From Candidatus Abyssobacteria bacterium SURF_5 (lineage in GTDB: Bacteria > Abyssobacteria > SURF-5), in contig QZKU01000145.1 in NCBI GenBank assembly GCA_003598085.1, forward strand, positions 12,610 through 76,609: a stretch of DNA of 64,000 bases. Reading direction: 5' to 3'. Of the stretch, positions 1 through 64,000 are shown piece by piece (the first letter of the stretch is position 1; each line of letters starts with the position of its first letter). A model generated the notes under the pieces. That model was not told the origin of the DNA and searched no databases. It worked only from the letters and a program-made list of their open reading frames with translations. Both the position numbers and the translations under genes were made by a program.

Positions 1-702
1 GACGAGCATATGCGGCTCCATTGCATGAATCACGCGGCCCCAGACATGTGGTACCTGATGGGGGTGATGCTGACGGCTGGCCTCTCGCTGAAATGGTTCA
101 AGGAAGCTTTCTGCAACGAAGAAGCGGAGCAGGCGCGGCGCGAGGGCCGCGACGTCTATGATCTTCTTTCGGAATCAGCCGCTTCCGTGCCGGCAGGATC
201 CGAAGGCCTGATCTTCCTGCCGTATCTCAACGGCGAGCGCACGCCGCATGCGGATTCGGGCGCGCGCGGCCTGCTGTGCGGCCTGACGCTCCGGCATCAG
301 AAAGCCCACATGGTCCGGGCGATCATGGAGGGGATCGCGTTCGGCCTGCGCGACAGCCTGGAACTGGTGCGCCAACTCGGCATCGAGGTTCACGAGATCA
401 TCCTTGCAGGCGGTGGAGCGAAAAGCCCTCTGTGGCGCCAAATCCAGGCCGACGTGTTCGGGCAACCAGTCCGCACGCTCAAGGTGTCGGATGCCGCCCC
501 CTTCGGAGCGGCGCTCTTGGCCGGGGTGGGCGCCGGCATCTTCGCGGATTGCGCGCAGGCGACGCTGGCCACTGTCCGAAAAGCCGAACAGGTCGCCCCT
601 GTCCCTGAGCATGTGCGCGTATATAATGATCATTATCCCCTATATAAGAAACTCTATGCCCTAAACCGGGACGTTTTCCACCGCCTCGGGACCATGACGT
701 AG
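1..702 (+). CDS. xylB: Xylulokinase-type FGGY sugar kinase, C-terminal part
   Basis: This is the C-terminal ATP-binding half of an FGGY carbohydrate kinase, most like xylulokinase (D-xylulose + ATP to xylulose 5-phosphate). The reading frame is open from base 1, so the gene begins before the window. The Met at base 10 is internal, not a start. Visible family motifs are a GSEGLIFLPYLNGERTP segment, the GGGAKSPLW adenine-binding loop, and the DAAPFGAALLAGVGAG segment near the end. About 234 residues of an expected 490-510 are present. The family is certain. Substrate choice within it (xylulose, glycerol, ribulose or other) is an inference from motif wording, and the missing N-terminal half would decide it. 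Confidence 0.8.
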   Translation, partial: DEHMRLHCMNHAAPDMWYLMGVMLTAGLSLKWFKEAFCNEEAEQARREGRDVYDLLSESAASVPAGSEGLIFLPYLNGERTPHADSGARGLLCGLTLRHQKAHMVRAIMEGIAFGLRDSLELVRQLGIEVHEIILAGGGAKSPLWRQIQADVFGQPVRTLKVSDAAPFGAALLAGVGAGIFADCAQATLATVRKAEQVAPVPEHVRVYNDHYPLYKKLYALNRDVFHRLGTMT

Positions 703-826
703 GGCGCGGCCACGAAATTTTCTTCCGGTTCTAAGACCCCAAGCACTCGCCCTTGTCTAATTGAATAATTCACCGGCGACAAACCCGAATTTGCGTGTTA
801 TATTTAAAGATAAAAGGGAGAAGGCT

Positions 827-862
827 CTGTCCGACCTGTCCGACGCGTCCGATCTGTCCGAC
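827..862. repeat. Four tandem 9-bp CTGTCCGAC-type units
   Basis: The stretch reads CTGTCCGAC, CTGTCCGAC, GCGTCCGAT, CTGTCCGAC without gaps. It lies in the 315-base gap between the kinase and the DRE-TIM gene, which otherwise holds only the extended -10 at 935-943. A 60-codon open frame crosses the repeat but looks non-coding. The nine-base period could be a dispersed intergenic repeat family or a set of binding half-sites. No function can be assigned. Confidence 0.6.
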
Positions 863-934
863 AAGTCACCGGCTCATTGGCAGTTGTTTTATGCCCCCAA
901 ACCGGACAAAAAAGCTCTTATTTGGCGGCCGTTA

Positions 935-943
935 TGATATAAT
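935..943 (+). promoter_or_regulatory. Extended -10 promoter (TGATATAAT)
   Basis: A TG dinucleotide one base before a perfect TATAAT lies 75 bases upstream of the DRE-TIM gene start. There is no convincing -35 hexamer, which fits an extended -10 promoter. The inferred start of transcription is near 950. Confidence 0.5.
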
Positions 944-1017
944 GAAGCACATGCTCTACAGCAAAAAGCGTATCTAATACGTATGTGGGCCCCTCGGGAA
1001 GGCGGGAGTGAAAGAAG

Positions 1018-2409
1018 ATGCCGAAGAAAAGAAGATTAAAGCTGAGCAAAAAAACGTATGTACTTGAGCAGGACTATTATCATTATGAGCTGCGCGATGT
1101 GACGGAGCCGAATCTTCATCGCACCATTTTCTCTTATGAAGATATTCCGAAAATCCCTTTTAATCACCGGCACGTTCCCATAGCAATGCCGAATGAAATC
1201 TGGATAACGGATACCACCTTCCGCGACGGACAACAAGCGCGGCCGCCGTACACGGTCGAGCAGATCGTTCAGCTTTACAAGTTTCTTCACCGCCTGGGCG
1301 GCGCCAAGGGGAAAATCCGGCAGACCGAGTTTTTCCTTTATACGGAGAAGGACCGCGAGGCCGTCCGCAGATGTCAGGAGCTTGATTACAAGTTTCCGGA
1401 GATAACCGGCTGGATTCGCGCAAACCGCAAAGATCTTGAACTTGTGAGAGAGATGGGCCTGAAAGAGACCGGCATCCTCACGTCCTGCTCGGATTACCAC
1501 ATTTTTCTCAAGCTCCACAAAACGCGGAAACAGGCGCTCGAGGATTATCTGGACGTCGTCAAGGCCACGCTCGACATGGGGATAATCCCGCGCTGCCATT
1601 TCGAGGATGCCACGCGCGCCGATTTCCTGGGGTTCGTGATCCCGTTTGCGCAGGAATTGATGAAGCTGTCGAAGCAGTACGGCATTCCGGTCAAGATCCG
1701 CATCTGCGACACGATGGGCTACGGCGTTCCCTACGACGGAGTATCGACGCCGCGCGGGGTTCAGCAGATTCTGTACAACATGCTCAACTACGGCGGAATC
1801 CCGAGCGAGTATCTGGAGTGGCACGGTCACAACGATTTCCACAAGGTGCTCATCAACGCATCGACTGCCTGGCTATATGGCTGTGCCGCCGCTAATGGAA
1901 CTCTGCTTGGGATTGGCGAACGCACGGGGAATCCGCCGCTCGAGGCGCTGGTGCTCGAGTATGCGGCGCTTCGCGGCGACCTCGACGGCATGCACACACC
2001 GGTGATCACCGAGATCGGCCATTATTATCGTTCCGAACTTGGCTACAATATTCCGGCGAATTTCCCATTTGTCGGGGCCGAATTCAATACCACGCGCGCG
2101 GGCATCCACGCCGACGGCGCCCTCAAGAACGAGGAAATATACAACATTTTCAATACCGAGAAGTTTCTGCACCGTCCGCTCGTCGTCGCGATCAACGACA
2201 AGAGCGGGCTCGCCGGCGTCGCGTTCTGGGTCAACTCGATGCTCGATCTGAAGGGTGATAAACGGCTCGACAAACAGGATGAGGGTGTGAAGAAACTCTA
2301 CGATTGGGTGATGGCGCAGTATGAGAACGGTCGCACCACCGAAATCTCCAGCGACGAAATGCTGCACGCCGCCCAGCAAATCATGCCCAAAAGGTTCAGG
2401 AAGTTCTGA
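1018..2409 (+). CDS. DRE-TIM metallolyase of the LeuA / homocitrate synthase / citramalate synthase family
   Basis: The 463-residue protein has the TIM-barrel hallmarks of acetyl-CoA-dependent acyltransferases of the 2-isopropylmalate synthase superfamily. These are DTTFRDGQQ (metal- and acid-binding, around residue 66), the HGHNDFH metal-ligand pair (around 280) and a GERTGNPPLE loop (around 307). Length and C-terminus leave no room for a full LeuA-type regulatory domain. A roughly 60-residue N-terminal extension rich in charged residues precedes the barrel. Known reactions of the family join acetyl-CoA to a 2-oxoacid. The substrate here cannot be read from the sequence, and no leucine, lysine or NifV genes sit nearby. 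The ATG follows a GGGAG ribosome site at good distance. Confidence 0.75.
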   Translation: MPKKRRLKLSKKTYVLEQDYYHYELRDVTEPNLHRTIFSYEDIPKIPFNHRHVPIAMPNEIWITDTTFRDGQQARPPYTVEQIVQLYKFLHRLGGAKGKIRQTEFFLYTEKDREAVRRCQELDYKFPEITGWIRANRKDLELVREMGLKETGILTSCSDYHIFLKLHKTRKQALEDYLDVVKATLDMGIIPRCHFEDATRADFLGFVIPFAQELMKLSKQYGIPVKIRICDTMGYGVPYDGVSTPRGVQQILYNMLNYGGIPSEYLEWHGHNDFHKVLINASTAWLYGCAAANGTLLGIGERTGNPPLEALVLEYAALRGDLDGMHTPVITEIGHYYRSELGYNIPANFPFVGAEFNTTRAGIHADGALKNEEIYNIFNTEKFLHRPLVVAINDKSGLAGVAFWVNSMLDLKGDKRLDKQDEGVKKLYDWVMAQYENGRTTEISSDEMLHAAQQIMPKRFRKF

Positions 2410-2445
2410 GTCTCGCGCTTTTCAATTGAACTGGCAGAGAAGTTC

Positions 2446-3210
2446 TCATCCCTCCTGGCCGGCTTTCAGATACTTCAACTGGAATTTGCCGTCGACATAT
2501 TCGAGGTACGAGAACTGTTCCTGCATGTCGCCGACGTTGAAGTAGCGCCTGGCTTTTCCATCGATCGAGATGGTTTCGTCGTGCGGCATGTGCGAATGGC
2601 CGGCGATCACGATATCAAATCCTTCCTCAAGCTTCCGGCGCGCATATTGCTGAATGCCCTCATCCTCTCGCAGTTTGCCCGCAACCGACGTGCTTTGCCG
2701 GCTGAACCGCGAAAACCGCTTCGCAATCCGCAGCAGCAAGTCCGGGTGGACCCAGCGTACGAACCACAGGATCGCCCGATTTCTTATGATTGCCTTCAGC
2801 ACCAAGTAGCCGCGGTCGTATTCGTTAAGGCCGTCGCCGTGACAAATAAAAATGCGCCGCCCGTCCAACTCGATCTCTATCGGCGCATAATGTATCTTCA
2901 TGCCGATGGTGTTTCTGAGAAAGTCGCCCGCCCAGTAGTCGTGGTTGCCGACGATCAGATGAACCTCGATTCCGCTCTTGACCGCTCCCGAAAGCGCAGT
3001 GAGGAAATGGAAATAGCGAGACAGAATGACCGACTCGTACTCGAACCAAAAATCGAAGAGGTCGCCGAGAATATAAAGCGTGGACACCCCCCTCTGGGGC
3101 ATCCGATCGATGAAATCCGACAGCACCCTGCCTTTCAACTCCTCGTTTGTGCCGGAGCCCAGGTGTGCGTCACAGAGAAATAGAATCTTTTTTCCTCTCA
3201 TGTCTCCCAC
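2446..3210 (-). CDS. lpxH: UDP-2,3-diacylglucosamine diphosphatase
   Basis: A calcineurin-like metallophosphoesterase of 254 residues. It shows the ordered metal-site motifs DAHLGSG (residue 13), GDLFDFWFE (46), GNHDYW (89), HGDGLN (124) and AGHSHMPH (200). This arrangement and length match LpxH, which cleaves UDP-2,3-diacylglucosamine to lipid X and UMP on the cytoplasmic side of the inner membrane in lipid A synthesis. It lies 15 bases downstream of glnE on the same strand, so the two are probably cotranscribed. It converges on the DRE-TIM gene with a 36-base gap. LpxH implies an outer membrane with lipopolysaccharide. A generic phosphoesterase is the only real alternative. Confidence 0.8.
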   Translation of the reverse strand: MGDMRGKKILFLCDAHLGSGTNEELKGRVLSDFIDRMPQRGVSTLYILGDLFDFWFEYESVILSRYFHFLTALSGAVKSGIEVHLIVGNHDYWAGDFLRNTIGMKIHYAPIEIELDGRRIFICHGDGLNEYDRGYLVLKAIIRNRAILWFVRWVHPDLLLRIAKRFSRFSRQSTSVAGKLREDEGIQQYARRKLEEGFDIVIAGHSHMPHDETISIDGKARRYFNVGDMQEQFSYLEYVDGKFQLKYLKAGQEG

Positions 3211-3225
3211 AGGTTACCATGCATG

Positions 3226-6200
3226 TTACTTCGTTTCCTCAAGCTCCTTCATCATCTCGACGAACACGCGATGCGACCGCTGGACGTGCAAGTGCAGCGT
3301 ATCCAGGAGCATTTCGGCCGGGTCCCGGTCGGCCGCGGCCCGAATCCCTAGTCGAAGCGCCAGCTTGTTCAGCGCGTCCACCTCCGCCGGCAGCTCCTTG
3401 AGCGGGCGGTCGTGCATCAGGCGCAAGCGGTTCTCGATGCGCCGGAGAAAAACCAGGCCGGCGATCAGGTCATCGTGTGCTTGCCGCGGGATCCTGCCGG
3501 TGCGGGCGAGCCGATCGAGCGCCTCGAGCGTATTCGGCGTCCGCAGTTCCGGCAGACCGTCCCCATATTTGATCTGCAAGAGCTGAACGAGAAACTCGAT
3601 TTCGATGATGCCGCCTTCTGCATTTTTTATTTGTACGCCCTCGTGCTCCTCTGTTCGCGCGTTCGCGAAGATCTTCGACAGCATTTGGGCGGCATCTCTC
3701 ACAACATCCGCCGAAAAGAAACCAGGCTGATAGATGAGCGCTTGCACAAATTCCTTCAGGCGCTCGCCAAGGTGCGCATCGCCGGCCACCGGACGCAATT
3801 TTGTCATGGCCCTCTTTTCCCAGAGGGCGCTCTTTCGGCGATGGTATTCCATGAAAGCATCGGCCGAAACAGCCAGCAGTCCCTGCTCGCCATCAGGTCT
3901 CAGCCGCGCATCCAGTTTATATAGATAGCCATAGGGATTCACTTCCGCCATCCTTTTCATTATACGCGCGGCCAGCGCATTAAAGAACTGCTGATTCGAT
4001 ATGGCGTCGGCAGTACCACCGCCAGTACCGCCGTCAGCCGAATAGACGAAAATAATATCAAGATCGGACGCATAGTTTATCTCGCCGCCGCCCAGCTTGC
4101 CTAATCCGAGAATCGCCAGCGTGGCAGGGCGGTTATCATCCGCTCGCGGCTGGCCGAAACGCGCCAACTCCTCCGCAAGACATTGCCGATAGACGCGTTC
4201 GAGCATGACTTCGGCGACCGAGGACAGCTCTCGGATCACCTCGGCGATATCCGCCAGCCCGAGAATATCGCGTAATCCGATCCGCAAAATTTCACCGTTC
4301 TTGAATCGCTGGATCGATTCGTAGAAGTTGGGGTTGATCTCCAGAAATTTTCCCAAGGCCCTGTCGATCAGCTCGCGCGAACTTTCTTCTTCCAGAATTC
4401 TCGTGCTCATGAGGAAATCGAGCACGCCGGGATCATTCACGAACAATCGGATGAGATAATCGCTATACGATGCAAGCGCCACGAACAATTCGATGGATTT
4501 CGGGCTGGTCGAGAGTACTTCATACAGATTCGACGGCGCCCCCATCGCCGTTATGCATTGCTGGAGATTGGTGAGTCCCATGTCGGGATCAGGCGATTGC
4601 GACAGATACTGGATCAAAAGGGGGGCGATACTCGAGAAGAAGGTGCGCGCGCGGGAGGTGTATGGCGATTGCGGCGGGCCATCCGCAAGAAATCGCAGAT
4701 TGACATATGCGACGGACGGATTGCGAAATCCATAGCGGGAAAGCGCGCTCCGAATTTCCTCCTGGTCAGGCTCGGGATTCATCATCAGATCGACCACAGG
4801 CGAGACATGTTCATCCGCTGAGAACAGCTTGCTGAAGAACTTGTTGAAAAGCTCGCGCACGCGGCCTGTCTGCCGCCGGTGTTCGTCGGCCAGCGCCTCG
4901 CCTGCCGATTTTGCCGGTTGATCCCGATACCCGAGGCTGCGTGCTATCACCTGAAGGGATTCGGCATCCGTTGGCAAAACGTGCAATTGCCGGTTCTGCA
5001 TGATTTGCAGCCGATTCTCAAGCCGGCGCAAGAACTTGTAGGCATCCACGAGAGAGGAGAACTCGGCGGACGTCAGGTACCCGATCTGTTCCAGTTTTCT
5101 GAGAACCGTCAGCGTATTAACACCCCGCAGCTGTTCGTTCTTCCCGCCGTGCAACAATTGGAGGAACTGAACAATGAACTCGATATCCCGGATCCCGCCT
5201 CGCCCGAGTTTTACCTCGGTCAGCGTCCGGCCGTGCTTGTCAACCTCGATCTCGCTCCGGCGCTTGAGATTCTGAATCTCGCGAATCCCGCGGTGGTCGA
5301 GGTATTTTGGATATACAAAAGGCCTGATCTCCGTGAGGAAGGCCTGCGCGAGCGCCAGGTCTCCCGCCACCGGCCGCGTCTTCAGGAGGGCCTGCCGCTC
5401 CCACGTCTCCCCGAAAATCTCATAATAATTCAGATGGCTTTCGAGCGAACTCACCAGCGGTCCTTTGCTTCCCATCGGGCGCAGGCGCATGTCCACTCGA
5501 TACAGATGGCCCCGATCGGTCACGCGCGACAGCAAGTCGATGCACTTCTCGGCCACCTTCGAGAAGAACTGATGATTGGAAATCGGCTCGATCCGTTGAT
5601 CAGGCGCCCCGGCGCGGGTCTCGCCTTCGTTCGAATACATGAACATCAGATCGATGTCGGAACTATAATTCAATTCCTCGCCGCCGAGTTTTCCGAAGGC
5701 CAGTACGACGGCAGCAGCACGGCGGTTTGTTTCATTTTCTCCAGGAATTCCGTGCCGCCGCAACACTTCCGACTGCGCGCTCTCGAAGGCAGCCTCGATA
5801 CAGATATCCGCGAGAGCGGTCGTTTCTTTCAAGATTGCCTCGACATCCACTTTTCCGCATATGTCTCGCGCCCCGATGTGGAGCATCTGTCGCTGGTTGA
5901 ATTCGCGCAGCACATCCAGTTTCCCAAGATAATCGGGCGCATCCTCGAGGCGCTCGGATAATTCCGATCGCAAACTTTCACGATCTGCGGGCGTATCTGC
6001 GAAATCGTCCGAAAGAATGCTCAGAAAAAGATGCGGCTGGCGAATCAGAATATCGGAGAGGTATTGACTCGCGCCGAGAATTTTGAGCAGGACGCCCAGC
6101 ACCCGCGGTTTTGCCGCCAGATAATTGAAATGCGATTCCCGGTCGCGGATTACCTCCACAAGGCGCTCCCAGTTGTTCAACGCCATATCCGGATCGGCCG

Positions 6201-6408
6201 CTGAACTCAGCTCCTGCAGAACATCCGGCAGAATCCGGCAGAACAACTCGTAGCCGGGACCGTGGCCAGCCAAGAGCTTCAAATTCTTATCCGCCGTAAC
6301 CGGATCGCGAATACCGGCGCCGGTCAGAACGCGGCGGACGGAGTCGAACGGAATCTTTTCAGTGAAGAAGATTTCCGCAAGTCGCTCGTGCTCTTGCAAA
6401 TGAGACAA
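3226..6408 (-). CDS. glnE: Bifunctional glutamine synthetase adenylyltransferase/deadenylylase
   Basis: 1060 residues with the two-lobed GlnE architecture. An N-terminal nucleotidyltransferase domain (deadenylylation) carries AFGKLGGEELNYSSDIDL near residue 237. A C-terminal one (adenylylation) carries GLGKLGGGEINYASDLDI near 770. Each is followed by helical PII-uridylyl-transfer-like regions. The enzyme sets glutamine synthetase activity in response to nitrogen status. It is slightly longer than the usual 940-1000 residues. The start is TTG. It is supported by the extended -10 just upstream, which predicts a 5' leader of about 28 bases, and by the absence of any Met codon for the next 70 residues. 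No glnA or glnB is in the window. Confidence 0.92.
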   Translation of the reverse strand: MSHLQEHERLAEIFFTEKIPFDSVRRVLTGAGIRDPVTADKNLKLLAGHGPGYELFCRILPDVLQELSSAADPDMALNNWERLVEVIRDRESHFNYLAAKPRVLGVLLKILGASQYLSDILIRQPHLFLSILSDDFADTPADRESLRSELSERLEDAPDYLGKLDVLREFNQRQMLHIGARDICGKVDVEAILKETTALADICIEAAFESAQSEVLRRHGIPGENETNRRAAAVVLAFGKLGGEELNYSSDIDLMFMYSNEGETRAGAPDQRIEPISNHQFFSKVAEKCIDLLSRVTDRGHLYRVDMRLRPMGSKGPLVSSLESHLNYYEIFGETWERQALLKTRPVAGDLALAQAFLTEIRPFVYPKYLDHRGIREIQNLKRRSEIEVDKHGRTLTEVKLGRGGIRDIEFIVQFLQLLHGGKNEQLRGVNTLTVLRKLEQIGYLTSAEFSSLVDAYKFLRRLENRLQIMQNRQLHVLPTDAESLQVIARSLGYRDQPAKSAGEALADEHRRQTGRVRELFNKFFSKLFSADEHVSPVVDLMMNPEPDQEEIRSALSRYGFRNPSVAYVNLRFLADGPPQSPYTSRARTFFSSIAPLLIQYLSQSPDPDMGLTNLQQCITAMGAPSNLYEVLSTSPKSIELFVALASYSDYLIRLFVNDPGVLDFLMSTRILEEESSRELIDRALGKFLEINPNFYESIQRFKNGEILRIGLRDILGLADIAEVIRELSSVAEVMLERVYRQCLAEELARFGQPRADDNRPATLAILGLGKLGGGEINYASDLDIIFVYSADGGTGGGTADAISNQQFFNALAARIMKRMAEVNPYGYLYKLDARLRPDGEQGLLAVSADAFMEYHRRKSALWEKRAMTKLRPVAGDAHLGERLKEFVQALIYQPGFFSADVVRDAAQMLSKIFANARTEEHEGVQIKNAEGGIIEIEFLVQLLQIKYGDGLPELRTPNTLEALDRLARTGRIPRQAHDDLIAGLVFLRRIENRLRLMHDRPLKELPAEVDALNKLALRLGIRAAADRDPAEMLLDTLHLHVQRSHRVFVEMMKELEETK

Positions 6409-6442
6409 CCTTTTCTTTTCCGGAAGTTGTTCAACCTGGCTT

Positions 6443-6451
6443 ATTATAACA
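6443..6451 (-). promoter_or_regulatory. Extended -10 promoter of glnE-lpxH
   Basis: Read on the minus strand the sequence is TGTTATAAT, a TG-N-TATAAT extended -10, 35 bases before the glnE TTG. No good -35 is visible. Confidence 0.5.
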
Positions 6452-6665
6452 TGTTCGCCTCAAACGCCGGGGCGCAAAATGCCTTCGAGGAATCGCCCGG
6501 TCTGCCGCGATGGCGGCTATCGGCTCGCTCGGCGAAACCCGCCGGCGAGCACCAAGCGCCCCTCCTTTTTTGAAAGTGAGAGGGGCTGTGTTTCGCAGTT
6601 TCGGCAAACCGCCGCCTGCAGTAAAGACAAGCGAGCAGAAGAGTTGCCGCACTGCACTCATTGGC

Positions 6666-6694
6666 TTGACTGCAAATTTTCCACACTGTATAAT
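6666..6694 (+). promoter_or_regulatory. Sigma-70 type promoter of the ABC-2 operon
   Basis: TTGACT and TATAAT are separated by exactly 17 bases. The predicted transcript starts near 6701, about 110 bases before the ATPase gene. Both boxes are close to consensus. Confidence 0.7.
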
Positions 6695-6810
6695 GAGATA
6701 TTCGATTATCGGGGGCCGCTTCTACATAGGCCGCCATTGGAGTATCCGCAGCTGTTATCCTGACAGGACCAGCGGGGAGCATCAATTGTCTACAGGGGGA
6801 GAAGTTTTCT

Positions 6811-7773
6811 ATGCCGCCTGCCATTGAAATCAACGGTTTGACTAAAACGTACCGCACACTGTTCGGCCTCCGACAAGTGACCGCGGTTGACGACCTGAAC
6901 CTGACGGTTGAGGAAGGAGAAGTCTTCGGTTTTCTCGGTCCGAACGGGGCGGGCAAAACGACGACGATCAAAATCTTGCTCGGAATCATTTATCCCACCG
7001 CCGGCGAGTGCAAGCTCTTTGGGGAACGGTTCGCCTCCAATTTTGCATTCGCTCCGGAATCCGCCAACAGCAGGTTGAAGGCCAACATTGGTTATCTTCC
7101 CGAAGGTCCGTATTTCCATGAGTTCCTTTCCGGCCGGGAGGTGCTCTCGTTCTACGGCAAGTTGTACGGCCTGCGCGGAAATCATTTGAAGAGCCGGATC
7201 GATGAGACGCTCGATATTGTGGGAATGCAGTACGCAGCCGACCGGCTTGTGCAGCATTACTCGAAGGGAATGCGCCAGCGAATTGGATTGGCGCAGGCTC
7301 TGCTGAGCGATCCAAAGCTGATGATCCTTGACGAGCCGACGGTCGGCCTCGACCCGATAGCTCGCCGCGAGATACGCGACCTGATGATCAAATTGAGGAA
7401 TCTGGGGAAGACGCTGTTCGTGTGTTCGCATGAATTGAGCGAAGTCGAGATGATCTGCAACAAGATTGCAATTATCAACCGCGGAAAGATGGTCACGCAT
7501 GGAAAACTCCTCGATCTGATGCTGCAAGACCGCGCCGTGGAAATCGACGTGACCAATCTCCAGGAAGCTGTGTGGAAGAAACTGGAGACAGAAGGCTGTT
7601 TTGTCGGGAAGGCGGAGACCGGGCTGACTATGGTCCGCCTGCCCGAAAACCGCAGCCTTTACCAGATATTGGACATTCTAAAGGCTGACGCGACCGAGAT
7701 AGTCGCGATCAGACCAAAAAAAGAATCTTTGGAGGATTTGTTCATTCGATCTGTGAAGGAGGAAGTCGCGTGA
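6811..7773 (+). CDS. ABC-2 type transporter ATP-binding protein
   Basis: 320-residue ATPase. Walker A is GPNGAGKTT (around residue 49), the signature is the variant YSKGMRQR (around 151) instead of LSGGQ, and Walker B is LMILDEPTVGLDP (around 172), with the switch histidine in CSHELSEVE. The GMRQR signature, the DrrA/CcmA-like layout and a C-terminal domain of about 80 residues are typical of exporters whose partner is an ABC-2 permease. That partner overlaps it by four bases (GTGA). Together they probably export a lipid, polysaccharide or drug, or act in gliding- or NatAB-like functions. The substrate is unknown. A GGGGGAG ribosome site precedes the ATG. Confidence 0.88.
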   Translation: MPPAIEINGLTKTYRTLFGLRQVTAVDDLNLTVEEGEVFGFLGPNGAGKTTTIKILLGIIYPTAGECKLFGERFASNFAFAPESANSRLKANIGYLPEGPYFHEFLSGREVLSFYGKLYGLRGNHLKSRIDETLDIVGMQYAADRLVQHYSKGMRQRIGLAQALLSDPKLMILDEPTVGLDPIARREIRDLMIKLRNLGKTLFVCSHELSEVEMICNKIAIINRGKMVTHGKLLDLMLQDRAVEIDVTNLQEAVWKKLETEGCFVGKAETGLTMVRLPENRSLYQILDILKADATEIVAIRPKKESLEDLFIRSVKEEVA

Positions 7774-8567
7774 ATTCGCTGGTAATCGGGATGAACGCAT
7801 ATCGGGAATCGATACGGCGCAAAACCCTCATCGCTTTCTTGTTGTTCGCCATGCTCGTCATCGGCAGTTCCACGTTTTTGACCGTGCTCTCGCCGGGCGA
7901 GGAAATCAAGATGGTCAAAGATGTCTGCCTGAGCTGCATCTCCTTTTTCGGCATGTTGATCGCGGTATTTTCCGCCGGCGCCCTGCTTCCGGGGGAGACC
8001 GATAACAGGACCATTCACACGATCCTGTCAAAACCGCTGAAGCGCGTGACTTATCTGGCGGGCAAGTACTTGGGAGCCCAGTTCACCATCCTGTTGAATA
8101 TCGGATTAATGGCCGTCCTGTTCCTCGTCCTGCTGTATCTGCAATCCCGCAGATACGTTGACGAGACAGCGCCTTCGTTTTCCGTTACCGCGCTGGTCGC
8201 CTCAAAAGCCATGCTGCTGGTCTACTTCGAATTGCTCGTGCTCTCGGCGCTCGCGTTTGCCGTCTCCACCATGTCCACCTCGGCAACTCTTCCCGTGATC
8301 GGCGGCATCTTCATTTATATCGTCGGCCATTCGGTCAATTACCTGAAGAACCTGAGCGAGCACGCCTCCTCCGAGATGATGTCGTTCATCATCAGGCAGT
8401 TTTACCTGATCCTGCCGAACTTCAGCAACTTCTACTTGAGAAATCAGTTGATCCATAACGACCCGTACGTGCCGCAGGGAATCGCAAAACTGTTTGTTTA
8501 CGCCCTGCTCTATGCCGGGTTCGGAATGCTGATTGCCTACATCTTGTTCCGAAAGAAGGATGTGTAA
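7770..8567 (+). CDS. ABC-2 type transporter permease
   Basis: 265-residue membrane protein starting with GTG inside the end of the ATPase gene, preceded by AGGAGG. It has about six hydrophobic segments, beginning with TLIAFLLFAMLVIGSSTF and ending with a C-terminal helix before FRKKDV. The segment LPGETDNRTIHTILSKPLKR between the second and third helices is the conserved cytoplasmic loop of the NatB/ABC-2 permease family. It forms the membrane channel of the exporter with the preceding ATPase. The substrate cannot be inferred. Confidence 0.82.
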   Translation: MNSLVIGMNAYRESIRRKTLIAFLLFAMLVIGSSTFLTVLSPGEEIKMVKDVCLSCISFFGMLIAVFSAGALLPGETDNRTIHTILSKPLKRVTYLAGKYLGAQFTILLNIGLMAVLFLVLLYLQSRRYVDETAPSFSVTALVASKAMLLVYFELLVLSALAFAVSTMSTSATLPVIGGIFIYIVGHSVNYLKNLSEHASSEMMSFIIRQFYLILPNFSNFYLRNQLIHNDPYVPQGIAKLFVYALLYAGFGMLIAYILFRKKDV

Positions 8568-8571
8568 GCGC

Positions 8572-9651
8572 ATGAGCAAGTTGAAGGAAAAAGCCATCTT
8601 CGGAGTTGTCGCCTTAGCTTTCCTGATTCCGATCTCGCTTGTCCAATCGGACATCGAGAGCGACACAGGAAGAATCACTTTCCTGCGATGGGTGGATAAT
8701 CAAGAGGCTTACAGCCAGCAGGTGATCCAGCGCATCATCGTCGAACAGGACGAGCGCGACCCTGCGGAAACAGCCCTCTTTAATCAGGTAACGGAGCTCG
8801 GCCGCTCGTTAAATCCCGATTTTTCGGAGCTTCCGGTGCCCGCTAAGTGGAAACTGATTAATCGGCCGGAATTCAACCCCTTATACATGCAATTCGTTGA
8901 ATTGATCAGGCAGTCCAAGGCCTCCCTGATCGAGGGTGGAATCGAGTGGAGCAATCCCGATGTCAGCGCAAATGTCGGCGCCCTCGTGCTGGGGTTCAGA
9001 AAACTGGTTGCCGATATGTTGTGGCTCAAGGTCGACGAGTACTGGCATCGCGGACAGGTGCAAAGAATGCTCCCAATGATGGAGACAGTGACCACGCTCG
9101 ACCCCCATTTCATCGAGGCGTACGCACTTGGGGCGTGGCACCTGGCCTATAACGTGACGGTCATGTTCCACTCCGCTGAAGAAAGAATGAAATATATCGA
9201 GCAGGGGGTCAGTCTCCTCAAGAAGGGCATCAAGAACAATCCCCGGAGCTCCAAGCTGTATGCGGAAATGGGATTCACCATTTACTTCCGCAAGCTCTCC
9301 GATTGGGAAAAGGCCGCGTATTATCTGGGCGAAGCGACAAAGTACGAGCACGAACCCTGGGTGGAGCGGGCATACGCCCTCTCGCTCGAGCGCTTGCGAG
9401 AAGAAGAAAAGGCGTTTGCGCTCCTGGAAGATTACGACCGCAGGCATCCGGACTTCAAGATGCAGAAGCTCACTATGAAGCGTCTGGAAAAGAAGCTCGA
9501 GGCCCGCAAGTTGGAGCGCGAAGGCGATCTTGAGGCTGCTTTCGAATTATGGCGGTTCCTGAAGGATGACGATCCCTCTGATTTCATCGCCCCGCAGGAA
9601 TACCTGCGACTAAAAATGGAATTAGAGAAGGCTAACGGCCTCACGTCGTGA
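8572..9651 (+). CDS. TPR-repeat protein of the ABC-2 operon
   Basis: 359 residues starting at an ATG four bases after the permease stop. An in-frame ATG at 8533 lies inside the permease gene and is less likely. There is one N-terminal hydrophobic segment (about residues 9-22, IFGVVALAFLIPISL), then a mostly helical protein. Tetratricopeptide-like helix pairs lie around residues 180-330 (for example NPRSSKLYAEMGFTIYFRKL and WEKAAYYLGEATKYE). The segment is probably a membrane anchor or signal, placing the repeats in the periplasm. Its position as third gene before the operon terminator suggests an accessory role for the exporter. I do not recognise a named family. Confidence 0.7.
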   Translation: MSKLKEKAIFGVVALAFLIPISLVQSDIESDTGRITFLRWVDNQEAYSQQVIQRIIVEQDERDPAETALFNQVTELGRSLNPDFSELPVPAKWKLINRPEFNPLYMQFVELIRQSKASLIEGGIEWSNPDVSANVGALVLGFRKLVADMLWLKVDEYWHRGQVQRMLPMMETVTTLDPHFIEAYALGAWHLAYNVTVMFHSAEERMKYIEQGVSLLKKGIKNNPRSSKLYAEMGFTIYFRKLSDWEKAAYYLGEATKYEHEPWVERAYALSLERLREEEKAFALLEDYDRRHPDFKMQKLTMKRLEKKLEARKLEREGDLEAAFELWRFLKDDDPSDFIAPQEYLRLKMELEKANGLTS

Positions 9652-9671
9652 ATCGCACCGAACAATTTTGA

Positions 9672-9725
9672 AGAACCCCCGGCCTCCTCAGCGCCGGTTG
9701 GAAGCCGGCAACGGGGGTTTTTCCT
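9672..9725 (+). terminator. Rho-independent terminator of the ABC-2 operon
   Basis: AACCCCC (9674-9680) pairs with GGGGGTT (9713-9719), with an inner GCCGG/CCGGC pairing, and is followed by a T-rich run. It lies just past the TPR gene stop and before yggS. Confidence 0.8.
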
Positions 9726-9784
9726 CTTTCCACAGCCGGATCGGCTTCTGTTTTTACCGATATTAAGAGGATATGCGGTTCGTC

Positions 9785-10465
9785 ATGAGCATTCAGTCGA
9801 ACCTGGAGAACCTCCGCCGGCGGATTTCCGACGCCGCTCAACGAGCAGGCCGCAACCCAGCCGATATCAAATTGTGCGTCGTAACAAAGACTATTCCCGT
9901 TGCGAGAATACAAGAGGCAATCGCCTGCGGTGTCAGCATCATCGGAGAAAACCGCGTGCATGAGGCTACGCAAAAACAACCGGCGCTCGGGCGTTCGGTC
10001 GAGTGGCACATGATAGGCCACCTGCAGTCAAGAAAGGCCAGACAGGCGGTAGAATTGTTTGACATGGTGCAGTCGGTCGATTCCGTCTCAACGGCGGCCG
10101 CGCTGGAGAAACGCTGTGCGGAAATCGATCGCCCAATGCGGGTTCTCATCGAGGTCAACACCTCTCATGAGGAACAAAAGTACGGAGCGCCGCCCGCCGA
10201 TGCGGAACGCCTGGTGCGCCAATTAGGGAAAATGGGACATCTGCGAATCGAGGGGCTGATGACCATGGCGCCCCTCGTTTCAGATCCCGAACTGGCGCGG
10301 CCCTGCTTCCGGGAACTGCGGCAAACCGCGCAACGGCTGCGGGAACAGGATTTTCCGGGCGCCTCGTTTGATGTCCTGTCAATGGGCATGAGCAATGACT
10401 TTGAAGTGGCTGTCGAAGAGGGGGCCACTCTGCTGAGAATAGGAAGCGCCGTATTCGCGAAATGA
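9785..10465 (+). CDS. yggS: YggS/PROSC-family pyridoxal-phosphate homeostasis protein
   Basis: A single-domain PLP-barrel protein of about 226 residues. CVVTKTIP holds the PLP lysine, and GENRVHEA, WHMIGHLQSRK, QSVDS, EVNTS and LSMGMSNDFEVAVEEGATLLRIGSAVF follow in the family's order. YggS proteins bind PLP without a known catalytic activity and affect B6 and amino-acid homeostasis. The start at 9785 (MSIQSNL) aligns with typical family N-termini. An ATG at 9773 is also possible, but its AGAGG is only two bases away. Sixteen bases separate it from pheS. Confidence 0.9.
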   Translation: MSIQSNLENLRRRISDAAQRAGRNPADIKLCVVTKTIPVARIQEAIACGVSIIGENRVHEATQKQPALGRSVEWHMIGHLQSRKARQAVELFDMVQSVDSVSTAAALEKRCAEIDRPMRVLIEVNTSHEEQKYGAPPADAERLVRQLGKMGHLRIEGLMTMAPLVSDPELARPCFRELRQTAQRLREQDFPGASFDVLSMGMSNDFEVAVEEGATLLRIGSAVFAK

Positions 10466-10480
10466 ACGAGAAAGAAAACC

Positions 10481-11497
10481 ATGGAACAGCAACTTGAGAA
10501 ACTTCGAGCGGATGCGCTCGAAAAAGTGGGACAGGCTTCTGATTTATCACAATTGTCGCAGGTCCAAACCGAGTTCCTGGGACGCAAGGGAGAGCTGACA
10601 AAACTGCTCCGCCTGATGGGCTCATTGCCACCCGACCAACGCCCTGCTTTCGGCCAGAGCGCCAACCGAGTCAAACAGGAAATCCAGGACGCGATCGATC
10701 ACAAGAAGAGCCTCTTCGAGCGGGAAGAGCGCGAGAAAAAACTGAAAAAAGAAAGCATCGACGTCACTCTTCCGGGTCTCAGGCCACCCATCGGCCATCT
10801 GCATCCGATCACGATCGTCTTTGAGGAAATCCGGAGAATTTTCGAGGGACTTGGCTTCCAGGTGGCTACTGGGCCGGAAGTGGAAACAGATTATCATAAT
10901 TTTGAGGCCCTCAATTTCCCGAAGGATCACCCGTCTCGCGATATGCAGGCCACCTTCTTCATCAATGATGACGTGCTGCTGCGCACGCACACTTCTCCCG
11001 TTCAGATTCGCGCAATGACCGCACAGAGACCGCCGCTGAGAATTATTGCCCCCGGGAAAGTCTTCCGCCGCGACGACGATATCACGCACAGCCCCATGTT
11101 TCACCAGGTTGAGGGGCTTGTGGTGGACGAACAGATAACCCTCGGGGACCTGAAGGGCGTGCTTGAAGCCTTCATTCACCGCCTCTACGGCCCGCAGACC
11201 GCTCTGCGGTTCCGCCCCAGCTTCTTCCCGTTCACCGAACCGAGCGCGGAAGTCGATGTCCAGTGTGTCATCTGCGGCGGGAGCGGTTGCCGCACGTGCA
11301 AACAGTCAGGATGGCTCGAGGTATTAGGCTCTGGTATGGTGCATCCGAACGTTTTTCGCGCAGTCGGCTATGATCCCGAAGAGTATACCGGGTTTGCCTT
11401 CGGCCTGGGAGTCGACCGGCTCGCAATGCTGAAATACGGCATCGACGATATCCGCACATTATATGAGAACGACATCAGATTCCTCGAGCAATTTTAG
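10481..11497 (+). CDS. pheS: Phenylalanyl-tRNA synthetase alpha subunit
   Basis: 338 residues, the usual PheS length. An N-terminal tRNA-binding coiled coil (1-85) is followed by the class II catalytic core. This has motif 2 around HTSPVQIRAM and GKVFRRDDDITHSPMFHQVEG, the FRPSFFPFTEPSAEVDV segment, and motif 3 GFAFGLGVDRLAMLKYGI near the end. A CxxC..CxxC cluster (CVICGGSGCRTC, around residue 263) is also present, as in many bacterial PheS. It charges tRNA-Phe as an alpha2-beta2 enzyme with PheT, which starts 21 bases later. Confidence 0.96.
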   Translation: MEQQLEKLRADALEKVGQASDLSQLSQVQTEFLGRKGELTKLLRLMGSLPPDQRPAFGQSANRVKQEIQDAIDHKKSLFEREEREKKLKKESIDVTLPGLRPPIGHLHPITIVFEEIRRIFEGLGFQVATGPEVETDYHNFEALNFPKDHPSRDMQATFFINDDVLLRTHTSPVQIRAMTAQRPPLRIIAPGKVFRRDDDITHSPMFHQVEGLVVDEQITLGDLKGVLEAFIHRLYGPQTALRFRPSFFPFTEPSAEVDVQCVICGGSGCRTCKQSGWLEVLGSGMVHPNVFRAVGYDPEEYTGFAFGLGVDRLAMLKYGIDDIRTLYENDIRFLEQF

Positions 11498-11518
11498 GTG
11501 GATTGGAGAATGTAACGC

Positions 11519-13918
11519 ATGCGCGTTTCACTGAATTGGCTCAAAGAATTCGTTGCCGTACGCCTCTCACCCGCCGATCTCGCTCACAAATTGACTATGA
11601 CCGGCACCGAGGTGGATAGCGTACAGATCATAAAGTCCGCCTTTGAAAAGGTAACCGTTGGGCGCATACTGAAGATTCGGCGGCATCCCAACGCCGACAA
11701 GCTGGTCCTGTGCGAAGTCGACGTCGGCAATTCGTCACCGCTGAAGATCGTTTGCGGCGCACCCAATATCAAAGAGGGCGACATCGTGCCCGTCGCTGTA
11801 TCCGGCGCGAAGCTGGCGGGCGGCTTCTCGGTGCATAAAACCAAAATCAGGGGCGAATCTTCGGAAGGAATGCTCTGCTCGGAGCGCGAGCTCGGCATCA
11901 GCGAGGACCACAGCGGCATCATGATTCTGCCGCCCGACCTGCCGACCGGCGTCCCTCTTGACGAAGCGCTCCAGCTTTCCGACGCGTTGCTCGAGCTCGG
12001 CGTGACGCCGAACCGGCCCGACTGCCTCAGCATATTCGGAACGGCTCGCGAGGTCGCCGCGATAACCGGCGAAAAGACAAGGCTGCCCGACATCCGGATG
12101 CGCGAAGCGGGCGCACAGATAGAATCCCTCACGTCGGTCACAATCGAAGACGAAAAAGGCTGCCCCCGCTATGCCGCGCGCGTCGTGTCCGGCGTCACGA
12201 TCGGAGCATCCCCCGCATGGATGCAACAGCGGCTCCTGAAGGCGGGCCTGCGGCCGATTAATAATGTCGTCGACATAACGAATTATGTGCTGCTTGAACT
12301 CGGTCACCCGCTGCACGCGTTCGATTACCACAAGCTTTTCGAGAACAGAATCGTCGTCAGGCGCGCACTCCCGAAGGAGTCGATCGTGACCCTGGACGGA
12401 GCCAATCGCGGCCTGACCGAACAGATGCTGGTCATCGCCGACGCCGAAAAACCGGTTGCGATCGCCGGCGTCATGGGCGGAGCGAATTCAGAAGTGACCG
12501 AGCAGACGAAGACTGTCCTTATCGAATCCGCATATTTCGACCCCGTTACGATCAGGCGCACATCGAAAGCGCTCGGGTTGTCCACGGAAGCTTCGTTCCG
12601 ATTTGAGCGTGGCGCCGACCCGCAAATGCTGACGGTCGCGCTCGACCGCGCCGCCGCACTCATGGCCGAAGTTGCGGGAGGCACTGTCGCCGCCGGAAGC
12701 GTCGACCAGTACCCGCACCCGTTCAGCCCGAAGGAAATCTCGGTGCGCCATGAGCGGATCAGACGGATTCTCGGCATCCGGGTTCCACCTGACAAAGCGA
12801 TATCCATTCTCGATGCGCTCGGATTCGAAATTGTTTCCACCACCGGCGAGTCGGTCCGCGTGCGCGTGCCGAGTTACCGGCCCGACGTGGGCGAGGAAAT
12901 CGATCTAATCGAAGAGGTTGCGCGCGTCTACGGATATGAAAACATTATTGCGACGTATCCCGAGGACAGGGCGCTCATGACGCGAGGACTGCCGGCAAAG
13001 TCGGCCGAAGAGGAAGTGAAAGCCCTGTTGAAGGGATGCGGTTTCACCGAGATCATCACGTTCAGCTTCGGGGACCCGGAAGAGATGAAGGATTTTTCGG
13101 GCGACGGCTATCCGGCTGCGCCGATCCGAATGAGGAATCCGCTGGCCGAGGACGAAAGCGTTTTGCGGACAACCCTTATGCCCGGACTGCTCGGAACAAT
13201 CCGCAGCAATATCAATATCGGGAGGAAAAACCTGAAACTCTTCGAGGTCGGCAAGATTTTCTGGCCGGCTCCCGGAGAAACGCTGCCGGATGAACACGTG
13301 TCCGCCTGCGGCGCGGCGACCGGGCTGAGGAACTCTCTCCACTGGAAAGAGCAGCCTGCCGAGGTCGATTTCTTCGACTTGAAAGGCGTAGTTGAGACGT
13401 TGCTCGATTCTCTCGGTTTCGACGCGAGAGCTGTCAAATCTGCAAGACCCGGATTTCATCCGGGCAAATGCGCCGATATCGAAGTGGCGGGAAAAACGGT
13501 CGGCCGGGTGGGAGAGATTCACCCCGATATCATTCAGAAATATGAATTAAAACAAAAGACCTTCCTTTTCGAATTGGACCTTTCAACGCTTCTCTCGTGC
13601 CCGAAAACGGAAAAGGAATACCTGAGCGTTTCCCGCTTCCCGTACTCCGATCGCGATATGGCTGTCGTGGTCGATGAGAACATCGAAGCAGCCAAGCTGG
13701 TTTCCGCCATCACAGAGGCCGGAGAAGAGATCTTGAGGCGGGTGCTCCTGTTCGACGTCTATCGAGGTGCGCAAGTGGAAAGCGGAAAGAAAAGCCTCGC
13801 TTTCAGCCTCAGGTTCCAAAGCGTTCAGCGAACACTGACCGATGAGGAAATCACCGCCGCGTTCAATAAAATCGTCCAGTCCGTCCAAACGCGCTTCGGC
13901 GCCCAATTGAGAAAGTAA
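11519..13918 (+). CDS. pheT: Phenylalanyl-tRNA synthetase beta subunit
   Basis: 799 residues with the full bacterial PheT domain order. The EMAP-II-like tRNA-binding domain (about 40-150) includes NADKLVLCEVDVG. The B3/B4 editing domain (about 215-390) includes RPINNVVDITNYV and GLSTEASFRFERG. The B5 domain (about 400-470) is followed by the catalytic-like core and a C-terminal ferredoxin-fold anticodon-binding domain (about 705-799, starting SRFPYSDRDMAVVVDE). It is required for Phe-tRNA formation and for editing of Tyr-tRNA-Phe. It is cotranscribed with pheS and followed four bases later by a ZapB-like gene. Confidence 0.96.
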   Translation: MRVSLNWLKEFVAVRLSPADLAHKLTMTGTEVDSVQIIKSAFEKVTVGRILKIRRHPNADKLVLCEVDVGNSSPLKIVCGAPNIKEGDIVPVAVSGAKLAGGFSVHKTKIRGESSEGMLCSERELGISEDHSGIMILPPDLPTGVPLDEALQLSDALLELGVTPNRPDCLSIFGTAREVAAITGEKTRLPDIRMREAGAQIESLTSVTIEDEKGCPRYAARVVSGVTIGASPAWMQQRLLKAGLRPINNVVDITNYVLLELGHPLHAFDYHKLFENRIVVRRALPKESIVTLDGANRGLTEQMLVIADAEKPVAIAGVMGGANSEVTEQTKTVLIESAYFDPVTIRRTSKALGLSTEASFRFERGADPQMLTVALDRAAALMAEVAGGTVAAGSVDQYPHPFSPKEISVRHERIRRILGIRVPPDKAISILDALGFEIVSTTGESVRVRVPSYRPDVGEEIDLIEEVARVYGYENIIATYPEDRALMTRGLPAKSAEEEVKALLKGCGFTEIITFSFGDPEEMKDFSGDGYPAAPIRMRNPLAEDESVLRTTLMPGLLGTIRSNINIGRKNLKLFEVGKIFWPAPGETLPDEHVSACGAATGLRNSLHWKEQPAEVDFFDLKGVVETLLDSLGFDARAVKSARPGFHPGKCADIEVAGKTVGRVGEIHPDIIQKYELKQKTFLFELDLSTLLSCPKTEKEYLSVSRFPYSDRDMAVVVDENIEAAKLVSAITEAGEEILRRVLLFDVYRGAQVESGKKSLAFSLRFQSVQRTLTDEEITAAFNKIVQSVQTRFGAQLRK

Positions 13919-13922
13919 TGAA

Positions 13923-14207
13923 ATGGACGAGAAGCTGGCCAGACTCGAAGAACAGATGAAGCGCTTGGTCAGCAGCTTCCGCGACGCCTGCGAGAAAAAC
14001 GAGCACCTCCGGCGCCAGAACGAACGCCTGCTGAATGAGCTCCTGGAGAAAACGCGGCAGATGGAAGTGCTCGAAGAGCGCGGCGAACTGCTGCTTGAAG
14101 CGCAGGCGGAAAAGAAAAAGCTCGAAGCGCAGCGCGAACAGATCCGAAAAGAAATCAACGCCCTGCTCGAGCGAGTGCGTGCGCTGAAGGGCGAACAACA
14201 CAGATAG
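13923..14207 (+). CDS. ZapB-like short coiled-coil protein
   Basis: 94 residues that are almost entirely a heptad-rich coiled coil (LARLEEQMKRLVSSF through INALLERVRALKG), with no membrane segment or globular domain. Its place between pheT and zapA, four bases after pheT, is typical of the small ZapB-like septal-ring proteins annotated in many Gram-negative genomes. Function in Z-ring organisation is inferred from this context and the coiled coil only. Confidence 0.65.
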   Translation: MDEKLARLEEQMKRLVSSFRDACEKNEHLRRQNERLLNELLEKTRQMEVLEERGELLLEAQAEKKKLEAQREQIRKEINALLERVRALKGEQHR

Positions 14208-14317
14208 ACAAGATGGGGACGGAAAATCTTCCCCCAGTTGTGCAGACGTCTTGAAAAAACTGTACGGTCTCTGTTGTCTTTAAGTTCTCCTTTGGTTTTC
14301 GAAAGGCGAAGACGATC

Positions 14318-14629
14318 ATGAACCGACCCGCCGCCGTGACGGTCACCGTTCTCGGGACCGAGCTCAGTTTCAGAACCGAAGACCCCGAGTACATCAAACA
14401 GTTAGCCGCTTTTGTTGAAAACGAAATCCGCACAGTCGTGGATTCCGGAAAAATATCATCACAGACCAAGGCGGTTATCCTCGCGGCCTTTACCATGGCC
14501 GATGAATTGTTTCGGCTGCGCAAGGAAAAGGAACAGGTCTCCAAGCGAATCGAATCGATGCTTGAGATGGCATCAAATATGCACTGGGAGACTCCGGCGG
14601 CGCCGCCACATCCGGCCACGGAAATCTGA
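14318..14629 (+). CDS. zapA: Cell division protein ZapA
   Basis: 103 residues. It starts with the ZapA globular head (VTVTVLGTELSFRTEDPEYI), followed by the helix that pairs with AAFTMADELFRLRKEKEQV and a short coiled coil. ZapA binds FtsZ polymers and bundles them at midcell. The 110 bases between the ZapB-like gene and this gene contain no clear promoter. A pheST-zapB-zapA order supports the call. The 126 bases after it hold no recognisable 6S RNA, although ssrS often follows zapA. Confidence 0.88.
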   Translation: MNRPAAVTVTVLGTELSFRTEDPEYIKQLAAFVENEIRTVVDSGKISSQTKAVILAAFTMADELFRLRKEKEQVSKRIESMLEMASNMHWETPAAPPHPATEI

Positions 14630-14755
14630 GGAACACGGGAGCGATTCCACTCCGGAATCTCTTGCCGTCGCCAATTCGTTCGTACGGAATTTCGCTTTTC
14701 TTGCACCGAAATGTTCAAACAAGACTTATTCGCTTCAACCAGTGCAGGGAGAAAC

Positions 14756-15646
14756 ATGATCGAGATCGCCGACCGCATCTACTTCATCGAGTCCGAAAAC
14801 AGAGGGCGCTATCCGAACTCGCACTCGCTGTTTGTCGATGACGATTTGGGTATGGTTATCGACCCGGCCTGCCGCGAAGAATTGATGCTTGAACTGGCTG
14901 CGAGTCATAAGACGAGTATCATCCTCAACACTCACTACCACGAAGACCACAGGATCTACAATTACTGCTTCACCCGCGCACAGCTTTACACACATGAGCT
15001 CGATGCCCGCGGCTACGGCTCAATCGAGGACTTCATGCAGGATTTCTCGGTTGTCAACAGCGATACGCTCAAGAACTTCTGGCGCGATTTTCTGCTCGAC
15101 AACTGCAAATACCGCCCCTATACAGTCGCTCAGACTTTTTCCGACGGCTTCCAGATCGACCTCGGACATACCGTTGTCAAAACGATTCATACCCCCGGCC
15201 ACTCCGCAGGCCACAGTTGCTTTTATTTCCCCAAGGAACAGGTGCTGTACCTGGGCGATATCGACCTCACCTCCTTCGGGCCATGGTACGCCAGCCGGAA
15301 TTCCGATATCGACGCCTGGCTGACCTCGATCGAGCGCGTCCGCCGGTTGAAACCTAAAATCGTGGTTACCTCGCATGGCGACGGCCTGGTGACTGAGAAC
15401 CTCGACGCCCGAATCCAGACGTATGCTAATACAATTCATCAGCGCGATAACCGCATCCTCGAGTTCCTGCAGCGCCCCCGCACAAAAGAGGAGATTCTGG
15501 ACCTCGAAATCGTCTACCGGCGCAATCATAAATCACCCGACTCTTTCTTCTACTGGGATGACCGTATGATGATAGAAATGCACATTTTTCGGCTGGAACG
15601 GCAGGGTCGATTGAAAAGACTTGACAGAAATTATGTTATAGGATAA
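14756..15646 (+). CDS. Metallo-beta-lactamase-fold hydrolase
   Basis: 296 residues. The zinc-site motif THYHEDH (about residue 60), the third ligand in HTPGHSAGHSC (about 143) and GDIDLTSFGPW (about 166) are all present, with a late HGDG ligand. A C-terminal helical domain (about 220-296) with charged repeats resembles the winged-helix tail of glyoxalase-II-like or LACTB2-like hydrolases. The substrate is unknown. The ATG at 14756 follows GCAGGGAG at good distance and is preferred over an in-frame ATG at 14711. Confidence 0.82.
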   Translation: MIEIADRIYFIESENRGRYPNSHSLFVDDDLGMVIDPACREELMLELAASHKTSIILNTHYHEDHRIYNYCFTRAQLYTHELDARGYGSIEDFMQDFSVVNSDTLKNFWRDFLLDNCKYRPYTVAQTFSDGFQIDLGHTVVKTIHTPGHSAGHSCFYFPKEQVLYLGDIDLTSFGPWYASRNSDIDAWLTSIERVRRLKPKIVVTSHGDGLVTENLDARIQTYANTIHQRDNRILEFLQRPRTKEEILDLEIVYRRNHKSPDSFFYWDDRMMIEMHIFRLERQGRLKRLDRNYVIG

Positions 15647-15711
15647 AATGTTCACTGATAACCTATATCCTGAGGCGGGGCTTCTTTCCTCGGTTACTCT
15701 CGGCAATTTTC

Positions 15712-15740
15712 TTGACATCGAATCAAAAAGGAAGTAAAAT
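15712..15740 (+). promoter_or_regulatory. Sigma-70 promoter of the ketosynthase/kinase operon
   Basis: A perfect TTGACA (15712-15717) and TAAAAT (15735-15740) are separated by 17 bases. The predicted transcript starts near 15747 and has a leader of about 200 bases before the ketosynthase GTG. Confidence 0.7.
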
Positions 15741-15805
15741 GTCTCATAAAAGGGGAGGGACGTAAAGTTTGGCCGCTGGTCGGTAGCAAAGAGGTACTTG
15801 ATTTT
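15741..15805 (+). ncRNA. Structured leader with weak c-di-GMP-I (GEMM) riboswitch resemblance
   Basis: Within the long leader, GGGACGTAAAG (15758-15768), a GGCC/GGTC mini-hairpin (15771-15781) and GGTAGC...GGTAC recall the GGGACGCAAAG and GGTAGC...GTTACC elements of c-di-GMP-I aptamers. The spacing is shorter than in known aptamers. The 5' half that should carry the AAACC strand overlaps the -10 box, so a full aptamer cannot form from the promoter just upstream. It may be coincidental or a diverged element. The rest of the leader to 15950 shows nothing else recognisable. Confidence 0.2.
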
Positions 15806-15950
15806 TTGATGTAATTACTTGCAGATACGCCACTTATAACCGGAGAATGTTTTCAGTCCCGCTGTCTAAGCACCCTCGCATGGAACAGCGGATCGATCCG
15901 GACCCGGCGGACACATGGGACCGGGTAATCAGGGAGAAGGAGTAGGAGCG

Positions 15951-17243
15951 GTGAACAGGCGTTGCGTAGTGACAGGACTGGGCGTGGTTTCATCGGTGGG
16001 GATCGGCAAGGAAGCGTTTTGGGATTCACTCGTTCATGGACGTTCGGGCGTTTCCTATATTACGCGCTTCGATACATCAAAACTGCCGGTTCATCATGGC
16101 GGCGAAGTAAAGAACTTCAATCCCACAGACTATATGGACGAACTCCGGGCGCAAATGTCCGGCCGTTACGTTCATTTTGCCGTTGCGGGCACAAAATTGG
16201 CGCTCGAGGACGCCGGCATCGAGCCTGATATGTATGACCGGTCCAGAATGGTCATGTATGGCGGCTCGACCGCGCCGGCGGCTGATTCTATCGAGAGCCA
16301 CCTTCGAATCGCAATCACCGACGACCCGTTCAATGCGCCCCCCTATGCGCTTGCCTCTATCGCAATGCATTCCGCCATAGGAGAAGCCGCCCAGACCGCA
16401 AATGTTTTCGATTCCTCGACCACAATCTCCACACACTGCACTTCCGGCCTGAACGCCATAGGGTTCGGACTCGATGAGATTCGCAAGGGTCGAAAGGATA
16501 TTGTGGTGGCCGGCGCAACCGATTGTACGCTCACCTACTACGCTTTCATCAGCTATATCCTCGCGGGTCTGCTGGTGCCGGAGGAAGGGGTTCCACCCGA
16601 GAAGATCATGCGCCCGTATGACAAGAACCGTCGCGGCGGCGTGATGGCGGAGGGAGCGGGATTCCTCGTGCTTGAGGACCTGGAACATGCGCGCGCTCGC
16701 GGGGCTCACATTTACGGCGAAATCATTGGACACGGGTATAAAGATAAAATCAACCTGTCGAAGTCGACAATGCTGACAATGTCCAGCGCCATCAGGGCGG
16801 CGCTTGCCAACGCACGAGTAAGACCAACCGACGTGGACTACGTTCTGGCGAACGGCAATTCAACTATCGTGCAAGATAAGATGGAGACAAGGACCCTGAA
16901 GGAGGTATTCGGCGAGCACGCTTATCGATTGCCCGTGAGCGCCATAAAGTCAACGATTGGCATACCGAATTCAGCCATCGGTCCGATGCAGGTGATCGCT
17001 GCTTGCCTCGCGTTTGAATCCAACCTGATCCCTCCCACGATCAATTATGAAACCCCCGACCCCGAATGCGACCTCGACTACGTCCCAAATCACGCGCGGT
17101 TCAATCGGGTGAATATGGCGGTTGTCAATAATTATGGCATGGACGGCGCCTGCGCCGCCGTACTCGTTAAGAGATACGGCAACGGGGAGGCCGTCTCATT
17201 TGGCGGCAGAGACGGCGCATGCAAAAGTGACGGCGACAGCTGA
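15951..17243 (+). CDS. FabF-like beta-ketoacyl-ACP synthase with a degenerate active site
   Basis: 430 residues of thiolase fold, collinear with FabF. The nucleophile Cys163 is kept (STHCTSG). The first catalytic His is Asn301 (LANGNST where FabF has AHGTST), and the second is Ile338 (KSTIGIPN where FabF has KSMTGHLL). The final FGFGGTN loop is changed to NYGMDGA. A Cys-Asn-Ile site should not run normal decarboxylative condensation. It may be a chain-length-factor-like partner, an acyl-binding or sensory protein, or have altered chemistry. The GTG start is chosen because it follows AGAAGGAG and aligns with family N-termini. A 12-residue extension to an ATG at 15915 is possible. It abuts the kinase gene directly. 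Confidence 0.8.
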   Translation: MNRRCVVTGLGVVSSVGIGKEAFWDSLVHGRSGVSYITRFDTSKLPVHHGGEVKNFNPTDYMDELRAQMSGRYVHFAVAGTKLALEDAGIEPDMYDRSRMVMYGGSTAPAADSIESHLRIAITDDPFNAPPYALASIAMHSAIGEAAQTANVFDSSTTISTHCTSGLNAIGFGLDEIRKGRKDIVVAGATDCTLTYYAFISYILAGLLVPEEGVPPEKIMRPYDKNRRGGVMAEGAGFLVLEDLEHARARGAHIYGEIIGHGYKDKINLSKSTMLTMSSAIRAALANARVRPTDVDYVLANGNSTIVQDKMETRTLKEVFGEHAYRLPVSAIKSTIGIPNSAIGPMQVIAACLAFESNLIPPTINYETPDPECDLDYVPNHARFNRVNMAVVNNYGMDGACAAVLVKRYGNGEAVSFGGRDGACKSDGDS

Positions 17244-19790
17244 ATGGATCCGAAACCGATAAGCATTCTCGTTACTGCACTTTTCATTTTCATTCTCGGC
17301 ACCTATGTCTTCGCCAAGAATTCCAAAAAGATCATTAATATCTCCTTCCTTGGCCTCGCCTATAGCTGCGGCCTGTGGGCGCTCGCGCTGTTCACCATCA
17401 GTATCGAAACCCGCTATGAGGTGTTGAAGTTTGCGGGCCATATGGCATTCGCCACCGGCGCGCTCCTCACCTGCAATTTCCTTCTGTTCGCGTATGTGTT
17501 CCCGGATAAAAGAGATGAATTCCCGCCGCTGCGAACACTGCTCATCATCTGTGCGCCGGGCGCTCTCATGGCGCTGCTCAGTTTTACGCCTTTTATCATG
17601 AAAGATATTGCGTACGAAGGCGAGAAGGTCAGGCCGGTATACGGGGCCGGCATCTACATATTGATGTTGTACCACGTCGCCTGCGCCTTCATCGGTTTTT
17701 TCCTGCTGGCGCGGAAATTCCTCAAAACGAAAGTCCGCTTTGAGAGGGTGCAACTGAAATACACCTTCTGGGGAACCCTGCTTTCGGCCATCGGAATCGT
17801 CACGTTTGCGCTGCTTCTGCCCATTGCCGGCGTCTCTCAGTATTCGGGTCCCTTGAGCGCAGTCTTTATCGTGATTGCCAGCGCAAGCCTATCATACGCC
17901 ATCGTGCGGCACCGCCTGATGGATCTGGGCGTGGTTTTCAGAAATGTCCTCATCTATATCGGAACGGTCGCGGCGCTTGGCGCCGTTATGGGACTGGTGA
18001 CTCTCTTCACCCCTGTCCTGCGCCTGCAGCTCGAAGCAGTTGCCTTCCTCTCGGTTCTGGCGGCTTCGCTCCTGGTGTATCCTGTGCGCAACGGCATCGA
18101 GACGCTCGTGGACAGGTTCTTCTTTCACGGCCGCTACAATTATCAGGCCGCCCTGACCGAGTTCAGCCATTCGATGACGAAAATCCTGGACCTCGAAGAC
18201 CTGCAGAACCGGATCGTCCATGAGGTGGCCTCCATCCTGCAGGTAAAAAGCGCCACCATCTTGCTTCACGAGACGGGCGAGAAGAAATACACGGTGAGAG
18301 CCGCGATACCCATAGAACTTGCTGATGCTCACCATGAGATCGGCGCAGACAGCCTCATTATCCGGCAGATGATGCAGGATCACACGCTGCTCGTGAAAGA
18401 GGAAATGAAACGCTCGCTTCCGGTCTCCCGATTTCAGCCGATCGAGAGCGAGTTCGACCAGATACACGCAGAGGTGATCATCCCGCTGTTCTATCGCGAA
18501 GATCTGCTCGGACTGCTCACATTGGGCGAGAAAATCTCGTCCGATATCTACTCGGTCGAGGACATCAATCTGCTCGTCACGCTCGGCAATCAGGCCGCCG
18601 TCGCGCTGGAGAACGCACTGCTGCACCACACCGTCATCATGCTCAAGAATCACAACGACAACATCCTCAAGTACATGAGCAGCGGAGTCGTCGCCATCGA
18701 CAAGAACCGGATGATCAACACCTGCAACGACAAAGCCAGGGAAATTCTGCGACTCCCCCAGGACGGCGTCATCCATGGCAAGATCGATCTGCTTCCGTCT
18801 CCCCTGCGCGAGATGCTTTCCGACACCCTCGCCGGCAAGAACCGGTACTCGAATCAGGAGGTGCAGATATTATCACCCAAAGGCTCGATCTGTTATCTGA
18901 GCGCAAGCACATCGCTGATCAAGGAAGAGAAGGGCGTCGTGACCGGCGCACTGCTGGTGGTAAACGACCTGACCGAGATCAGGATTCTTGAGGGCGAGAT
19001 GTGGCGGGCAGACAAGCTGGCCTCTCTGGGCACACTTGCCGCCGGCATGGCGCACGAAATCAAGAACCCGCTCGTCTCCATCAAGACCTTCGCCCAGTTG
19101 CTGCCCACCCGCTTCGAAGATACGGAATTCCGCGAAAAATTCTCATCCATAACGGTTGACGAGGTCGAGCGAATAAATTCTCTGGTGGAAAAACTCCTCG
19201 AATTCGCGCGACCGACGGCGCCGCTTTTTGAGACGGCTGACATCATCGACCTCATCGAAGAGGTCCTGCTCCTGCTCAGCAACGAGACGTCGAAGGTGGG
19301 CGTGACGGTCGTCCGTAATTTTGACGTCGATTCCGCTCCCATCGTCTGCGATAAGAGCCAGTTTAAGCAGGCCCTGCTCAATTTGTGCCTGAACGCGCTG
19401 CAGGCGATCGAGGCGTCCCGCAACAATTCCCATAAGGAATTGCGCGTCAGCGTCTCGCTCAGGAAAAGCAGATACTCCGGCGGGACTTCCCGCGACCAGG
19501 TCTCGGAGATGTTCTACGGCCTGGACATACCGGCCACCATCGATGACGCCCAGACCGTTGTCATCAAGGTGCGTGATTCAGGACAGGGCATCAGTCGCAA
19601 GAACCTCGGCAGGATTTTCGATCCGTTCTTTACGACGAAAGAAAAAGGGCTGGGGCTGGGACTGGCCGTCGTTCACGGAATCATCAAGGAACACTCGGGC
19701 AGCATCACCGTAGACAGCAAAGAGAATGTGGGGACCGAGTTCACCATCTCGCTGCCGGTGACACAGATATTCGCGAAGGAGAGGGCATGA
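17244..19790 (+). CDS. Membrane sensor histidine kinase (7TM-GAF-PAS-HisKA-HATPase)
   Basis: 848 residues. Seven to nine hydrophobic segments span about 5-290, resembling the 7TM sensor module of histidine kinases. They are followed by a GAF domain (about 300-455), a PAS domain (about 465-580), HisKA with phospho-acceptor His604 in MAHEIKNPLVSIKT, and an HATPase_c domain with N, G1 (DSGQGIS), F (DPFFTTK) and G2 (GLGLGLAV) boxes. It therefore looks fully active. It starts directly after the ketosynthase stop and is followed one base later by a paralogous kinase lacking the His, suggesting a joint signalling unit. The signal is unknown. The first helices start at the N-terminus without a cleavable signal. 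Confidence 0.9.
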   Translation: MDPKPISILVTALFIFILGTYVFAKNSKKIINISFLGLAYSCGLWALALFTISIETRYEVLKFAGHMAFATGALLTCNFLLFAYVFPDKRDEFPPLRTLLIICAPGALMALLSFTPFIMKDIAYEGEKVRPVYGAGIYILMLYHVACAFIGFFLLARKFLKTKVRFERVQLKYTFWGTLLSAIGIVTFALLLPIAGVSQYSGPLSAVFIVIASASLSYAIVRHRLMDLGVVFRNVLIYIGTVAALGAVMGLVTLFTPVLRLQLEAVAFLSVLAASLLVYPVRNGIETLVDRFFFHGRYNYQAALTEFSHSMTKILDLEDLQNRIVHEVASILQVKSATILLHETGEKKYTVRAAIPIELADAHHEIGADSLIIRQMMQDHTLLVKEEMKRSLPVSRFQPIESEFDQIHAEVIIPLFYREDLLGLLTLGEKISSDIYSVEDINLLVTLGNQAAVALENALLHHTVIMLKNHNDNILKYMSSGVVAIDKNRMINTCNDKAREILRLPQDGVIHGKIDLLPSPLREMLSDTLAGKNRYSNQEVQILSPKGSICYLSASTSLIKEEKGVVTGALLVVNDLTEIRILEGEMWRADKLASLGTLAAGMAHEIKNPLVSIKTFAQLLPTRFEDTEFREKFSSITVDEVERINSLVEKLLEFARPTAPLFETADIIDLIEEVLLLLSNETSKVGVTVVRNFDVDSAPIVCDKSQFKQALLNLCLNALQAIEASRNNSHKELRVSVSLRKSRYSGGTSRDQVSEMFYGLDIPATIDDAQTVVIKVRDSGQGISRKNLGRIFDPFFTTKEKGLGLGLAVVHGIIKEHSGSITVDSKENVGTEFTISLPVTQIFAKERA

Positions 19791-19791
19791 T

Positions 19792-21801
19792 ATGGATGTA
19801 GTCGTCATTGCATCAAATGAAAACAGCATTCAGGAATCTCTCCGGATGCTGCTCGGCGAACGATACATGGTTCTGGTGGCGCGCTCGCTCCCGCAGCTCA
19901 TCAATATCGTAAACGATCACCCGGTTGATGTGGTCATTCTCGATGAGTTCCTTGGGGCGGAGAACTGCGCCTGGGCGTTCGACCAACTGCGCTCGGTTTC
20001 GCCCGAGATTACCTGCATCGTGCTGGCGCTCCAGACCATATCCGAGGCGGCCAGCGAGCTGCGCGCCAAAGGCGCATACGATATCGTGAGCAAACCCTTT
20101 GACCGCGAGGTCCTCCTGACCGTTATCTCGCGGGCGGTCGAAAGATCGCGCCTGATGGCGCGGCTGGCGGCGGCAAAACAACCCGTCCGCACCACCGAAC
20201 CGCTCCCCTTCGACGCCGTCGAACCGTCGAGCGAGCGAAAGGAGATGCTCGATTCGCTGCGACGATTCCTGCGGGCCGTCACCGACGTGCTTGCGCCCGA
20301 GCGCCTGCATGCCCTCGTGCTCGATGCGGTCGTCGAGATGTTCTCGCTCAATAAGGCCGTCCTGCTCCTCTGGAACGAGGAAAAACAGCGGATGGTGATG
20401 AAGGCGGCGGTGGGCCTCCAGGTGACCGGCCTCGAAGGGTACGAGGCGCCGTGGAAAAGCCTGATGCAGTGGCTCCACCGGCACGACCAGATTCTCAATC
20501 TTGACGACCCGGCGCGGGAGGCCGAGCCGGGCGAGATGCTCGAAGTGCGGAAAGAAATGGCCCTGCTCCAAGGCCGCCTGTGCGTGCCGCTGACGGCAAA
20601 AGGAAAAATGAGCGGCGTGCTCGTGCTGGGCAGGAAGATAACCGGAAAACGCCTCTCGGACGTCGAGATCGAGTTCCTGTACCTGCTTTCCCAGCAGATC
20701 GCCGCAATCATCGAAAATGCCCGGCATCATCGCGCTGTCCTCGTACAGAAGGAACGATACAAAGACATCCTGCAGGGCGTTACTTCCGGCCTCATCGCGA
20801 CCGATGCCGCCGGCAGGCTCCTTCTTCTGAATAAGGCGGCCGAGCAAATCCTGAAAGTAAAGGCGGCGGATGTCACCGGACATGACGTCCAGCGGATCGG
20901 CTCGATGTTCGCCGATATCGTCAATCGCACGTTGCGCGAAGGAAAATCGTTTTGCAGGCATGAGGTGACCGACCCGGCCACCAAAGCGCTCCTCGGCATC
21001 AGCACCTCGGTCTTGACCGACGACGCCGGGAAACCCGTCGGTGCGGTCGCGCTCTTCACCGATCTGTCCACCGTCAAGTCCCACGCCGGAATGGATGTCG
21101 ATGAAGCATGGCAACGCTGCGCGCTGTGCATGGCGCAGGAGATCAAGAACCCGCTGGTCGCCATCCGGACCTTCACCCAATTGTTTCCACAGAATTATGC
21201 GGACGAAAAATTCCGAACAGAATTTGCTCAAATTGCGCTCAAGGAGATAGATAAGCTCGATGCCGTCGTCGAGAAACTCCTTAAATTCTCTCAGCCGCTG
21301 CAACTTCGTCCGGAACAGGGCAACATCAATAACCTTATCGAAGAGGCCCTCAACCAGGCCCTGCAGGATGCGGACAAGCCAAACGTGGTGATTAACAAAA
21401 ATTTCGAGACGGCCAACGGCATTGGAATGTTCGACAGGAATCTGCTCGGCGAGGCTTTTGTCCAGGTATTCCGGAATGCGCTGGATTCGATGCCTTCGGG
21501 CGGAACCCTGAACATCTCGGCTGCAACTCGAACCGGCGAGACCTCCGCCGCCGGCGCCCAGGGAAATGGGTCCTCGGTGCCGACCGTCACGGAAATTTGT
21601 ATTTCCGACTCCGGCTCCGGAATCGCACCGGAGGATATGGGCAACCTGTTCAAGCCGTTCTATTCCAAGAAGGTCAAAGGGATGGGCCTCGGCCTGGCGA
21701 TATCCCGGAAGATCATTCAGGGTCATAAAGGCGACATAAGCGTCTTGAGCGAACCGAACCGAGGGACGACCGTGAAGGTAGTTTTACCACATGGAGCATA
21801 A
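19792..21801 (+). CDS. Receiver-GAF-PAS-histidine kinase homologue lacking the phospho-acceptor His
   Basis: 669 soluble residues. An N-terminal receiver-like domain (1-120) has Asp in VVILDEFLG and the switch Lys in VSKPFD. It is followed by GAF (about 150-310), PAS (about 320-430), a HisKA-like helix pair and HATPase_c. The H-box reads CMAQEIKNPLVAIRT, with codon CAG (Gln449, bases 21136-21138) where the preceding kinase has CAC. ATP-binding boxes (DSGSGIAP, FKPFYSKK, GMGLGLAIS) are intact. It may act as a pseudokinase, forming heterodimers with or transferring phosphate to its neighbours. Sequence error is unlikely but possible, since a single base would restore His. Confidence 0.88.
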   Translation: MDVVVIASNENSIQESLRMLLGERYMVLVARSLPQLINIVNDHPVDVVILDEFLGAENCAWAFDQLRSVSPEITCIVLALQTISEAASELRAKGAYDIVSKPFDREVLLTVISRAVERSRLMARLAAAKQPVRTTEPLPFDAVEPSSERKEMLDSLRRFLRAVTDVLAPERLHALVLDAVVEMFSLNKAVLLLWNEEKQRMVMKAAVGLQVTGLEGYEAPWKSLMQWLHRHDQILNLDDPAREAEPGEMLEVRKEMALLQGRLCVPLTAKGKMSGVLVLGRKITGKRLSDVEIEFLYLLSQQIAAIIENARHHRAVLVQKERYKDILQGVTSGLIATDAAGRLLLLNKAAEQILKVKAADVTGHDVQRIGSMFADIVNRTLREGKSFCRHEVTDPATKALLGISTSVLTDDAGKPVGAVALFTDLSTVKSHAGMDVDEAWQRCALCMAQEIKNPLVAIRTFTQLFPQNYADEKFRTEFAQIALKEIDKLDAVVEKLLKFSQPLQLRPEQGNINNLIEEALNQALQDADKPNVVINKNFETANGIGMFDRNLLGEAFVQVFRNALDSMPSGGTLNISAATRTGETSAAGAQGNGSSVPTVTEICISDSGSGIAPEDMGNLFKPFYSKKVKGMGLGLAISRKIIQGHKGDISVLSEPNRGTTVKVVLPHGA

Positions 21802-21802
21802 G

Positions 21803-23398
21803 ATGCATAAAATTCTTGTGGTCGATGACGAATTAAGCGTGCGCGAAGCGTTGCGCATCATCTTGAAGGACAACTTCGAGGTTATCCTGAAGGATTCCGC
21901 CGAAGCGGGACTCGAATACTTGAATTTCAATGAAGTGGATCTCGTGTTTCTCGATATCCTGATGCCGGGGATGTCGGGGCTCGAGGCGCTCAAGATCATC
22001 AAAACGCGGCCGCAGCCGCCGGAGGTAGTCATCGTTACGGCGACGCGTACCGTAAAGAACGCCGTCGAGGCGATGAAGCACGGCGCATTCGAATACGTAA
22101 CCAAGCCCTTCGACGTCGATGAGATCAAGTTGATCGCCGAGCGCGGAATCGAAAATCATCACCTCGTCCTTGAGTGCTCATCGCTCAGGCAGCAGATGGA
22201 AAACGAGAAGGAGCGGTTTTACAAGGAGCTCGAGGGCAAGGTGCGCGAGCGGACGGCGGAGCTCGAGGAAGCCAACCGGAAACTGCGGGAGACACATGAG
22301 CAGCTGGTGCGGTCGGAAAAACTGGCGTCTCTCGGCGAGTTGGTCGCAGGGGTCGCCCACGAACTCAACAATAAGCTGCTGCCCGTCCTCGCGTACGCGC
22401 AACTGCTGAAAGAGCAGAAATTCCCCGACGGCATCCTGCGCTACGTCGATACCATTGAGCGTTCGGCCTCGGCCGCGGCCTCGGTCGTCAGTTCGCTGCT
22501 GAATTTCTCGCGTCCCTCAAGCGCCACCAGAAACCCGGTGGACCTGAACGCGACCATGCGGGAAACCCTTTCTTTGCTCGATTACAAGATCAAGGCCGGC
22601 CGCGTGCGCGTCAAAGTCGAGCTCGAGGAAAGGATTCCGCTTACCATGGCGGATGAAAAGCAGATCGCCCAGGTGTTCCTCAACATCATCAATAATGCGT
22701 TTCAGGCGATGGAGCCGAACGGAGGCGAACTGAACATTCGCTCCACGCGAAAAGGCGACAACATCTTCTTCACGTTCACCGATACCGGCTGCGGGATTTC
22801 CGAGGAACACATGCTGAAAATCTTCGACCCCTTCTTCTCAACGAAAGGCAGCGGAGGCACCGGCCTCGGCCTCAGCGTCTCGCACGGATTGATTAGCGCC
22901 CACAAGGGCGAGATCACCGTAAAAAGCAAAGTGGGCAAGGGGACCACGTTCACCATTCGACTTCCCATCACGAGAGTCATGGAAGAAAGCGCTGTCAAGG
23001 AGGAACCGATCCGCTATACTCCTCAGAGGACAAAGCCCCGCGTTCTCGTCGCGGAGGATGATCCCGATTGCATGCTGGCGATCACCGATATTCTGAAGGC
23101 CGAACATGAGGTTATTTCGGTGTGCAATGGCCAGGAGGCGGTGAAAAACCTGAAGAAGGAGAATTTCGACCTCCTGATTGTGGATTGCAGAATGCCGGGC
23201 TTGAACGGGGTGGAATTGTATCGGTGGCTCATCGAGAACAAGAGCGAGCTCCAGCGGCGCGTCATCTTCATGACCGGCGATATTTTCGTGCCCGAAATCA
23301 AGTCCTTCCTAGAGAAATCCGGCTGTCCGTACATCACGAAACCGTTCGTTATGGATGACTTCAAGCGAACGATTACCGCCGCTCTCACGGCGCCATAG
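21803..23398 (+). CDS. Hybrid kinase: receiver-HisKA-HATPase-receiver
   Basis: 531 residues. The N-terminal receiver (acceptor Asp51 in VFLDILMPG, Lys in TKPFDVDE) leads through a coiled coil (about 125-170) to a HisKA domain with His186 in GVAHELNNKLLPV, an HATPase_c domain with DTGCGIS and GTGLGLSVS, and a C-terminal receiver (about 405-531, acceptor in LIVDCRMPG, Lys in ITKPF). The start at 21803 is preferred over ATG 21791 because GGAG lies six bases upstream and it avoids overlap with the previous gene. As third of three kinases it could be the phosphorelay hub. No DNA-binding output domain is encoded nearby. Confidence 0.88.
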   Translation: MHKILVVDDELSVREALRIILKDNFEVILKDSAEAGLEYLNFNEVDLVFLDILMPGMSGLEALKIIKTRPQPPEVVIVTATRTVKNAVEAMKHGAFEYVTKPFDVDEIKLIAERGIENHHLVLECSSLRQQMENEKERFYKELEGKVRERTAELEEANRKLRETHEQLVRSEKLASLGELVAGVAHELNNKLLPVLAYAQLLKEQKFPDGILRYVDTIERSASAAASVVSSLLNFSRPSSATRNPVDLNATMRETLSLLDYKIKAGRVRVKVELEERIPLTMADEKQIAQVFLNIINNAFQAMEPNGGELNIRSTRKGDNIFFTFTDTGCGISEEHMLKIFDPFFSTKGSGGTGLGLSVSHGLISAHKGEITVKSKVGKGTTFTIRLPITRVMEESAVKEEPIRYTPQRTKPRVLVAEDDPDCMLAITDILKAEHEVISVCNGQEAVKNLKKENFDLLIVDCRMPGLNGVELYRWLIENKSELQRRVIFMTGDIFVPEIKSFLEKSGCPYITKPFVMDDFKRTITAALTAP

Positions 23399-23403
23399 GC
23401 GGA

Positions 23404-25737
23404 ATGCGACCTGCACATATGATTGCAAACCTCGTCAGCAAGCGCCCGTGGTATATCCTCATGTTTTCCGTTCTTGTCACTCTTGTGCTCGCAGTCGGAA
23501 TACCCCGCCTCAAAATGCGCCCTTTCTTCGAGGGAGATCTCCCGGCCACCGATCCCGTCCTCGTCGCCAACGAGCACTATAGCTCCATATTCGGCAAGGA
23601 CGAGGTGGCTTATCTGGCGCTGGTGAGGGATGATTCCATTTATCACGCCGACACGCTCGAAAAAATCGCCGCAATTACAGAAGAATTGAATTCGCTCGAT
23701 CATGTGCTGGCCGAGCAAACGCTCAGCCTGGCCACCGCACGGAAAGTGACCTGGCGCGATTGGGGGCTCGACGTGCGAAAACACCTGTCGCCGCCGCCCG
23801 AATCGTCCGATGACATCGAGCGCCTGCGCCAGGACGTGCGACACGATCCCGATATCTACGACCGGCTCGTTTCGAAGGACGAAAAGGCGACGCTCCTTAT
23901 CATCAGGCTCCAGCCGGGCTATAACCAGCGGCAGTTGTATCGGTCGCTTCATGCAATCGCAGATGAGTATGCCGGACCCGAGCGGATTTATCCTTTCGGA
24001 CACCAGGTTATGAATGAAGAGGCGAATCTGGGAATCCTCCACGATGCCCGCGTCCTCGGTCCTGCGGCGCTGCTGCTCATGGCGGTCGGCATCTCGATTT
24101 TCTTCCGGTCGCCCCGCCTGGCGATCGGACCGGTGCTGATGGTGACCATGAGCATCGTGTGGACGATCGGCTTCATGCATTACATCCGCTTCCCCATGTC
24201 GGTGCTCAGCTCTTCGATACCTGCAATGCTGATAGCGATCGGCAGTTCTTACATGATCCACGTGATTTACAGCTACATCGAGCAGTCATCGAAGGGAAAC
24301 GCGGCGGAAGCGATGGCGCAGGGGATTCGAAAGGTGGGTCCGCCGATCCTGCTTGCAGCCGTAACCTCAATGGTCGGCTTCCTCACCTTGATCGTTTTCA
24401 AGATTCTCACCATACGCGAGTTTGGGGTCACGGTGGCGATCGGCGTGGGGTTTTGCGCGCTCCTCGCCCTCATGGTGCTGCCGTCGATTATTATCTTGCA
24501 GAAGAAGTCCGTTCCACCTCGATCCATTAAGAACATGGATGTTCTCGATAGATTTCTGGCGTGGATCGGGCACGTCGGGGTGAACCATCGATACCGGGTG
24601 GCGATCGCGGGGTTGGCGCTTTTGATAGTATCCGGCCTGGGCGTATCTCGCATCAAGATCGGATACGCTCCCGAGGAGATTTTCCCGGAGAATCACCCGG
24701 CGCGCACCGTCGTCTCCCTCTTCATCAACGAGTTCAACGGGCCGTACTCGATCAACGTGATGTTTTCGACTACCGAAGTCGACGGGCTGAAGTCGCCCGA
24801 CGTTCTGCGGCGGATTGACGATTTTCAGGCGTTCGCCGAGAGCCTGTCGAAGGTCAAACATTCGACCTCGATCGTCAATATCGTGAAAAAGATGAACCGC
24901 ATCCTCAACGAGGATGATCCTGCTCACGACAAGGTTCCTGAAAGCAGAGAAATGGTGGCGCAGTTGTTGCTGCTCCACTCGATGACACAGGACCCCGTGC
25001 AATTCGAGAACCTGGTGGACTACGATATTCAGCGCTGCAAAGTCGCAATTGCCACGACCGCCATCGACAGCATGCAGCTCGAAGCCATCTTTGATCGGCT
25101 TGCCGAATATTGCAGCACGCACTTCGGCGAAGATGTAACGGTCTCTTTCGGCGGACGCAGCCTGATCTGGATGGCGATGAACGATTACATCATCCGCGGC
25201 AAGATCATGAATATCATCATGAATACCGTGCTCATCTGGATCATCTGCGCAGTCGCCTTCCGTTCGGTCCGATTTGGACTTGTCGGAATCATGCCGCTCA
25301 CGCTGGCGACTCTCGCAACTTTTGGGCTGATGGGGCATCTTGGAATCAGGCTCGATACGGCCACCGCGGTTTTAACCGGCATCTCGGTTGGTGTCGGAGT
25401 TGATTTCGCCATCCATTTCATTTCTCGCCTGCGAAGCGAGGCGCGCACAGCTCAAACACTGAATGACGCGGTCGGGGTTACCGTTATCAAAAGCGGACGC
25501 GCCATCGTCTTTGACGCTGCTTCTAATATCCTCGGGTTCATGACGTTCATCTTTTCCGGCTTTGGGCCGGTGCGCAACCTGGGCATCCTGATGTGCTTCA
25601 CCATGGTGGCGTGCCTCCTGCTCACCCTCCTCCTTATTCCAACCCTCCTTGCGCTCTTCCCGATACCGTTCCGCCGTTTACGGGAAGAAACGCTCTTTCT
25701 CCGGCCCGTCTCCGTCGAAGCAACACGGCCTGATTGA
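23404..25737 (+). CDS. RND/MMPL-family exporter (HAE3-like)
   Basis: 777 residues with the two-fold RND topology. An N-terminal helix (about 14-33) is followed by a large periplasmic loop, then five helices (about 215-370) in a sterol-sensing-like arrangement including SSYMIHVIYSYIEQ. A second set of helix, loop and five helices (about 395-760) contains GISVGVGVDFAIHF. At about 780 residues and without a membrane-fusion or outer-membrane partner gene, it fits the HAE3/MMPL group, members of which move hydrophobic or lipid-like molecules. It follows the kinase genes after five bases. Transport of a lipid made with the upstream ketosynthase is conjecture. Confidence 0.85.
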   Translation: MRPAHMIANLVSKRPWYILMFSVLVTLVLAVGIPRLKMRPFFEGDLPATDPVLVANEHYSSIFGKDEVAYLALVRDDSIYHADTLEKIAAITEELNSLDHVLAEQTLSLATARKVTWRDWGLDVRKHLSPPPESSDDIERLRQDVRHDPDIYDRLVSKDEKATLLIIRLQPGYNQRQLYRSLHAIADEYAGPERIYPFGHQVMNEEANLGILHDARVLGPAALLLMAVGISIFFRSPRLAIGPVLMVTMSIVWTIGFMHYIRFPMSVLSSSIPAMLIAIGSSYMIHVIYSYIEQSSKGNAAEAMAQGIRKVGPPILLAAVTSMVGFLTLIVFKILTIREFGVTVAIGVGFCALLALMVLPSIIILQKKSVPPRSIKNMDVLDRFLAWIGHVGVNHRYRVAIAGLALLIVSGLGVSRIKIGYAPEEIFPENHPARTVVSLFINEFNGPYSINVMFSTTEVDGLKSPDVLRRIDDFQAFAESLSKVKHSTSIVNIVKKMNRILNEDDPAHDKVPESREMVAQLLLLHSMTQDPVQFENLVDYDIQRCKVAIATTAIDSMQLEAIFDRLAEYCSTHFGEDVTVSFGGRSLIWMAMNDYIIRGKIMNIIMNTVLIWIICAVAFRSVRFGLVGIMPLTLATLATFGLMGHLGIRLDTATAVLTGISVGVGVDFAIHFISRLRSEARTAQTLNDAVGVTVIKSGRAIVFDAASNILGFMTFIFSGFGPVRNLGILMCFTMVACLLLTLLLIPTLLALFPIPFRRLREETLFLRPVSVEATRPD

Positions 25738-25838
25738 TTGTTCTACAGCTATTGCGGAATTGGATCAAGATCTTCCTGAAAAGTACGGGTATGAAGGGGC
25801 GTGCGGGAGAGTGCTATCTCCAGATGGCGGAATGAAAT

Positions 25839-26939
25839 CTAAGATATGTTTTGACTGCCGATCCTTTTACCCGTGCCTTCCTCGAACAGGAGCAGCTTAT
25901 CTTGTGGAATCGAATAGGCAACGCGACTGCCCGGCGCCAAATCCAGGAACCCGAGCGACCTCGCGCAAAAGCTAATGCTCCCATCTTCGAGGTGAATGAC
26001 TGTCTCGCCGGCCATTGGTTCTATCAAATGCACCAGCGCCGTCCCTGACAACGAAGCATTTTCTCCGGCGTTGCCAAGCAAAACATCTTCCGGCCGGAAG
26101 GCAAGACTGATGCGAGGCGGCACCGGCGAAACGTCCAATTGGAACTTCTTTCCTTCGTCATTTCCGCAGACAAGCTCGGTGCGGCCGTTCTTCATTTCGG
26201 CGCGGCACTCGACGAAATTGATCGGCGGGGTTCCCAGAAAGCCGGCAACAAACAGGTTCCCGGGGCGGCAGTACAAATCGGACGGCGTCCCCACTTGTTC
26301 CAGCACGCCCGCTCGCAAAATTGCGACGCGCCGCCCGATGAGCATGGCCTCGTGCTGGTCGTGCGTAACATAAACGACTGTCGCTCCGAGCGCGTCATGA
26401 ATCTGCTTGATCTCCTGGCGCAGCTGCACCCGCAGGGCCGGATCGAGATTGCTCAGCGGCTCATCGAAAAGAAACACCTTCGGCTTTCGCACCAGCGCCC
26501 GTCCGAGCGCCACCCGCTGGCGCTGGCCGCCCGATAATTCTTTTGGTTTGCGTTCGAGCAGCCCATCGATCCCCAGCATCCGCGCGGTCTCCAGAACACG
26601 GGCCTGAATCTCGCTCTTGGGAACGCGGCGCATTTTCAGGCCGAACCCGAGATTTTGCGCAACGTTGAAGTGCGGGTACAGCGCGTAGTCCTGGAACACC
26701 ATCGCGATGTCGCGCTCGCGCGGCGGCGTGTGCGTTGCCGGTTTTCCGCCGATAAAGATTTCGCCTGAACTCGGTTTGTCGAGGCCGGCGATCAGGCGCA
26801 ATATCGTGGATTTTCCGCTGCCCGACGGCCCAAGAATGACCAACAGTTCGCCCTCATCGACTTCAAGACAGACTCTGTCGAGGGCGACAACTTTATTATC
26901 GAACACTTTGGTCAGACTTTTTAGCACCAGCGCAGACAT
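25839..26939 (-). CDS. MalK/UgpC-type ABC transporter ATP-binding protein (orphan)
   Basis: 366 residues. The ATPase domain has Walker A GPSGSGKST (about 37), Q-loop VFQDYALYPH, signature LSGGQRQRVALGRAL (about 135) and Walker B VFLFDEPLSNLDP. It is followed by a TOBE/MOP-like C-terminal regulatory domain (about 245-360). This is the CUT1 sugar importer ATPase layout (MalK, UgpC). No permease or binding-protein genes are adjacent. The only partner is an uncharacterised gene ending four bases upstream. A shared ATPase serving distant permeases is the usual explanation. Confidence 0.85.
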   Translation of the reverse strand: MSALVLKSLTKVFDNKVVALDRVCLEVDEGELLVILGPSGSGKSTILRLIAGLDKPSSGEIFIGGKPATHTPPRERDIAMVFQDYALYPHFNVAQNLGFGLKMRRVPKSEIQARVLETARMLGIDGLLERKPKELSGGQRQRVALGRALVRKPKVFLFDEPLSNLDPALRVQLRQEIKQIHDALGATVVYVTHDQHEAMLIGRRVAILRAGVLEQVGTPSDLYCRPGNLFVAGFLGTPPINFVECRAEMKNGRTELVCGNDEGKKFQLDVSPVPPRISLAFRPEDVLLGNAGENASLSGTALVHLIEPMAGETVIHLEDGSISFCARSLGFLDLAPGSRVAYSIPQDKLLLFEEGTGKRIGSQNIS

Positions 26940-26943
26940 CGAT

Positions 26944-27462
26944 TCATCCCATCAATTCCGAAATCTTTTTGTTCAGCTTCCGCCGGCGGCGCACGTTTGA
27001 GCCGAGAAGAACAGTCCACCGCAACACGTAGTAAGCGACGATTCCCAGAAACGCGCCATAGAGCGCTCCCCACATGATGTCCGGCGTCGCGCCCACGAGC
27101 GCGCCCGTCACCTTGAAGGCGGTATTCGCATCATCGACTCGCTTCGACAGGTCCTCGCCGAGCACGATCCTGAGGGAATCGCCCAACCGCTGCTCTTCGC
27201 CGATCAGCGGATATAACGCCTTTGCGGCCTGATATTCAGCGCCGGCTATCAAGCCTATGAAGGGCGCTCCATAGCGCAGGACGAATCCGCTCGCTCCCGA
27301 AAACAGCCTGCCGGCCAACGAGCGCCTCCGCAATGGACCGTAGCGGCGGGCCATCTCACGCACCTCGTCACGGTCGATTGTGGCAGGAAGATAATCAAGC
27401 TCCCGGTCGAGCAACTGGTTCCGCGCAATGTTCCGCTTCAATCGCTTTCCAACCGTCCCCAT
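26944..27462 (-). CDS. Uncharacterised protein with a hydrophobic helical core
   Basis: 172 residues that I do not recognise. A basic, charged N-terminus (1-60) precedes hydrophobic stretches around residues 62-80 (FVLRYGAPFIGLIAGAEY) and 115-145 (TGALVGATPDIMWGALYGAFLGIVAYYVLRW). The C-terminus is very basic (NVRRRRKLNKK). It may be a small inner-membrane protein with two or three helices. A GGAGGGAGAAG ribosome site precedes its ATG, and it is probably cotranscribed with the downstream orphan ABC ATPase. Confidence 0.6.
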   Translation of the reverse strand: MGTVGKRLKRNIARNQLLDRELDYLPATIDRDEVREMARRYGPLRRRSLAGRLFSGASGFVLRYGAPFIGLIAGAEYQAAKALYPLIGEEQRLGDSLRIVLGEDLSKRVDDANTAFKVTGALVGATPDIMWGALYGAFLGIVAYYVLRWTVLLGSNVRRRRKLNKKISELMG

Positions 27463-27837
27463 TACTTCTCCCTCCGATCAAAGATGCAGCGGCCTTTGGA
27501 GGATCTCTCTAGTTATGGTAGTTTAACCGACCGCTTCTGTCAACCCGCTCAGCCAGAGCGATCCGGGCACCTGCGATTCTTGACTTGTCGCCTCCGCCGA
27601 CTTTATAGTGACAGTGAATTTGTCCAACGGTCGCGATGAGAACTGCCCAATGCAGTGGGGACTGACACCACATACGGAAGTGCGAAGGGACCGGCTCCGG
27701 GAAGTGATGCCTTTTTGAATTCGCAGGATGGCGCCTGTCCCCAAAGCAAGAACAGCCGTCCAACCGTCGGACAGTCTCGCAGTCACACTTCGGCGGATTA
27801 ACGAGGCGCATCAGACAGAGAGGAAAGGAGCGGCTAC
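27463..27837. other. 375-base intergenic region upstream of the crotonase gene
   Basis: No gene is apparent. The only supported element is the promoter-like pair at 27580-27609. Short frames on the minus strand are compositionally non-coding. Confidence 0.5.
27580..27609 (+). promoter_or_regulatory. Candidate sigma-70 promoter of the crotonase gene
   Basis: TTGACT and TATAGT are separated by 18 bases, about 230 bases before the coding start. Reasonable boxes, but the long leader makes it tentative. Confidence 0.4.
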
Positions 27838-28572
27838 ATGGACTACAGCCATTACAAGGATATTGCCGTCGAGCGCAAAGGCCGGATTTTGTCGTTGACC
27901 CTGAATCGACCCGAAAGTCTTAACGCCGTTACGCCCGCCATGCATGCGGAGCTTGCCGCTATTTTCAGCGACATTCGAAAGGACGATGAGGCTGACGTGG
28001 TGACGCTGACCGGCGCGGGCAGGGGCTTTTGCGCAGGAGCCGATCTGAAGCATCCGATCCCCGACAAGGAAACCGCCGACCGGATATTCGTTGAAGGAAA
28101 GGAAATCATTCTGAATATCCTCGAGATCGACAAGCCGATCATCACCGGCGTGAACGGCCCGGCGGCCGGCCTCGGCGCCACGCTTGCCGTGTTCGGCGAT
28201 ATCGTCATAGCGTCTGATCGCGCCCGCATCGGCGACACGCACGTGAAAGTCGGGCTGGCAGCCGGTGACGGAGGCGCCGTCATCTGGCCGATTCTGGTCG
28301 GCGTGAACAAAGCGAAGGAGCTGCTGATGACCGGCGAGGTGATCGACGCTCAGGAAGCCCTGCGGATCGGGCTCGTCAATCATGTGGTTCCGCACGAGAA
28401 ACTGAATGAGACCGTCATGGAGATGGCGCAACGGCTCGCTTCCGGCGATACCATGGCCATCCGTAACACCAAGAAAGCGGTCAACCTGTACGTGAAATGG
28501 ATGATGAACCAGGTATTCGAGTATTCGCTCCTTCTGGAATACCAATGCGCAATGAGAGTTTTCGGGCGCTGA
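27838..28572 (+). CDS. Crotonase-superfamily protein lacking the enoyl-CoA hydratase glutamates
   Basis: 244 residues with the crotonase fold. The oxyanion-hole segment is GAGRGFCAGADL (about residue 61) and the second one is GVNGPAAGLGA (about 104). Aligned without gaps to classical enoyl-CoA hydratase, the two catalytic Glu positions (GGCE and PEILLG) are Thr and His (GLGAT and THVKVG). The family signature GDGGAVIWP follows. It is thus a CoA-thioester-binding crotonase, but simple water addition by the standard mechanism is unlikely. Isomerase or another crotonase reaction is possible. It stands alone, with a GGAAAGGAG ribosome site, and converges on the radical SAM gene. Confidence 0.8.
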   Translation: MDYSHYKDIAVERKGRILSLTLNRPESLNAVTPAMHAELAAIFSDIRKDDEADVVTLTGAGRGFCAGADLKHPIPDKETADRIFVEGKEIILNILEIDKPIITGVNGPAAGLGATLAVFGDIVIASDRARIGDTHVKVGLAAGDGGAVIWPILVGVNKAKELLMTGEVIDAQEALRIGLVNHVVPHEKLNETVMEMAQRLASGDTMAIRNTKKAVNLYVKWMMNQVFEYSLLLEYQCAMRVFGR

Positions 28573-28576
28573 ACTG

Positions 28577-29527
28577 CTATTCGTGCGTTACGCTCGATTT
28601 GACCTGGTAATAAAGAACTCCATCCCGAAGGACTTGGTGCAGGAGATTTTCTTCGAGGAGTTTCTGCAGATGTTTCACTGCTTCATTTCGGTGAATTCCG
28701 AGCCCTTTCGAGATGTCTTCGAGCGTGCATGGACGGCGTCGCAACAGAGCAAGCACTTCCTCAGTCACCCTTTGCTGCTCCGGCTCGGCCGGATGCCGGC
28801 CATATGGCGTTATTACCTCAGCATTCTCAAAAAAATCGCAGATACGCGCCATTTCAGCGTCGGGCACCCTCTCGGCCCAGCCTTCCGCGGGCGGACGGAT
28901 CACCGTGTTCAGTTGGAGCTTGTCCGCAACAATTCGCTCCGCACATTTTTTTATTCGATCAAGGGCGGGTGCGGACGTGTTGATGTTATTGACCAGAAAC
29001 ACTTCAAGCCATAGTTGTCCGGAATATTCCTTTCGGAAGAGAGAAAGTCCTTCAACGACCTGATCGAATTTCAATTCGGGAGCGGGCCGATTGATCTTCT
29101 GGAAAAGAGCTTCGTCGCCCGCATCGAGCGAGGGCACCACAAGGTCGGCCGGCAGAAGGTCCGCCCGCACCGCCTCATCCCATAAGAGCGATCCGTTCGT
29201 GAGGACGGCAACAGGAATCGCGCTCTTGTGCTTGATCGCTTTGATGAGCTTGCCGATTTCCGAGTGAAGCGTCGGTTCTCCCGAACCCGAAAGCGTTATA
29301 TAGTCCGGCCGCTCGCCTCCTTCAAGCTTCCGCCAGAGCTGGCTCAAGATGTCCGAAAGCGGAACGTATTCTTTACGAGCAATGGTTCGACAAGTTGTCC
29401 GGCCTAGCTGACAGTATATGCAATCGAAGCTGCATGTCTTGAAGGGAACCAGATCAAGCCCCAGAGAGCGCCCCAACCGCCTCGAGGGAACCGGCCCAAA
29501 AACGTACCTGCAGTTTGGCTTCGTCAT
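28577..29527 (-). CDS. Radical SAM protein (COG0731-like) with C-terminal winged helix
   Basis: 316 residues. FGPVPSRRLGRSLGLDL (about residue 8) and the radical SAM cluster CSFDCIYCQLG (CxxxCxxC, about 30-38) are followed by SAM-site motifs such as TLSGSGEPTLH. After the barrel, the last 80 residues form a winged-helix-like domain (RRPCTLEDISKGLGIHRNEAVKHLQKL), likely nucleic-acid or regulatory. Proteins of this COG resemble the wyosine TYW1 barrel, but bacterial members are uncharacterised. The ATG at 29527 with its GGAGAG is preferred over GTG 29551. A small zinc-ribbon gene lies 99 bases upstream, suggesting a joint operon. Confidence 0.82.
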   Translation of the reverse strand: MTKPNCRYVFGPVPSRRLGRSLGLDLVPFKTCSFDCIYCQLGRTTCRTIARKEYVPLSDILSQLWRKLEGGERPDYITLSGSGEPTLHSEIGKLIKAIKHKSAIPVAVLTNGSLLWDEAVRADLLPADLVVPSLDAGDEALFQKINRPAPELKFDQVVEGLSLFRKEYSGQLWLEVFLVNNINTSAPALDRIKKCAERIVADKLQLNTVIRPPAEGWAERVPDAEMARICDFFENAEVITPYGRHPAEPEQQRVTEEVLALLRRRPCTLEDISKGLGIHRNEAVKHLQKLLEENLLHQVLRDGVLYYQVKSSVTHE

Positions 29528-29626
29528 CTCTCTCCGTAGTTGGGTGACCACCGACTATGAAATGGCCGCCTGAGCACAAGCGGCGCCCTCACCAGCCGGT
29601 TGGCTTCGCCAACCCTGCCCCCTCGC

Positions 29627-29827
29627 TTACTGCTCCCTCGCCATAACCGAGCCGCACTTCGGACATTTGACCTGATAGCATGGCACTCCCCGCTCGTGAG
29701 TCGCTTTATGGCCGCAGTTGGGGCACACGCAATTGCCGCCGGGTCCCAGCCGGAAACCGCCGCCTCTTCCCATCCCGCCGCCCATCCCGCCGCCGCCTCC
29801 GCGGCGTCCCGAACCTGTTCCAGTCAT
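29627..29827 (-). CDS. Small Gly-rich zinc-ribbon protein
   Basis: 66 residues. A Gly/Met/Arg-rich N-terminal half is followed by a zinc ribbon with CPNCGHKATHE and a second CPKCG. Similar tiny proteins (DUF5320- or NifX-associated) occur beside radical SAM and NifX/NifB-like genes in anaerobes, as here. The function is unknown. The start is set by a GGAGGAACTGAG ribosome site directly before ATG 29827. Confidence 0.7.
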   Translation of the reverse strand: MTGTGSGRRGGGGGMGGGMGRGGGFRLGPGGNCVCPNCGHKATHERGVPCYQVKCPKCGSVMAREQ

Positions 29828-29847
29828 CTCAGTTCCTCCTCGCATAC

Positions 29848-29860
29848 TTGGGTAACCCAA
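29848..29860. promoter_or_regulatory. TTGGGTAACCCAA palindrome, possible operator
   Basis: A perfect 13-base inverted repeat (TTGGG, centre TAA, CCCAA) lies 20 bases before the zinc-ribbon protein start. It is in a good position for a repressor site, though short enough to be chance. Confidence 0.3.
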
Positions 29861-30378
29861 ATGCTTGTTTAAAAGTTGCCGAGGCGTCCCTATATCAGCT
29901 TAACCTTCCCATCCAAAATTGAATAACGCCTCAGTCCGGCACATCGTTCTCCACTCACTCTCGTTCTGAGCATCAATAATGCCAACGAAAAAGACTCTCC
30001 GCTTGCCAAGTCGCAAGGCATTGACAACACGTGCTTTAAATCCTTGCCTGTTGAGCTTTTGTCAACGCCACGAGGAATGGGGATTGCAGCCGCGCAAAAC
30101 AATGTCTCTTCTCAATTGCACTCTTGCAAAAGAATTGGGCGATCTCGCTCACAACGAACTGCGGGAATGTATCCGTGCGGATATGTAGAGGATATGGATT
30201 GGATGGTGCGGAACAACGCGCTCGATATATTTTCCACCGCATTGGCGGCCGTATGATCATAAAACGAGCAGGATTGTCCATCGGAAACGTCTCTTCCGTT
30301 GATTCGGGTGGAGCGACCACCGATAGGGGAAGCCTCTATCGCGCGCGTGTTTCGCTGTCAGCGCAGGACGAATAAAGT
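29861..30378. other. 518-base gap without a recognisable gene
   Basis: Short open frames on both strands (up to 94 codons on the minus strand) show no family resemblance and overlap one another. The base composition is more AT-rich and irregular than the neighbouring genes. It may be decayed coding sequence, but nothing supports a specific origin. Confidence 0.5.
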
Positions 30379-30771
30379 TTAGGAAGCCTCCTCACGAGGA
30401 CATGCCAGCGCTTCCTCTACCGCCGCGAGAAATTTATCCGGATCGACGGGCTTATCAAACACCGCGGCCGGTTTTCTGACGGCGAGGTCGCGCCCGGCAA
30501 GGCCGCTGACCACGATGATGGGCGTATGCTTCAGCTCCTTGTCTCTGGATAACTTGCGCGCGAAATCCGTGCCGGTCCTCTTCGGCATCAGAAGGTCGAG
30601 AATCACAAGATCCGGCTTTTCGCGGCGAGCCGCTTCGTAGGCCTCCTCCACGTTGTACGTCGGAATCGGTTGGTAGCCGTTCTTTCGCAAGAGCGTCTCG
30701 AAGAAGACCACTACGTGTTTCTCGTCATCCAGAATCAGAATCTTCTTCTTTTCTTGATCGCCGTTCTTCAT
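30379..30771 (-). CDS. Single-domain response regulator
   Basis: 130 residues forming one receiver domain. The acidic pair is LDDEK, the phospho-acceptor Asp is in LVILDLLMPKRTG, the Thr/Ser switch is in VVSGLAG, and the Lys is in VFDKPVDPDK. There is no output domain. It most resembles stand-alone receivers that act through protein contacts or phosphorelay. It has no adjacent kinase. The closest one is far downstream in the Hdr locus, which has its own receiver. Confidence 0.85.
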   Translation of the reverse strand: MKNGDQEKKKILILDDEKHVVVFFETLLRKNGYQPIPTYNVEEAYEAARREKPDLVILDLLMPKRTGTDFARKLSRDKELKHTPIIVVSGLAGRDLAVRKPAAVFDKPVDPDKFLAAVEEALACPREEAS

Positions 30772-30927
30772 TCGTTTATCCTTTCGTATGACCGGCAGCT
30801 CAGACCGGTTGATGCCGAGTGATGATCTTTTGTCATGTTGCTCCTCCTCGAAGCCTTCCTTTCGCTGATCTCATGCCGATTCGTTTGCGATTGGGCGCAC
30901 GGCGGAAATCCCGCCAGTTCTTGGATG

Positions 30928-31917
30928 TCACACTTCTTTCAGAATATCGTTTATGTAGTACTTGGAGTACAGAGCGCTCACCGGATTGTTTGCGAGCGAC
31001 TTGTCTTTTACGAACAGGGTGGACATGGGCGCCTCGCTGTATCGCGCGAAAATGCAGTCGCATCCCACGCACAGTCCCACCGCCGCGTTGATATCCGTCT
31101 TCAGGCTGTTCAGTACGCGCGCCTGCCCGATCGGATTGCAGCACATCCCTTCGACGGCCGTTATGGCATCATGCTGCGTCTGCCCCCCGATTCTGCAGCA
31201 CACAGTGCTCACCTTGAAAAAGCGCCGGAGCAGGCGCGTGAGTATCTCGACTTCCTGAAACATCTCCACGCAGAAAGCGATCCCGATATGTTTGTATTCC
31301 ATGCCGAGGCAGTAATAAATAAACTCGGCAATGCGACACAGCTTCCTGTCTGTCTCCGCGGATATATCCGCAGTGACTTCCATCGAATGCCGAAGGTCAG
31401 AGTACTCGTCCGCCAAGAAAAGGTCCTTCGTGTCATTCGTGCAACTCTTGTTCTCCATGCACGGACGATCGATACATTCCACACAATCGATCCTGTCCTT
31501 CTTCTGCGCGGATTCTTCTACCGGCTCCCTGTCGAGCAGGATCGCCCTCACGCTCGAAGCAAGCGCGCCGGCCTGGTTCGATAATCCGAACCCTGTCTCC
31601 AAACGGCCGCTGAGAAGGGCGGAAAGGATATCCTCTACTTCAGCCGCCACGTTGTAAATGACTCTTATCCCGAATGAATCCGCCCTCTCGATAAAATCCT
31701 CTTCTATTGCGCCGCAGATGAAGAGATCGATGCGCAGATTTACCAGTTGCGCGAGCCGTTCTTCATCACTCATGCCGCCTGTATCTATGATTTTCCTCGA
31801 GACCACTTCATTGTCTTTAATGCTGACGAGCAACATCTGGTCCGAATAGATACACCGGGGAGATACCCGCGTGCCGAATAAGGGGATTGCAACTCTCACA
31901 ATCTGGTTCCTGTTCAT
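30928..31917 (-). CDS. Fusion of a NifX/NifB-type cofactor-binding domain with a DUF1847 cysteine-rich domain
   Basis: 329 residues. The first 125 form a dinitrogenase-cofactor-binding (NifX-like) domain (VRVAIPLFGTRVSPRC, then ADSFGIRVIYNVAAEVEDIL). A linker with CVECIDRPCMENKSC leads to a DUF1847-like domain (about 180-329) with many Cys (CRIAEF, FCVEMF, VCCRIGG, GMCCNPIGQA, LCVGCDCIF) and the conserved ending NPVSALYSKYYINDIL. Each part is known from anaerobes and both are suspected metal or cluster binders. The fusion is less common. It is divergent from the Hdr operon and may serve its cluster assembly or sensing, by inference from position only. Confidence 0.75.
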   Translation of the reverse strand: MNRNQIVRVAIPLFGTRVSPRCIYSDQMLLVSIKDNEVVSRKIIDTGGMSDEERLAQLVNLRIDLFICGAIEEDFIERADSFGIRVIYNVAAEVEDILSALLSGRLETGFGLSNQAGALASSVRAILLDREPVEESAQKKDRIDCVECIDRPCMENKSCTNDTKDLFLADEYSDLRHSMEVTADISAETDRKLCRIAEFIYYCLGMEYKHIGIAFCVEMFQEVEILTRLLRRFFKVSTVCCRIGGQTQHDAITAVEGMCCNPIGQARVLNSLKTDINAAVGLCVGCDCIFARYSEAPMSTLFVKDKSLANNPVSALYSKYYINDILKEV

Positions 31918-32279
31918 TCCCTCAGCGCGCGAAGCGCATGTCCTCCAACCGAATGAATTGCCGGCGCACTCGCTCTTCTCTTGCCCGCCGGAATTCCTTC
32001 CAAAAACAATTCGGGCAATAACTGTGCCAAACCCCCGCGCCGTTGTTTCCGTCGCGGACGGAGCGGCAACATGCCCCCTTTATCGACGTTCACTGCATCT
32101 TCTCCGCAAAAAGCGGAGCGCTCGGGGACGCCGCCGGTGTTACATCGGGTGCTGCATGCAGCGCTGCACCGCAATAGTTCTTGATCGCGCGCTGCCCGCC
32201 CGCCCGTAAGACTGCGGCAACCCGTAAGCCGCCTTCGAAAAATTTTCTTTAGCGGAGCGACAGCCAGTGTCGATGTATT
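31918..32279. other. Intergenic region between the NifX fusion and the Hdr operon
   Basis: No gene is supported; the frames seen are low-complexity shadows. It contains a perfect CTCCGC-AAAAA-GCGGAG hairpin (32102-32118) and a GCTGCATGCAGC palindrome (32151-32162). Both lie 160-220 bases before the sigma-54 promoter, within the range where enhancer-binding proteins bind. Confidence 0.45.
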
Positions 32280-32300
32280 CCGCGGCATGACCTGCCGCGG
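32280..32300. promoter_or_regulatory. CCGCGGCA-N5-TGCCGCGG inverted repeat
   Basis: A perfect 8-base-arm palindrome with a 5-base centre, ending 20 bases before the sigma-54 -24 box. It is a candidate regulator site for the Hdr operon. Confidence 0.5.
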
Positions 32301-32319
32301 CCGTGCGGAGCATTTGACG

Positions 32320-32336
32320 GTGGCATAGTTTTTGCC
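32320..32336 (+). promoter_or_regulatory. Sigma-54 (-24/-12) promoter of the Hdr operon
   Basis: TGGCATAGTTTTTGCC has GG (32322-32323) and GC (32334-32335) separated by exactly 10 bases, one base off the TGGCAC consensus at -24. It is about 100 bases before the first Hdr gene. A sigma-54 activator gene closes the same locus, which supports the assignment. Confidence 0.65.
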
Positions 32337-32434
32337 CAACTAAAAGACGGTGGTGGCATCCGACGCCATGAGGAAACGGCGAGCGAGCATTGAGCCGCCC
32401 CGCAAATGGAGCTTGAGAACAGGAGGTTCTTCAT

Positions 32435-33574
32435 ATGGCTTCTGTTTCCCCGATGCTTGAAATAACCGACGCCATCATGGAGGTCGGCGGCAAGACTCTG
32501 AAGGTATGCATGCAGTGCGGCACGTGCACGGGAGTATGTCCCTGGAATCTGGTGGACGAATTCAGCCCGAGGCTCTTGATCCGGCTGGTCAGCCTGGGCA
32601 TCGAAGGATATGAACAGGACAGCCTGTGGAATTGCGTCACCTGCGCCACGTGCGTCACCCGGTGCCCCCGTGGAATCGATATCATCGATGTCATCAGATC
32701 GACGCGGAGCGTCATGCTCGAGAGCGGAATCGTGCCGCCGGCCTATCGCGTGCCTCTCGCAAGCCTGCGCAATGAGGGGAATCCGTGGAGCTCTCCCCGC
32801 TCGGAACGCGCGGATTGGGCGGCAAAATTGAATATTCCCGAGTTCTCCGAGGCGACCGAACATCTGCTTTTCGCCTGCTGCACCCATGCGTATGACGCCC
32901 GAAACAGGAAGGTCCTGAAGGAGACGGCCGAACTGCTTCTAAAAGGAGGCGCCTCCGTCGGCATTATCGGAACCGAGGAAAGCTGCTGCGGCGACCAGGC
33001 GCATAAATGCGGCGCTCTGGAAACATATACGGCGCTGCAGGAAGCCAATACCGAGCTTTTTGCCGCTCGCGGAGTCAGAAAGATCATCACCACGTCTCCT
33101 CATTGCCTGAATCTGTTCATCAAGGAGTATAAAGGCGAGTTCGATGCAGTCCATTACACGCAAGTCTTCGCGAAGCTCATCAAGGAGAAAAAGCTTGTTC
33201 CTGCAAAACCGGTCCCATTGAAGGTCGCCTATCACGATCCCTGCTACCTGGGCCGCCACAACAACATTTATGATGAGCCGAGAGACGTTCTCCGCAGCAT
33301 TCCCGCACTGGAGTACGTGGAACTTCCCCGATGCAAGCAAAGGAGCCTGTGCTGCGGCGGAGGCGGAGGCGGCATCTGGTCTGAAATCGAAGTCGAAAAA
33401 CGTTTCAGCGTGCTGCGCATACGGGAGGCGAAGGAAGCCGGCGCAAACGTGATAGCCACCGCGTGCCCGTTCTGCATGATCATGCTCGAGGACGGCCTGA
33501 AGGCTTCAGGCATCGATGAGAGCGAGATGAAGATTCTCGATGTGAGCGAGTTACTCTATGAATCGGTCGAATAA
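32435..33574 (+). CDS. HdrD-like Fe-S protein (ferredoxin plus two CCG domains)
   Basis: 379 residues. The N-terminal ferredoxin part has CMQCGTCTGVCPW and CVTCATCVTRCP (residues 24-80), like HdrC. It is followed by two cysteine-rich CCG domains as in HdrB/HdrD: ESCCGDQ (about 184) and LCCGGGGGGIW (about 304) with CPFC (about 346). Such proteins carry an unusual Fe-S cluster that reduces disulfides or passes electrons to other acceptors. With the separate HdrB/HdrC at the other end, the locus has two disulfide-reductase-type outlets. It has a strong AGGAGG ribosome site and is first in the operon. Confidence 0.85.
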   Translation: MASVSPMLEITDAIMEVGGKTLKVCMQCGTCTGVCPWNLVDEFSPRLLIRLVSLGIEGYEQDSLWNCVTCATCVTRCPRGIDIIDVIRSTRSVMLESGIVPPAYRVPLASLRNEGNPWSSPRSERADWAAKLNIPEFSEATEHLLFACCTHAYDARNRKVLKETAELLLKGGASVGIIGTEESCCGDQAHKCGALETYTALQEANTELFAARGVRKIITTSPHCLNLFIKEYKGEFDAVHYTQVFAKLIKEKKLVPAKPVPLKVAYHDPCYLGRHNNIYDEPRDVLRSIPALEYVELPRCKQRSLCCGGGGGGIWSEIEVEKRFSVLRIREAKEAGANVIATACPFCMIMLEDGLKASGIDESEMKILDVSELLYESVE

Positions 33575-33589
33575 AACGGCGGGGAAATC

Positions 33590-36500
33590 ATGAGCAGAGA
33601 ATTTCCATTAAGAGAGGAACGAATCGGTTTCTATATCTGTCATTGCGGTATCAATATCGCATTCAAGGTCAGATGCGCTGAAGTAGCCGAGTATATCGGA
33701 ACATTGCCCGGCGTCGCCGTCTCGCGCGATTACCTGTTCATGTGCTCTGATCCCGGGCAGGAGATTATCGAGAAAGACATCAGGGAGCTCGACCTGACGC
33801 GCGTGGTGGTCGCTTCCTGCTCCCCCCGCATGCACGAGCATACCTTCAGGGCGGCATGCGCGCGAGCCGGCCTCAACCCCTTCCGGGCATTTCATCATGT
33901 CTGCGTCCGGGAGCATGTATCCTGGGTCACTCTCGACGAAGACCAGGCCACCGAGAAAGCAAAACTGCTCGCTCGCGCCGGCATCAGGCGCGTGCGATAT
34001 CAATCCGACCTCTTTCCCAAAACCTTCCCCGTCAATCCCAACACGCTCGTGGTCGGCGGCGGAATCACCGGAATGCAAGCGTCGCTTGACGTCGCAAAGG
34101 CAGGTTACAAGGTGTATCTCGTCGAGCGGCAGGCCACTATCGGCGGCCACATGCTCCAATACGACAAGACCTTCCCGACCATGGACTGCGCCGCCTGCAT
34201 CGGTACGCCCAAGATGGTCGCCGTCGGCCAGAATCCGAACATCGAAATTCTCTCCCTGAGCGAGGTCGAAGAGATCAGCGGTTTCGTCGGCAACTTCAAG
34301 GTCAAAGTGAGAAAGCACGCCCGCTACGTGAAAGCTGACAAGTGCACAGGCTGCGCCGAATGCACCAAGTATTGTCCCATCATCGTGCCGAATGAATGGG
34401 ATGTGAACACGAAGCAGCGCAACGCCGTGTACCGGCCGTTCCCGCAAGCGGTCCCCATCACGTTCGCCATCGATAAAAAGGACAGGGGCCCCTGCGTCCA
34501 GACGTGTCCCGCCGGCACCAATGTGCAAGGCTACGTCACGATGATCCGAGAGGGCAAATACAAGGAAGCCCTCAAGATAATCATGGAAAACCTCCCGCTC
34601 CCGGGCGTGCTCGGCAGAGTCTGTCCGGCCCCATGCGAAAAAGAGTGCAGGAGAGGCGAAGTCGATGAGCCGGTTTCAATCCGGAACCTGAAGCGCTTCG
34701 CCGCCGACCAGGCGGATTGGGAAACGCTCGAACTGCCCGAAATCGATATGAAGCCGCCTGAGGAAAAGGTGGCGATCGTGGGATCGGGCCCGGCAGGCCT
34801 TGCCTGCGCGTATTTCCTCGCCCGAAAAGGATATCATCCGACCGTCTTCGAGGCCTTGCCGGAGGTCGGCGGCATGCTGCGGGCCGGCATCCCCGATTAC
34901 CGCCTGCCGCCCGAGGTGCTCAATCGCGAAGTGAATTATATCCGCCGCCTGGGAGTCGAGATCAAGACCAACGCTCCCATCGGCGGAGAAACAACAATCG
35001 AGAGCCTCCTCGCCAATGGCTTCAAGGCAGTGTTCTTGTCGACCGGCGCCCACAACGAATTCAAACTCGGTGTCGAGGGCGAAGACGCCGCAGGCGTGCT
35101 GAAAGGAATCTCGTTCCTGCGCGACGTGAATTTCTGCGCGAATGGAGAGGTGGGCAAGAAGGCCGTCGTTATCGGCGGCGGCGCGGTCGCCATGGACGTG
35201 GCCCGCGTCGCTCGGCGCAAGGGCGCCTCGGAAGTGCACGTCTATTGCCTTGAGAAGCGACACGAAATGCCCGCGTGGGTCGAGGAGATCGAAGCCGCCG
35301 AGGCCGAAGGAATCGAGATTCATAATGCATGGGGCGTCAAACGGATATTGACGAACGACGCGAAAGTCAAGGGCATCGAGTTCAAGCGATGTACCGCGGT
35401 ATTTGACGAAAACAAGAGATTCAGTCCGCAGTACGATGATTCTGAAACCATAACCGAAAACTGCAATACGGTTCTGGTTGCAATCGGCCAGAGACCTGAT
35501 CTGTCCTGCCTCAACGGCTCGAAGGATGTCCAGCTTACCCGAAGAGGCCTTATTGCCGCCGATCCGGTCACCTTGCAGACCAGCAAGCCCGGCGTTTTTG
35601 CGGGCGGCGAAATGTATTCCGGGCCCTCGCTTGTGGTGCAGGCGGTGGCGACCGGCAAGGAGGCCGCCATTTCCATCGAGCGCTACTTGAAGAGCGAAGA
35701 CCTTGTTCTCGACAGGCCCGAGCGTCCAAAGGGCGAGAACTGGGCCCCCATCCCTGAAGACGTCCAGAAGGCCGCTCGTGCGAAAATGCCCGAACTCGCG
35801 CCCGCTGACAGAGTGAACGGCTTCGTCGAAGTCGAGACGGGCTTCACCGAGGAGCAAGCCAGAGCCGAAGCCGCCCGCTGTCTCTCGTGCGGCGTGTGCT
35901 GCGAGTGCAAGCAGTGCGTGCCCGCTTGCGAGGCGAAGGCAATCGACCACGATGCCAAGGACGAAATCGTCACGCTCGACGTGGGCTCAATTATCCTGGC
36001 CACCGGCTTCGACATCATGGACCCGACGCCGATGCAGGAGTACGGCTACGGCAAATACCGCAATGTTCTGACAAGCTTGGAATTCGAGCGCCTCTCCAAC
36101 GCCACGGGTCCCACCTCCGGCAAAATCCTTCTCCGGGACCCGAACGACAGGTGGAACCACACCCGGCCCCCCAAGAGCGTCGCATTCCTGCACTGCGTCG
36201 GCAGCCGCGACAAAAACTATCACGACTATTGCTCGCGAACCTGCTGTATGTACGCGCTGAAAATGGCGCACCTGGTTAAGGACAAGTGCGGCCATGACAC
36301 GCAGGTGTTCAATTTCTACATCGATATGCGGTGCTTCGGAAAAGGACAGGAGGAGTTTTACCGCCGCATCCAGGATGAGGGCGTGAGGATGGTCCGGGGC
36401 AAGGCCGTCGAGGTGACCGATAAGGCGGAGGACCCGAGCGAAGAAGGAATGCTCATCGTACGGGCGGAAGACTCGCTGATCGGCAAAATGCTGAGGGTGC

Positions 36501-37021
36501 CGGTCGAGATGGTGGTTCTGTGCACGGCCATGGAACCGCGGCCGGACGCCCTGGAGGTGGCCAGAATCTTCGGCCTATCACTCAGCGCCGACGGCTTCTT
36601 CATGGAAGAACATCCGAAGCTCGAGCCGGTCTCGACCCCAACCTCCGGCGTCTTCCTCGCCGGCGCTTGCCAGGGTCCGAAGGACATAACTGATTCAGTC
36701 GCGCAGGCAAAAGCGGCCGCCAGCGAAGCGCAGGCGCTTTCCACCCTGGGGAAAGTGATCGTCCCGCCGATGATAAGCCATATCGACGAAGACATCTGCA
36801 TCGGCTGTCAAGTCTGCATCGGGTTGTGCCCGTACTCTGCGATCGAATTCGACGAATTCAAAAAGGTTAGCGTGGTGAATGAGGCTGTTTGTAAAGGATG
36901 CGGGAGCTGCGCCGCCTACTGCCCGAGCGGCGCCGCCGACATACGCCATTTCACCCAAAAACAGATTTTCGGTGAAATCGAGGGAATCCTCGTAGGAGCC
37001 AAGGAGACACGCGATGAGTAA
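33590..37021 (+). CDS. HdrA-type flavoprotein with an inserted NfnB/GltD-like NAD(P)H oxidoreductase module
   Basis: 1143 residues. The HdrA N-terminal domain (1-145) and FAD-binding motif VVGGGITGMQAS (about 152) are followed by a ferredoxin motif CTGCAECTKYCP (about 250). From about 295 to 760 a GltD/NfnB module is inserted. It contains CVQTCPAGTNVQGY, CPAPCEKECRRGEVDEPVSI, FAD motif IVGSGPAGLACAY, NAD(P) motif VIGGGAVAMDVAR and ending VFAGGEMYSGPSLV. A Cys-rich link (CLSCGVCCECKQCVPAC) returns to the HdrA C-terminal half. This ends with two ferredoxin motifs (CIGCQVCIGLCP, CKGCGSCAAYCP). It probably bifurcates or confurcates electrons between NAD(P)H, ferredoxin and the Hdr outlets. It overlaps mvhD by 8 bases. 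Confidence 0.88.
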   Translation: MSREFPLREERIGFYICHCGINIAFKVRCAEVAEYIGTLPGVAVSRDYLFMCSDPGQEIIEKDIRELDLTRVVVASCSPRMHEHTFRAACARAGLNPFRAFHHVCVREHVSWVTLDEDQATEKAKLLARAGIRRVRYQSDLFPKTFPVNPNTLVVGGGITGMQASLDVAKAGYKVYLVERQATIGGHMLQYDKTFPTMDCAACIGTPKMVAVGQNPNIEILSLSEVEEISGFVGNFKVKVRKHARYVKADKCTGCAECTKYCPIIVPNEWDVNTKQRNAVYRPFPQAVPITFAIDKKDRGPCVQTCPAGTNVQGYVTMIREGKYKEALKIIMENLPLPGVLGRVCPAPCEKECRRGEVDEPVSIRNLKRFAADQADWETLELPEIDMKPPEEKVAIVGSGPAGLACAYFLARKGYHPTVFEALPEVGGMLRAGIPDYRLPPEVLNREVNYIRRLGVEIKTNAPIGGETTIESLLANGFKAVFLSTGAHNEFKLGVEGEDAAGVLKGISFLRDVNFCANGEVGKKAVVIGGGAVAMDVARVARRKGASEVHVYCLEKRHEMPAWVEEIEAAEAEGIEIHNAWGVKRILTNDAKVKGIEFKRCTAVFDENKRFSPQYDDSETITENCNTVLVAIGQRPDLSCLNGSKDVQLTRRGLIAADPVTLQTSKPGVFAGGEMYSGPSLVVQAVATGKEAAISIERYLKSEDLVLDRPERPKGENWAPIPEDVQKAARAKMPELAPADRVNGFVEVETGFTEEQARAEAARCLSCGVCCECKQCVPACEAKAIDHDAKDEIVTLDVGSIILATGFDIMDPTPMQEYGYGKYRNVLTSLEFERLSNATGPTSGKILLRDPNDRWNHTRPPKSVAFLHCVGSRDKNYHDYCSRTCCMYALKMAHLVKDKCGHDTQVFNFYIDMRCFGKGQEEFYRRIQDEGVRMVRGKAVEVTDKAEDPSEEGMLIVRAEDSLIGKMLRVPVEMVVLCTAMEPRPDALEVARIFGLSLSADGFFMEEHPKLEPVSTPTSGVFLAGACQGPKDITDSVAQAKAAASEAQALSTLGKVIVPPMISHIDEDICIGCQVCIGLCPYSAIEFDEFKKVSVVNEAVCKGCGSCAAYCPSGAADIRHFTQKQIFGEIEGILVGAKETRDE

Positions 37022-37442
37022 GGAGTTCGAACCCACAATTGTTGCTTTCCTCTGCAACTGGTGCACGTTCACCGCTGCGGACCTCGCCGGCACGTCGCGC
37101 CTCAGTTATCCCGAGAACGTCAAGATAATCCGCATGATGTGCAGCGGCATGGTCGATCCGCTCTATGTTCTCAAAGCCTTCATGGAGGGGGCGGACGGCG
37201 TTTTCATCGGAGGATGCTGGCCCGGCGACTGCCATTATATCAACGGCAACCTGAAGGCGCGCCGGCGAGTGGCGTTGCTTACGGAAATTCTGAAGCAGTT
37301 CGGAATCGAGGAGGACAGGTTCTGGCTGCGCTGGGTTGCCGCCAGCGACGGCGTCATGTTCCAGGAGTTCTCCAAACAGATGACTGAAAAGCTCCGACAA
37401 ATGGGGCCGAGCCCGCTCAGTGTCAATCAAACAATCGCGTGA
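37014..37442 (+). CDS. MvhD/FlxD-type hydrogenase iron-sulfur subunit
   Basis: 142 residues matching the delta subunit that bridges HdrA to its electron donor. FLCNWCTFTAADLAG (about residue 10) supplies the first Cys pair, VKIIRMMCSGMVDP follows, and GCWPGDCHYINGN (about 71) is the family signature for the 2Fe-2S cluster. No selenocysteine codon is seen. In methanogens and in Flx-Hdr systems this subunit transfers electrons from hydrogenase or an NADH dehydrogenase to HdrA. No hydrogenase gene is present, so the NAD(P)H module of the neighbouring HdrA is the likely donor. Confidence 0.9.
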   Translation: MSKEFEPTIVAFLCNWCTFTAADLAGTSRLSYPENVKIIRMMCSGMVDPLYVLKAFMEGADGVFIGGCWPGDCHYINGNLKARRRVALLTEILKQFGIEEDRFWLRWVAASDGVMFQEFSKQMTEKLRQMGPSPLSVNQTIA

Positions 37443-37464
37443 GGATTCGCTGAGGAGAATTGAG

Positions 37465-38601
37465 ATGACGGAATACAGCAAACTGGTTGCTCAAGATGGT
37501 TCGATAAACAAATCGCTGGCCTCTTTTTTCAGGACCATGCTCGAGAAGAATGTCGTGGACGCCGTCCTCGTGCCGGCCCACCAGAATCCAAAGGGAGTCA
37601 TGCAGACGCTGATTACCGCCCCGGAAGCGCTCGATGCCGTTGACCCCTTCGCGCCTGTAGCGCCGACGAATTCGGCAAGACTCGTGACCCGGCTCACGAA
37701 CGTCCCCTCCGGGAGGCCGGTGGCGGTGGTGATGCGGTCGTGCGAGATACGGGCGCTCCTCGAACTGGTCAAACTCAAGCAGGCGAACGTCGACGACCTC
37801 CTTTTGATCGGAATTGACTGTCTCGGCAGATACGAAAATGCCGATTACTTGAAATACGAACAAGGCGGCGCCACGACCGAGGACTTCCTCAAAGCCGCTT
37901 GCGGAGACAAAGGAACCAAAAGCGCCGACGGGTTCGACGTTGCCGTCGCCTGCCGGATCTGCGAATATCCGGCGGCAGACAATGCGGATGTCCGCCTCTG
38001 CGTCATTGGCGCCTCTCCGGGCGAGGTCTTTGTCGAGTGGGCCACGGAGAAAGGGCTGAATGCACGCAAGGCGATGGGACTCGAAGCGGAAGCAGGCCCG
38101 GCCGGCCGCGACGCGGCGGTGCAACAGATCAAGAAAACGAGAACCGCGCAACGAGACAAGGTGTTCTCCGATATGTATGAGCACGTCGGGAGCATGGAGA
38201 AGCTGCGGGATCATCTGGCTGGTTGCATAAATTGCTATAACTGCCGCGCGGCCTGCCCCGTCTGTTATTGCAAAGAATGCGTCTTCGTCACCGATACCTT
38301 CCGCCACCCCGGCGACCAATACCTCTCATGGGGCGATAAGCGCGGCTTCATGAAGATGCCAACCGAGACAGTGCTGTTCCACCTGACTCGCATGACTCAC
38401 ATGAGCGCGCTGTGCGTGGGCTGCGGCCAGTGCTCGAGCGCGTGCCCGAATGATATCCATGTGACCGAGCTTTTCAGGTCGGTCGCCAACAGGACTCAGG
38501 CCAGATTCGACTACCATCCGGGCAGATCGCTCGATGAGCCTCAGCCGCTGGCGGTGTTCTATGCGGAAGAGCTTACGGAAGTAACCGGACAAGTTAAGTA
38601 G
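37465..38601 (+). CDS. FrhB/FdhB-like Fe-S protein of the Hdr complex
   Basis: 378 residues. The first 250 resemble the F420-hydrogenase/formate-dehydrogenase beta-subunit fold (VAVVMRSCEIRALLELVKL, then LIGIDCLG). CINCYNCRAACPVCYCKEC (about 254) and CVGCGQCSSACP (about 316) supply two 4Fe-4S clusters. Proteins of this type accompany HdrA and MvhD in bacteria and are thought to bring in electrons from a pyridine nucleotide, ferredoxin or formate dehydrogenase. The start at 37465 (after TGAGGAGAATTGAG) avoids the overlap implied by ATG 37420. Confidence 0.8.
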   Translation: MTEYSKLVAQDGSINKSLASFFRTMLEKNVVDAVLVPAHQNPKGVMQTLITAPEALDAVDPFAPVAPTNSARLVTRLTNVPSGRPVAVVMRSCEIRALLELVKLKQANVDDLLLIGIDCLGRYENADYLKYEQGGATTEDFLKAACGDKGTKSADGFDVAVACRICEYPAADNADVRLCVIGASPGEVFVEWATEKGLNARKAMGLEAEAGPAGRDAAVQQIKKTRTAQRDKVFSDMYEHVGSMEKLRDHLAGCINCYNCRAACPVCYCKECVFVTDTFRHPGDQYLSWGDKRGFMKMPTETVLFHLTRMTHMSALCVGCGQCSSACPNDIHVTELFRSVANRTQARFDYHPGRSLDEPQPLAVFYAEELTEVTGQVK

Positions 38602-38610
38602 GAGAAACCA

Positions 38611-41600
38611 ATGACTGAGGAAAACGCTGTCGGAACAGTGCTCGTCGTGGGCGCCGGCATCGCCGGAATCAAATCCGCCCTCGAATTGGCCGAGACGGGT
38701 TATAAAGTTATCCTTACCGACAATTCGCCTTCTGTCGGCGGCATCCTGCAAAAGCTCGACCATCAGTTCCCAACCGACCACTGCGGAATGTGCAGGATGC
38801 TGCCGCTGGTCGGACGCGAACACGCGTCGCAGCACTGCATGCGCAAAAGCCTGTTCCATGACAACATCGAGATTCTTCCGTTCACCGAGATCACATCCGT
38901 TAAAGGAGACGCAGGCGCCTACACAGTGGAGCTGCTCAGACGGGCGCGGCATGTCAATACCGATATCTGCAACGGACTCGGCAAGTGCATCGACGTGTGC
39001 CCGGTGGAAGCGCCCGACGAATTCAATCAGGGCCTTACCCGGCGCAAAGCCATCTACAAGCCTGTCCCTCATAATGTCCCCCAAATGCTGCTCATAGATA
39101 TGCAAGCCTGCACCAGGTGCGGCGAGTGCGTGAAGGCGTGTCCGGTGAACGCGATCGACCTGGAGGCGCAGGACGAAGCGAGCCTGGTCGAGGTGAATGC
39201 AATAATACTCGCGGCCGGCGCGACTCTCTATGATCCCGCCACAGATGATGACGCGAAAGCATATGCGGTCTCGCCCGACGTCGTCAGCTCGTTGGCCTTC
39301 GAGCGCATCTTGAGCGGATCGGGCCTCTACGACGGGACGATCCGCCGCCCGTCGGATGGCAAGCCCGCCAAACGCATTGCCTGGATTCAATGCGTCGGCT
39401 CCCGCAACCGCAGGAAGGGCCGAGATTATTGCTCGTCCATTTGCTGCATGTTCGCGCTCAAAGAGGCGGTGCTCGCCCATGAAAAGGGAGGGCCGGACAC
39501 CGAGACAACCATCTTTTACATGGATATGCGCACCTTCGGGAAGGAGTTTTATCAGTACCGCGAGCGGGCCGAACGCGAATACGGCGTGCGCCTTGTTCGC
39601 TGCCGCGTTCAGAGCGTGTTGCGGGAGGCCGACGGCTCGCTGCTGGTCCGATACCTCGATCAGAAAACCGGAGAATTTGTCGAAGACTCCTATGACATGG
39701 TGGTGCTTTCGACCGGTCAGGCGCCTTTCGAAGACCATCGCAGGCTCGCCGAATTGCTCGGCTTGGATCGCGCGCCCTCGGGACTGCTCCCCCTGCTCGA
39801 CTTCGAGAAAGTGAAGCTGGTGAAGCCGGGAATCTTTATCTGCGGCTCGCTGATGGGGCTCACCGACATCAGCGAGGCCATCACCAGCGGGATCGCAGCG
39901 GCAGGTGAAACATCGAAAATGCTTCTTGCCTCCGGGATCAAAAGGCTGGAAGACGAGCCGGCTCCGGAACGGCCGGTGGACAAACAGGCTCCGCTTGTAT
40001 CGGTCGTTCTGTGCAGTTGTAAAGGAGTCAAGGCGCCCGAAGGGCTCGACCTCGAGCCGCTGATCTCGACCATCAAGAAATATCCCGGAGTGGGTGAAGC
40101 TCATCTCGTGGAGGCGCTGTGCCGGGAAGAGGGAGAGCAGGAGCTTAAGGAAATCCTCGAGCAGACAAAATGCAACCGGCTCATCATCGGAGCCTGCCTC
40201 CCGTACGTGTACCGGCAGCGGTTCAGGAAGCTGGCTCAAACCGCAGGTTTCAATCCGGCCCTGGTGGAGATATTTGATCTGTTGAGCGCGGCGAGACATG
40301 GCCTGCCGGAGACAAACGGGACCGATTGGGTGCAGTTGGCTTTAGAGGAAATGAGCGCGCTGCTCGAAAAACTTAAGCTGGCGCAGGCGCTTCACTCTCA
40401 TGCTCTGCCCATCCATCAGACGGCGCTCGTGGTCGGCGGCGGCGTCGCAGGTATGCGAGCCGCCCTCTCCCTTGCCGATCGAGGGATCAAAACACACCTG
40501 GTGGAAAAATCCGACCGGCTCGGCGGGCATGCGGCCAATGGATTGCATTACACGATTGACGGATTAGACCCCGCCGGCCTGGTCTCCGAACTGAACCGGA
40601 AAATCGAGGAGCAGCGGAACCTGACAGTCCATTTGAACAGCGAGATTATTGGCTCCAAGGGTGCGCTCGGACGCTTCACTACCGAAATCCGCAGCAGCGA
40701 CAGCAACCAAAAACTCGAGCACGGCGCGGTGATCATAGCCACCGGCGGTCATGAAGCCAAAACCACTGAATACGCCTACGGCCAGAGCGAGCGCGTTGTG
40801 ACCCAGGTTGAACTGGAGGAGCGACTGACAGCCGGGGAACTCGATGCGGCAACTCTGGAGAACGTGGTGATGATTCAATGCGTCGGCTCGCGGGAGAAAG
40901 GCGCGCGCGAGTACTGCAGCCGCATCTGCTGCGCGGCCGCATTGAAGAACGCATTCAAGATCCTTGAGAAGAATCCTGCGGCCCGCATCTACATCCTCAA
41001 TCGGGACATGATGACCTACGGCTTCCTCGAGAAATACTATACCAGGGCGCGAGGCGAAGGGATCATGTTCATCAATTATGAACTCGATCAGAAGCCGCAG
41101 GTGGAGATCGTTGACGACAAGCCGCTCGTGAAATTCACCGATCCGGTCCTCCAGATGCCGCTCGAGGTGACCGCCGATCTGCTGGCGCTCGCCACCGGCA
41201 TACAGCCCCCTTCATCCAACGAACAGCTTGCCCAAAGCTTCGGCTTGCCGCTCACGTCGGAAGGCTTCTTTCAGGAGGCCGATTCGAAATGGCGGCCGGT
41301 CGAATTCAAGAAGCTGGGCGTCTTTCTCGCGGGCACGGCGCACAGCCCGCTGCCACTGAACGAATCGCTCATGCAGGCTGAGGCCGCGGCGCAGAAAGCC
41401 TACGCCCATATCTCCCGACGCACGATTCAAACGGCACGAGCCGTATCCAAAGTGCACGACGCCATCTGCGCCCGCTGCCAAATATGCGTGGAAATCTGCC
41501 CGTACAATGCGCGCGCGTTTGATCCTGAACAGAACTGCATCGTCGTCGACTCGGCAGCATGCCAGGCCTGCGGCCTGTGCGCGGTCGCTTGCCCGAACAA

Positions 41601-41712
41601 AGCCGCGGAAGTGCAGGGCTGGAGCGAGAAACAGACGCTGGCGATAATCGACGCGAAGCTGAGAAGCACCGGCCATTCGCGGCGGCGGGCCGGCAAGGAG
41701 GTAACAACGTGA
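38611..41712 (+). CDS. Tandem HdrA-HdrA fusion flavoprotein
   Basis: 1033 residues containing two HdrA units. Unit 1 (about 1-450) has FAD motif VVGAGIAGIKSA, the HdrA cysteine region HCGMCRM, and two ferredoxin sites. The first site, CNGLGKCIDVCP, lacks its second Cys (Leu instead). The second, CTRCGECVKACP, is complete. Unit 2 (about 465-1033) repeats the HdrA N-terminal domain (VVLCSCKGV), a second FAD motif VVGGGVAGMRAA, and ends with CARCQICVEICP and CQACGLCAVACP. CVGSR...YCS..CC segments occur in both. A two-flavin HdrA allows bifurcation within one chain. The downstream hdrC overlaps by four bases. Confidence 0.87.
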   Translation: MTEENAVGTVLVVGAGIAGIKSALELAETGYKVILTDNSPSVGGILQKLDHQFPTDHCGMCRMLPLVGREHASQHCMRKSLFHDNIEILPFTEITSVKGDAGAYTVELLRRARHVNTDICNGLGKCIDVCPVEAPDEFNQGLTRRKAIYKPVPHNVPQMLLIDMQACTRCGECVKACPVNAIDLEAQDEASLVEVNAIILAAGATLYDPATDDDAKAYAVSPDVVSSLAFERILSGSGLYDGTIRRPSDGKPAKRIAWIQCVGSRNRRKGRDYCSSICCMFALKEAVLAHEKGGPDTETTIFYMDMRTFGKEFYQYRERAEREYGVRLVRCRVQSVLREADGSLLVRYLDQKTGEFVEDSYDMVVLSTGQAPFEDHRRLAELLGLDRAPSGLLPLLDFEKVKLVKPGIFICGSLMGLTDISEAITSGIAAAGETSKMLLASGIKRLEDEPAPERPVDKQAPLVSVVLCSCKGVKAPEGLDLEPLISTIKKYPGVGEAHLVEALCREEGEQELKEILEQTKCNRLIIGACLPYVYRQRFRKLAQTAGFNPALVEIFDLLSAARHGLPETNGTDWVQLALEEMSALLEKLKLAQALHSHALPIHQTALVVGGGVAGMRAALSLADRGIKTHLVEKSDRLGGHAANGLHYTIDGLDPAGLVSELNRKIEEQRNLTVHLNSEIIGSKGALGRFTTEIRSSDSNQKLEHGAVIIATGGHEAKTTEYAYGQSERVVTQVELEERLTAGELDAATLENVVMIQCVGSREKGAREYCSRICCAAALKNAFKILEKNPAARIYILNRDMMTYGFLEKYYTRARGEGIMFINYELDQKPQVEIVDDKPLVKFTDPVLQMPLEVTADLLALATGIQPPSSNEQLAQSFGLPLTSEGFFQEADSKWRPVEFKKLGVFLAGTAHSPLPLNESLMQAEAAAQKAYAHISRRTIQTARAVSKVHDAICARCQICVEICPYNARAFDPEQNCIVVDSAACQACGLCAVACPNKAAEVQGWSEKQTLAIIDAKLRSTGHSRRRAGKEVTT

Positions 41713-42218
41713 CTGATCTTGCGACAGCGAATAAGGACCTGTGGCGGGACGTCTTCGACAGCGAAGACCTGCGCTATTGCTTCAATTGCAGCACCTGCAT
41801 CTCCGGCTGTCCCGCATCCAATGCGAACCCGCCGCTTCTGATCAGGAGCCTTGTTCGCATGGTAATCCTCGGGCTGGAAGACGAATTGCTCGAGCAGGAC
41901 ACGCCGTGGACCTGTGTCACCTGTTCGCGGTGCGAGGAGTTCTGTCCCATGGATGTGAAACCGTTTGAGCTGTGCCTCGCGGTGCGCCGGTGGCAAAGCC
42001 GCAACGACGAGACGCGCATCCCGCCGTCGATCGTCGAGATTTACAGCCGGGGCTACACGCAGGCGGTGGAACGAAACACTGAACAGAGAAAATCACTCGG
42101 TTTGCCCGAAAAACTGCCGGTAATCACCGAATATCCGGAACTGCTGGAAAAGTTCCGGCAAATGCTCATGCAAACCAAGGTGATCAGCGATAACGCCTAT
42201 ATGTTCGAAGGGGTGTGA
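41709..42218 (+). CDS. hdrC: HdrC-like subunit
   Basis: 169 residues from a GTG that follows AAGGAGG and overlaps the stop of the preceding gene (GTGA). Two 4Fe-4S motifs, CFNCSTCISGCP (about residue 24) and CVTCSRCEEFCP (about 70), with helical surroundings, match HdrC. This subunit wires HdrA to the catalytic HdrB. The C-terminus runs to within one base of hdrB. Confidence 0.9.
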   Translation: MTDLATANKDLWRDVFDSEDLRYCFNCSTCISGCPASNANPPLLIRSLVRMVILGLEDELLEQDTPWTCVTCSRCEEFCPMDVKPFELCLAVRRWQSRNDETRIPPSIVEIYSRGYTQAVERNTEQRKSLGLPEKLPVITEYPELLEKFRQMLMQTKVISDNAYMFEGV

Positions 42219-42219
42219 A

Positions 42220-43098
42220 ATGGAATTCGGACTCTTTCTCGGATGTAATACCCCCGCAATCAGGCCGGACGTCGAGCGCGCAATCCGGCTCACCATGCCG
42301 AAGCTCGGAGTCGATCTGATAGACCTCGAGGGCTACGTCTGCTGCCCGGCTTTCGGCACGTTTCCCTCAGCCGATGAAGACTCCCACCTGGCGGTCAGCG
42401 GTTGGAATCTCTCGCTCGCCGAGCAGAAGGGGCTCGATCTGCTGGTCGAATGCGGCTCGTGCTACAGCTCATTGCGGATGGGGAGGGAACACATCCTCCA
42501 TGATGAAAAGAAAAGGGCGCGCGTGAACGAACTGCTGCAGCCGGTGGGGAGGACGGTCGAGGGCAAAACGAAGGTGCGCCATATCAGCGACGTTCTCTAC
42601 AACGACGTAGGCCTGGAGAAGATCGCCGCCAGCATCGACAAGAAACTCGAAGGATTGCACGCCGTCGTGCAATACCCCTGCCACACTCTGTTTCCCAGCG
42701 AACACGTGGGTTTTGACAGCCCGCCGGCGCGGCCCCATATCATGCGTGACCTCGTCGAGGCGCTGGGAGCGAAAGTCGACGCCTTCAGCCGCGAGTACCA
42801 ATGCTGCGGCGGCGCTGGCGGCTTCCATGGAACTTCTTCCGCTGAAGCGCGCGCTTTTGCGCAAAGCAAATTCGACGCCATTAAAAAAGAGACGCAGGCG
42901 GATTTTATTGTCGTCTCCTGCATTACCTGCCTCATGTTCCTCGATAATGTTCAAAAAGAGTTGAATGAAGGCAACGGTAAATACAATCTTCCCGTTTTTG
43001 ATTACAACCAGATACTGGCGCTCTGCATGGGCTTCGATCCGAAACAGGTGGCTCCCATCTGCAGCGTTCCAAGAGACACAATCATTAGCAGGCTCTGA
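42220..43098 (+). CDS. hdrB: HdrB-like catalytic subunit
   Basis: 292 residues with two CCG domains. The first reads LGCNTP, GYVCCPAFG, ECGSCYSS. The second reads QYPCHTLF, YQCCGGAGGFHG, SCITCLMF. These cysteines hold the noncubane Fe-S clusters of the HdrB family. The physiological acceptor could be a disulfide, but CoM-S-S-CoB is not expected in a bacterium. Sulfur compounds, a thiol cofactor or a protein partner are alternatives. It is the last structural gene of the complex. A perfect hairpin covers its stop codon. Confidence 0.9.
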   Translation: MEFGLFLGCNTPAIRPDVERAIRLTMPKLGVDLIDLEGYVCCPAFGTFPSADEDSHLAVSGWNLSLAEQKGLDLLVECGSCYSSLRMGREHILHDEKKRARVNELLQPVGRTVEGKTKVRHISDVLYNDVGLEKIAASIDKKLEGLHAVVQYPCHTLFPSEHVGFDSPPARPHIMRDLVEALGAKVDAFSREYQCCGGAGGFHGTSSAEARAFAQSKFDAIKKETQADFIVVSCITCLMFLDNVQKELNEGNGKYNLPVFDYNQILALCMGFDPKQVAPICSVPRDTIISRL

Positions 43099-43106
43099 AG
43101 CCTGCT
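43087..43106 (+). other. Hairpin over the hdrB stop codon
   Basis: AGCAGGCT pairs with AGCCTGCT around a CTGA loop that includes the stop codon. No T-run follows, so it is more likely an RNA-processing or attenuation element separating hdrB from the regulators than a full terminator. Confidence 0.45.
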
Positions 43107-43131
43107 TGAGATTCATGGGAAACGTGATTTT

Positions 43132-44598
43132 ATGGTTGAAAGAGATTTTACGCAGTGGCTTCACGCCGAGCTTTTTGATCGGGTCCCGAGCAACGTCGCG
43201 ATAATTAATCGAAAGTATCACATCATCGATGCCAACCAAAACTTCTCCGCCGAGTTCGGTGAGTGGAACGGCAAGTTCTGCTATGAGGTTTTCAGGGGAC
43301 GCAAGACTCCGTGCCTCTCCTGCAAGGCGGACTTGACGTTCGCCGACGGCAAGGGGCGCGTGAGCGAAGAGCGGCGCCTGAACCGCAACGGCAAATATTC
43401 CTACTATGTCGTATATTTTGAGCCGATCAAGAACAGCGCGGGCGACATCCTGTACGTGATCGAGATGTCCTCCGATATCACCGAGACGCGCCTGCTCCAG
43501 AGAGAGCACGACATCATCTTTGACCGCGTCCCCTGTTATGTGGCCGTCATCGACAACGACATGACAATCTCCCGCAACAACGAGCTGTTCCGCAAGACCT
43601 TCGGCGAATCCATCGGGAGAAAATGCTATGATATCTATCAGCACCGATCCGAGCCGTGCGAGGATTGCCCCGCCATGCAAACATTCACCGACGGTCAGAC
43701 GCACGTCGCCAGCAAAACGGGTTTGGATAAAACCGGCCAGCCGGTTTATTATCACGTGACCACTGCTCCTCTCTCGCGGGAAGGTCGTGAGCCTTCGCAC
43801 GTGATCGAAATGGCCCTGGACATCACCGAGGTAAAGCAACTGGAACGGGAAGTGCTCGAGGCCGAGCGGCTCGCGGCGGTCGGAGAGACAGTGGCCGGCC
43901 TGGCGCATGGCATAAAAAACGTGCTCCAGGGCCTCGAGGGCGGCGTCTACGTGCTGAAGACCGCCATGGAAACCGATGACAAGGACCTCACAGGGCAAGG
44001 CTGGGACATGCTGGAGGAAAATGTCGACCGCATCAGCGCCTACGTGAAAGACTTCCTGAATTTCGCCAAAGGACACGCGCCGCACGTGGAGCGGGTCGAT
44101 CCGGTGCAGGTGGCAAAAGCGGTTTATGACCTCTACAAGGATGTGGCCGACCGGAGCGGCGTAAAGCTGCTGTTCGACCCTCAGGAAGGCATCGATCCCG
44201 CCAACCTCGACCACGAAGGTATTCACGTGTGCCTCTCGAACCTGATCTCCAACGCCGTCGACGCCTGTGAAATGAGCGACAATCCGCATTGCGAGGTTCG
44301 GCTCTCGGTGTTCGAGCGAAACGGCAGTCTGATCTATGAGGTCGCCGACGACGGCTGCGGAATGGACTACGAAGTCAAAAAAAAGGTGTTTACGACCTTC
44401 TTTTCCACCAAAGGAACCGCCAGGGGAACGGGTCTGGGATTGCTCGTCACCCGCAGGATCACCCAGCAGCACGGGGGGAAGGTCGTCTTCGAATCAATCG
44501 AGGGTGAAGGCTCCATTTTCCGACTGAAGTTCCCGCGAAATCGGCTGCCCGAATTGTCCCAGCCGCAGCCGGACAACGGGGAAGCCGCTGATCAATGA
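43132..44598 (+). CDS. Soluble PAS-PAS histidine kinase with CxxC motifs
   Basis: 488 residues without membrane segments. There are two PAS domains (about 12-115 and 128-235). Each contains a conserved Cys followed by a PCxxC motif at the same place: C50, C61, C64 (FCYEV, TPCLSCK) and C165, C176, C179 (KCYDI, EPCEDCP). These may bind a metal or sense redox state. HisKA has His259 in GLAHGIKNVLQGL. HATPase_c shows NLISNAVDA, DDGCGMD, FFSTK and GTGLGLLV. It is encoded right after hdrB and before a receiver gene, so it probably senses the redox state relevant to the Hdr complex. Confidence 0.87.
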   Translation: MVERDFTQWLHAELFDRVPSNVAIINRKYHIIDANQNFSAEFGEWNGKFCYEVFRGRKTPCLSCKADLTFADGKGRVSEERRLNRNGKYSYYVVYFEPIKNSAGDILYVIEMSSDITETRLLQREHDIIFDRVPCYVAVIDNDMTISRNNELFRKTFGESIGRKCYDIYQHRSEPCEDCPAMQTFTDGQTHVASKTGLDKTGQPVYYHVTTAPLSREGREPSHVIEMALDITEVKQLEREVLEAERLAAVGETVAGLAHGIKNVLQGLEGGVYVLKTAMETDDKDLTGQGWDMLEENVDRISAYVKDFLNFAKGHAPHVERVDPVQVAKAVYDLYKDVADRSGVKLLFDPQEGIDPANLDHEGIHVCLSNLISNAVDACEMSDNPHCEVRLSVFERNGSLIYEVADDGCGMDYEVKKKVFTTFFSTKGTARGTGLGLLVTRRITQQHGGKVVFESIEGEGSIFRLKFPRNRLPELSQPQPDNGEAADQ

Positions 44599-44614
44599 AA
44601 AGGAGGGTATGCCG

Positions 44615-45172
44615 GTGACGCAACCTTCGGAAAAAACCGTTCTCGTGGTTGATGATGAAAAAAACGTGAGGCTCTTTCTGAAGACCGTTCTCGAGAAGGC
44701 CGGTTTCAGAGTCGAGACCGCCGCCGACGGTCTCGAGGCGCTGGAAAAGGTGAAGGCGAATCCTCCGGATGTGATTTCGCTTGACCTCGTGATGCCAAAG
44801 AAATCGGGAGCCACATTTCTGCTCGAAATCCGCAAAGACAAGGAACTGCAGAACATCCCGGTAGTCTTGGTCACCGCCCACGCAAAGGATGCCTTAGGCA
44901 AGGAAGATTTTGATACGATCATGTCCGGCGAAACGATCCGAAGCCCGGAGTCGTACCTGACAAAACCGGTCAAGGCCGAAACCTATCTCAACAGCATAAA
45001 GCGCGCGCTCGACACCAAACACATCAAGACGCTGGTGACCGCCGGAGTCACCGGGTCAACATCAAAGAATATCAAAGATGAAATCAAAGAACTGCTCGAT
45101 GAAGCGGATCCGGCCAAACTGCAAGAGGCGCTTCGCATCCTGAAGGAAAGAAAACAAGGCGAAGAAAAGTAA
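44615..45172 (+). CDS. Response regulator of the Hdr locus
   Basis: About 185 residues. The receiver domain has VVDDEKN, acceptor Asp in VISLDLVMPKKSG, VLVTAHAK and YLTKPVKAE. A roughly 15-residue insertion lies between the fourth strand and the fifth (DALGKEDFDTIMSG). A C-terminal helical tail of about 50 residues carries no DNA-binding domain. It is the likely partner of the preceding kinase. GTG 44615 is eight bases from AGGAGG. ATG 44609 is only two bases away and less favourable. Confidence 0.83.
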   Translation: MTQPSEKTVLVVDDEKNVRLFLKTVLEKAGFRVETAADGLEALEKVKANPPDVISLDLVMPKKSGATFLLEIRKDKELQNIPVVLVTAHAKDALGKEDFDTIMSGETIRSPESYLTKPVKAETYLNSIKRALDTKHIKTLVTAGVTGSTSKNIKDEIKELLDEADPAKLQEALRILKERKQGEEK

Positions 45173-45254
45173 CGGCTTCCTCATCGCGCCGGCCTCATGT
45201 GCTCCGCCCGGCAAAAGCAACACGACCATCGCTTCCCCCGATTCAGCTAACGCG

Positions 45255-45297
45255 CCCCCCATGGCGCAAGCGCTCGAACCACTCTTAAGATGGGGGC
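45255..45297. other. CCCCCAT/ATGGGGG inverted repeat between convergent genes
   Basis: Arms at 45256-45262 and 45290-45296 are separated by 27 bases, between the receiver gene and the end of the sigma-54 activator. No T-run is present, so it is only a weak terminator candidate. Confidence 0.25.
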
Positions 45298-46664
45298 ATA
45301 CTCTCTGCGGTTTCGCCGTTATTGGCCAGAATGCCGTACTTCGACATTTTCCTCCAGAGCGTAACGCGATGCATGCCGAGCTCGCGGGCTGACCTGCTGC
45401 AGTTGCCTCCGTTCCGAATCAGCGCCTCTCGAATGATTGCTTCTTCTGAACTGTTCCCATTGAACGAGCCATTATGGCCGTTCTCGACGTTTTGCACCGC
45501 CTCCAGTATCCTCTGAGGGAGGTGCTCTGCCTCTATCACATTCCCCTCGCAAATCACAAACGCGTGCTCGATGGCGTTCTCCAGTTCCCGCACGTTTCCC
45601 GGGAAATCGTGCTTTCTCAGAAGATTCAATGCTCCATCGGATACCCGGCGGATGTCCTTCTTGCGCTTCCCCCGAAATTTCCTGATGAAGTGCTCAATGA
45701 GAATCGGCAAATCCTCCAGCCGCTCCCGGAGCGGAGGAACCACGATACTGATGACGTTAATACGATAATACAGATCCTCCCGAAACGCGCCCTGCTCGAC
45801 CATGTGCTTGATATCCTGATTTGTGGACGTGATTATCCGGGCGTCCGCCTGCAGCATGCGCGTCGATCCCAGGGGTTGGTATTCCCCGTTATTCAACACC
45901 CTCAGCAGCTTCACCTGCAGCGAAAGCGGCATATCTCCGATCTCATCCAGAAGCAGCGTGCCGCCTTGAGCCAAATAAAACATTCCCGGCTTGTCCCGCT
46001 TCGCATCGGTGAAAGCTCCCCGCGCATACCCGAACAGCTCCGATTCCAGCAACGTCTCCGGCAGCGCGGCGCAGTTGATGCGGATGTACGCGTTATGTTT
46101 GCGCGGACTCATGTTATGAAGCGCCTGCGCCAACAGCTCCTTCCCCGACCCGCTGGGGCCCTGGATCACCACGTTGCATTCCGACTCGGCAATGTTGGGC
46201 AACAGCTTGAAGATGTGTTGCATCTTCTCATTGCAACTGACGATGTTCTCCAACCCCCGCAGCTTGCTGATCCTGTTCTGCAGGTTCTCGATTTCCGAAA
46301 GATCGCGAAAAAATTCCACCGCGCCGACACAACGATCGGAACCGTCCCGCAACAGCGTCGTGCTGACACTGACCGGAAGCTTGCGACCATCCCGCCTGAT
46401 GATGGTCACGCGTACGTTGCTCGCGGACTTCCCGTTCTCCAGCGTGCTCCGCAACGCGCAGCCTCTCTGACACAGGTCCGTCCTGAATATGTCAAAACAG
46501 TACTTCCCAATGACCTCCTCCCGCGTGAATCCCGATATCCTTTCCGCCGACCGGTTCAGCGATGTGATTCGGCACTCCTTGTCCGTCGTGAATACGCCCT
46601 CATCGATGCTGTCAAAGATAATCTGCGAAATGCCCTTCTGTTCACGGTCTTCTATTGTTGTCAT
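45285..46664 (-). CDS. PAS-AAA+-Fis sigma-54-dependent activator
   Basis: 459 residues. A PAS domain (about 10-125) contains Cys residues in KYCFDIFRTDLCQRGC. The AAA+ domain (about 145-370) has Walker A GPSGSGKE, the sigma-54-contact loop as GAFTDA (not GAFTGA) and Walker B LLLDEIGDM. It is followed by a Fis-type helix-turn-helix (RNGGNCSRSARELGMHRVTLWR). With no receiver domain, it is controlled by its PAS ligand or redox state. It faces the Hdr operon, which has a sigma-54 promoter, and is itself preceded by one, so it likely controls both. Confidence 0.9.
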   Translation of the reverse strand: MTTIEDREQKGISQIIFDSIDEGVFTTDKECRITSLNRSAERISGFTREEVIGKYCFDIFRTDLCQRGCALRSTLENGKSASNVRVTIIRRDGRKLPVSVSTTLLRDGSDRCVGAVEFFRDLSEIENLQNRISKLRGLENIVSCNEKMQHIFKLLPNIAESECNVVIQGPSGSGKELLAQALHNMSPRKHNAYIRINCAALPETLLESELFGYARGAFTDAKRDKPGMFYLAQGGTLLLDEIGDMPLSLQVKLLRVLNNGEYQPLGSTRMLQADARIITSTNQDIKHMVEQGAFREDLYYRINVISIVVPPLRERLEDLPILIEHFIRKFRGKRKKDIRRVSDGALNLLRKHDFPGNVRELENAIEHAFVICEGNVIEAEHLPQRILEAVQNVENGHNGSFNGNSSEEAIIREALIRNGGNCSRSARELGMHRVTLWRKMSKYGILANNGETAESMPPS

Positions 46665-46711
46665 TGCTCCTCACCAAAAATATCTCTCCTTGCCTCTTTC
46701 AGAAAGATAAC

Positions 46712-46727
46712 TGCATCGATCGTGCCA
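46712..46727 (-). promoter_or_regulatory. Sigma-54 promoter of the activator gene
   Basis: On the minus strand it reads TGGCACGATCGATGCA, with GG and GC ten bases apart and an exact TGGCACG -24 element. It lies 48 bases before the activator ATG and fits autoregulation. Confidence 0.75.
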
Positions 46728-46740
46728 TGTTGGACCAACA
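46728..46740. promoter_or_regulatory. TGTTGG-A-CCAACA operator-like palindrome
   Basis: A perfect 6-1-6 inverted repeat directly abutting the -24 box. A protein bound here would overlap RNA polymerase, so it may be a repressor or autoregulation site. Confidence 0.5.
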
Positions 46741-47035
46741 ATGGACAGCCTCCTCTAACTCATTCGTAATCAATACGATACGGATGACAACAGCACAGCT
46801 CAGTAACAAGTCCGCAACCCGCAAATAGTAGAAATGCAATAGTCGGTGTAACACGGCTGTTGCATCCCTGCAGCATTCTGCTCCAGCGGAAGGCATTGCT
46901 TCCCTCCGACCTGCCCGACGGAAACCTTGTTTCGCGGTCGACTTTCAGCGGGAAATCAGAGAGGACGAGAAACGGCAACTGGAGGGTTTGCATCCTGCAG
47001 AAAAGCACGCAACGGCTGAATATTCGACCACCAGC
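46741..47035. other. Intergenic region without recognised genes
   Basis: About 300 bases between the activator's upstream elements and the end of the permease gene. There is a sigma-54-like TAACACG-GCTG-TTGCA near 46856, but it lacks the essential GG. Nothing else is supported. Confidence 0.4.
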
Positions 47036-48361
47036 CTACGCGCCGAGCTTGAGGAGATATCTCAACACGAACAGGAACGCAAAAGTATAGACGAACGCAT
47101 TTACTTCCCTGCCGCGCCCGCTCATCAGCTTCAGCAGGGCATAGGCGATGAAGCCGAAGGCGATTCCGTCGGTAATGCTGAAAGTCAGCGGCATGACGAT
47201 CAGCGTCAGGAACGCGGGCAGCGACTCGGTGTAGTCCTCCCATTTGATCGATCTCACGCTGGTCATCATCATGCTGCCGACGATAATCAGCGGGGGAGCT
47301 ATGACCGGGTAAAGGGGAATGCCTCCATACTCGACCGCGCCTCCAACCATCCGGGTCAGCGGATAAAAGAAAAGGGCGAGCAGGAAGAGGCCCGCCGTCA
47401 CCATGTTGGCCAGCCCGGTGCGCGCCCCCGCCGTGACTCCCGCAGCGCTCTCGATATAGCTGGTGACAGTCGACGTGCCGAGCAGCGTTCCGCTGACCGT
47501 TCCGATTGCGTCCGACAACAGCGCCTGCCCCGCCCGCGGCAGTTTCCCATTGACCAGGAAACCGGCCCGTTCGCTGATACCGATAAGGGTGCCGACCGTG
47601 TCGAACAGATCGAGGAAGAAGAACACGAAAATGATCGCCAGCAGATTCGACAGCCCTTGATCCCTGAATAATCCAAGGATATCCAGCTTCAAAAAGGTCG
47701 GCGCAATCGATGGCGGACGTCCGATGATCCCCTGAAATTCTATCAGGTGAAAAATCCATCCGAGCAGGGTGGTCACGAGGATTCCAATCAGAATGGCGCC
47801 GCGCACACGAAGCGCAAGAAGACCCGAGATAACCAGAATCCCGAACAGCGACAACAGGACTGGCGGGCTATGCAGATCGCCCAGCCCCACCAGTGTCCCT
47901 TCCCGCGCCACGACCAGGCCCGACCACTCCATCCCCACCATCGCGATCAGGAGCCCGATTCCGACAGCTATCGCGCTCTTGAGCGACTGCGGAATCGCCT
48001 CCATGATCCGGACGCGGAACTTGACAGTGGATAAGATGATGAACAACGTGCCCGAAATGCAATTCGCGGCGAGCGCTTGCTGCCAGGTGTAACCCATGAA
48101 TTGGCATACGGTGAAGACAAAGAAGAAGTTGTGACCCATTGCCGGCGCGAGCGCGACGGGATAGCCGGCCAGCACCCCCATCAGAAAGGTGGCCAATGCG
48201 CTCGAGAGACAGGTCGCGGCGAGGACGGCTCCGTGGTCCATCCCGCAGATGCTCAGCACCGTCGGTTGAACGAACACGATATAGGACATCGTCATGAAGG
48301 TGGTGGCGCCGCCCACAACTTCCGTCCGAATGTCGGCGCCTCTGAGCTGGAGGTTGAACAT
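47036..48361 (-). CDS. NCS2-family nucleobase permease (AzgA/PbuG-like)
   Basis: 441 residues with about 12-14 hydrophobic segments. The N-terminus EVVGGATTFMTMSYIVFVQP is typical of the AzgA/PbuG branch. It is followed by GMDHGAVLAATCLSSALAT, ALAPAMGHNFFF (family: APGMGLNAYF) and LFDTVGTLIGISERAGF. Members take up adenine, guanine or hypoxanthine by proton symport. The branch is clear, but the substrate is not. It lies 65 bases downstream of coaD on the same strand. I saw no purine-riboswitch motif in that short gap. Confidence 0.85.
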   Translation of the reverse strand: MFNLQLRGADIRTEVVGGATTFMTMSYIVFVQPTVLSICGMDHGAVLAATCLSSALATFLMGVLAGYPVALAPAMGHNFFFVFTVCQFMGYTWQQALAANCISGTLFIILSTVKFRVRIMEAIPQSLKSAIAVGIGLLIAMVGMEWSGLVVAREGTLVGLGDLHSPPVLLSLFGILVISGLLALRVRGAILIGILVTTLLGWIFHLIEFQGIIGRPPSIAPTFLKLDILGLFRDQGLSNLLAIIFVFFFLDLFDTVGTLIGISERAGFLVNGKLPRAGQALLSDAIGTVSGTLLGTSTVTSYIESAAGVTAGARTGLANMVTAGLFLLALFFYPLTRMVGGAVEYGGIPLYPVIAPPLIIVGSMMMTSVRSIKWEDYTESLPAFLTLIVMPLTFSITDGIAFGFIAYALLKLMSGRGREVNAFVYTFAFLFVLRYLLKLGA

Positions 48362-48426
48362 GAGGAGTCTCCTCTGTTCATAAAAGGGAGAGCGTCACAT
48401 CAGCGAGCGTAACGGGCGTTGAGGGT

Positions 48427-48921
48427 TTACTGTTCTCGCTGAACGTAGAATTTCTCTTTCAGCCTGCGCTCGACCACCTCGGGAACGAACGCGCTGATAT
48501 CTCCGCCGAACTCTATCAGTTCTTTCACCAGGCTCGAGCTGATGAACGAATAGTTTTCATGTGTCATCAAGAAAATCGTCTCAAAGTTGTCATTCAATTT
48601 CCGATTCGTCAAGGCCATCTGGAATTCGAATTCAAAATCGGAAAATGCGCGCAGGCCCCGCACGACGCAGCACGCACCACATCTGCGCACGTAATCGACG
48701 AGCAGGCCGTCAAACGAATCGACGCGCACCGTCGGATATTCCATGGTCAACTCGCGGATCATCTTCAGCCTTTCCTGAATCGAGAACAAGCCGGCTTTGC
48801 GAATATTATGGGCAACGGCGACAATAAGTTCGTCGAACAGACCCACGGCGCGCTCGATAAGATCGATATGGCCGTAGGTGATAGGGTCAAAACTGCCAGG
48901 ATAGATAGCCGTTCGCTTCAT
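48427..48921 (-). CDS. coaD: Phosphopantetheine adenylyltransferase
   Basis: 164 residues, the standard CoaD length. It has the nucleotidyltransferase motif YPGSFDPITYGHIDLIERA at the N-terminus, VRGLRAFSDFEFEFQMA (about 90) and the ISSSLVKELIEFGGD motif (about 128). It converts 4'-phosphopantetheine and ATP to dephospho-CoA. It overlaps larC by four bases, so it is translated as part of the larB-larC-coaD run. Confidence 0.95.
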   Translation of the reverse strand: MKRTAIYPGSFDPITYGHIDLIERAVGLFDELIVAVAHNIRKAGLFSIQERLKMIRELTMEYPTVRVDSFDGLLVDYVRRCGACCVVRGLRAFSDFEFEFQMALTNRKLNDNFETIFLMTHENYSFISSSLVKELIEFGGDISAFVPEVVERRLKEKFYVQREQ

Positions 48922-50105
48922 GCCAAATCTCCTAAATCCCTTCTTGCCGCATATTTTGCCGCGTCATAAACCGCCTTCAGAGGTATGTTCCGATTCCGGG
49001 CAAGCGCCTTGCAATCTTCGAATTCCGGCGACACCGAAAGCGTCCGTTCCTGTCCCGTTCCGATCTTCACCCTCACCTTCCCCCATTCGGTCTCCACCTC
49101 GATCACCCGCCGGTGCAGTTTCAGCCGCGCCTCACGATGATAGCGGATGCCGAAGGTTGTGGATTCGGAAAAAATGATCTCGGCCATCGCAGCGGTTCGG
49201 GACGGCTCGCACAATATGGTGAGCAGCGTACCCGGTCGCGTCTTTTTCGACTGCGTCCCGGAAAGATAAACCTCGAGGGCTCCGTTCTCGAACAGCCGCT
49301 CCATGAGGTATTCGAAATTTTCAGGATTCATGTCGTCTATGGTGGTGTTCATGACCACAATGTCATCCGCGGCGTACGCATCCGCCGGCTCGGCAATGAG
49401 AGCGCGCAACAGGTTCGGCCAATCCGGGAAATCATTCTTGCCGGCGCCATAACCCTGTGCGAGCACCGTCTGCGGAGGAATCGGGCCGAAGCCGGACGCC
49501 AGCGATCGCAAAAGGACCGCCCCCGTCGGCGTCGCCAACTCCGCCTGTGGTCCTCTGGAATAGATAGGTATTCCCTCGAGCAGTTTCATTGTCGCCGGAG
49601 CGGGAACCGGCAGAACGCCGTGCCTGCACTCCACGAAACCGCCGCCGACGTTCACCGGCGAGGCCTGTACCTCCTGGATCCCCAATTTGTCCAGGGCAAT
49701 CAGAGTGCCGACCACGTCCACAATAGCGTCTATGGCGCCGACTTCATGAAAATGGATTTTATCCGGAGTAGTGGCATGAAGCGCCGCTTCCGTTTCGGCC
49801 AGGAACGAGAAAATCCGCTTTGCCTTCTCCACAATCGGCTCGGCAAGCGAGCTGCGATCGAGAAGGCTCTGAATCTGGTGGAGTCCGCGCTCGCCCGGCC
49901 GTTCTTCGTCCACGTGAACGAAGAAGTTGGTAGCGCTTAGATGTCGCCGCATCGTCTTCTCGGCATGCAGATGATATCCTTCAAGCGGCACGAGCCGAAG
50001 GCCTTCGCGCAGGGCATCGAGTTCCAGACCGGCATCGATCAACGAGCCGAGAATCATGTCTCCGCTGACGCCGGAAAAACAGTCAAGGTACAGGCAGCGG
50101 CGCAC
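48918..50105 (-). CDS. larC: Nickel-pincer cofactor biosynthesis protein LarC
   Basis: 395 residues. It has the LarC N-terminus LYLDCFSGVSGDMILGSLIDAG, HFHEVGAIDAIVDVVG (about 120), a TPTGAVLLRSL segment (about 192) and the C-terminal part with NTTIDDMNPE and FGIRYHREARLKL. LarC inserts nickel into the pyridinium dithiocarboxylic cofactor used by lactate racemase and other LarA-like enzymes. Start GTG 50105 follows GGAG. In some species LarC is made by programmed frameshift, but here the two parts are in one frame. LarE and LarA are not in the window. Confidence 0.93.
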   Translation of the reverse strand: MRRCLYLDCFSGVSGDMILGSLIDAGLELDALREGLRLVPLEGYHLHAEKTMRRHLSATNFFVHVDEERPGERGLHQIQSLLDRSSLAEPIVEKAKRIFSFLAETEAALHATTPDKIHFHEVGAIDAIVDVVGTLIALDKLGIQEVQASPVNVGGGFVECRHGVLPVPAPATMKLLEGIPIYSRGPQAELATPTGAVLLRSLASGFGPIPPQTVLAQGYGAGKNDFPDWPNLLRALIAEPADAYAADDIVVMNTTIDDMNPENFEYLMERLFENGALEVYLSGTQSKKTRPGTLLTILCEPSRTAAMAEIIFSESTTFGIRYHREARLKLHRRVIEVETEWGKVRVKIGTGQERTLSVSPEFEDCKALARNRNIPLKAVYDAAKYAARRDLGDLA

Positions 50106-50136
50106 GTGTTACATTCTCCGTGAGGTCACACGACCC

Positions 50137-50886
50137 CTATTTTTGCCGGGCGATAAGGCTGGCGAAGTAACCGGCGCCAAACCCGTTGTCGATGTTCACC
50201 ACCGCAACGCCGGGCGAACAGGTATTCAGCATTCCCAGGAGCGCGGCCAGCCCATCAAAACTCGCGCCGTACCCAACGCTCGTGGGAACGGCGACTACAG
50301 GGCATTCTACCAGACCGCCCACCACGCTTGCAAGCGCGCCCTCCATTCCGGCCGCCACCACCAACGCGTCCGCCTTCGCTATCTCTTTCCTGCGGTCGAA
50401 AAGCCGGTGGATGCCGGCCACGCCCACGTCGAAGATGCGCCTGACGCGGCAGCCCATCATCTCAGAGGTCAAGGCAGCCTCCTCGGCGACCGGAATGTCC
50501 GAGGTGCCCGCCGTTATGACCGTGACTGCCCCCTTTTTCCGCTTGATCGGATGCAGAATGATGGTCATCACGCGCGCGTCCTGATGGTAAACCGCCGTGG
50601 GGTGCACCTGGCGGACCGCCTCATAGATTTCGCGCGAAACCCGTGTCGCCAGCACGTTTCCATCGCGTTCGATCATCTTCCCCGTGATCGCCACCACCTG
50701 CTCCTTGGTTTTCCTTTCGCACAAGATGACTTCCGGAAAGCCCCTTCTCAAATGGCGGTGATGGTCGAGCTTGGCGAAACCGAGGTCCTCATACGGGAGC
50801 GACTTCAACGCGGAAACCGCCTCTTCAACGCTCACCTCGCCGCGTGACACTGCGGCAATAAGAGAGCGCAGTTTATCTGGATGCAT
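50137..50886 (-). CDS. larB: Nickel-pincer cofactor biosynthesis protein LarB
   Basis: 249 residues. A variable N-terminal helical part (1-80) is followed by a PurE-like carboxylase domain with TAVYHQDARVMTI, ITAGTSDIPVAEEAALTSE (about 130) and VPTSVGYGASFDGLAALLGMLN (about 200). LarB carboxylates and hydrolyses nicotinic acid adenine dinucleotide in the first step of the cofactor pathway. larC follows after 31 bases, and the giant DnaA-like gene ends 15 bases before it. Confidence 0.93.
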   Translation of the reverse strand: MHPDKLRSLIAAVSRGEVSVEEAVSALKSLPYEDLGFAKLDHHRHLRRGFPEVILCERKTKEQVVAITGKMIERDGNVLATRVSREIYEAVRQVHPTAVYHQDARVMTIILHPIKRKKGAVTVITAGTSDIPVAEEAALTSEMMGCRVRRIFDVGVAGIHRLFDRRKEIAKADALVVAAGMEGALASVVGGLVECPVVAVPTSVGYGASFDGLAALLGMLNTCSPGVAVVNIDNGFGAGYFASLIARQK

Positions 50887-50901
50887 GTATGGCCCTCTCC
50901 G

Positions 50902-53900
50902 TCAGATTTTCTTTTTGCTGGCTCTTTTGACGGCGGCGCCGAAGATCGGCTCCTTTTTGTACTTCTTCGACATACCGATCATCAGCAGGATATCCCGCCC
51001 CAGAACCTCATCTATTATAGCGCGAAGATATCCGAATGTGGAAGAGGGCAGTTTGGTGACGCTGTCGCAGTCGTCGATGAGGATCACATGCGACTTGATC
51101 AGCCGGTTCAGCAGGCCGTTCCAGTCGAACGCCTGCTTTTTCGAGAGAACCGTCACAAGCCGCTCGATCGAGAGGGAGGAAACCGGCCCGGTGAATACGC
51201 CTTGCAGCCGGTGGGCCAACGCATTGAAGAAGTGGTTGCGGCGCTGGCGGTCGTCTTCCATGACCAGCAAAGGAAACTTGTTGCGCCAGCGCTTGTTGGG
51301 GTTCTTGAAAATCTCCTCGAATTCCTCGAACAGCTCTTTCCCCTGGAAATTGGCGCTTGTCAACGCGGTATTCGCCTGCAGGAACTCCTCGAAGAAATCT
51401 TTTTTCACCTCCGGGGCGGCCGGCTCCGGCGAAGGCGCCGTCTCCGCCGCACGCGTCTCAGCTTCCTGTTTTTCCTGCTGTCCGGCGAACGGAATCCGGG
51501 CAACATGAACGAAAGCCTCAATCGCTTCCTTCTGCTCTTCTTGCACTTGAGCATCAACCTCCAGTTTTGCCAACAGTCCAGCCTCAATAAAATGCAGCAT
51601 GCTTTCCTCGATACTCTGCATCTTTATCGGAGGCACTTCCGAAGCAATGACTATCTGGGTCCCGCTCTTCAGCATCGCGGAGAGCAATCCGTATAGAGAT
51701 GCCTGTATCTCCCGGGGAACATCGGAAATCTCGAAATCGTCTAGAATGAGCAGCCGCAGGCTCCTCGGCCATTTCTCCAGATTCTCGCGCTCCCTTTTCA
51801 TGCGCTCGATAAGCGAGCCGAGCGAAATTACCACGGCGCTCAATTTCGGGTTCTGTTTGGTGGCCAGTAATCCGAGCGCGTGCATGATATGCGTCTTTCC
51901 CGCGCCGGACTGCCCGTATATGCAAAGCGGGTTATACAGCGTTCCGGGACTCTTGGCTATTTTCTCCGCCATCGTTATCGTGAAACTGTTCGCCTCGCTG
52001 CCCCTGAATCCCGCAAAATCATGCAACCATTCCACCGGCTCGAACTGCACGTCGCCGGCCGGTTCTTCCGGCTCAGCCTGCGCGTCGCTCGCATCGGCAG
52101 CCGGCTCTTCCGCCGATGCCGGAGGAGGCGAAACGTCGGCCTCCTGCTCCGCCGCCGTCGGGAGTTTGGCGCTGTCAGGCTGAGACGCCTGTTCATGCTC
52201 GAGCGTGGTGAGACGCCCGCGCAGGACATCGTTTTCCTTTCGCTGCCGGAGTAGGAGCTCTTCATACTCCTGCCGCACCTTCGCGAGTTGGGCGTCGGCG
52301 GTTTGAGCATGCTCTTCCAGAGATCTGGCGGCTTCCTTTTGCGCGGCGGACAGGCGCTCTATTTCCTTATCCTTCGAAGCGACTATCTCCCGGGCCGACT
52401 CCCGACCGCGTTGTTCCGCCGCTTGCAGCATATCGTCTTTTTTAGCGGTAATCCGCTCCAGTTCCTGAATGCGGGCAAGAGCGCCTGCATCCTCTTGCTC
52501 GACTTGCGCCCGCAGCTTCGTCAGTTCTTCTTGCAACGCCTTGATCTGATCGTCGCGAGACTTGAGCGCCTGCTCTGTCTTTTTCTTCTCCGACTGCAGC
52601 TTGCTTCCGCTCTTCTCGGCCTTGACCATTTCGGCTCTCAGTTTGTCGTAGTCGACTTGAAGCTCCGAATAATCGTGGCGTACCGCCGCCAGCGCGCGCT
52701 CCTTGGCCGTCAATTCTTTCTCCAGCGCTGAAAAATGGCCCTGCGCCTCCGCCCCTTGAGCGGTGCTTTGCGAAAAACTCTCCCGCAACGCCTCAAGCGC
52801 CTTTTGCGACTCGGCCACGCGCAGGTCTTTCTCCTCGATCAGGGTCGCCAGCCGCGCCGCATCCTGCTCGGCCAGCTCCCGCAGTTCGACCTGTCTTTCC
52901 AGGTCCTGCTGCGCCTCGTTCATCTTCTTCTTTAACTTCTGCACCTGTTCGGATAGCGACTTCATCTCGAGCTCGGCGGCGCTACTTGCGTCGGAATGCG
53001 CCTTCTCGCGCGCGGTCGATTCCAGCCGCTGGCGCTCGAGTCGTTCGGTCAATGCAGCCTTTTCCTGCTCGAATCGCGACAGTAACTCGCCTTCGCGCGC
53101 CTGCGCCTCTCTCAGTTGAACGCGAGCCTCCTGCAGACGCTCTCCGGCCGCCTGGACCGCAGCTTCCGCCTCGTGCGTAACCTCCTCCACCCGTGCGGCA
53201 ACTTCCTGTTCTTTGGCGGCGAGCGAAGCCTTTTCGTTTTCAGCGGCGGCGAGTTCAGCCCGCAGCGCCGCCAGCGCCTCCTCGCTCGATTGTATCCGCC
53301 GCTCATAGTCGCCGAGCCGACTTTCGAATTCCCGAACCTGTTCGTTCCGCTGAGTCAACTGCGTCTCGAGCTCGCTCGCGCGCTCCCTGGCTTCCTGTAT
53401 CTGCTTATCGAACAGATCCCGCGCGGCCGCGGACGAATCTTCCGCCTGCTGCCTCTCTTCCTTTACGGCCGCCAGCTCGTGCGCGAGTTCCGAGACTCGC
53501 CGCTCGAACTCATCGCCGCGCTCGTTTGCCGCCACAATATCTTCGAACGTTTTCTGCAGCTCATCGTTCCGGCGTTTCAGCTCGTCTTTCAGCTTCAGGA
53601 TATGCTCGGCCTCGCCCTTTTCCTTCGCATCCAAAAGCTGATCGCGCTGGCGCACGCGGTCCTCGAGATCAGAAACGTGGGTCTTTAATCGCTTAATGAT
53701 GCCGGCCGATTCCTGAACTTCGCGCTGTGAGGCGGCGATTTTTTCCGCGAGATCCTTCTCATGCAAGGCGAGCTCGTCGCGTTGTCGCTCGAGGCGTTCC
53801 TCCCAACTCTTCTGCGCTTCCTCAAATTGTCTTCCTATTTCCTCCGCGCGCGCTTCGGCCTCTTCCGCTTCCGCTTTTGCCTGGTTCAGAATCTCTTCGT

Positions 53901-56034
53901 TCCTTTGCAGCTTGGCGGTGGCTTCCTCGAGCGATTTCGAGAGGTTCTGCTCAGAAGCCTCTTTCTCTTTCAGGACAGCCTTCAACTGTTCGATCTCGTC
54001 GTTCAGCTCGGCCGCCAGCATCTTCCGTTGCTCGCGTGTCTCCTTCAGGACCGCTTCCTGCTTCTTGCGTTCCAACTCCGCCGCATGCAACTCGTCATCC
54101 AGCTTCTTCACCTGCTCATGAAACGCTCGAATACGCTCTGCATCCTCTCGTTCCTTGAGCAGGAGAGCCTGCTCGCGTTCCGACACATGATTCTGCAGCT
54201 TCAGGTTTTCGGAAGCCAATTCCTCAAGTTTCTTGCTTTTTTCGCCGATCTCCCGTTCATGCTGCTCCACCATCGATTTCGAGGAAGCGAGTTCCGCAGT
54301 GATTTCCGAGAGGTCCTGTTTCATCTTCTCGCGTTCGGAGCGCACTCGCTCGAGCTCCTCGCGCGCGCGCTGATGGTTCTGAGAGACTTCTTTCAGGCGC
54401 TCCTCGATCTCAGCACTAGCGGATTCCGCCGCACTCGCGCGCTTCGACAGCGTGGCGTTTTTTTGTTCCCGCGATTGGGAAAGTGCGCGTTCGGCCTCGA
54501 GCGCCTGCGAGAGAGCGTTGATCTCCTCCTGCAACTGCTGCTCCCGAGCGGCCGCCTCCGAGAGCTTGGCGGAACTCTCCTCCGTCCTCTGCGCCCGAAT
54601 GTGTTCAAGGTTGTCCTCGAGTTCCTTGATGCGAGCGTTTAATTGCTCCGCCGCCTTCTTGAGCAGCTCGTTCTCTTCGCGCGTCTCTGCATAGCTATCC
54701 TCGAGGTCCAACTTCTCTCTTTGCTCCTTCGAGCTGCGCTTTTCACGCTCCTCTCGAAGCAGCACAAGTTTTTCGTCTTTGTCCTCGAGCTGGATTTTCA
54801 GGGCGAGCAGATCATCTTCTTTTTCTTTCTGCAGTTGCTCGATTCGGGCTTGCAGGGCCTGCAATTTCTGCTCCGCCTGCTTCTGGTGGTCTGCGTGGAG
54901 GGCAAGATCGCTGAAATTCTTTTTCAGCAGTTGCTCCAGCTCCGAAATTCGTGCTTCTTTTTCCGACAGAGCCGCGTCGCGATCCCTCAGGGCCTCCTCG
55001 GCGCGCTCTTCCCGCTCTTTCAGCTCCTTCGACAACTGGGCGATTTCGCTCGAGATAACCTTGCCCTGTGATTTCAGCAGATTATTTTTCTCGTCAAGCT
55101 CTCCCTTGATCTTCTTTAATCTCAAGGTGAGCGAAGCATTGTCAGCGGCAGTCGCCTTCTCACGAGCCGCAAGTTCTTCAATCTGGCGCTGCATCTGCTG
55201 AACGATTTCATCATGCGAGCTCAATTTCTGCTCGTACTCGCGCAAGGTGACCTGGAGACCGTCCTCGTGTTTCTTCGCCTGGCGCTGCATCCACGTGCTG
55301 AGAATCTCCTCCGTCGTGGCAGTATCCTTCTGCTCGCCCGCCTGCTCGCGAATGGCGGATAGAAATTCCGCCACCTTCTCCTTCGTGAGGGGCTGGCGAT
55401 TGAGCGTGGAGAAGGTCTTGAGGTGGCCGGGCAACCGTTTCAGGTAAGCCGAATTCTTCCCGGCCTCCTTCATCAGCATCTGCATAACATCGAGATCAAG
55501 CTCCAGGTCCAGACGAGCACACTCGCTCTTCAAAATCTTGAGGCGCGTTTCCGGAAGCGGCGGCACGAGGTGCGCGTCGATTCCGCCGCGGAGCCTGCTG
55601 AGAAACCGCTTGTCGAACCCGCGCAGGTCCTTGATCGGAACCGAAGACGCCAGCAGAATCTGCTTTCCGCTGTCTACAAAGGAATTGAAGAGGGAAGAAA
55701 ACTTGTCTTTGGCGGCGGGAACATCCAGAATCCGCTCGAAATCATCGACAATCAGAAAGTCCTTTCGAACGAGTTCACGGGCCAACGCTTCATCGGAAGA
55801 CGCACCGTTTCCGAATACCTGCTCGACCGTGTCTTCTTCAGATACAAAAAGCAGGGATATCTCGGGATGCGCCCGGGACAATTCGGTGCTTACCGCGGTA
55901 AGCAGATGCGTTTTTCCGGAACCCGCCTCGCCGTGGATCAGCAGAGGCGAGTATCCTTTTTCGAGATTGACGACCGCTTTACACAGAGCGACGGCAAATT
56001 TGTTGGAATCGTCGACCTCGAATGAATCAAGCAT
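50902..56034 (-). CDS. Giant protein: DnaA-like AAA+ - long coiled coil - DnaA-like AAA+
   Basis: 1710 residues. An N-terminal DnaA/Hda-like ATPase (1-225) has DDSNKFAVALCKAV, Walker A HGEAGSGKTHL (about 34-44), Walker B FLIVDDFERI and a lid ending in LKTFSTLN. Residues about 245-1283 are an uninterrupted coiled coil. A Pro/Ala/Glu linker (about 1283-1345) leads to a second DnaA-like ATPase (GSEANSFTITMAEKIA, Walker A IYGQSGAGKTH about 1373, Walker B LLILDDFEI). A third, degenerate ATPase-like part has no P-loop but has VILIDDCDSV (about 1650). The C-terminus is very basic. The start at 56034 is chosen because it follows the tldD stop; an extension to 56142 would overlap tldD. I know no characterised protein of this build. 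A DNA- or polar-scaffold role is conjecture. Confidence 0.85.
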   Translation of the reverse strand: MLDSFEVDDSNKFAVALCKAVVNLEKGYSPLLIHGEAGSGKTHLLTAVSTELSRAHPEISLLFVSEEDTVEQVFGNGASSDEALARELVRKDFLIVDDFERILDVPAAKDKFSSLFNSFVDSGKQILLASSVPIKDLRGFDKRFLSRLRGGIDAHLVPPLPETRLKILKSECARLDLELDLDVMQMLMKEAGKNSAYLKRLPGHLKTFSTLNRQPLTKEKVAEFLSAIREQAGEQKDTATTEEILSTWMQRQAKKHEDGLQVTLREYEQKLSSHDEIVQQMQRQIEELAAREKATAADNASLTLRLKKIKGELDEKNNLLKSQGKVISSEIAQLSKELKEREERAEEALRDRDAALSEKEARISELEQLLKKNFSDLALHADHQKQAEQKLQALQARIEQLQKEKEDDLLALKIQLEDKDEKLVLLREEREKRSSKEQREKLDLEDSYAETREENELLKKAAEQLNARIKELEDNLEHIRAQRTEESSAKLSEAAAREQQLQEEINALSQALEAERALSQSREQKNATLSKRASAAESASAEIEERLKEVSQNHQRAREELERVRSEREKMKQDLSEITAELASSKSMVEQHEREIGEKSKKLEELASENLKLQNHVSEREQALLLKEREDAERIRAFHEQVKKLDDELHAAELERKKQEAVLKETREQRKMLAAELNDEIEQLKAVLKEKEASEQNLSKSLEEATAKLQRNEEILNQAKAEAEEAEARAEEIGRQFEEAQKSWEERLERQRDELALHEKDLAEKIAASQREVQESAGIIKRLKTHVSDLEDRVRQRDQLLDAKEKGEAEHILKLKDELKRRNDELQKTFEDIVAANERGDEFERRVSELAHELAAVKEERQQAEDSSAAARDLFDKQIQEARERASELETQLTQRNEQVREFESRLGDYERRIQSSEEALAALRAELAAAENEKASLAAKEQEVAARVEEVTHEAEAAVQAAGERLQEARVQLREAQAREGELLSRFEQEKAALTERLERQRLESTAREKAHSDASSAAELEMKSLSEQVQKLKKKMNEAQQDLERQVELRELAEQDAARLATLIEEKDLRVAESQKALEALRESFSQSTAQGAEAQGHFSALEKELTAKERALAAVRHDYSELQVDYDKLRAEMVKAEKSGSKLQSEKKKTEQALKSRDDQIKALQEELTKLRAQVEQEDAGALARIQELERITAKKDDMLQAAEQRGRESAREIVASKDKEIERLSAAQKEAARSLEEHAQTADAQLAKVRQEYEELLLRQRKENDVLRGRLTTLEHEQASQPDSAKLPTAAEQEADVSPPPASAEEPAADASDAQAEPEEPAGDVQFEPVEWLHDFAGFRGSEANSFTITMAEKIAKSPGTLYNPLCIYGQSGAGKTHIMHALGLLATKQNPKLSAVVISLGSLIERMKRERENLEKWPRSLRLLILDDFEISDVPREIQASLYGLLSAMLKSGTQIVIASEVPPIKMQSIEESMLHFIEAGLLAKLEVDAQVQEEQKEAIEAFVHVARIPFAGQQEKQEAETRAAETAPSPEPAAPEVKKDFFEEFLQANTALTSANFQGKELFEEFEEIFKNPNKRWRNKFPLLVMEDDRQRRNHFFNALAHRLQGVFTGPVSSLSIERLVTVLSKKQAFDWNGLLNRLIKSHVILIDDCDSVTKLPSSTFGYLRAIIDEVLGRDILLMIGMSKKYKKEPIFGAAVKRASKKKI

Positions 56035-56038
56035 AACT

Positions 56039-57421
56039 TCAGGCACTGGTTCCTCCGACCGTAATCCCTCGTATCCGAAGCGTCGGCTGTGCGTCGGAAA
56101 CCGGGGCCCCCTGCCCGTCTTTTCCGCACGTTCCGAGGCCAAAACCGAGATCGTTGGCCACCATGTCTATTCCCGATAAAACCTTGAGCGAGTTTCCGAT
56201 CAAAGACGCACCCCGAACCGGTTCCTTGATTTCCCCATTGCGGATCAGGTAGCCCTCGCTTACCTCAAACATGAAATCCCCGCTCACCGTGTTCACCTGT
56301 CCGCCGCCCATCCGCCGCACGAACAGACCTTTGTCGGTCGCTGATATGACATCCTCCGGGCGCGCACCGCCGGGAACAATCAAGGTGTTCGTCATGCGGG
56401 GGATCGGCCGGTGGCGGTACGACTCGCGACGTCCGTTGCCCGTGGAGGCACGGCCCTCCTTGCGCGCGCCAATGACGTCGTACAGGTAGCTCTTCAAAAC
56501 TCCATTCTCCACGAGCACCGTGCGCTCGGCCGGCGTCCCCTCGTCGTCCACCTTGAACGTGCCCCGCCTCCGCGGGATCGTGGCATCGTCGTGCACCGAA
56601 ACCGATTCCGAAGCGATCCGCTGTCCGATCTTGCCCGCAAACACCGAGAGACCCTTCTGCACCAGGTCGGCCTCAAGACCGTGCCCGACCGCCTCGTGGA
56701 TCATCGTTCCGCCGGCTTCGGCGCCGACAACAACGGGCATGATACCCGTCGGCGCCGGCGATGCGTCCAGCATTCGCAGCGCCTGCTCGGCCGCTGTTCG
56801 CGCCACCTTCGCGGGGGTCGTATCTTCAAACATCTCGAATCCCATTGTCCCGCCGACCGGCTCGTAGCCCGTCTGAATAAGGTCTCCTCGCTTTGCGACC
56901 GAATGCACAAGAAAGATGATGTGGTCGCGCTCATCGGTCACGAGCAGACCGCTGGAGTTCGCGATGATGACGCGCTGCCGCGAGTCACCATACCGAACGA
57001 GTACCTGCACAACCTCTTTGCCGGCGCTCCATGCGGTTTCGTTCGCTTCCAGCACCTTCGAGACTTTTTCACTCGCAGGAACCGCCGACGGATACTTTAT
57101 CCTCTTCTTCTCGAAGCTCACCTTGACGGCTTCGGGAAAGGTGTATTTTTGAACCGGCGCACGGATGCCTTTGCTCACCCGCTCGGCCAGATCCCGCAAG
57201 GCCGCCGCCGTCAACTGGTTGGTGGAAGCATATGCGGTCATATCTCCCACAACCACACGCAGACCGGCGCCACGATCGGTTCCGCTGATTACGCGCTCTA
57301 TCTTGTTCGCTTCACAACCGATCGAAACGGAAAACCGTTCCTCAATGAAAAGCTCTGCAAAATCTCCGCCATTTTTCAGCGCTAACTGCAAAATCTTTGG
57401 AATTTCCCGAACTATTTTCAT
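56039..57421 (-). CDS. tldD: TldD-family metalloprotease
   Basis: 460 residues with the TldD/PmbA architecture. The zinc motif HEAVGHGLEAD (HExxxH, about residue 240) is followed by a third Cys/His ligand region toward the C-terminus (GTCGKDGQGAPVSDAQP, about 435). The GGARPEDVISATDKGLFV segment is typical. TldD works with TldE/PmbA to trim unfolded leader regions, for example in microcin maturation. No pmbA partner is in the window. It starts the run tldD, giant ATPase, larB, larC, coaD from a good promoter. Confidence 0.93.
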   Translation of the reverse strand: MKIVREIPKILQLALKNGGDFAELFIEERFSVSIGCEANKIERVISGTDRGAGLRVVVGDMTAYASTNQLTAAALRDLAERVSKGIRAPVQKYTFPEAVKVSFEKKRIKYPSAVPASEKVSKVLEANETAWSAGKEVVQVLVRYGDSRQRVIIANSSGLLVTDERDHIIFLVHSVAKRGDLIQTGYEPVGGTMGFEMFEDTTPAKVARTAAEQALRMLDASPAPTGIMPVVVGAEAGGTMIHEAVGHGLEADLVQKGLSVFAGKIGQRIASESVSVHDDATIPRRRGTFKVDDEGTPAERTVLVENGVLKSYLYDVIGARKEGRASTGNGRRESYRHRPIPRMTNTLIVPGGARPEDVISATDKGLFVRRMGGGQVNTVSGDFMFEVSEGYLIRNGEIKEPVRGASLIGNSLKVLSGIDMVANDLGFGLGTCGKDGQGAPVSDAQPTLRIRGITVGGTSA

Positions 57422-57455
57422 ATGCGGTTACTCCTTTTTGGGATGGTAATGGTCA

Positions 57456-57484
57456 ATTATAGAAACGCTTCTTCGGGAAGTCAA
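57456..57484 (-). promoter_or_regulatory. Sigma-70 promoter of the tldD-larBC run
   Basis: On the minus strand TTGACT (57484-57479) and TATAAT (57461-57456) are 17 bases apart. Transcription should begin near 57449, about 28 bases before the tldD ATG. Confidence 0.75.
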
Positions 57485-57656
57485 GATAACCACCCTTGCT
57501 TCATGTATAACTCTCGCATGCTTATAGTCTTATGAGGCAAAGGGCTCATGAAGAAGGCGGCTCCTCAGATCGACTACCATAGTTTAACACCGCGCCCCCG
57601 CCGTAAATACGTGAGGGGCAAAAAATGCCTAATTTCCGGGCACTGCCGGAATCTGC

Positions 57657-57685
57657 TTGACATAAAAGGGCTTCTGCGGTAAAAA
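57657..57685 (+). promoter_or_regulatory. Sigma-70 promoter of ilvD
   Basis: TTGACA (57657-57662) and TAAAAA (57680-57685) are separated by 17 bases. The leader would be about 120 bases. The rest of the 390-base gap between tldD and ilvD shows no other element. Confidence 0.6.
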
Positions 57686-57811
57686 TTGTACGAAATTGTT
57701 TTCCAAAGTGTATCCTCAGGCGCACGGTTTGCCGATACTCCTCCTTCTCTTCATGGGGCCGTTTTGCCCTCTTCAGTGGGGGAGGGATGCCCCGGCGAAA
57801 GGGATAATCTG

Positions 57812-59428
57812 ATGGTGAAGAAGAGACAGAGCAGCGTCCTCCTCGAGAATGTCGATCGGACGGCGACCGCACTCGTGCGCCGCGAGCTCCTGAAATGTAT
57901 CGGACTGACCGAAGAAGAGATGAAGCGTCCGCTTGTCGGGGTCGTGAATTCCTGGACCGAGTTGACCCCCGGCCATCTTCACCTGCGCGAGGTGGCCGAG
58001 GCAGTCAAAGCGGGCGTTCGCATCGGAGGCGGAACGCCGCTTGAATTCAATACGCCGGCCCCGTGCGACGGGTACGGCAACGGCCTCGATGGGATGAAGT
58101 ATGTCTTGCCACTGCGCGACCTGATCGCCGATTCCGTCGAGACAATGGTGCTCGCGCATCATCTGGATGCCCTCGTATTTATCTCCTCATGCGACAAGAT
58201 CGTGCCGGCCCACCTCCTTGCAGCGGCCCGGCTGGATCTGCCCTCCGTATTCGTTACCGGCGGCCCGATGCTCCCCTTCGACCTGTTCTTGCCGAAGGAC
58301 GCGCCCCGAATTCTCAGCCAACTGGTCTGCCCGTCCTCCGGCGCATGTCCCGGAATGGGAACCGCCAATACCATGCAGTTTCTGGTCGAAGCCCTGGGAA
58401 TGAGCCTTCCGGCCTCCGCGACAACCCATGCCGTGCAATCCGAGAAAATCGTGCAGGCCAAGCAGAGCGGAATGCTGGTGATGAAGGCGCTCGAAGCCGG
58501 CCTCAGCCCGCGCGCCGTCATGACGCGGCAGGCCCTTGAAAACGCGGTCTCCGTGCAGATGGCCTCCGGCGGATCGACCAACGCCGTCCTGCACGTGCTC
58601 GCGCTCGCCGATGAGCTCGGAATCGAATTCGATATCTCGGAATATAACCTCTTCTCACAACGCGTGCCGCATATCTGCGGAGGACTGCCGTCCGGACCGT
58701 ATTCGATTCTGGATATTCACAAGGCCGGCGGCGTGCCGGCTATCATGATTCAGCTTGGCGACCTGATTCACGGCGACGCGCTCACGGTAACCGGAAGAAC
58801 AGTAGCCGACAACCTGGTGGGCAAATGGGCGCTTGATGAGGAAGTCATCCGCCCGCGCTCGAACCCATTTCATGCCGAGGGCGGAATCGCCATTTTGCGG
58901 GGCAATCTGGCGCCCGACAGCGCCGTCGTCAAACAAAGCGGCGTGCCGGAATCGATGCTGGTTTTTCGGGGACCTGCGCGCATTTTCGAGAATGAGGCCG
59001 AATCGGTTGAGGCCGCGCTGAATCGCGTGTTCCAGCCCGGCGAAGTCATCGTCATCCGCAACGAAGGCCCGAGGGGCGGGCCGGGCATGCGCGAGATACT
59101 CACCGTGACCGAACAGTTATTCCAGATGGGACTCGAGGAGCAGGTCGCAATCATCACCGACGCCCGCTTCTCGGGTTTCACCCGCGGCCCCGCCATCGGA
59201 CACGTTTGTCCCGAGGCCTACGAAGGCGGGCCGCTGGCCGCCGTCAGAAACGGCGACTTCATTAAAATCGATATACCGGCGCGGACCGTCGATGTCGAGA
59301 TATCGCGAGAGGAGATGGATAAGCGGCTGCGCCAATGGAAAAGGCCGGAGAGGAATCTGAAGGGCTATCTCGCAAAATATGCTGCCCTCGTTTCGCCCGC
59401 ATATCGAGGAGCGGTGGTAAAGGTCTGA
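57812..59428 (+). CDS. ilvD: Dihydroxy-acid dehydratase (IlvD/Edd family)
   Basis: 538 residues. Fe-S ligand regions are in NTPAPCDGYGNGLDGMKY, SSCDKIVPAHLLAAARLD and SGACPGMGTANTMQF, with the catalytic tail PRGGPGMREI and DARFSGFTRG near the C-terminus. IlvD makes 2-oxoisovalerate and 2-oxo-3-methylvalerate in branched-chain amino-acid synthesis. The start at 57812 gives MVKKRQS and a normal length. An upstream ATG (57686) would run through the leader. No other ilv or leu genes are adjacent, so a sugar-acid dehydratase of the family cannot be excluded. Confidence 0.88.
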   Translation: MVKKRQSSVLLENVDRTATALVRRELLKCIGLTEEEMKRPLVGVVNSWTELTPGHLHLREVAEAVKAGVRIGGGTPLEFNTPAPCDGYGNGLDGMKYVLPLRDLIADSVETMVLAHHLDALVFISSCDKIVPAHLLAAARLDLPSVFVTGGPMLPFDLFLPKDAPRILSQLVCPSSGACPGMGTANTMQFLVEALGMSLPASATTHAVQSEKIVQAKQSGMLVMKALEAGLSPRAVMTRQALENAVSVQMASGGSTNAVLHVLALADELGIEFDISEYNLFSQRVPHICGGLPSGPYSILDIHKAGGVPAIMIQLGDLIHGDALTVTGRTVADNLVGKWALDEEVIRPRSNPFHAEGGIAILRGNLAPDSAVVKQSGVPESMLVFRGPARIFENEAESVEAALNRVFQPGEVIVIRNEGPRGGPGMREILTVTEQLFQMGLEEQVAIITDARFSGFTRGPAIGHVCPEAYEGGPLAAVRNGDFIKIDIPARTVDVEISREEMDKRLRQWKRPERNLKGYLAKYAALVSPAYRGAVVKV

Positions 59429-59449
59429 ATACCATAAAGGAGACAACGA

Positions 59450-59731
59450 ATGGAACTGAAAAAAGTACTCGCCGGATGGAATAAAGTTTGCCCCGGTTGT
59501 AATATCGCCCGAAAATATCCAAAATCCTTTATCGGCCGAAAGGTGCGCGCTCACTGGGAGAACGGATGCCCGGTGCATGACGCGTACGTGGAGGTCTACG
59601 GCGCGAACGAGCCTACTTCGAAAAAGAAGGCATCAAGGAAAAACGCGCCGAAGAAAAAAGTCGCGGCCAAGGCCGGCGCCGGCAATCCGGGCAAACCACA
59701 GGCAAAAGGTGGACAGAAGAAAAAGAAATGA
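59450..59731 (+). CDS. Small protein with a CPGC/CPVH segment and a Lys/Ala-rich tail
   Basis: 93 residues. The first 50 contain CPGC and CPVH, a possible zinc site, in an otherwise unrecognised domain. The last 40 are almost only Lys, Ala, Gly and Pro, resembling histone H1-like or nucleoid-protein tails. A GGAGACAAC ribosome site lies 22 bases after ilvD, so it is probably cotranscribed. Nucleic-acid binding is inferred from the tail only. Confidence 0.65.
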   Translation: MELKKVLAGWNKVCPGCNIARKYPKSFIGRKVRAHWENGCPVHDAYVEVYGANEPTSKKKASRKNAPKKKVAAKAGAGNPGKPQAKGGQKKKK

Positions 59732-59767
59732 TTACCCTGACGTAAGGGGGAGAATTCGCAAGGTCTC

Positions 59768-59786
59768 GCCCGTTTCCCAGACGGGC
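59768..59786. terminator. Weak bidirectional hairpin between convergent genes
   Basis: GCCCGT and ACGGGC pair around a seven-base loop between the small basic gene and the end of manC. T-rich flanks are lacking, so it is a tentative terminator. Confidence 0.3.
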
Positions 59787-59788
59787 CC

Positions 59789-60877
59789 TTAGAGAAAATC
59801 CTCGAGGCCCCGCTTCTTCAGTTCATCGACGACTCGGCGGACGTCGGGCGCGCGCTCCTTCTTGCATACCAGCAGCGCGTCCTCCGTCTCGATGATAACG
59901 ATGTCTTCGAGCCCGATGACCGCCACCAGCTTCTTGGTGCTGTGAATGATGTTTCCGGTGGATTCAATTGAAACGACCTTGGCGTCGAGGAAATTGTTGT
60001 CCTTATCCTTCGGCCAGATCTGCTCCATCGCAGCCCAACTGCCGATATCGTTCCAGCCGAAGTCGCCTTTGAGCAGAGCCACGTCGCTTGATTTTTCCAT
60101 AACGCCGAAGTCGATCGACTCGGCTTTGAGCGACGGATAAATCTTCTCGATCGTCTTTTCTTCGCTTCCCTTGCCGATCGCGCTCTCTATTTTCATCAGG
60201 CCCTCATACAGATCGGGCAGGTGAACCTTGATCTGTTCGAGAATGACCGACACCTTCCACACGAACATGCCGCTGTTCCACATGTAGTGGCCGGTTTTCA
60301 AGAATTTTTGCGCCACCGCCTTGGTGGGTTTCTCGCGGAACGCGACAACCTTATAAATATTTTCCTCCTGCACCGAATCTATCTTGTGTCCGATCTGTAT
60401 GTAACCGTAGCCGGTTTCGGGAAACGTGGGCTGGATGCCGATGGTAACCAGTTTGTCTTCCTTTTGCGCGAAAGCAACTGCGGCTCTTACTATTTTGCGG
60501 AACCGATCGGCGTCGGTAATCAGATGATCCGACGGCAGAACAAGCATGGCCGCCTCTTCATCGATCGCCTTCAAGTGGATGGCGGCCAGCCCGATGGCCG
60601 GCGCGGTATTCTTGCCTTCAGGCTCAATGAGAATGTTTTCGGTCGGAACATGCGCGAGCTGGCGGTCGATCTCCTCGAAATGGATGTTGCCGACCACAAC
60701 AATGGTGTGATTGCCGTCCACCAGCGGCCCCAGCCGCTCGACCGTCTCCTGAATCATCGTCTTGTTGCTCACGATGTCGAGCAATTGCTTGGGCTTGTTC
60801 CTTCGACTCCTCGGCCATAGACGGGTCCCGGAACCGCCGGCCAGAATCACCGCATACAGATGACTGTCTCTTCTCAT
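59789..60877 (-). CDS. manC: Mannose-1-phosphate guanylyltransferase
   Basis: 362 residues. The pyrophosphorylase signature VILAGGSGTRLWPRSRRNKPKQ lies at the N-terminus. EGKNTAPAIGLAA (about 85), LPSDHLI (about 114), GYGYIQIG (about 157), REKPTKAVA and WNSGMFVW follow in order. It makes GDP-mannose for polysaccharide or glycan synthesis. It lacks the C-terminal isomerase domain of bifunctional enzymes; the separate manA on the same strand supplies that step. Confidence 0.93.
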   Translation of the reverse strand: MRRDSHLYAVILAGGSGTRLWPRSRRNKPKQLLDIVSNKTMIQETVERLGPLVDGNHTIVVVGNIHFEEIDRQLAHVPTENILIEPEGKNTAPAIGLAAIHLKAIDEEAAMLVLPSDHLITDADRFRKIVRAAVAFAQKEDKLVTIGIQPTFPETGYGYIQIGHKIDSVQEENIYKVVAFREKPTKAVAQKFLKTGHYMWNSGMFVWKVSVILEQIKVHLPDLYEGLMKIESAIGKGSEEKTIEKIYPSLKAESIDFGVMEKSSDVALLKGDFGWNDIGSWAAMEQIWPKDKDNNFLDAKVVSIESTGNIIHSTKKLVAVIGLEDIVIIETEDALLVCKKERAPDVRRVVDELKKRGLEDFL

Positions 60878-60997
60878 CGGGATTTTCCCCCCTGCATGCC
60901 CTCATCTGCAACTGGAGATTTTCTTTTCATAACTCTGTATTCTGACAAGAAAGCTCTTTTCTTGTCAATTCTTTTACCGCCGCAAGCGCCCGCGATA

Positions 60998-61699
60998 TCA
61001 GCGCTCTCCAAAACGCGCCCGCGCATCCCGGTGCATGCGGTTCAGAATGTCCGTCAAATCGACGCGCGCCTGCTCCATTTGCTCGGGAGAGGCATCCTTC
61101 GCAATCCAGATCGGCTGATCGTAGAAAAAGACCATGCGCGTGAACGGCAGCGGCAGCAGGGTCCTGTCCCAACTCTTGAACAGGATTTTCCGCTTCGCCC
61201 ACACCATGACCGGCACCAGCGGAAGCCCGGTCTCTTTCGCAATCTTGATGATCCCGATCTTCGCGATCCCGAACGGCCCGCGCGGGCCGTCGGCGACCAG
61301 TCCTCCGCTGCACCTGCGCTCATTAATGATTTCGACCATGGTGTTGAGGGCATCCTTCCCGCCGCGACTGCTCGAACCGCGGGCACTCATGAAACCAAGC
61401 CGCTCCAGCGTCCTCGCGATCAGCTCGCCGTCTCTGCTCTGGCTCACCATAACGATGCCCTGCCGGTTGCGGAAATGATATGCATAATACAGCAGCCCCT
61501 GATGCCACGAAACGAAGAGGAGCGGCTGGCCCTCGCGCAAGAACTGGTCCTCATGCTCTTTGCCGAAAATCTCGATCCGGCACGTCCGGTACAGCGCGCC
61601 GGCAAATAGGGTGAACAGGCGCGGCACCAGCGCCAGCACGAGGCGAAACTTCCAGTCGTACCTCTTTTTCGGCTCCTCAAGCGCGTCCACGTGCGTCAA
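60998..61699 (-). CDS. DUF374-type lysophospholipid acyltransferase-like protein
   Basis: About 233 residues. Family motifs are SWHQGLLYYA (about 62), SQSRDGELIARTLERLGF (about 85), ARGSSSRGGKDAL (about 105) and LVADGPRGPFGIAKIG (about 130), characteristic of DUF374 near the LPLAT acyltransferases. It probably transfers an acyl group to a lipid A or sugar-lipid acceptor at the inner membrane. The start is a TTG at 61699 preceded by GAGGGG, just after the uppP stop. A much longer open frame extends upstream through uppP but is only a shadow there. Confidence 0.8.
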   Translation of the reverse strand: MTHVDALEEPKKRYDWKFRLVLALVPRLFTLFAGALYRTCRIEIFGKEHEDQFLREGQPLLFVSWHQGLLYYAYHFRNRQGIVMVSQSRDGELIARTLERLGFMSARGSSSRGGKDALNTMVEIINERRCSGGLVADGPRGPFGIAKIGIIKIAKETGLPLVPVMVWAKRKILFKSWDRTLLPLPFTRMVFFYDQPIWIAKDASPEQMEQARVDLTDILNRMHRDARARFGER

Positions 61700-61701
61700 T
61701 T

Positions 61702-62535
61702 TCAGCCCCTCATCACGCCGGCTGCTATCGCAAGCGCGCCGAGCAGCCAGCAATAATATGCAAACATCGAAATCCTTCCCCGCCTGACCACCCGCAAGAG
61801 CAGTAATAGAGATGCTATCCCGACACCGGCCGCAATAACAGTCCCCGCCGCGACGCCTGCCGCACCGATACCTTCGGCGCCGGCGGCGGGGGAATAGTCC
61901 TTCAATTCGAAAAGGAGAGCGCCAAAGATGGCCGGGATTGAAAGCAGAAAGGAGAAACGGGCGGCGGTCTCGCGCGGTAACCCCAACAACATTCCGGCGG
62001 CTATTGTCGAGCCCGATCTCGAAACCCCCGGGATTATCGCCAGCCCCTGCACGACTCCGATCAGCGCCGCCTGCAGAACGCCAATCCCGCCCGAGCCGTC
62101 CATTGCGAGGCTGACAACCTCCTCTCTTCTCCATTCAGTCAGCATGAGAAGGGCCCCCGTAACCAGCAATCCCGCGCCCGCCGCCGTCATCGAACCGAAG
62201 AGCTTCTCGAATTGATCCGCAAAGACAAACCCGATGACCGCCGTGGGTATGCTCCCGACAATAACCGCAACCAGGAAGACCTCGCCGGACGCCCCGCTGA
62301 ATGCGCGCGTGCGAGCGATGGCGATCGCGGCACGAATCATTTCAAGGATGTCTCTGCGAAACACGAAAAAAACGGCCGAAAGCGTGCCGACGTGCAACAT
62401 CACGTCGAGAAACACCTGCGGCTCGCGCATCCCGAATGCGTTCTGGAGGATGACGAGATGACCGGAACTGCTGATCGGCAGGAATTCAGTCGCGCCCTGC
62501 ACGATCCCGAGGATTATGGCTTGTATGAAAAAAAT
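61702..62535 (-). CDS. uppP: Undecaprenyl-diphosphate phosphatase
   Basis: 277 residues with 7-8 membrane helices. It has the two UppP motifs, GATEFLPISSSGHLV and PGVSRSGSTIAAG. It recycles undecaprenyl diphosphate for peptidoglycan and polysaccharide synthesis. The first helix (IQAIILGIVQGATEF) reads through with no ATG, GTG or TTG before GTG 62502, which lies inside the helix. A stop precedes it nine bases before ATT 62535. GAGG lies seven bases before that ATT, so an AUU start is proposed. The alternative is a one-base error in the run of seven T, which would allow a TTG start at 62542. Confidence 0.85.
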   Translation of the reverse strand: MFFIQAIILGIVQGATEFLPISSSGHLVILQNAFGMREPQVFLDVMLHVGTLSAVFFVFRRDILEMIRAAIAIARTRAFSGASGEVFLVAVIVGSIPTAVIGFVFADQFEKLFGSMTAAGAGLLVTGALLMLTEWRREEVVSLAMDGSGGIGVLQAALIGVVQGLAIIPGVSRSGSTIAAGMLLGLPRETAARFSFLLSIPAIFGALLFELKDYSPAAGAEGIGAAGVAAGTVIAAGVGIASLLLLLRVVRRGRISMFAYYCWLLGALAIAAGVMRG

Positions 62536-62544
62536 GGAGCAACC

Positions 62545-63615
62545 TCACTCGAAAATCAGCCCGCGGACTCTTCCTTCGGCAACGCCCGCCGAACGCAGCC
62601 GCGCGGCAACTTCGGCGATATCGGGAACGTACACCTTTATCATGCTGCACCCGCCGGCGGGGATGACGAAGTAATCGCCGACCGACGCCGGAATGAGAAC
62701 CGAATCGCCGGCGGAAACAACAACCTCGTCGCCGCTCTCTGTCCTTATCGCCGCGTTTCCCTTCAGCACCATGTATGAATCGAACCGGCTTAGGCTCGTC
62801 GTCGCGCCCGCGCGCTCGCCCAGATCGAGGAGCTCGGCCGCAAAATAAGGACATGCAACCAGGTACGTCTTCCGGTTGCGCCCCTCGATGATCTCGACCG
62901 GCGCCACTTTCTCGGGAGACGCATCATCAAAATTGATGACCTCGAGCGCCTGCTCGATGTGGAGTTGCCGCGGCTTGCCGTCTGCGCCGACTCTCCCCCA
63001 ATCGTATACGCGGAACGTCGTGTCCGAATTCTCCTGTATCTCGCACACCACCAGGCCCGCACCCATCGCGTGCACACAGCCCGCCGGAACGTAAACCGTG
63101 TCGCCCGCTCTAACCGGAAACGTGTTCAGAACGGCGGGAACCGTATTGGAGCGGATCGCCTCCTCGAATTTCTTACGAGTCGTGCCGCGCTTCAGCCCTT
63201 TCACCAGCGTCGCGCCCGGCTCGGCATGAAGGATATACCACGCCTCCGTCTTCGCCTCCGCCCCCGCGTAACGGGCGGCGCCTCCTTCATCCGGGTGCAC
63301 CTGCACCGATAAGAGCTCGTTCGCGTCAATGAACTTGTTCAGCAGCGGGAAGGGCCGCGCGCCCCTTTTATTTCCCACGCCGAGAAGCTCGTTGGGGTAT
63401 TGCAGGAGGACATCCCGCAGCGTCTTTCCCGCCAGCGCGCCATTCCGAATGACGCTGTTGTCCTCGCCGCGGCACGTGATCTCCCACGACTCGCCAATCG
63501 GATCGACCGGCGGCAGTTTCTTGCCGAACATCGTCTCAAGCCGGCGCCCGCCCCAGATGCGGTACTTGAAGACCGGCTCGAGCACGAATGGATACAATCT
63601 TTGTTGCGCTTGCAT
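62545..63615 (-). CDS. manA: Mannose-6-phosphate isomerase (type I)
   Basis: 356 residues. The cupin-type isomerase fold has KYRIWGGRRLETMFG near the N-terminus, GESWEI (about 41), metal ligands in SVQVHPDE (about 108) and EAWYIL (about 128), and YVPAGCVHAMG (about 177). A C-terminal cupin-like domain (about 250-356) follows. It links fructose 6-phosphate to mannose 6-phosphate, feeding ManC in the same gene group. ATG 63615 is preceded by GCAGG. uppP follows within nine bases, so the two are cotranscribed. Confidence 0.92.
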   Translation of the reverse strand: MQAQQRLYPFVLEPVFKYRIWGGRRLETMFGKKLPPVDPIGESWEITCRGEDNSVIRNGALAGKTLRDVLLQYPNELLGVGNKRGARPFPLLNKFIDANELLSVQVHPDEGGAARYAGAEAKTEAWYILHAEPGATLVKGLKRGTTRKKFEEAIRSNTVPAVLNTFPVRAGDTVYVPAGCVHAMGAGLVVCEIQENSDTTFRVYDWGRVGADGKPRQLHIEQALEVINFDDASPEKVAPVEIIEGRNRKTYLVACPYFAAELLDLGERAGATTSLSRFDSYMVLKGNAAIRTESGDEVVVSAGDSVLIPASVGDYFVIPAGGCSMIKVYVPDIAEVAARLRSAGVAEGRVRGLIFE

Positions 63616-64000
63616 CCTGCTATTTTACACTTCCGGCGCGGGCGAGTAAAGCTCCTTTCTCAAAGTCCGACGCCCCCAGGTGATATTAACCAAAAATACA
63701 ACTGTTTATATCATTGCTGTCAGGGAGAATTTCAATACGGCCTTGTGATTTTCAAAAACACATATTTTTTACAGGGCCGATTTGAGTGACAATCTAAGGC
63801 TGTCCACAAAAAAGCTTTTTTCACCGCAGAGACGCGAAGAGCGCAGAGGAAAACAATACACAACATGACCTCCCAAATCATCCTTAATTTCGTCTTTGCG
63901 ACCTCTGGTGTGCCAGGAAAAGCCTGGCTGACTTTATAATCTGAAACGTGATTATCCTGCTAATTGCTCGTACAGCAGGTAGCGAAGCGGGCGGCAAGCG
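63616..64000. other. Terminal intergenic sequence with dispersed-repeat-like units
   Basis: No gene is supported in these 385 bases. CACCGCAGAGACGCGAAGAG (63822-63841) and an inverted relative at 63892-63910 (minus reading CACCAGAGGTCGCAAAGAC) resemble a CGCAGAGACGCAGAG-type sequence that recurs in intergenic regions of many bacteria. The flanking composition is AT-rich. Confidence 0.45.

Follow-up and report, generated by a model that had tools for sequence, protein, structure and literature searches.

A giant coiled-coil protein of Abyssobacteria with DnaA-type AAA+ domains at both ends, a putative ATP-switched tether

The window analyzed here, a stretch of 64,000 nucleotides, belongs to the genome of Candidatus Abyssubacteria SURF_5 (5,103,455 bases in 145 contigs), which represents a deep-subsurface bacterial lineage. 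Its minus strand carries an open frame of 1,710 residues counted from an ATG (50902-56034), hereafter the giant coil gene, in the order tldD, giant coil gene, larB, larC and coaD, with overlaps or short gaps between the genes. The coordinates of all features are presented in Table 1. A GTG at 56046 would give an overlap of 8 bp with tldD, and in both relatives described below the aligned start is an ATG with an 8-bp tldD overlap (11771-11778 of locus L035 and 7082-7089 of locus L036). Since all three genomes then share the identical overlap, the true start is probably this GTG rather than the ATG at 56034, in which case the protein would have 1,714 residues. Residues are numbered throughout from the ATG at 56034.

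Table 1. Features of the giant coil gene and of its neighbours (positions in the window).
Feature	Coordinates	Strand	Basis
Whole gene	50902..56046	-	Stop at 50902-50904; probable start GTG 56046, ATG 56034 as alternative
Head 1, residues 1-235, DnaA-type AAA+ base and lid	55330..56034	-	Bac_DnaA, TIGR00362, hhalign
Head 1 Walker A, GEAGSGKTH (35-43)	55906..55932	-	GxxGSGKTH invariant in three orthologues
Head 1 Walker B, LIVDD (94-98)	55741..55755	-	LIxDD in three orthologues
Head 1 arginine finger, R147 in RFLSRLRGG	55594..55596	-	Aligned with DnaA box VII SRF motif; invariant in three orthologues
Coiled-coil rod, residues 241-1285	52180..55314	-	Heptad periodicity, no proline in 216-1285, predicted helix, no globular hinge
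Proline-rich linker, residues 1286-1330	52045..52179	-	List of glycines and prolines
Head 2, residues 1331-1500, DnaA-type AAA+ base	51535..52044	-	Bac_DnaA 4.8e-24, TIGR00362, 2z4r, motifs
Head 2 Walker A, GQSGAGKTH (1374-1382)	51889..51915	-	GxxxxGKTH in three orthologues
Head 3, residues 1542-1710, likely DnaA-type AAA+ base without P-loop, basic C-terminal tail	50905..51411	-	Conservation, fold, profile matches
tldD, upstream, overlapping	56039..57421	-	Pfam PmbA_TldD domains
larB, downstream	50137..50886	-	NF033503, 303 bits
larC	48918..50105	-	Name from the first-pass annotation; order kept in all three genomes
coaD	48427..48921	-	Name from the first-pass annotation; order kept in all three genomes

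The first-pass annotation had described the gene as locked in a run with tldD, larB, larC and coaD, and had raised the possibility of a local assembly fusion absent from related genomes. We found the protein and the identical operon in all three Abyssobacteria genomes searched. One relative is SURF_17 (QZKI01000055), the other a genome from groundwater that carries the label Poribacteria (JACRIR010000082); one of the two stems from a different project. Their orthologues (1,826 and 1,658 residues) come from two other genera, are 40-42% identical and keep the same architecture and neighbours. Because the protein stands in the identical operon in each of the three Abyssobacteria genomes searched, an assembly fusion or a spurious frame has practically no chance of being correct and was rejected; the genome is a metagenome assembly, and nothing else was found in favour of such an artefact. 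The giant coil protein is thus real. In addition, a profile of the C-terminal domain run against 386 genomes gave full matches confined to the three Abyssobacteria. A genome-wide pattern scan with the three-row alignment recovered the two known relatives and nothing else, the same scan with the single protein gave no match, and no relative was found in the viral contigs searched. As for the neighbours, larB and larC were adjacent in most of 27 other loci examined with flanks of 1.5 kb, and tldD or the giant coil gene stood beside them in Abyssobacteria only. The operon therefore offers no clue to function, and no common task is apparent from tldD, larB, larC and coaD.

The protein consists of a DnaA-type head (residues 1-235), a coil of about 1,040 residues, a DnaA-type core without lid (1331-1500) and a core without P-loop (1542-1710), an anatomy that we regard as nearly certain. 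Both ends were searched separately against profile models, the first 235 residues as one query and the C-terminal stretch with the second P-loop as another. The Pfam model Bac_DnaA (cut-off 23 bits) matched head 1 at residues 2-152 (E 2.1e-25, 90 bits) and head 2 at positions 17-166 of the C-terminal stretch (E 4.8e-24, 86 bits). Both ends scored best with DnaA over the Hda, IstB and DnaC models, so that they are DnaA-type and do not belong to unrelated AAA+ families; the proposal of DnaA-type heads at both ends, made from the two P-loops, was thereby confirmed. TIGR00362 covered model positions 111-340 in head 1 (1e-39) and 109-268 only in head 2. Using hhalign against 31 DnaAs, we aligned base and lid of head 1 (E 1.5e-39, 243 columns) and the base only of head 2 (E 5.6e-30, 157 columns), and head 2 also matched the solved DnaA structure 2z4r (E 1.4e-26).

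In DnaA, the arginine finger of each subunit reaches the ATP bound by its neighbour, and hydrolysis of the ATP depends on sensor II. According to a motif table of the three orthologues, head 1 retains Walker A, Walker B and the box VII arginine and has lost the sensor I aspartate and the sensor II arginine; in its NxRELEG motif, the arginine column holds A or L. Head 2 retains the DD of Walker B and a minimal Walker A in all three proteins, its arginine finger is replaced and its lid is missing. The region of the ssDNA-binding initiator-specific motif has diverged in all heads, a region that is also variable among the DnaAs compared. The earlier description of two complete DnaA-like heads therefore holds for the N-terminal head only, since the second is without lid and arginine finger, and as read from the sequence even the complete head is without the sensor II arginine.

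Between the heads, heptad periodicity dominates and no proline occurs in residues 216-1285. AlphaFold predicted three helices (241-850, 868-1092 and 1095-1282) and no globular insert. These observations agree with the roughly 1,040 heptad-rich residues reported at first reading. The helix break at 851-867 adjoins a stretch that is gapped in the relatives, which argues against a conserved hinge, and no SMC-type hinge domain was matched by Pfam in the coil. Identity among the orthologues was 32% in the coil, 49-50% in heads 2 and 3 together and 57-63% in head 3. The length of the rod varies among the relatives, the whole proteins having 1,658, 1,710 and 1,826 residues. A variable rod between conserved heads fits a spacer and not a lever of fixed length. 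PADLOC matches to LmuB, JetC and Avs2 involved the coil and the P-loop only and were rejected as composition.

Head 3 is the best conserved part of the protein (78% mean column identity) and had been noticed as a third, P-loop-less ATPase-like domain at the C-terminus. It had no match in the Pfam or NCBIfam models, and the sequence EDDxxRRxHxF stands where the P-loop would be. In the AlphaFold model of heads 2 and 3 (mean pLDDT 54, about 70 in head 3), the best VIA-align matches of model residues 220-380, which lie in head 3, were the DnaA AAA+ structures 1l8q and 2hcb (Z 11.7, 148 residues, rmsd 3.6-3.7), in support of that reading. By hhalign against the 31 DnaAs, head 3 gave 57% (E 1e-4), and its profile matched the canonical DnaA of two genomes (G216 and G075) at 3e-5. 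The latter matches are weak when taken alone, because the same profile matched an HflX-looking protein of 428 residues (genome G002, E 5e-4) and yeast PMS1 (E 0.19), both of which we took as noise; the claim is carried by the fold. Given the moderate confidence of the model and other AAA+ proteins close behind DnaA in the structure search (Z 10-11), a DnaA-type AAA+ fold of head 3 is likely, not proven.

DnaA-type modules without the helix-turn-helix (HTH) domain were also found in other proteins, and we reached this wider class by counting Bac_DnaA matches across genomes. Abyssobacteria have a second HTH-less DnaA protein, MshEN-DnaA, encoded directly beside pilB and pilT (L070:5899-7305, minus strand; L068:3637-4974, minus strand); MshEN is a c-di-GMP-binding type of domain. 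Two of the three Abyssobacteria also have a second, short DnaA near an MshEN/PilB-like gene (L066:2686-3744, plus strand; L067:2977-4050, minus strand), which by eye retains domain IV and is missing domains I-II. In another family, a protein of 1,993 residues with the order MshEN, DnaA, helical spacer, DnaA is encoded in a pilus-like gene cluster (L059:6943-12924, plus strand). It has a relative cut by a contig end (L060:7416-11342, plus strand), and next to the L059/L060 protein we observed an MshEN-DnaA of 409 residues and a protein of 983 residues with two DnaA heads, of which one is degenerate and the other intact. A shorter DnaA-linker-DnaA build directly follows Roadblock and MglA genes and precedes DUF4388 in three families (L038:4643-6598, minus strand; L064 and L065, plus strand). 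Further proteins of this build are encoded at L061:1924-4017 (minus strand), L062:2893-4998 (plus strand) and L063:2521-4596 (plus strand); the L063 gene follows a DUF4388 gene and the L062 gene, by eye, a DUF4388-like gene. Single HTH-less domains were observed at the end of a TPR-like repeat protein of about 2,000 residues (L037:5958-11984, minus strand) and fused to a response-regulator receiver-like domain (L074:1336-3249, plus strand, in genome G150, which has 12 Bac_DnaA matches). At locus L071, PilB-like and PilT-like genes were seen by eye next to a gene for a DnaA protein whose N-terminus resembles MshEN.

The L059 protein and the DnaA-linker-DnaA proteins, the latter from five other families, show HTH-less DnaA modules paired in one chain, and the giant coil protein likewise has at least two DnaA-type heads in one chain without HTH. 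Overall, these results reveal the pairing of HTH-less DnaA heads as a recurrent arrangement, often close to pilus or polarity genes. In matched-HMM comparisons, the heads of the giant coil protein scored similarly against HTH-less modules and ordinary DnaA. The tree of heads had long branches, did not resolve their grouping and did not favour HTH-less modules over ordinary DnaA. Kinship of the whole protein with the tandem DnaA class was therefore not supported by the tree or the matched HMMs. Since the heads are no closer to other HTH-less modules than to ordinary DnaA, function cannot be transferred from these proteins.

We considered several roles for the giant coil protein. It is very probably not a replication initiator. 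The reading that we prefer is a putative cytoplasmic tether or scaffold, switched by ATP and made of DnaA-type AAA+ domains gone from replication, to which we give a probability of about 0.5. A special case with the partner named would be a scaffold at the cell pole or for the type IV pilus, whose motor would be positioned or gated by the rod, as may be the case for HTH-less DnaA modules of other lineages. MshEN-DnaA, the second HTH-less DnaA protein of the phylum, lies beside PilB (TIGR02538, 707 bits) and PilT at L070, the MshEN-DnaA and MshEN-DnaA-spacer-DnaA genes of L059 lie near a PilB-like gene, and the DnaA-linker-DnaA genes of L038, L064 and L065 stand between MglA/Roadblock and DUF4388 genes. 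Such neighbours hint at a role in polarity or pili without establishing it. However, in none of the three genomes is the giant coil gene close to genes for pili or polarity, the comparisons above do not tie its heads to the HTH-less modules, and MglA was found in none of the three Abyssobacteria as against 7 of 9 comparison genomes. The polar scaffold suggested by the first-pass annotation thus has indirect and circumstantial support only, from HTH-less modules by pilus and MglA genes elsewhere, and we consider this special case unlikely.

A regulator of DnaA appears slightly less likely still. Hda engages DnaA-ATP and stimulates its hydrolysis, and the finger of head 1 might putatively do the same, or the rod might hold DnaA, at its far end, off the origin. 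The invariant R147 finger and the DnaA-type fold of head 1 are consistent with such a role, and the Bac_DnaA matches in the host genome are DnaA, MshEN-DnaA and the giant coil protein only, so that no separate Hda was found there. In contrast, a clamp-binding motif (Q..[LMI][FLWY]) was absent from the N-terminus of all three orthologues, TIGR03420 gave 109 bits against a cut-off of 194.8, and many bacteria do without Hda. We regard as very improbable an SMC-like machine that bridges DNA and whose ends close on ATP, although the coil is of SMC size, is flanked by ATPase heads and gave, by itself, weak matches to SMC models (50 bits, cut-off 567). Walker A and B are both present at either end and belong to the AAA+ rather than the ABC type, the proline-free rod has no hinge domain, and the coil length is not conserved. 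The protein had already been set apart from SMC-like ATPases at first reading, and the DnaA type of the Walker motifs at each end and the lack of a hinge bear this out.

For the ATP-switched tether, we propose the following mechanism. The coil would dimerise, giving a rod about 155 nm long (1,042 x 0.1485 nm). Head 1 would bind ATP, hydrolyse it slowly and make a head-to-tail contact as in DnaA oligomers, in which its R147 finger would reach into the ATP-binding site of a second AAA+ subunit; candidate acceptors are a further head 1, DnaA, or head 2, either in the same chain or in a second molecule. As head 2 could accept a finger and never donate one, it would terminate such a row. Head 3 may provide a constitutive docking face for a putative partner. 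More generally, and only tentatively, the ATP-dependent oligomerisation of DnaA may have been taken out of replication into a head-rod-head machine, in which the nucleotide state is coupled over a 150-nm rod to a docking face, and this may have arisen more than once (in Abyssobacteria and in the L059/L060 family).

Teaching presents DnaA as the initiator of replication, with an AAA+ module that handles DNA. The domains described here are all of known kinds, and their combination and apparent use outside replication look new. In the open-access literature, with most subscription journals outside coverage, we found no account of a coil that carries DnaA-type heads, and no relevant work on DnaA-type modules in coiled-coil proteins or in motility, polarity or pili. 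Together with the HTH-less DnaA fusions, the giant coil protein suggests a second life of the DnaA module outside replication, in the form of paired heads on helical spacers and of MshEN fusions beside pilus motors. If true, this would define a testable new class of ATP-switched scaffolds, and an annotation as "DnaA" from the ATPase domain alone could mislead.

Compared with known systems, the protein resembles DnaA by the AAA+ base in all three heads and by the lid, Walker A and B and box VII arginine of head 1. It differs by the fused coil of 1,040 residues, the loss of the sensor II arginine, the degeneration of heads 2 and 3, a TIGR00362 score for the whole protein (220 bits) below the equivalog cut-off of 343.9, and the lack of a domain IV HTH (no Bac_DnaA_C match in the 1,710 residues). 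Because domain IV is lacking, binding of DNA, as raised in the first-pass annotation, is not supported. With Hda it shares a DnaA-type AAA+ domain without HTH and an arginine finger, retained in head 1, but it is far larger, has no clamp-binding motif and scores below the Hda cut-off. In SMC, MukB and Rad50, too, a very long coil is flanked by ATPase parts, but these form one split ABC ATPase, whereas the giant coil protein has AAA+ domains each with Walker A and B, and no hinge. The DnaA-linker-DnaA proteins (L038 and L061-L065, about 600-820 residues) likewise combine two HTH-less heads and a helical linker; in contrast, their linker has about 140-160 residues, their heads are mostly complete, and several adjoin DUF4388 and MglA/Roadblock genes. 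The L059/L060 proteins also hold two HTH-less DnaA heads in one chain, about 1,280 residues apart. They differ in that their spacer consists, by eye, of helical repeats and not of a heptad coil, both heads are complete, an MshEN domain forms the N-terminus, and the genes lie in a pilus-like cluster.
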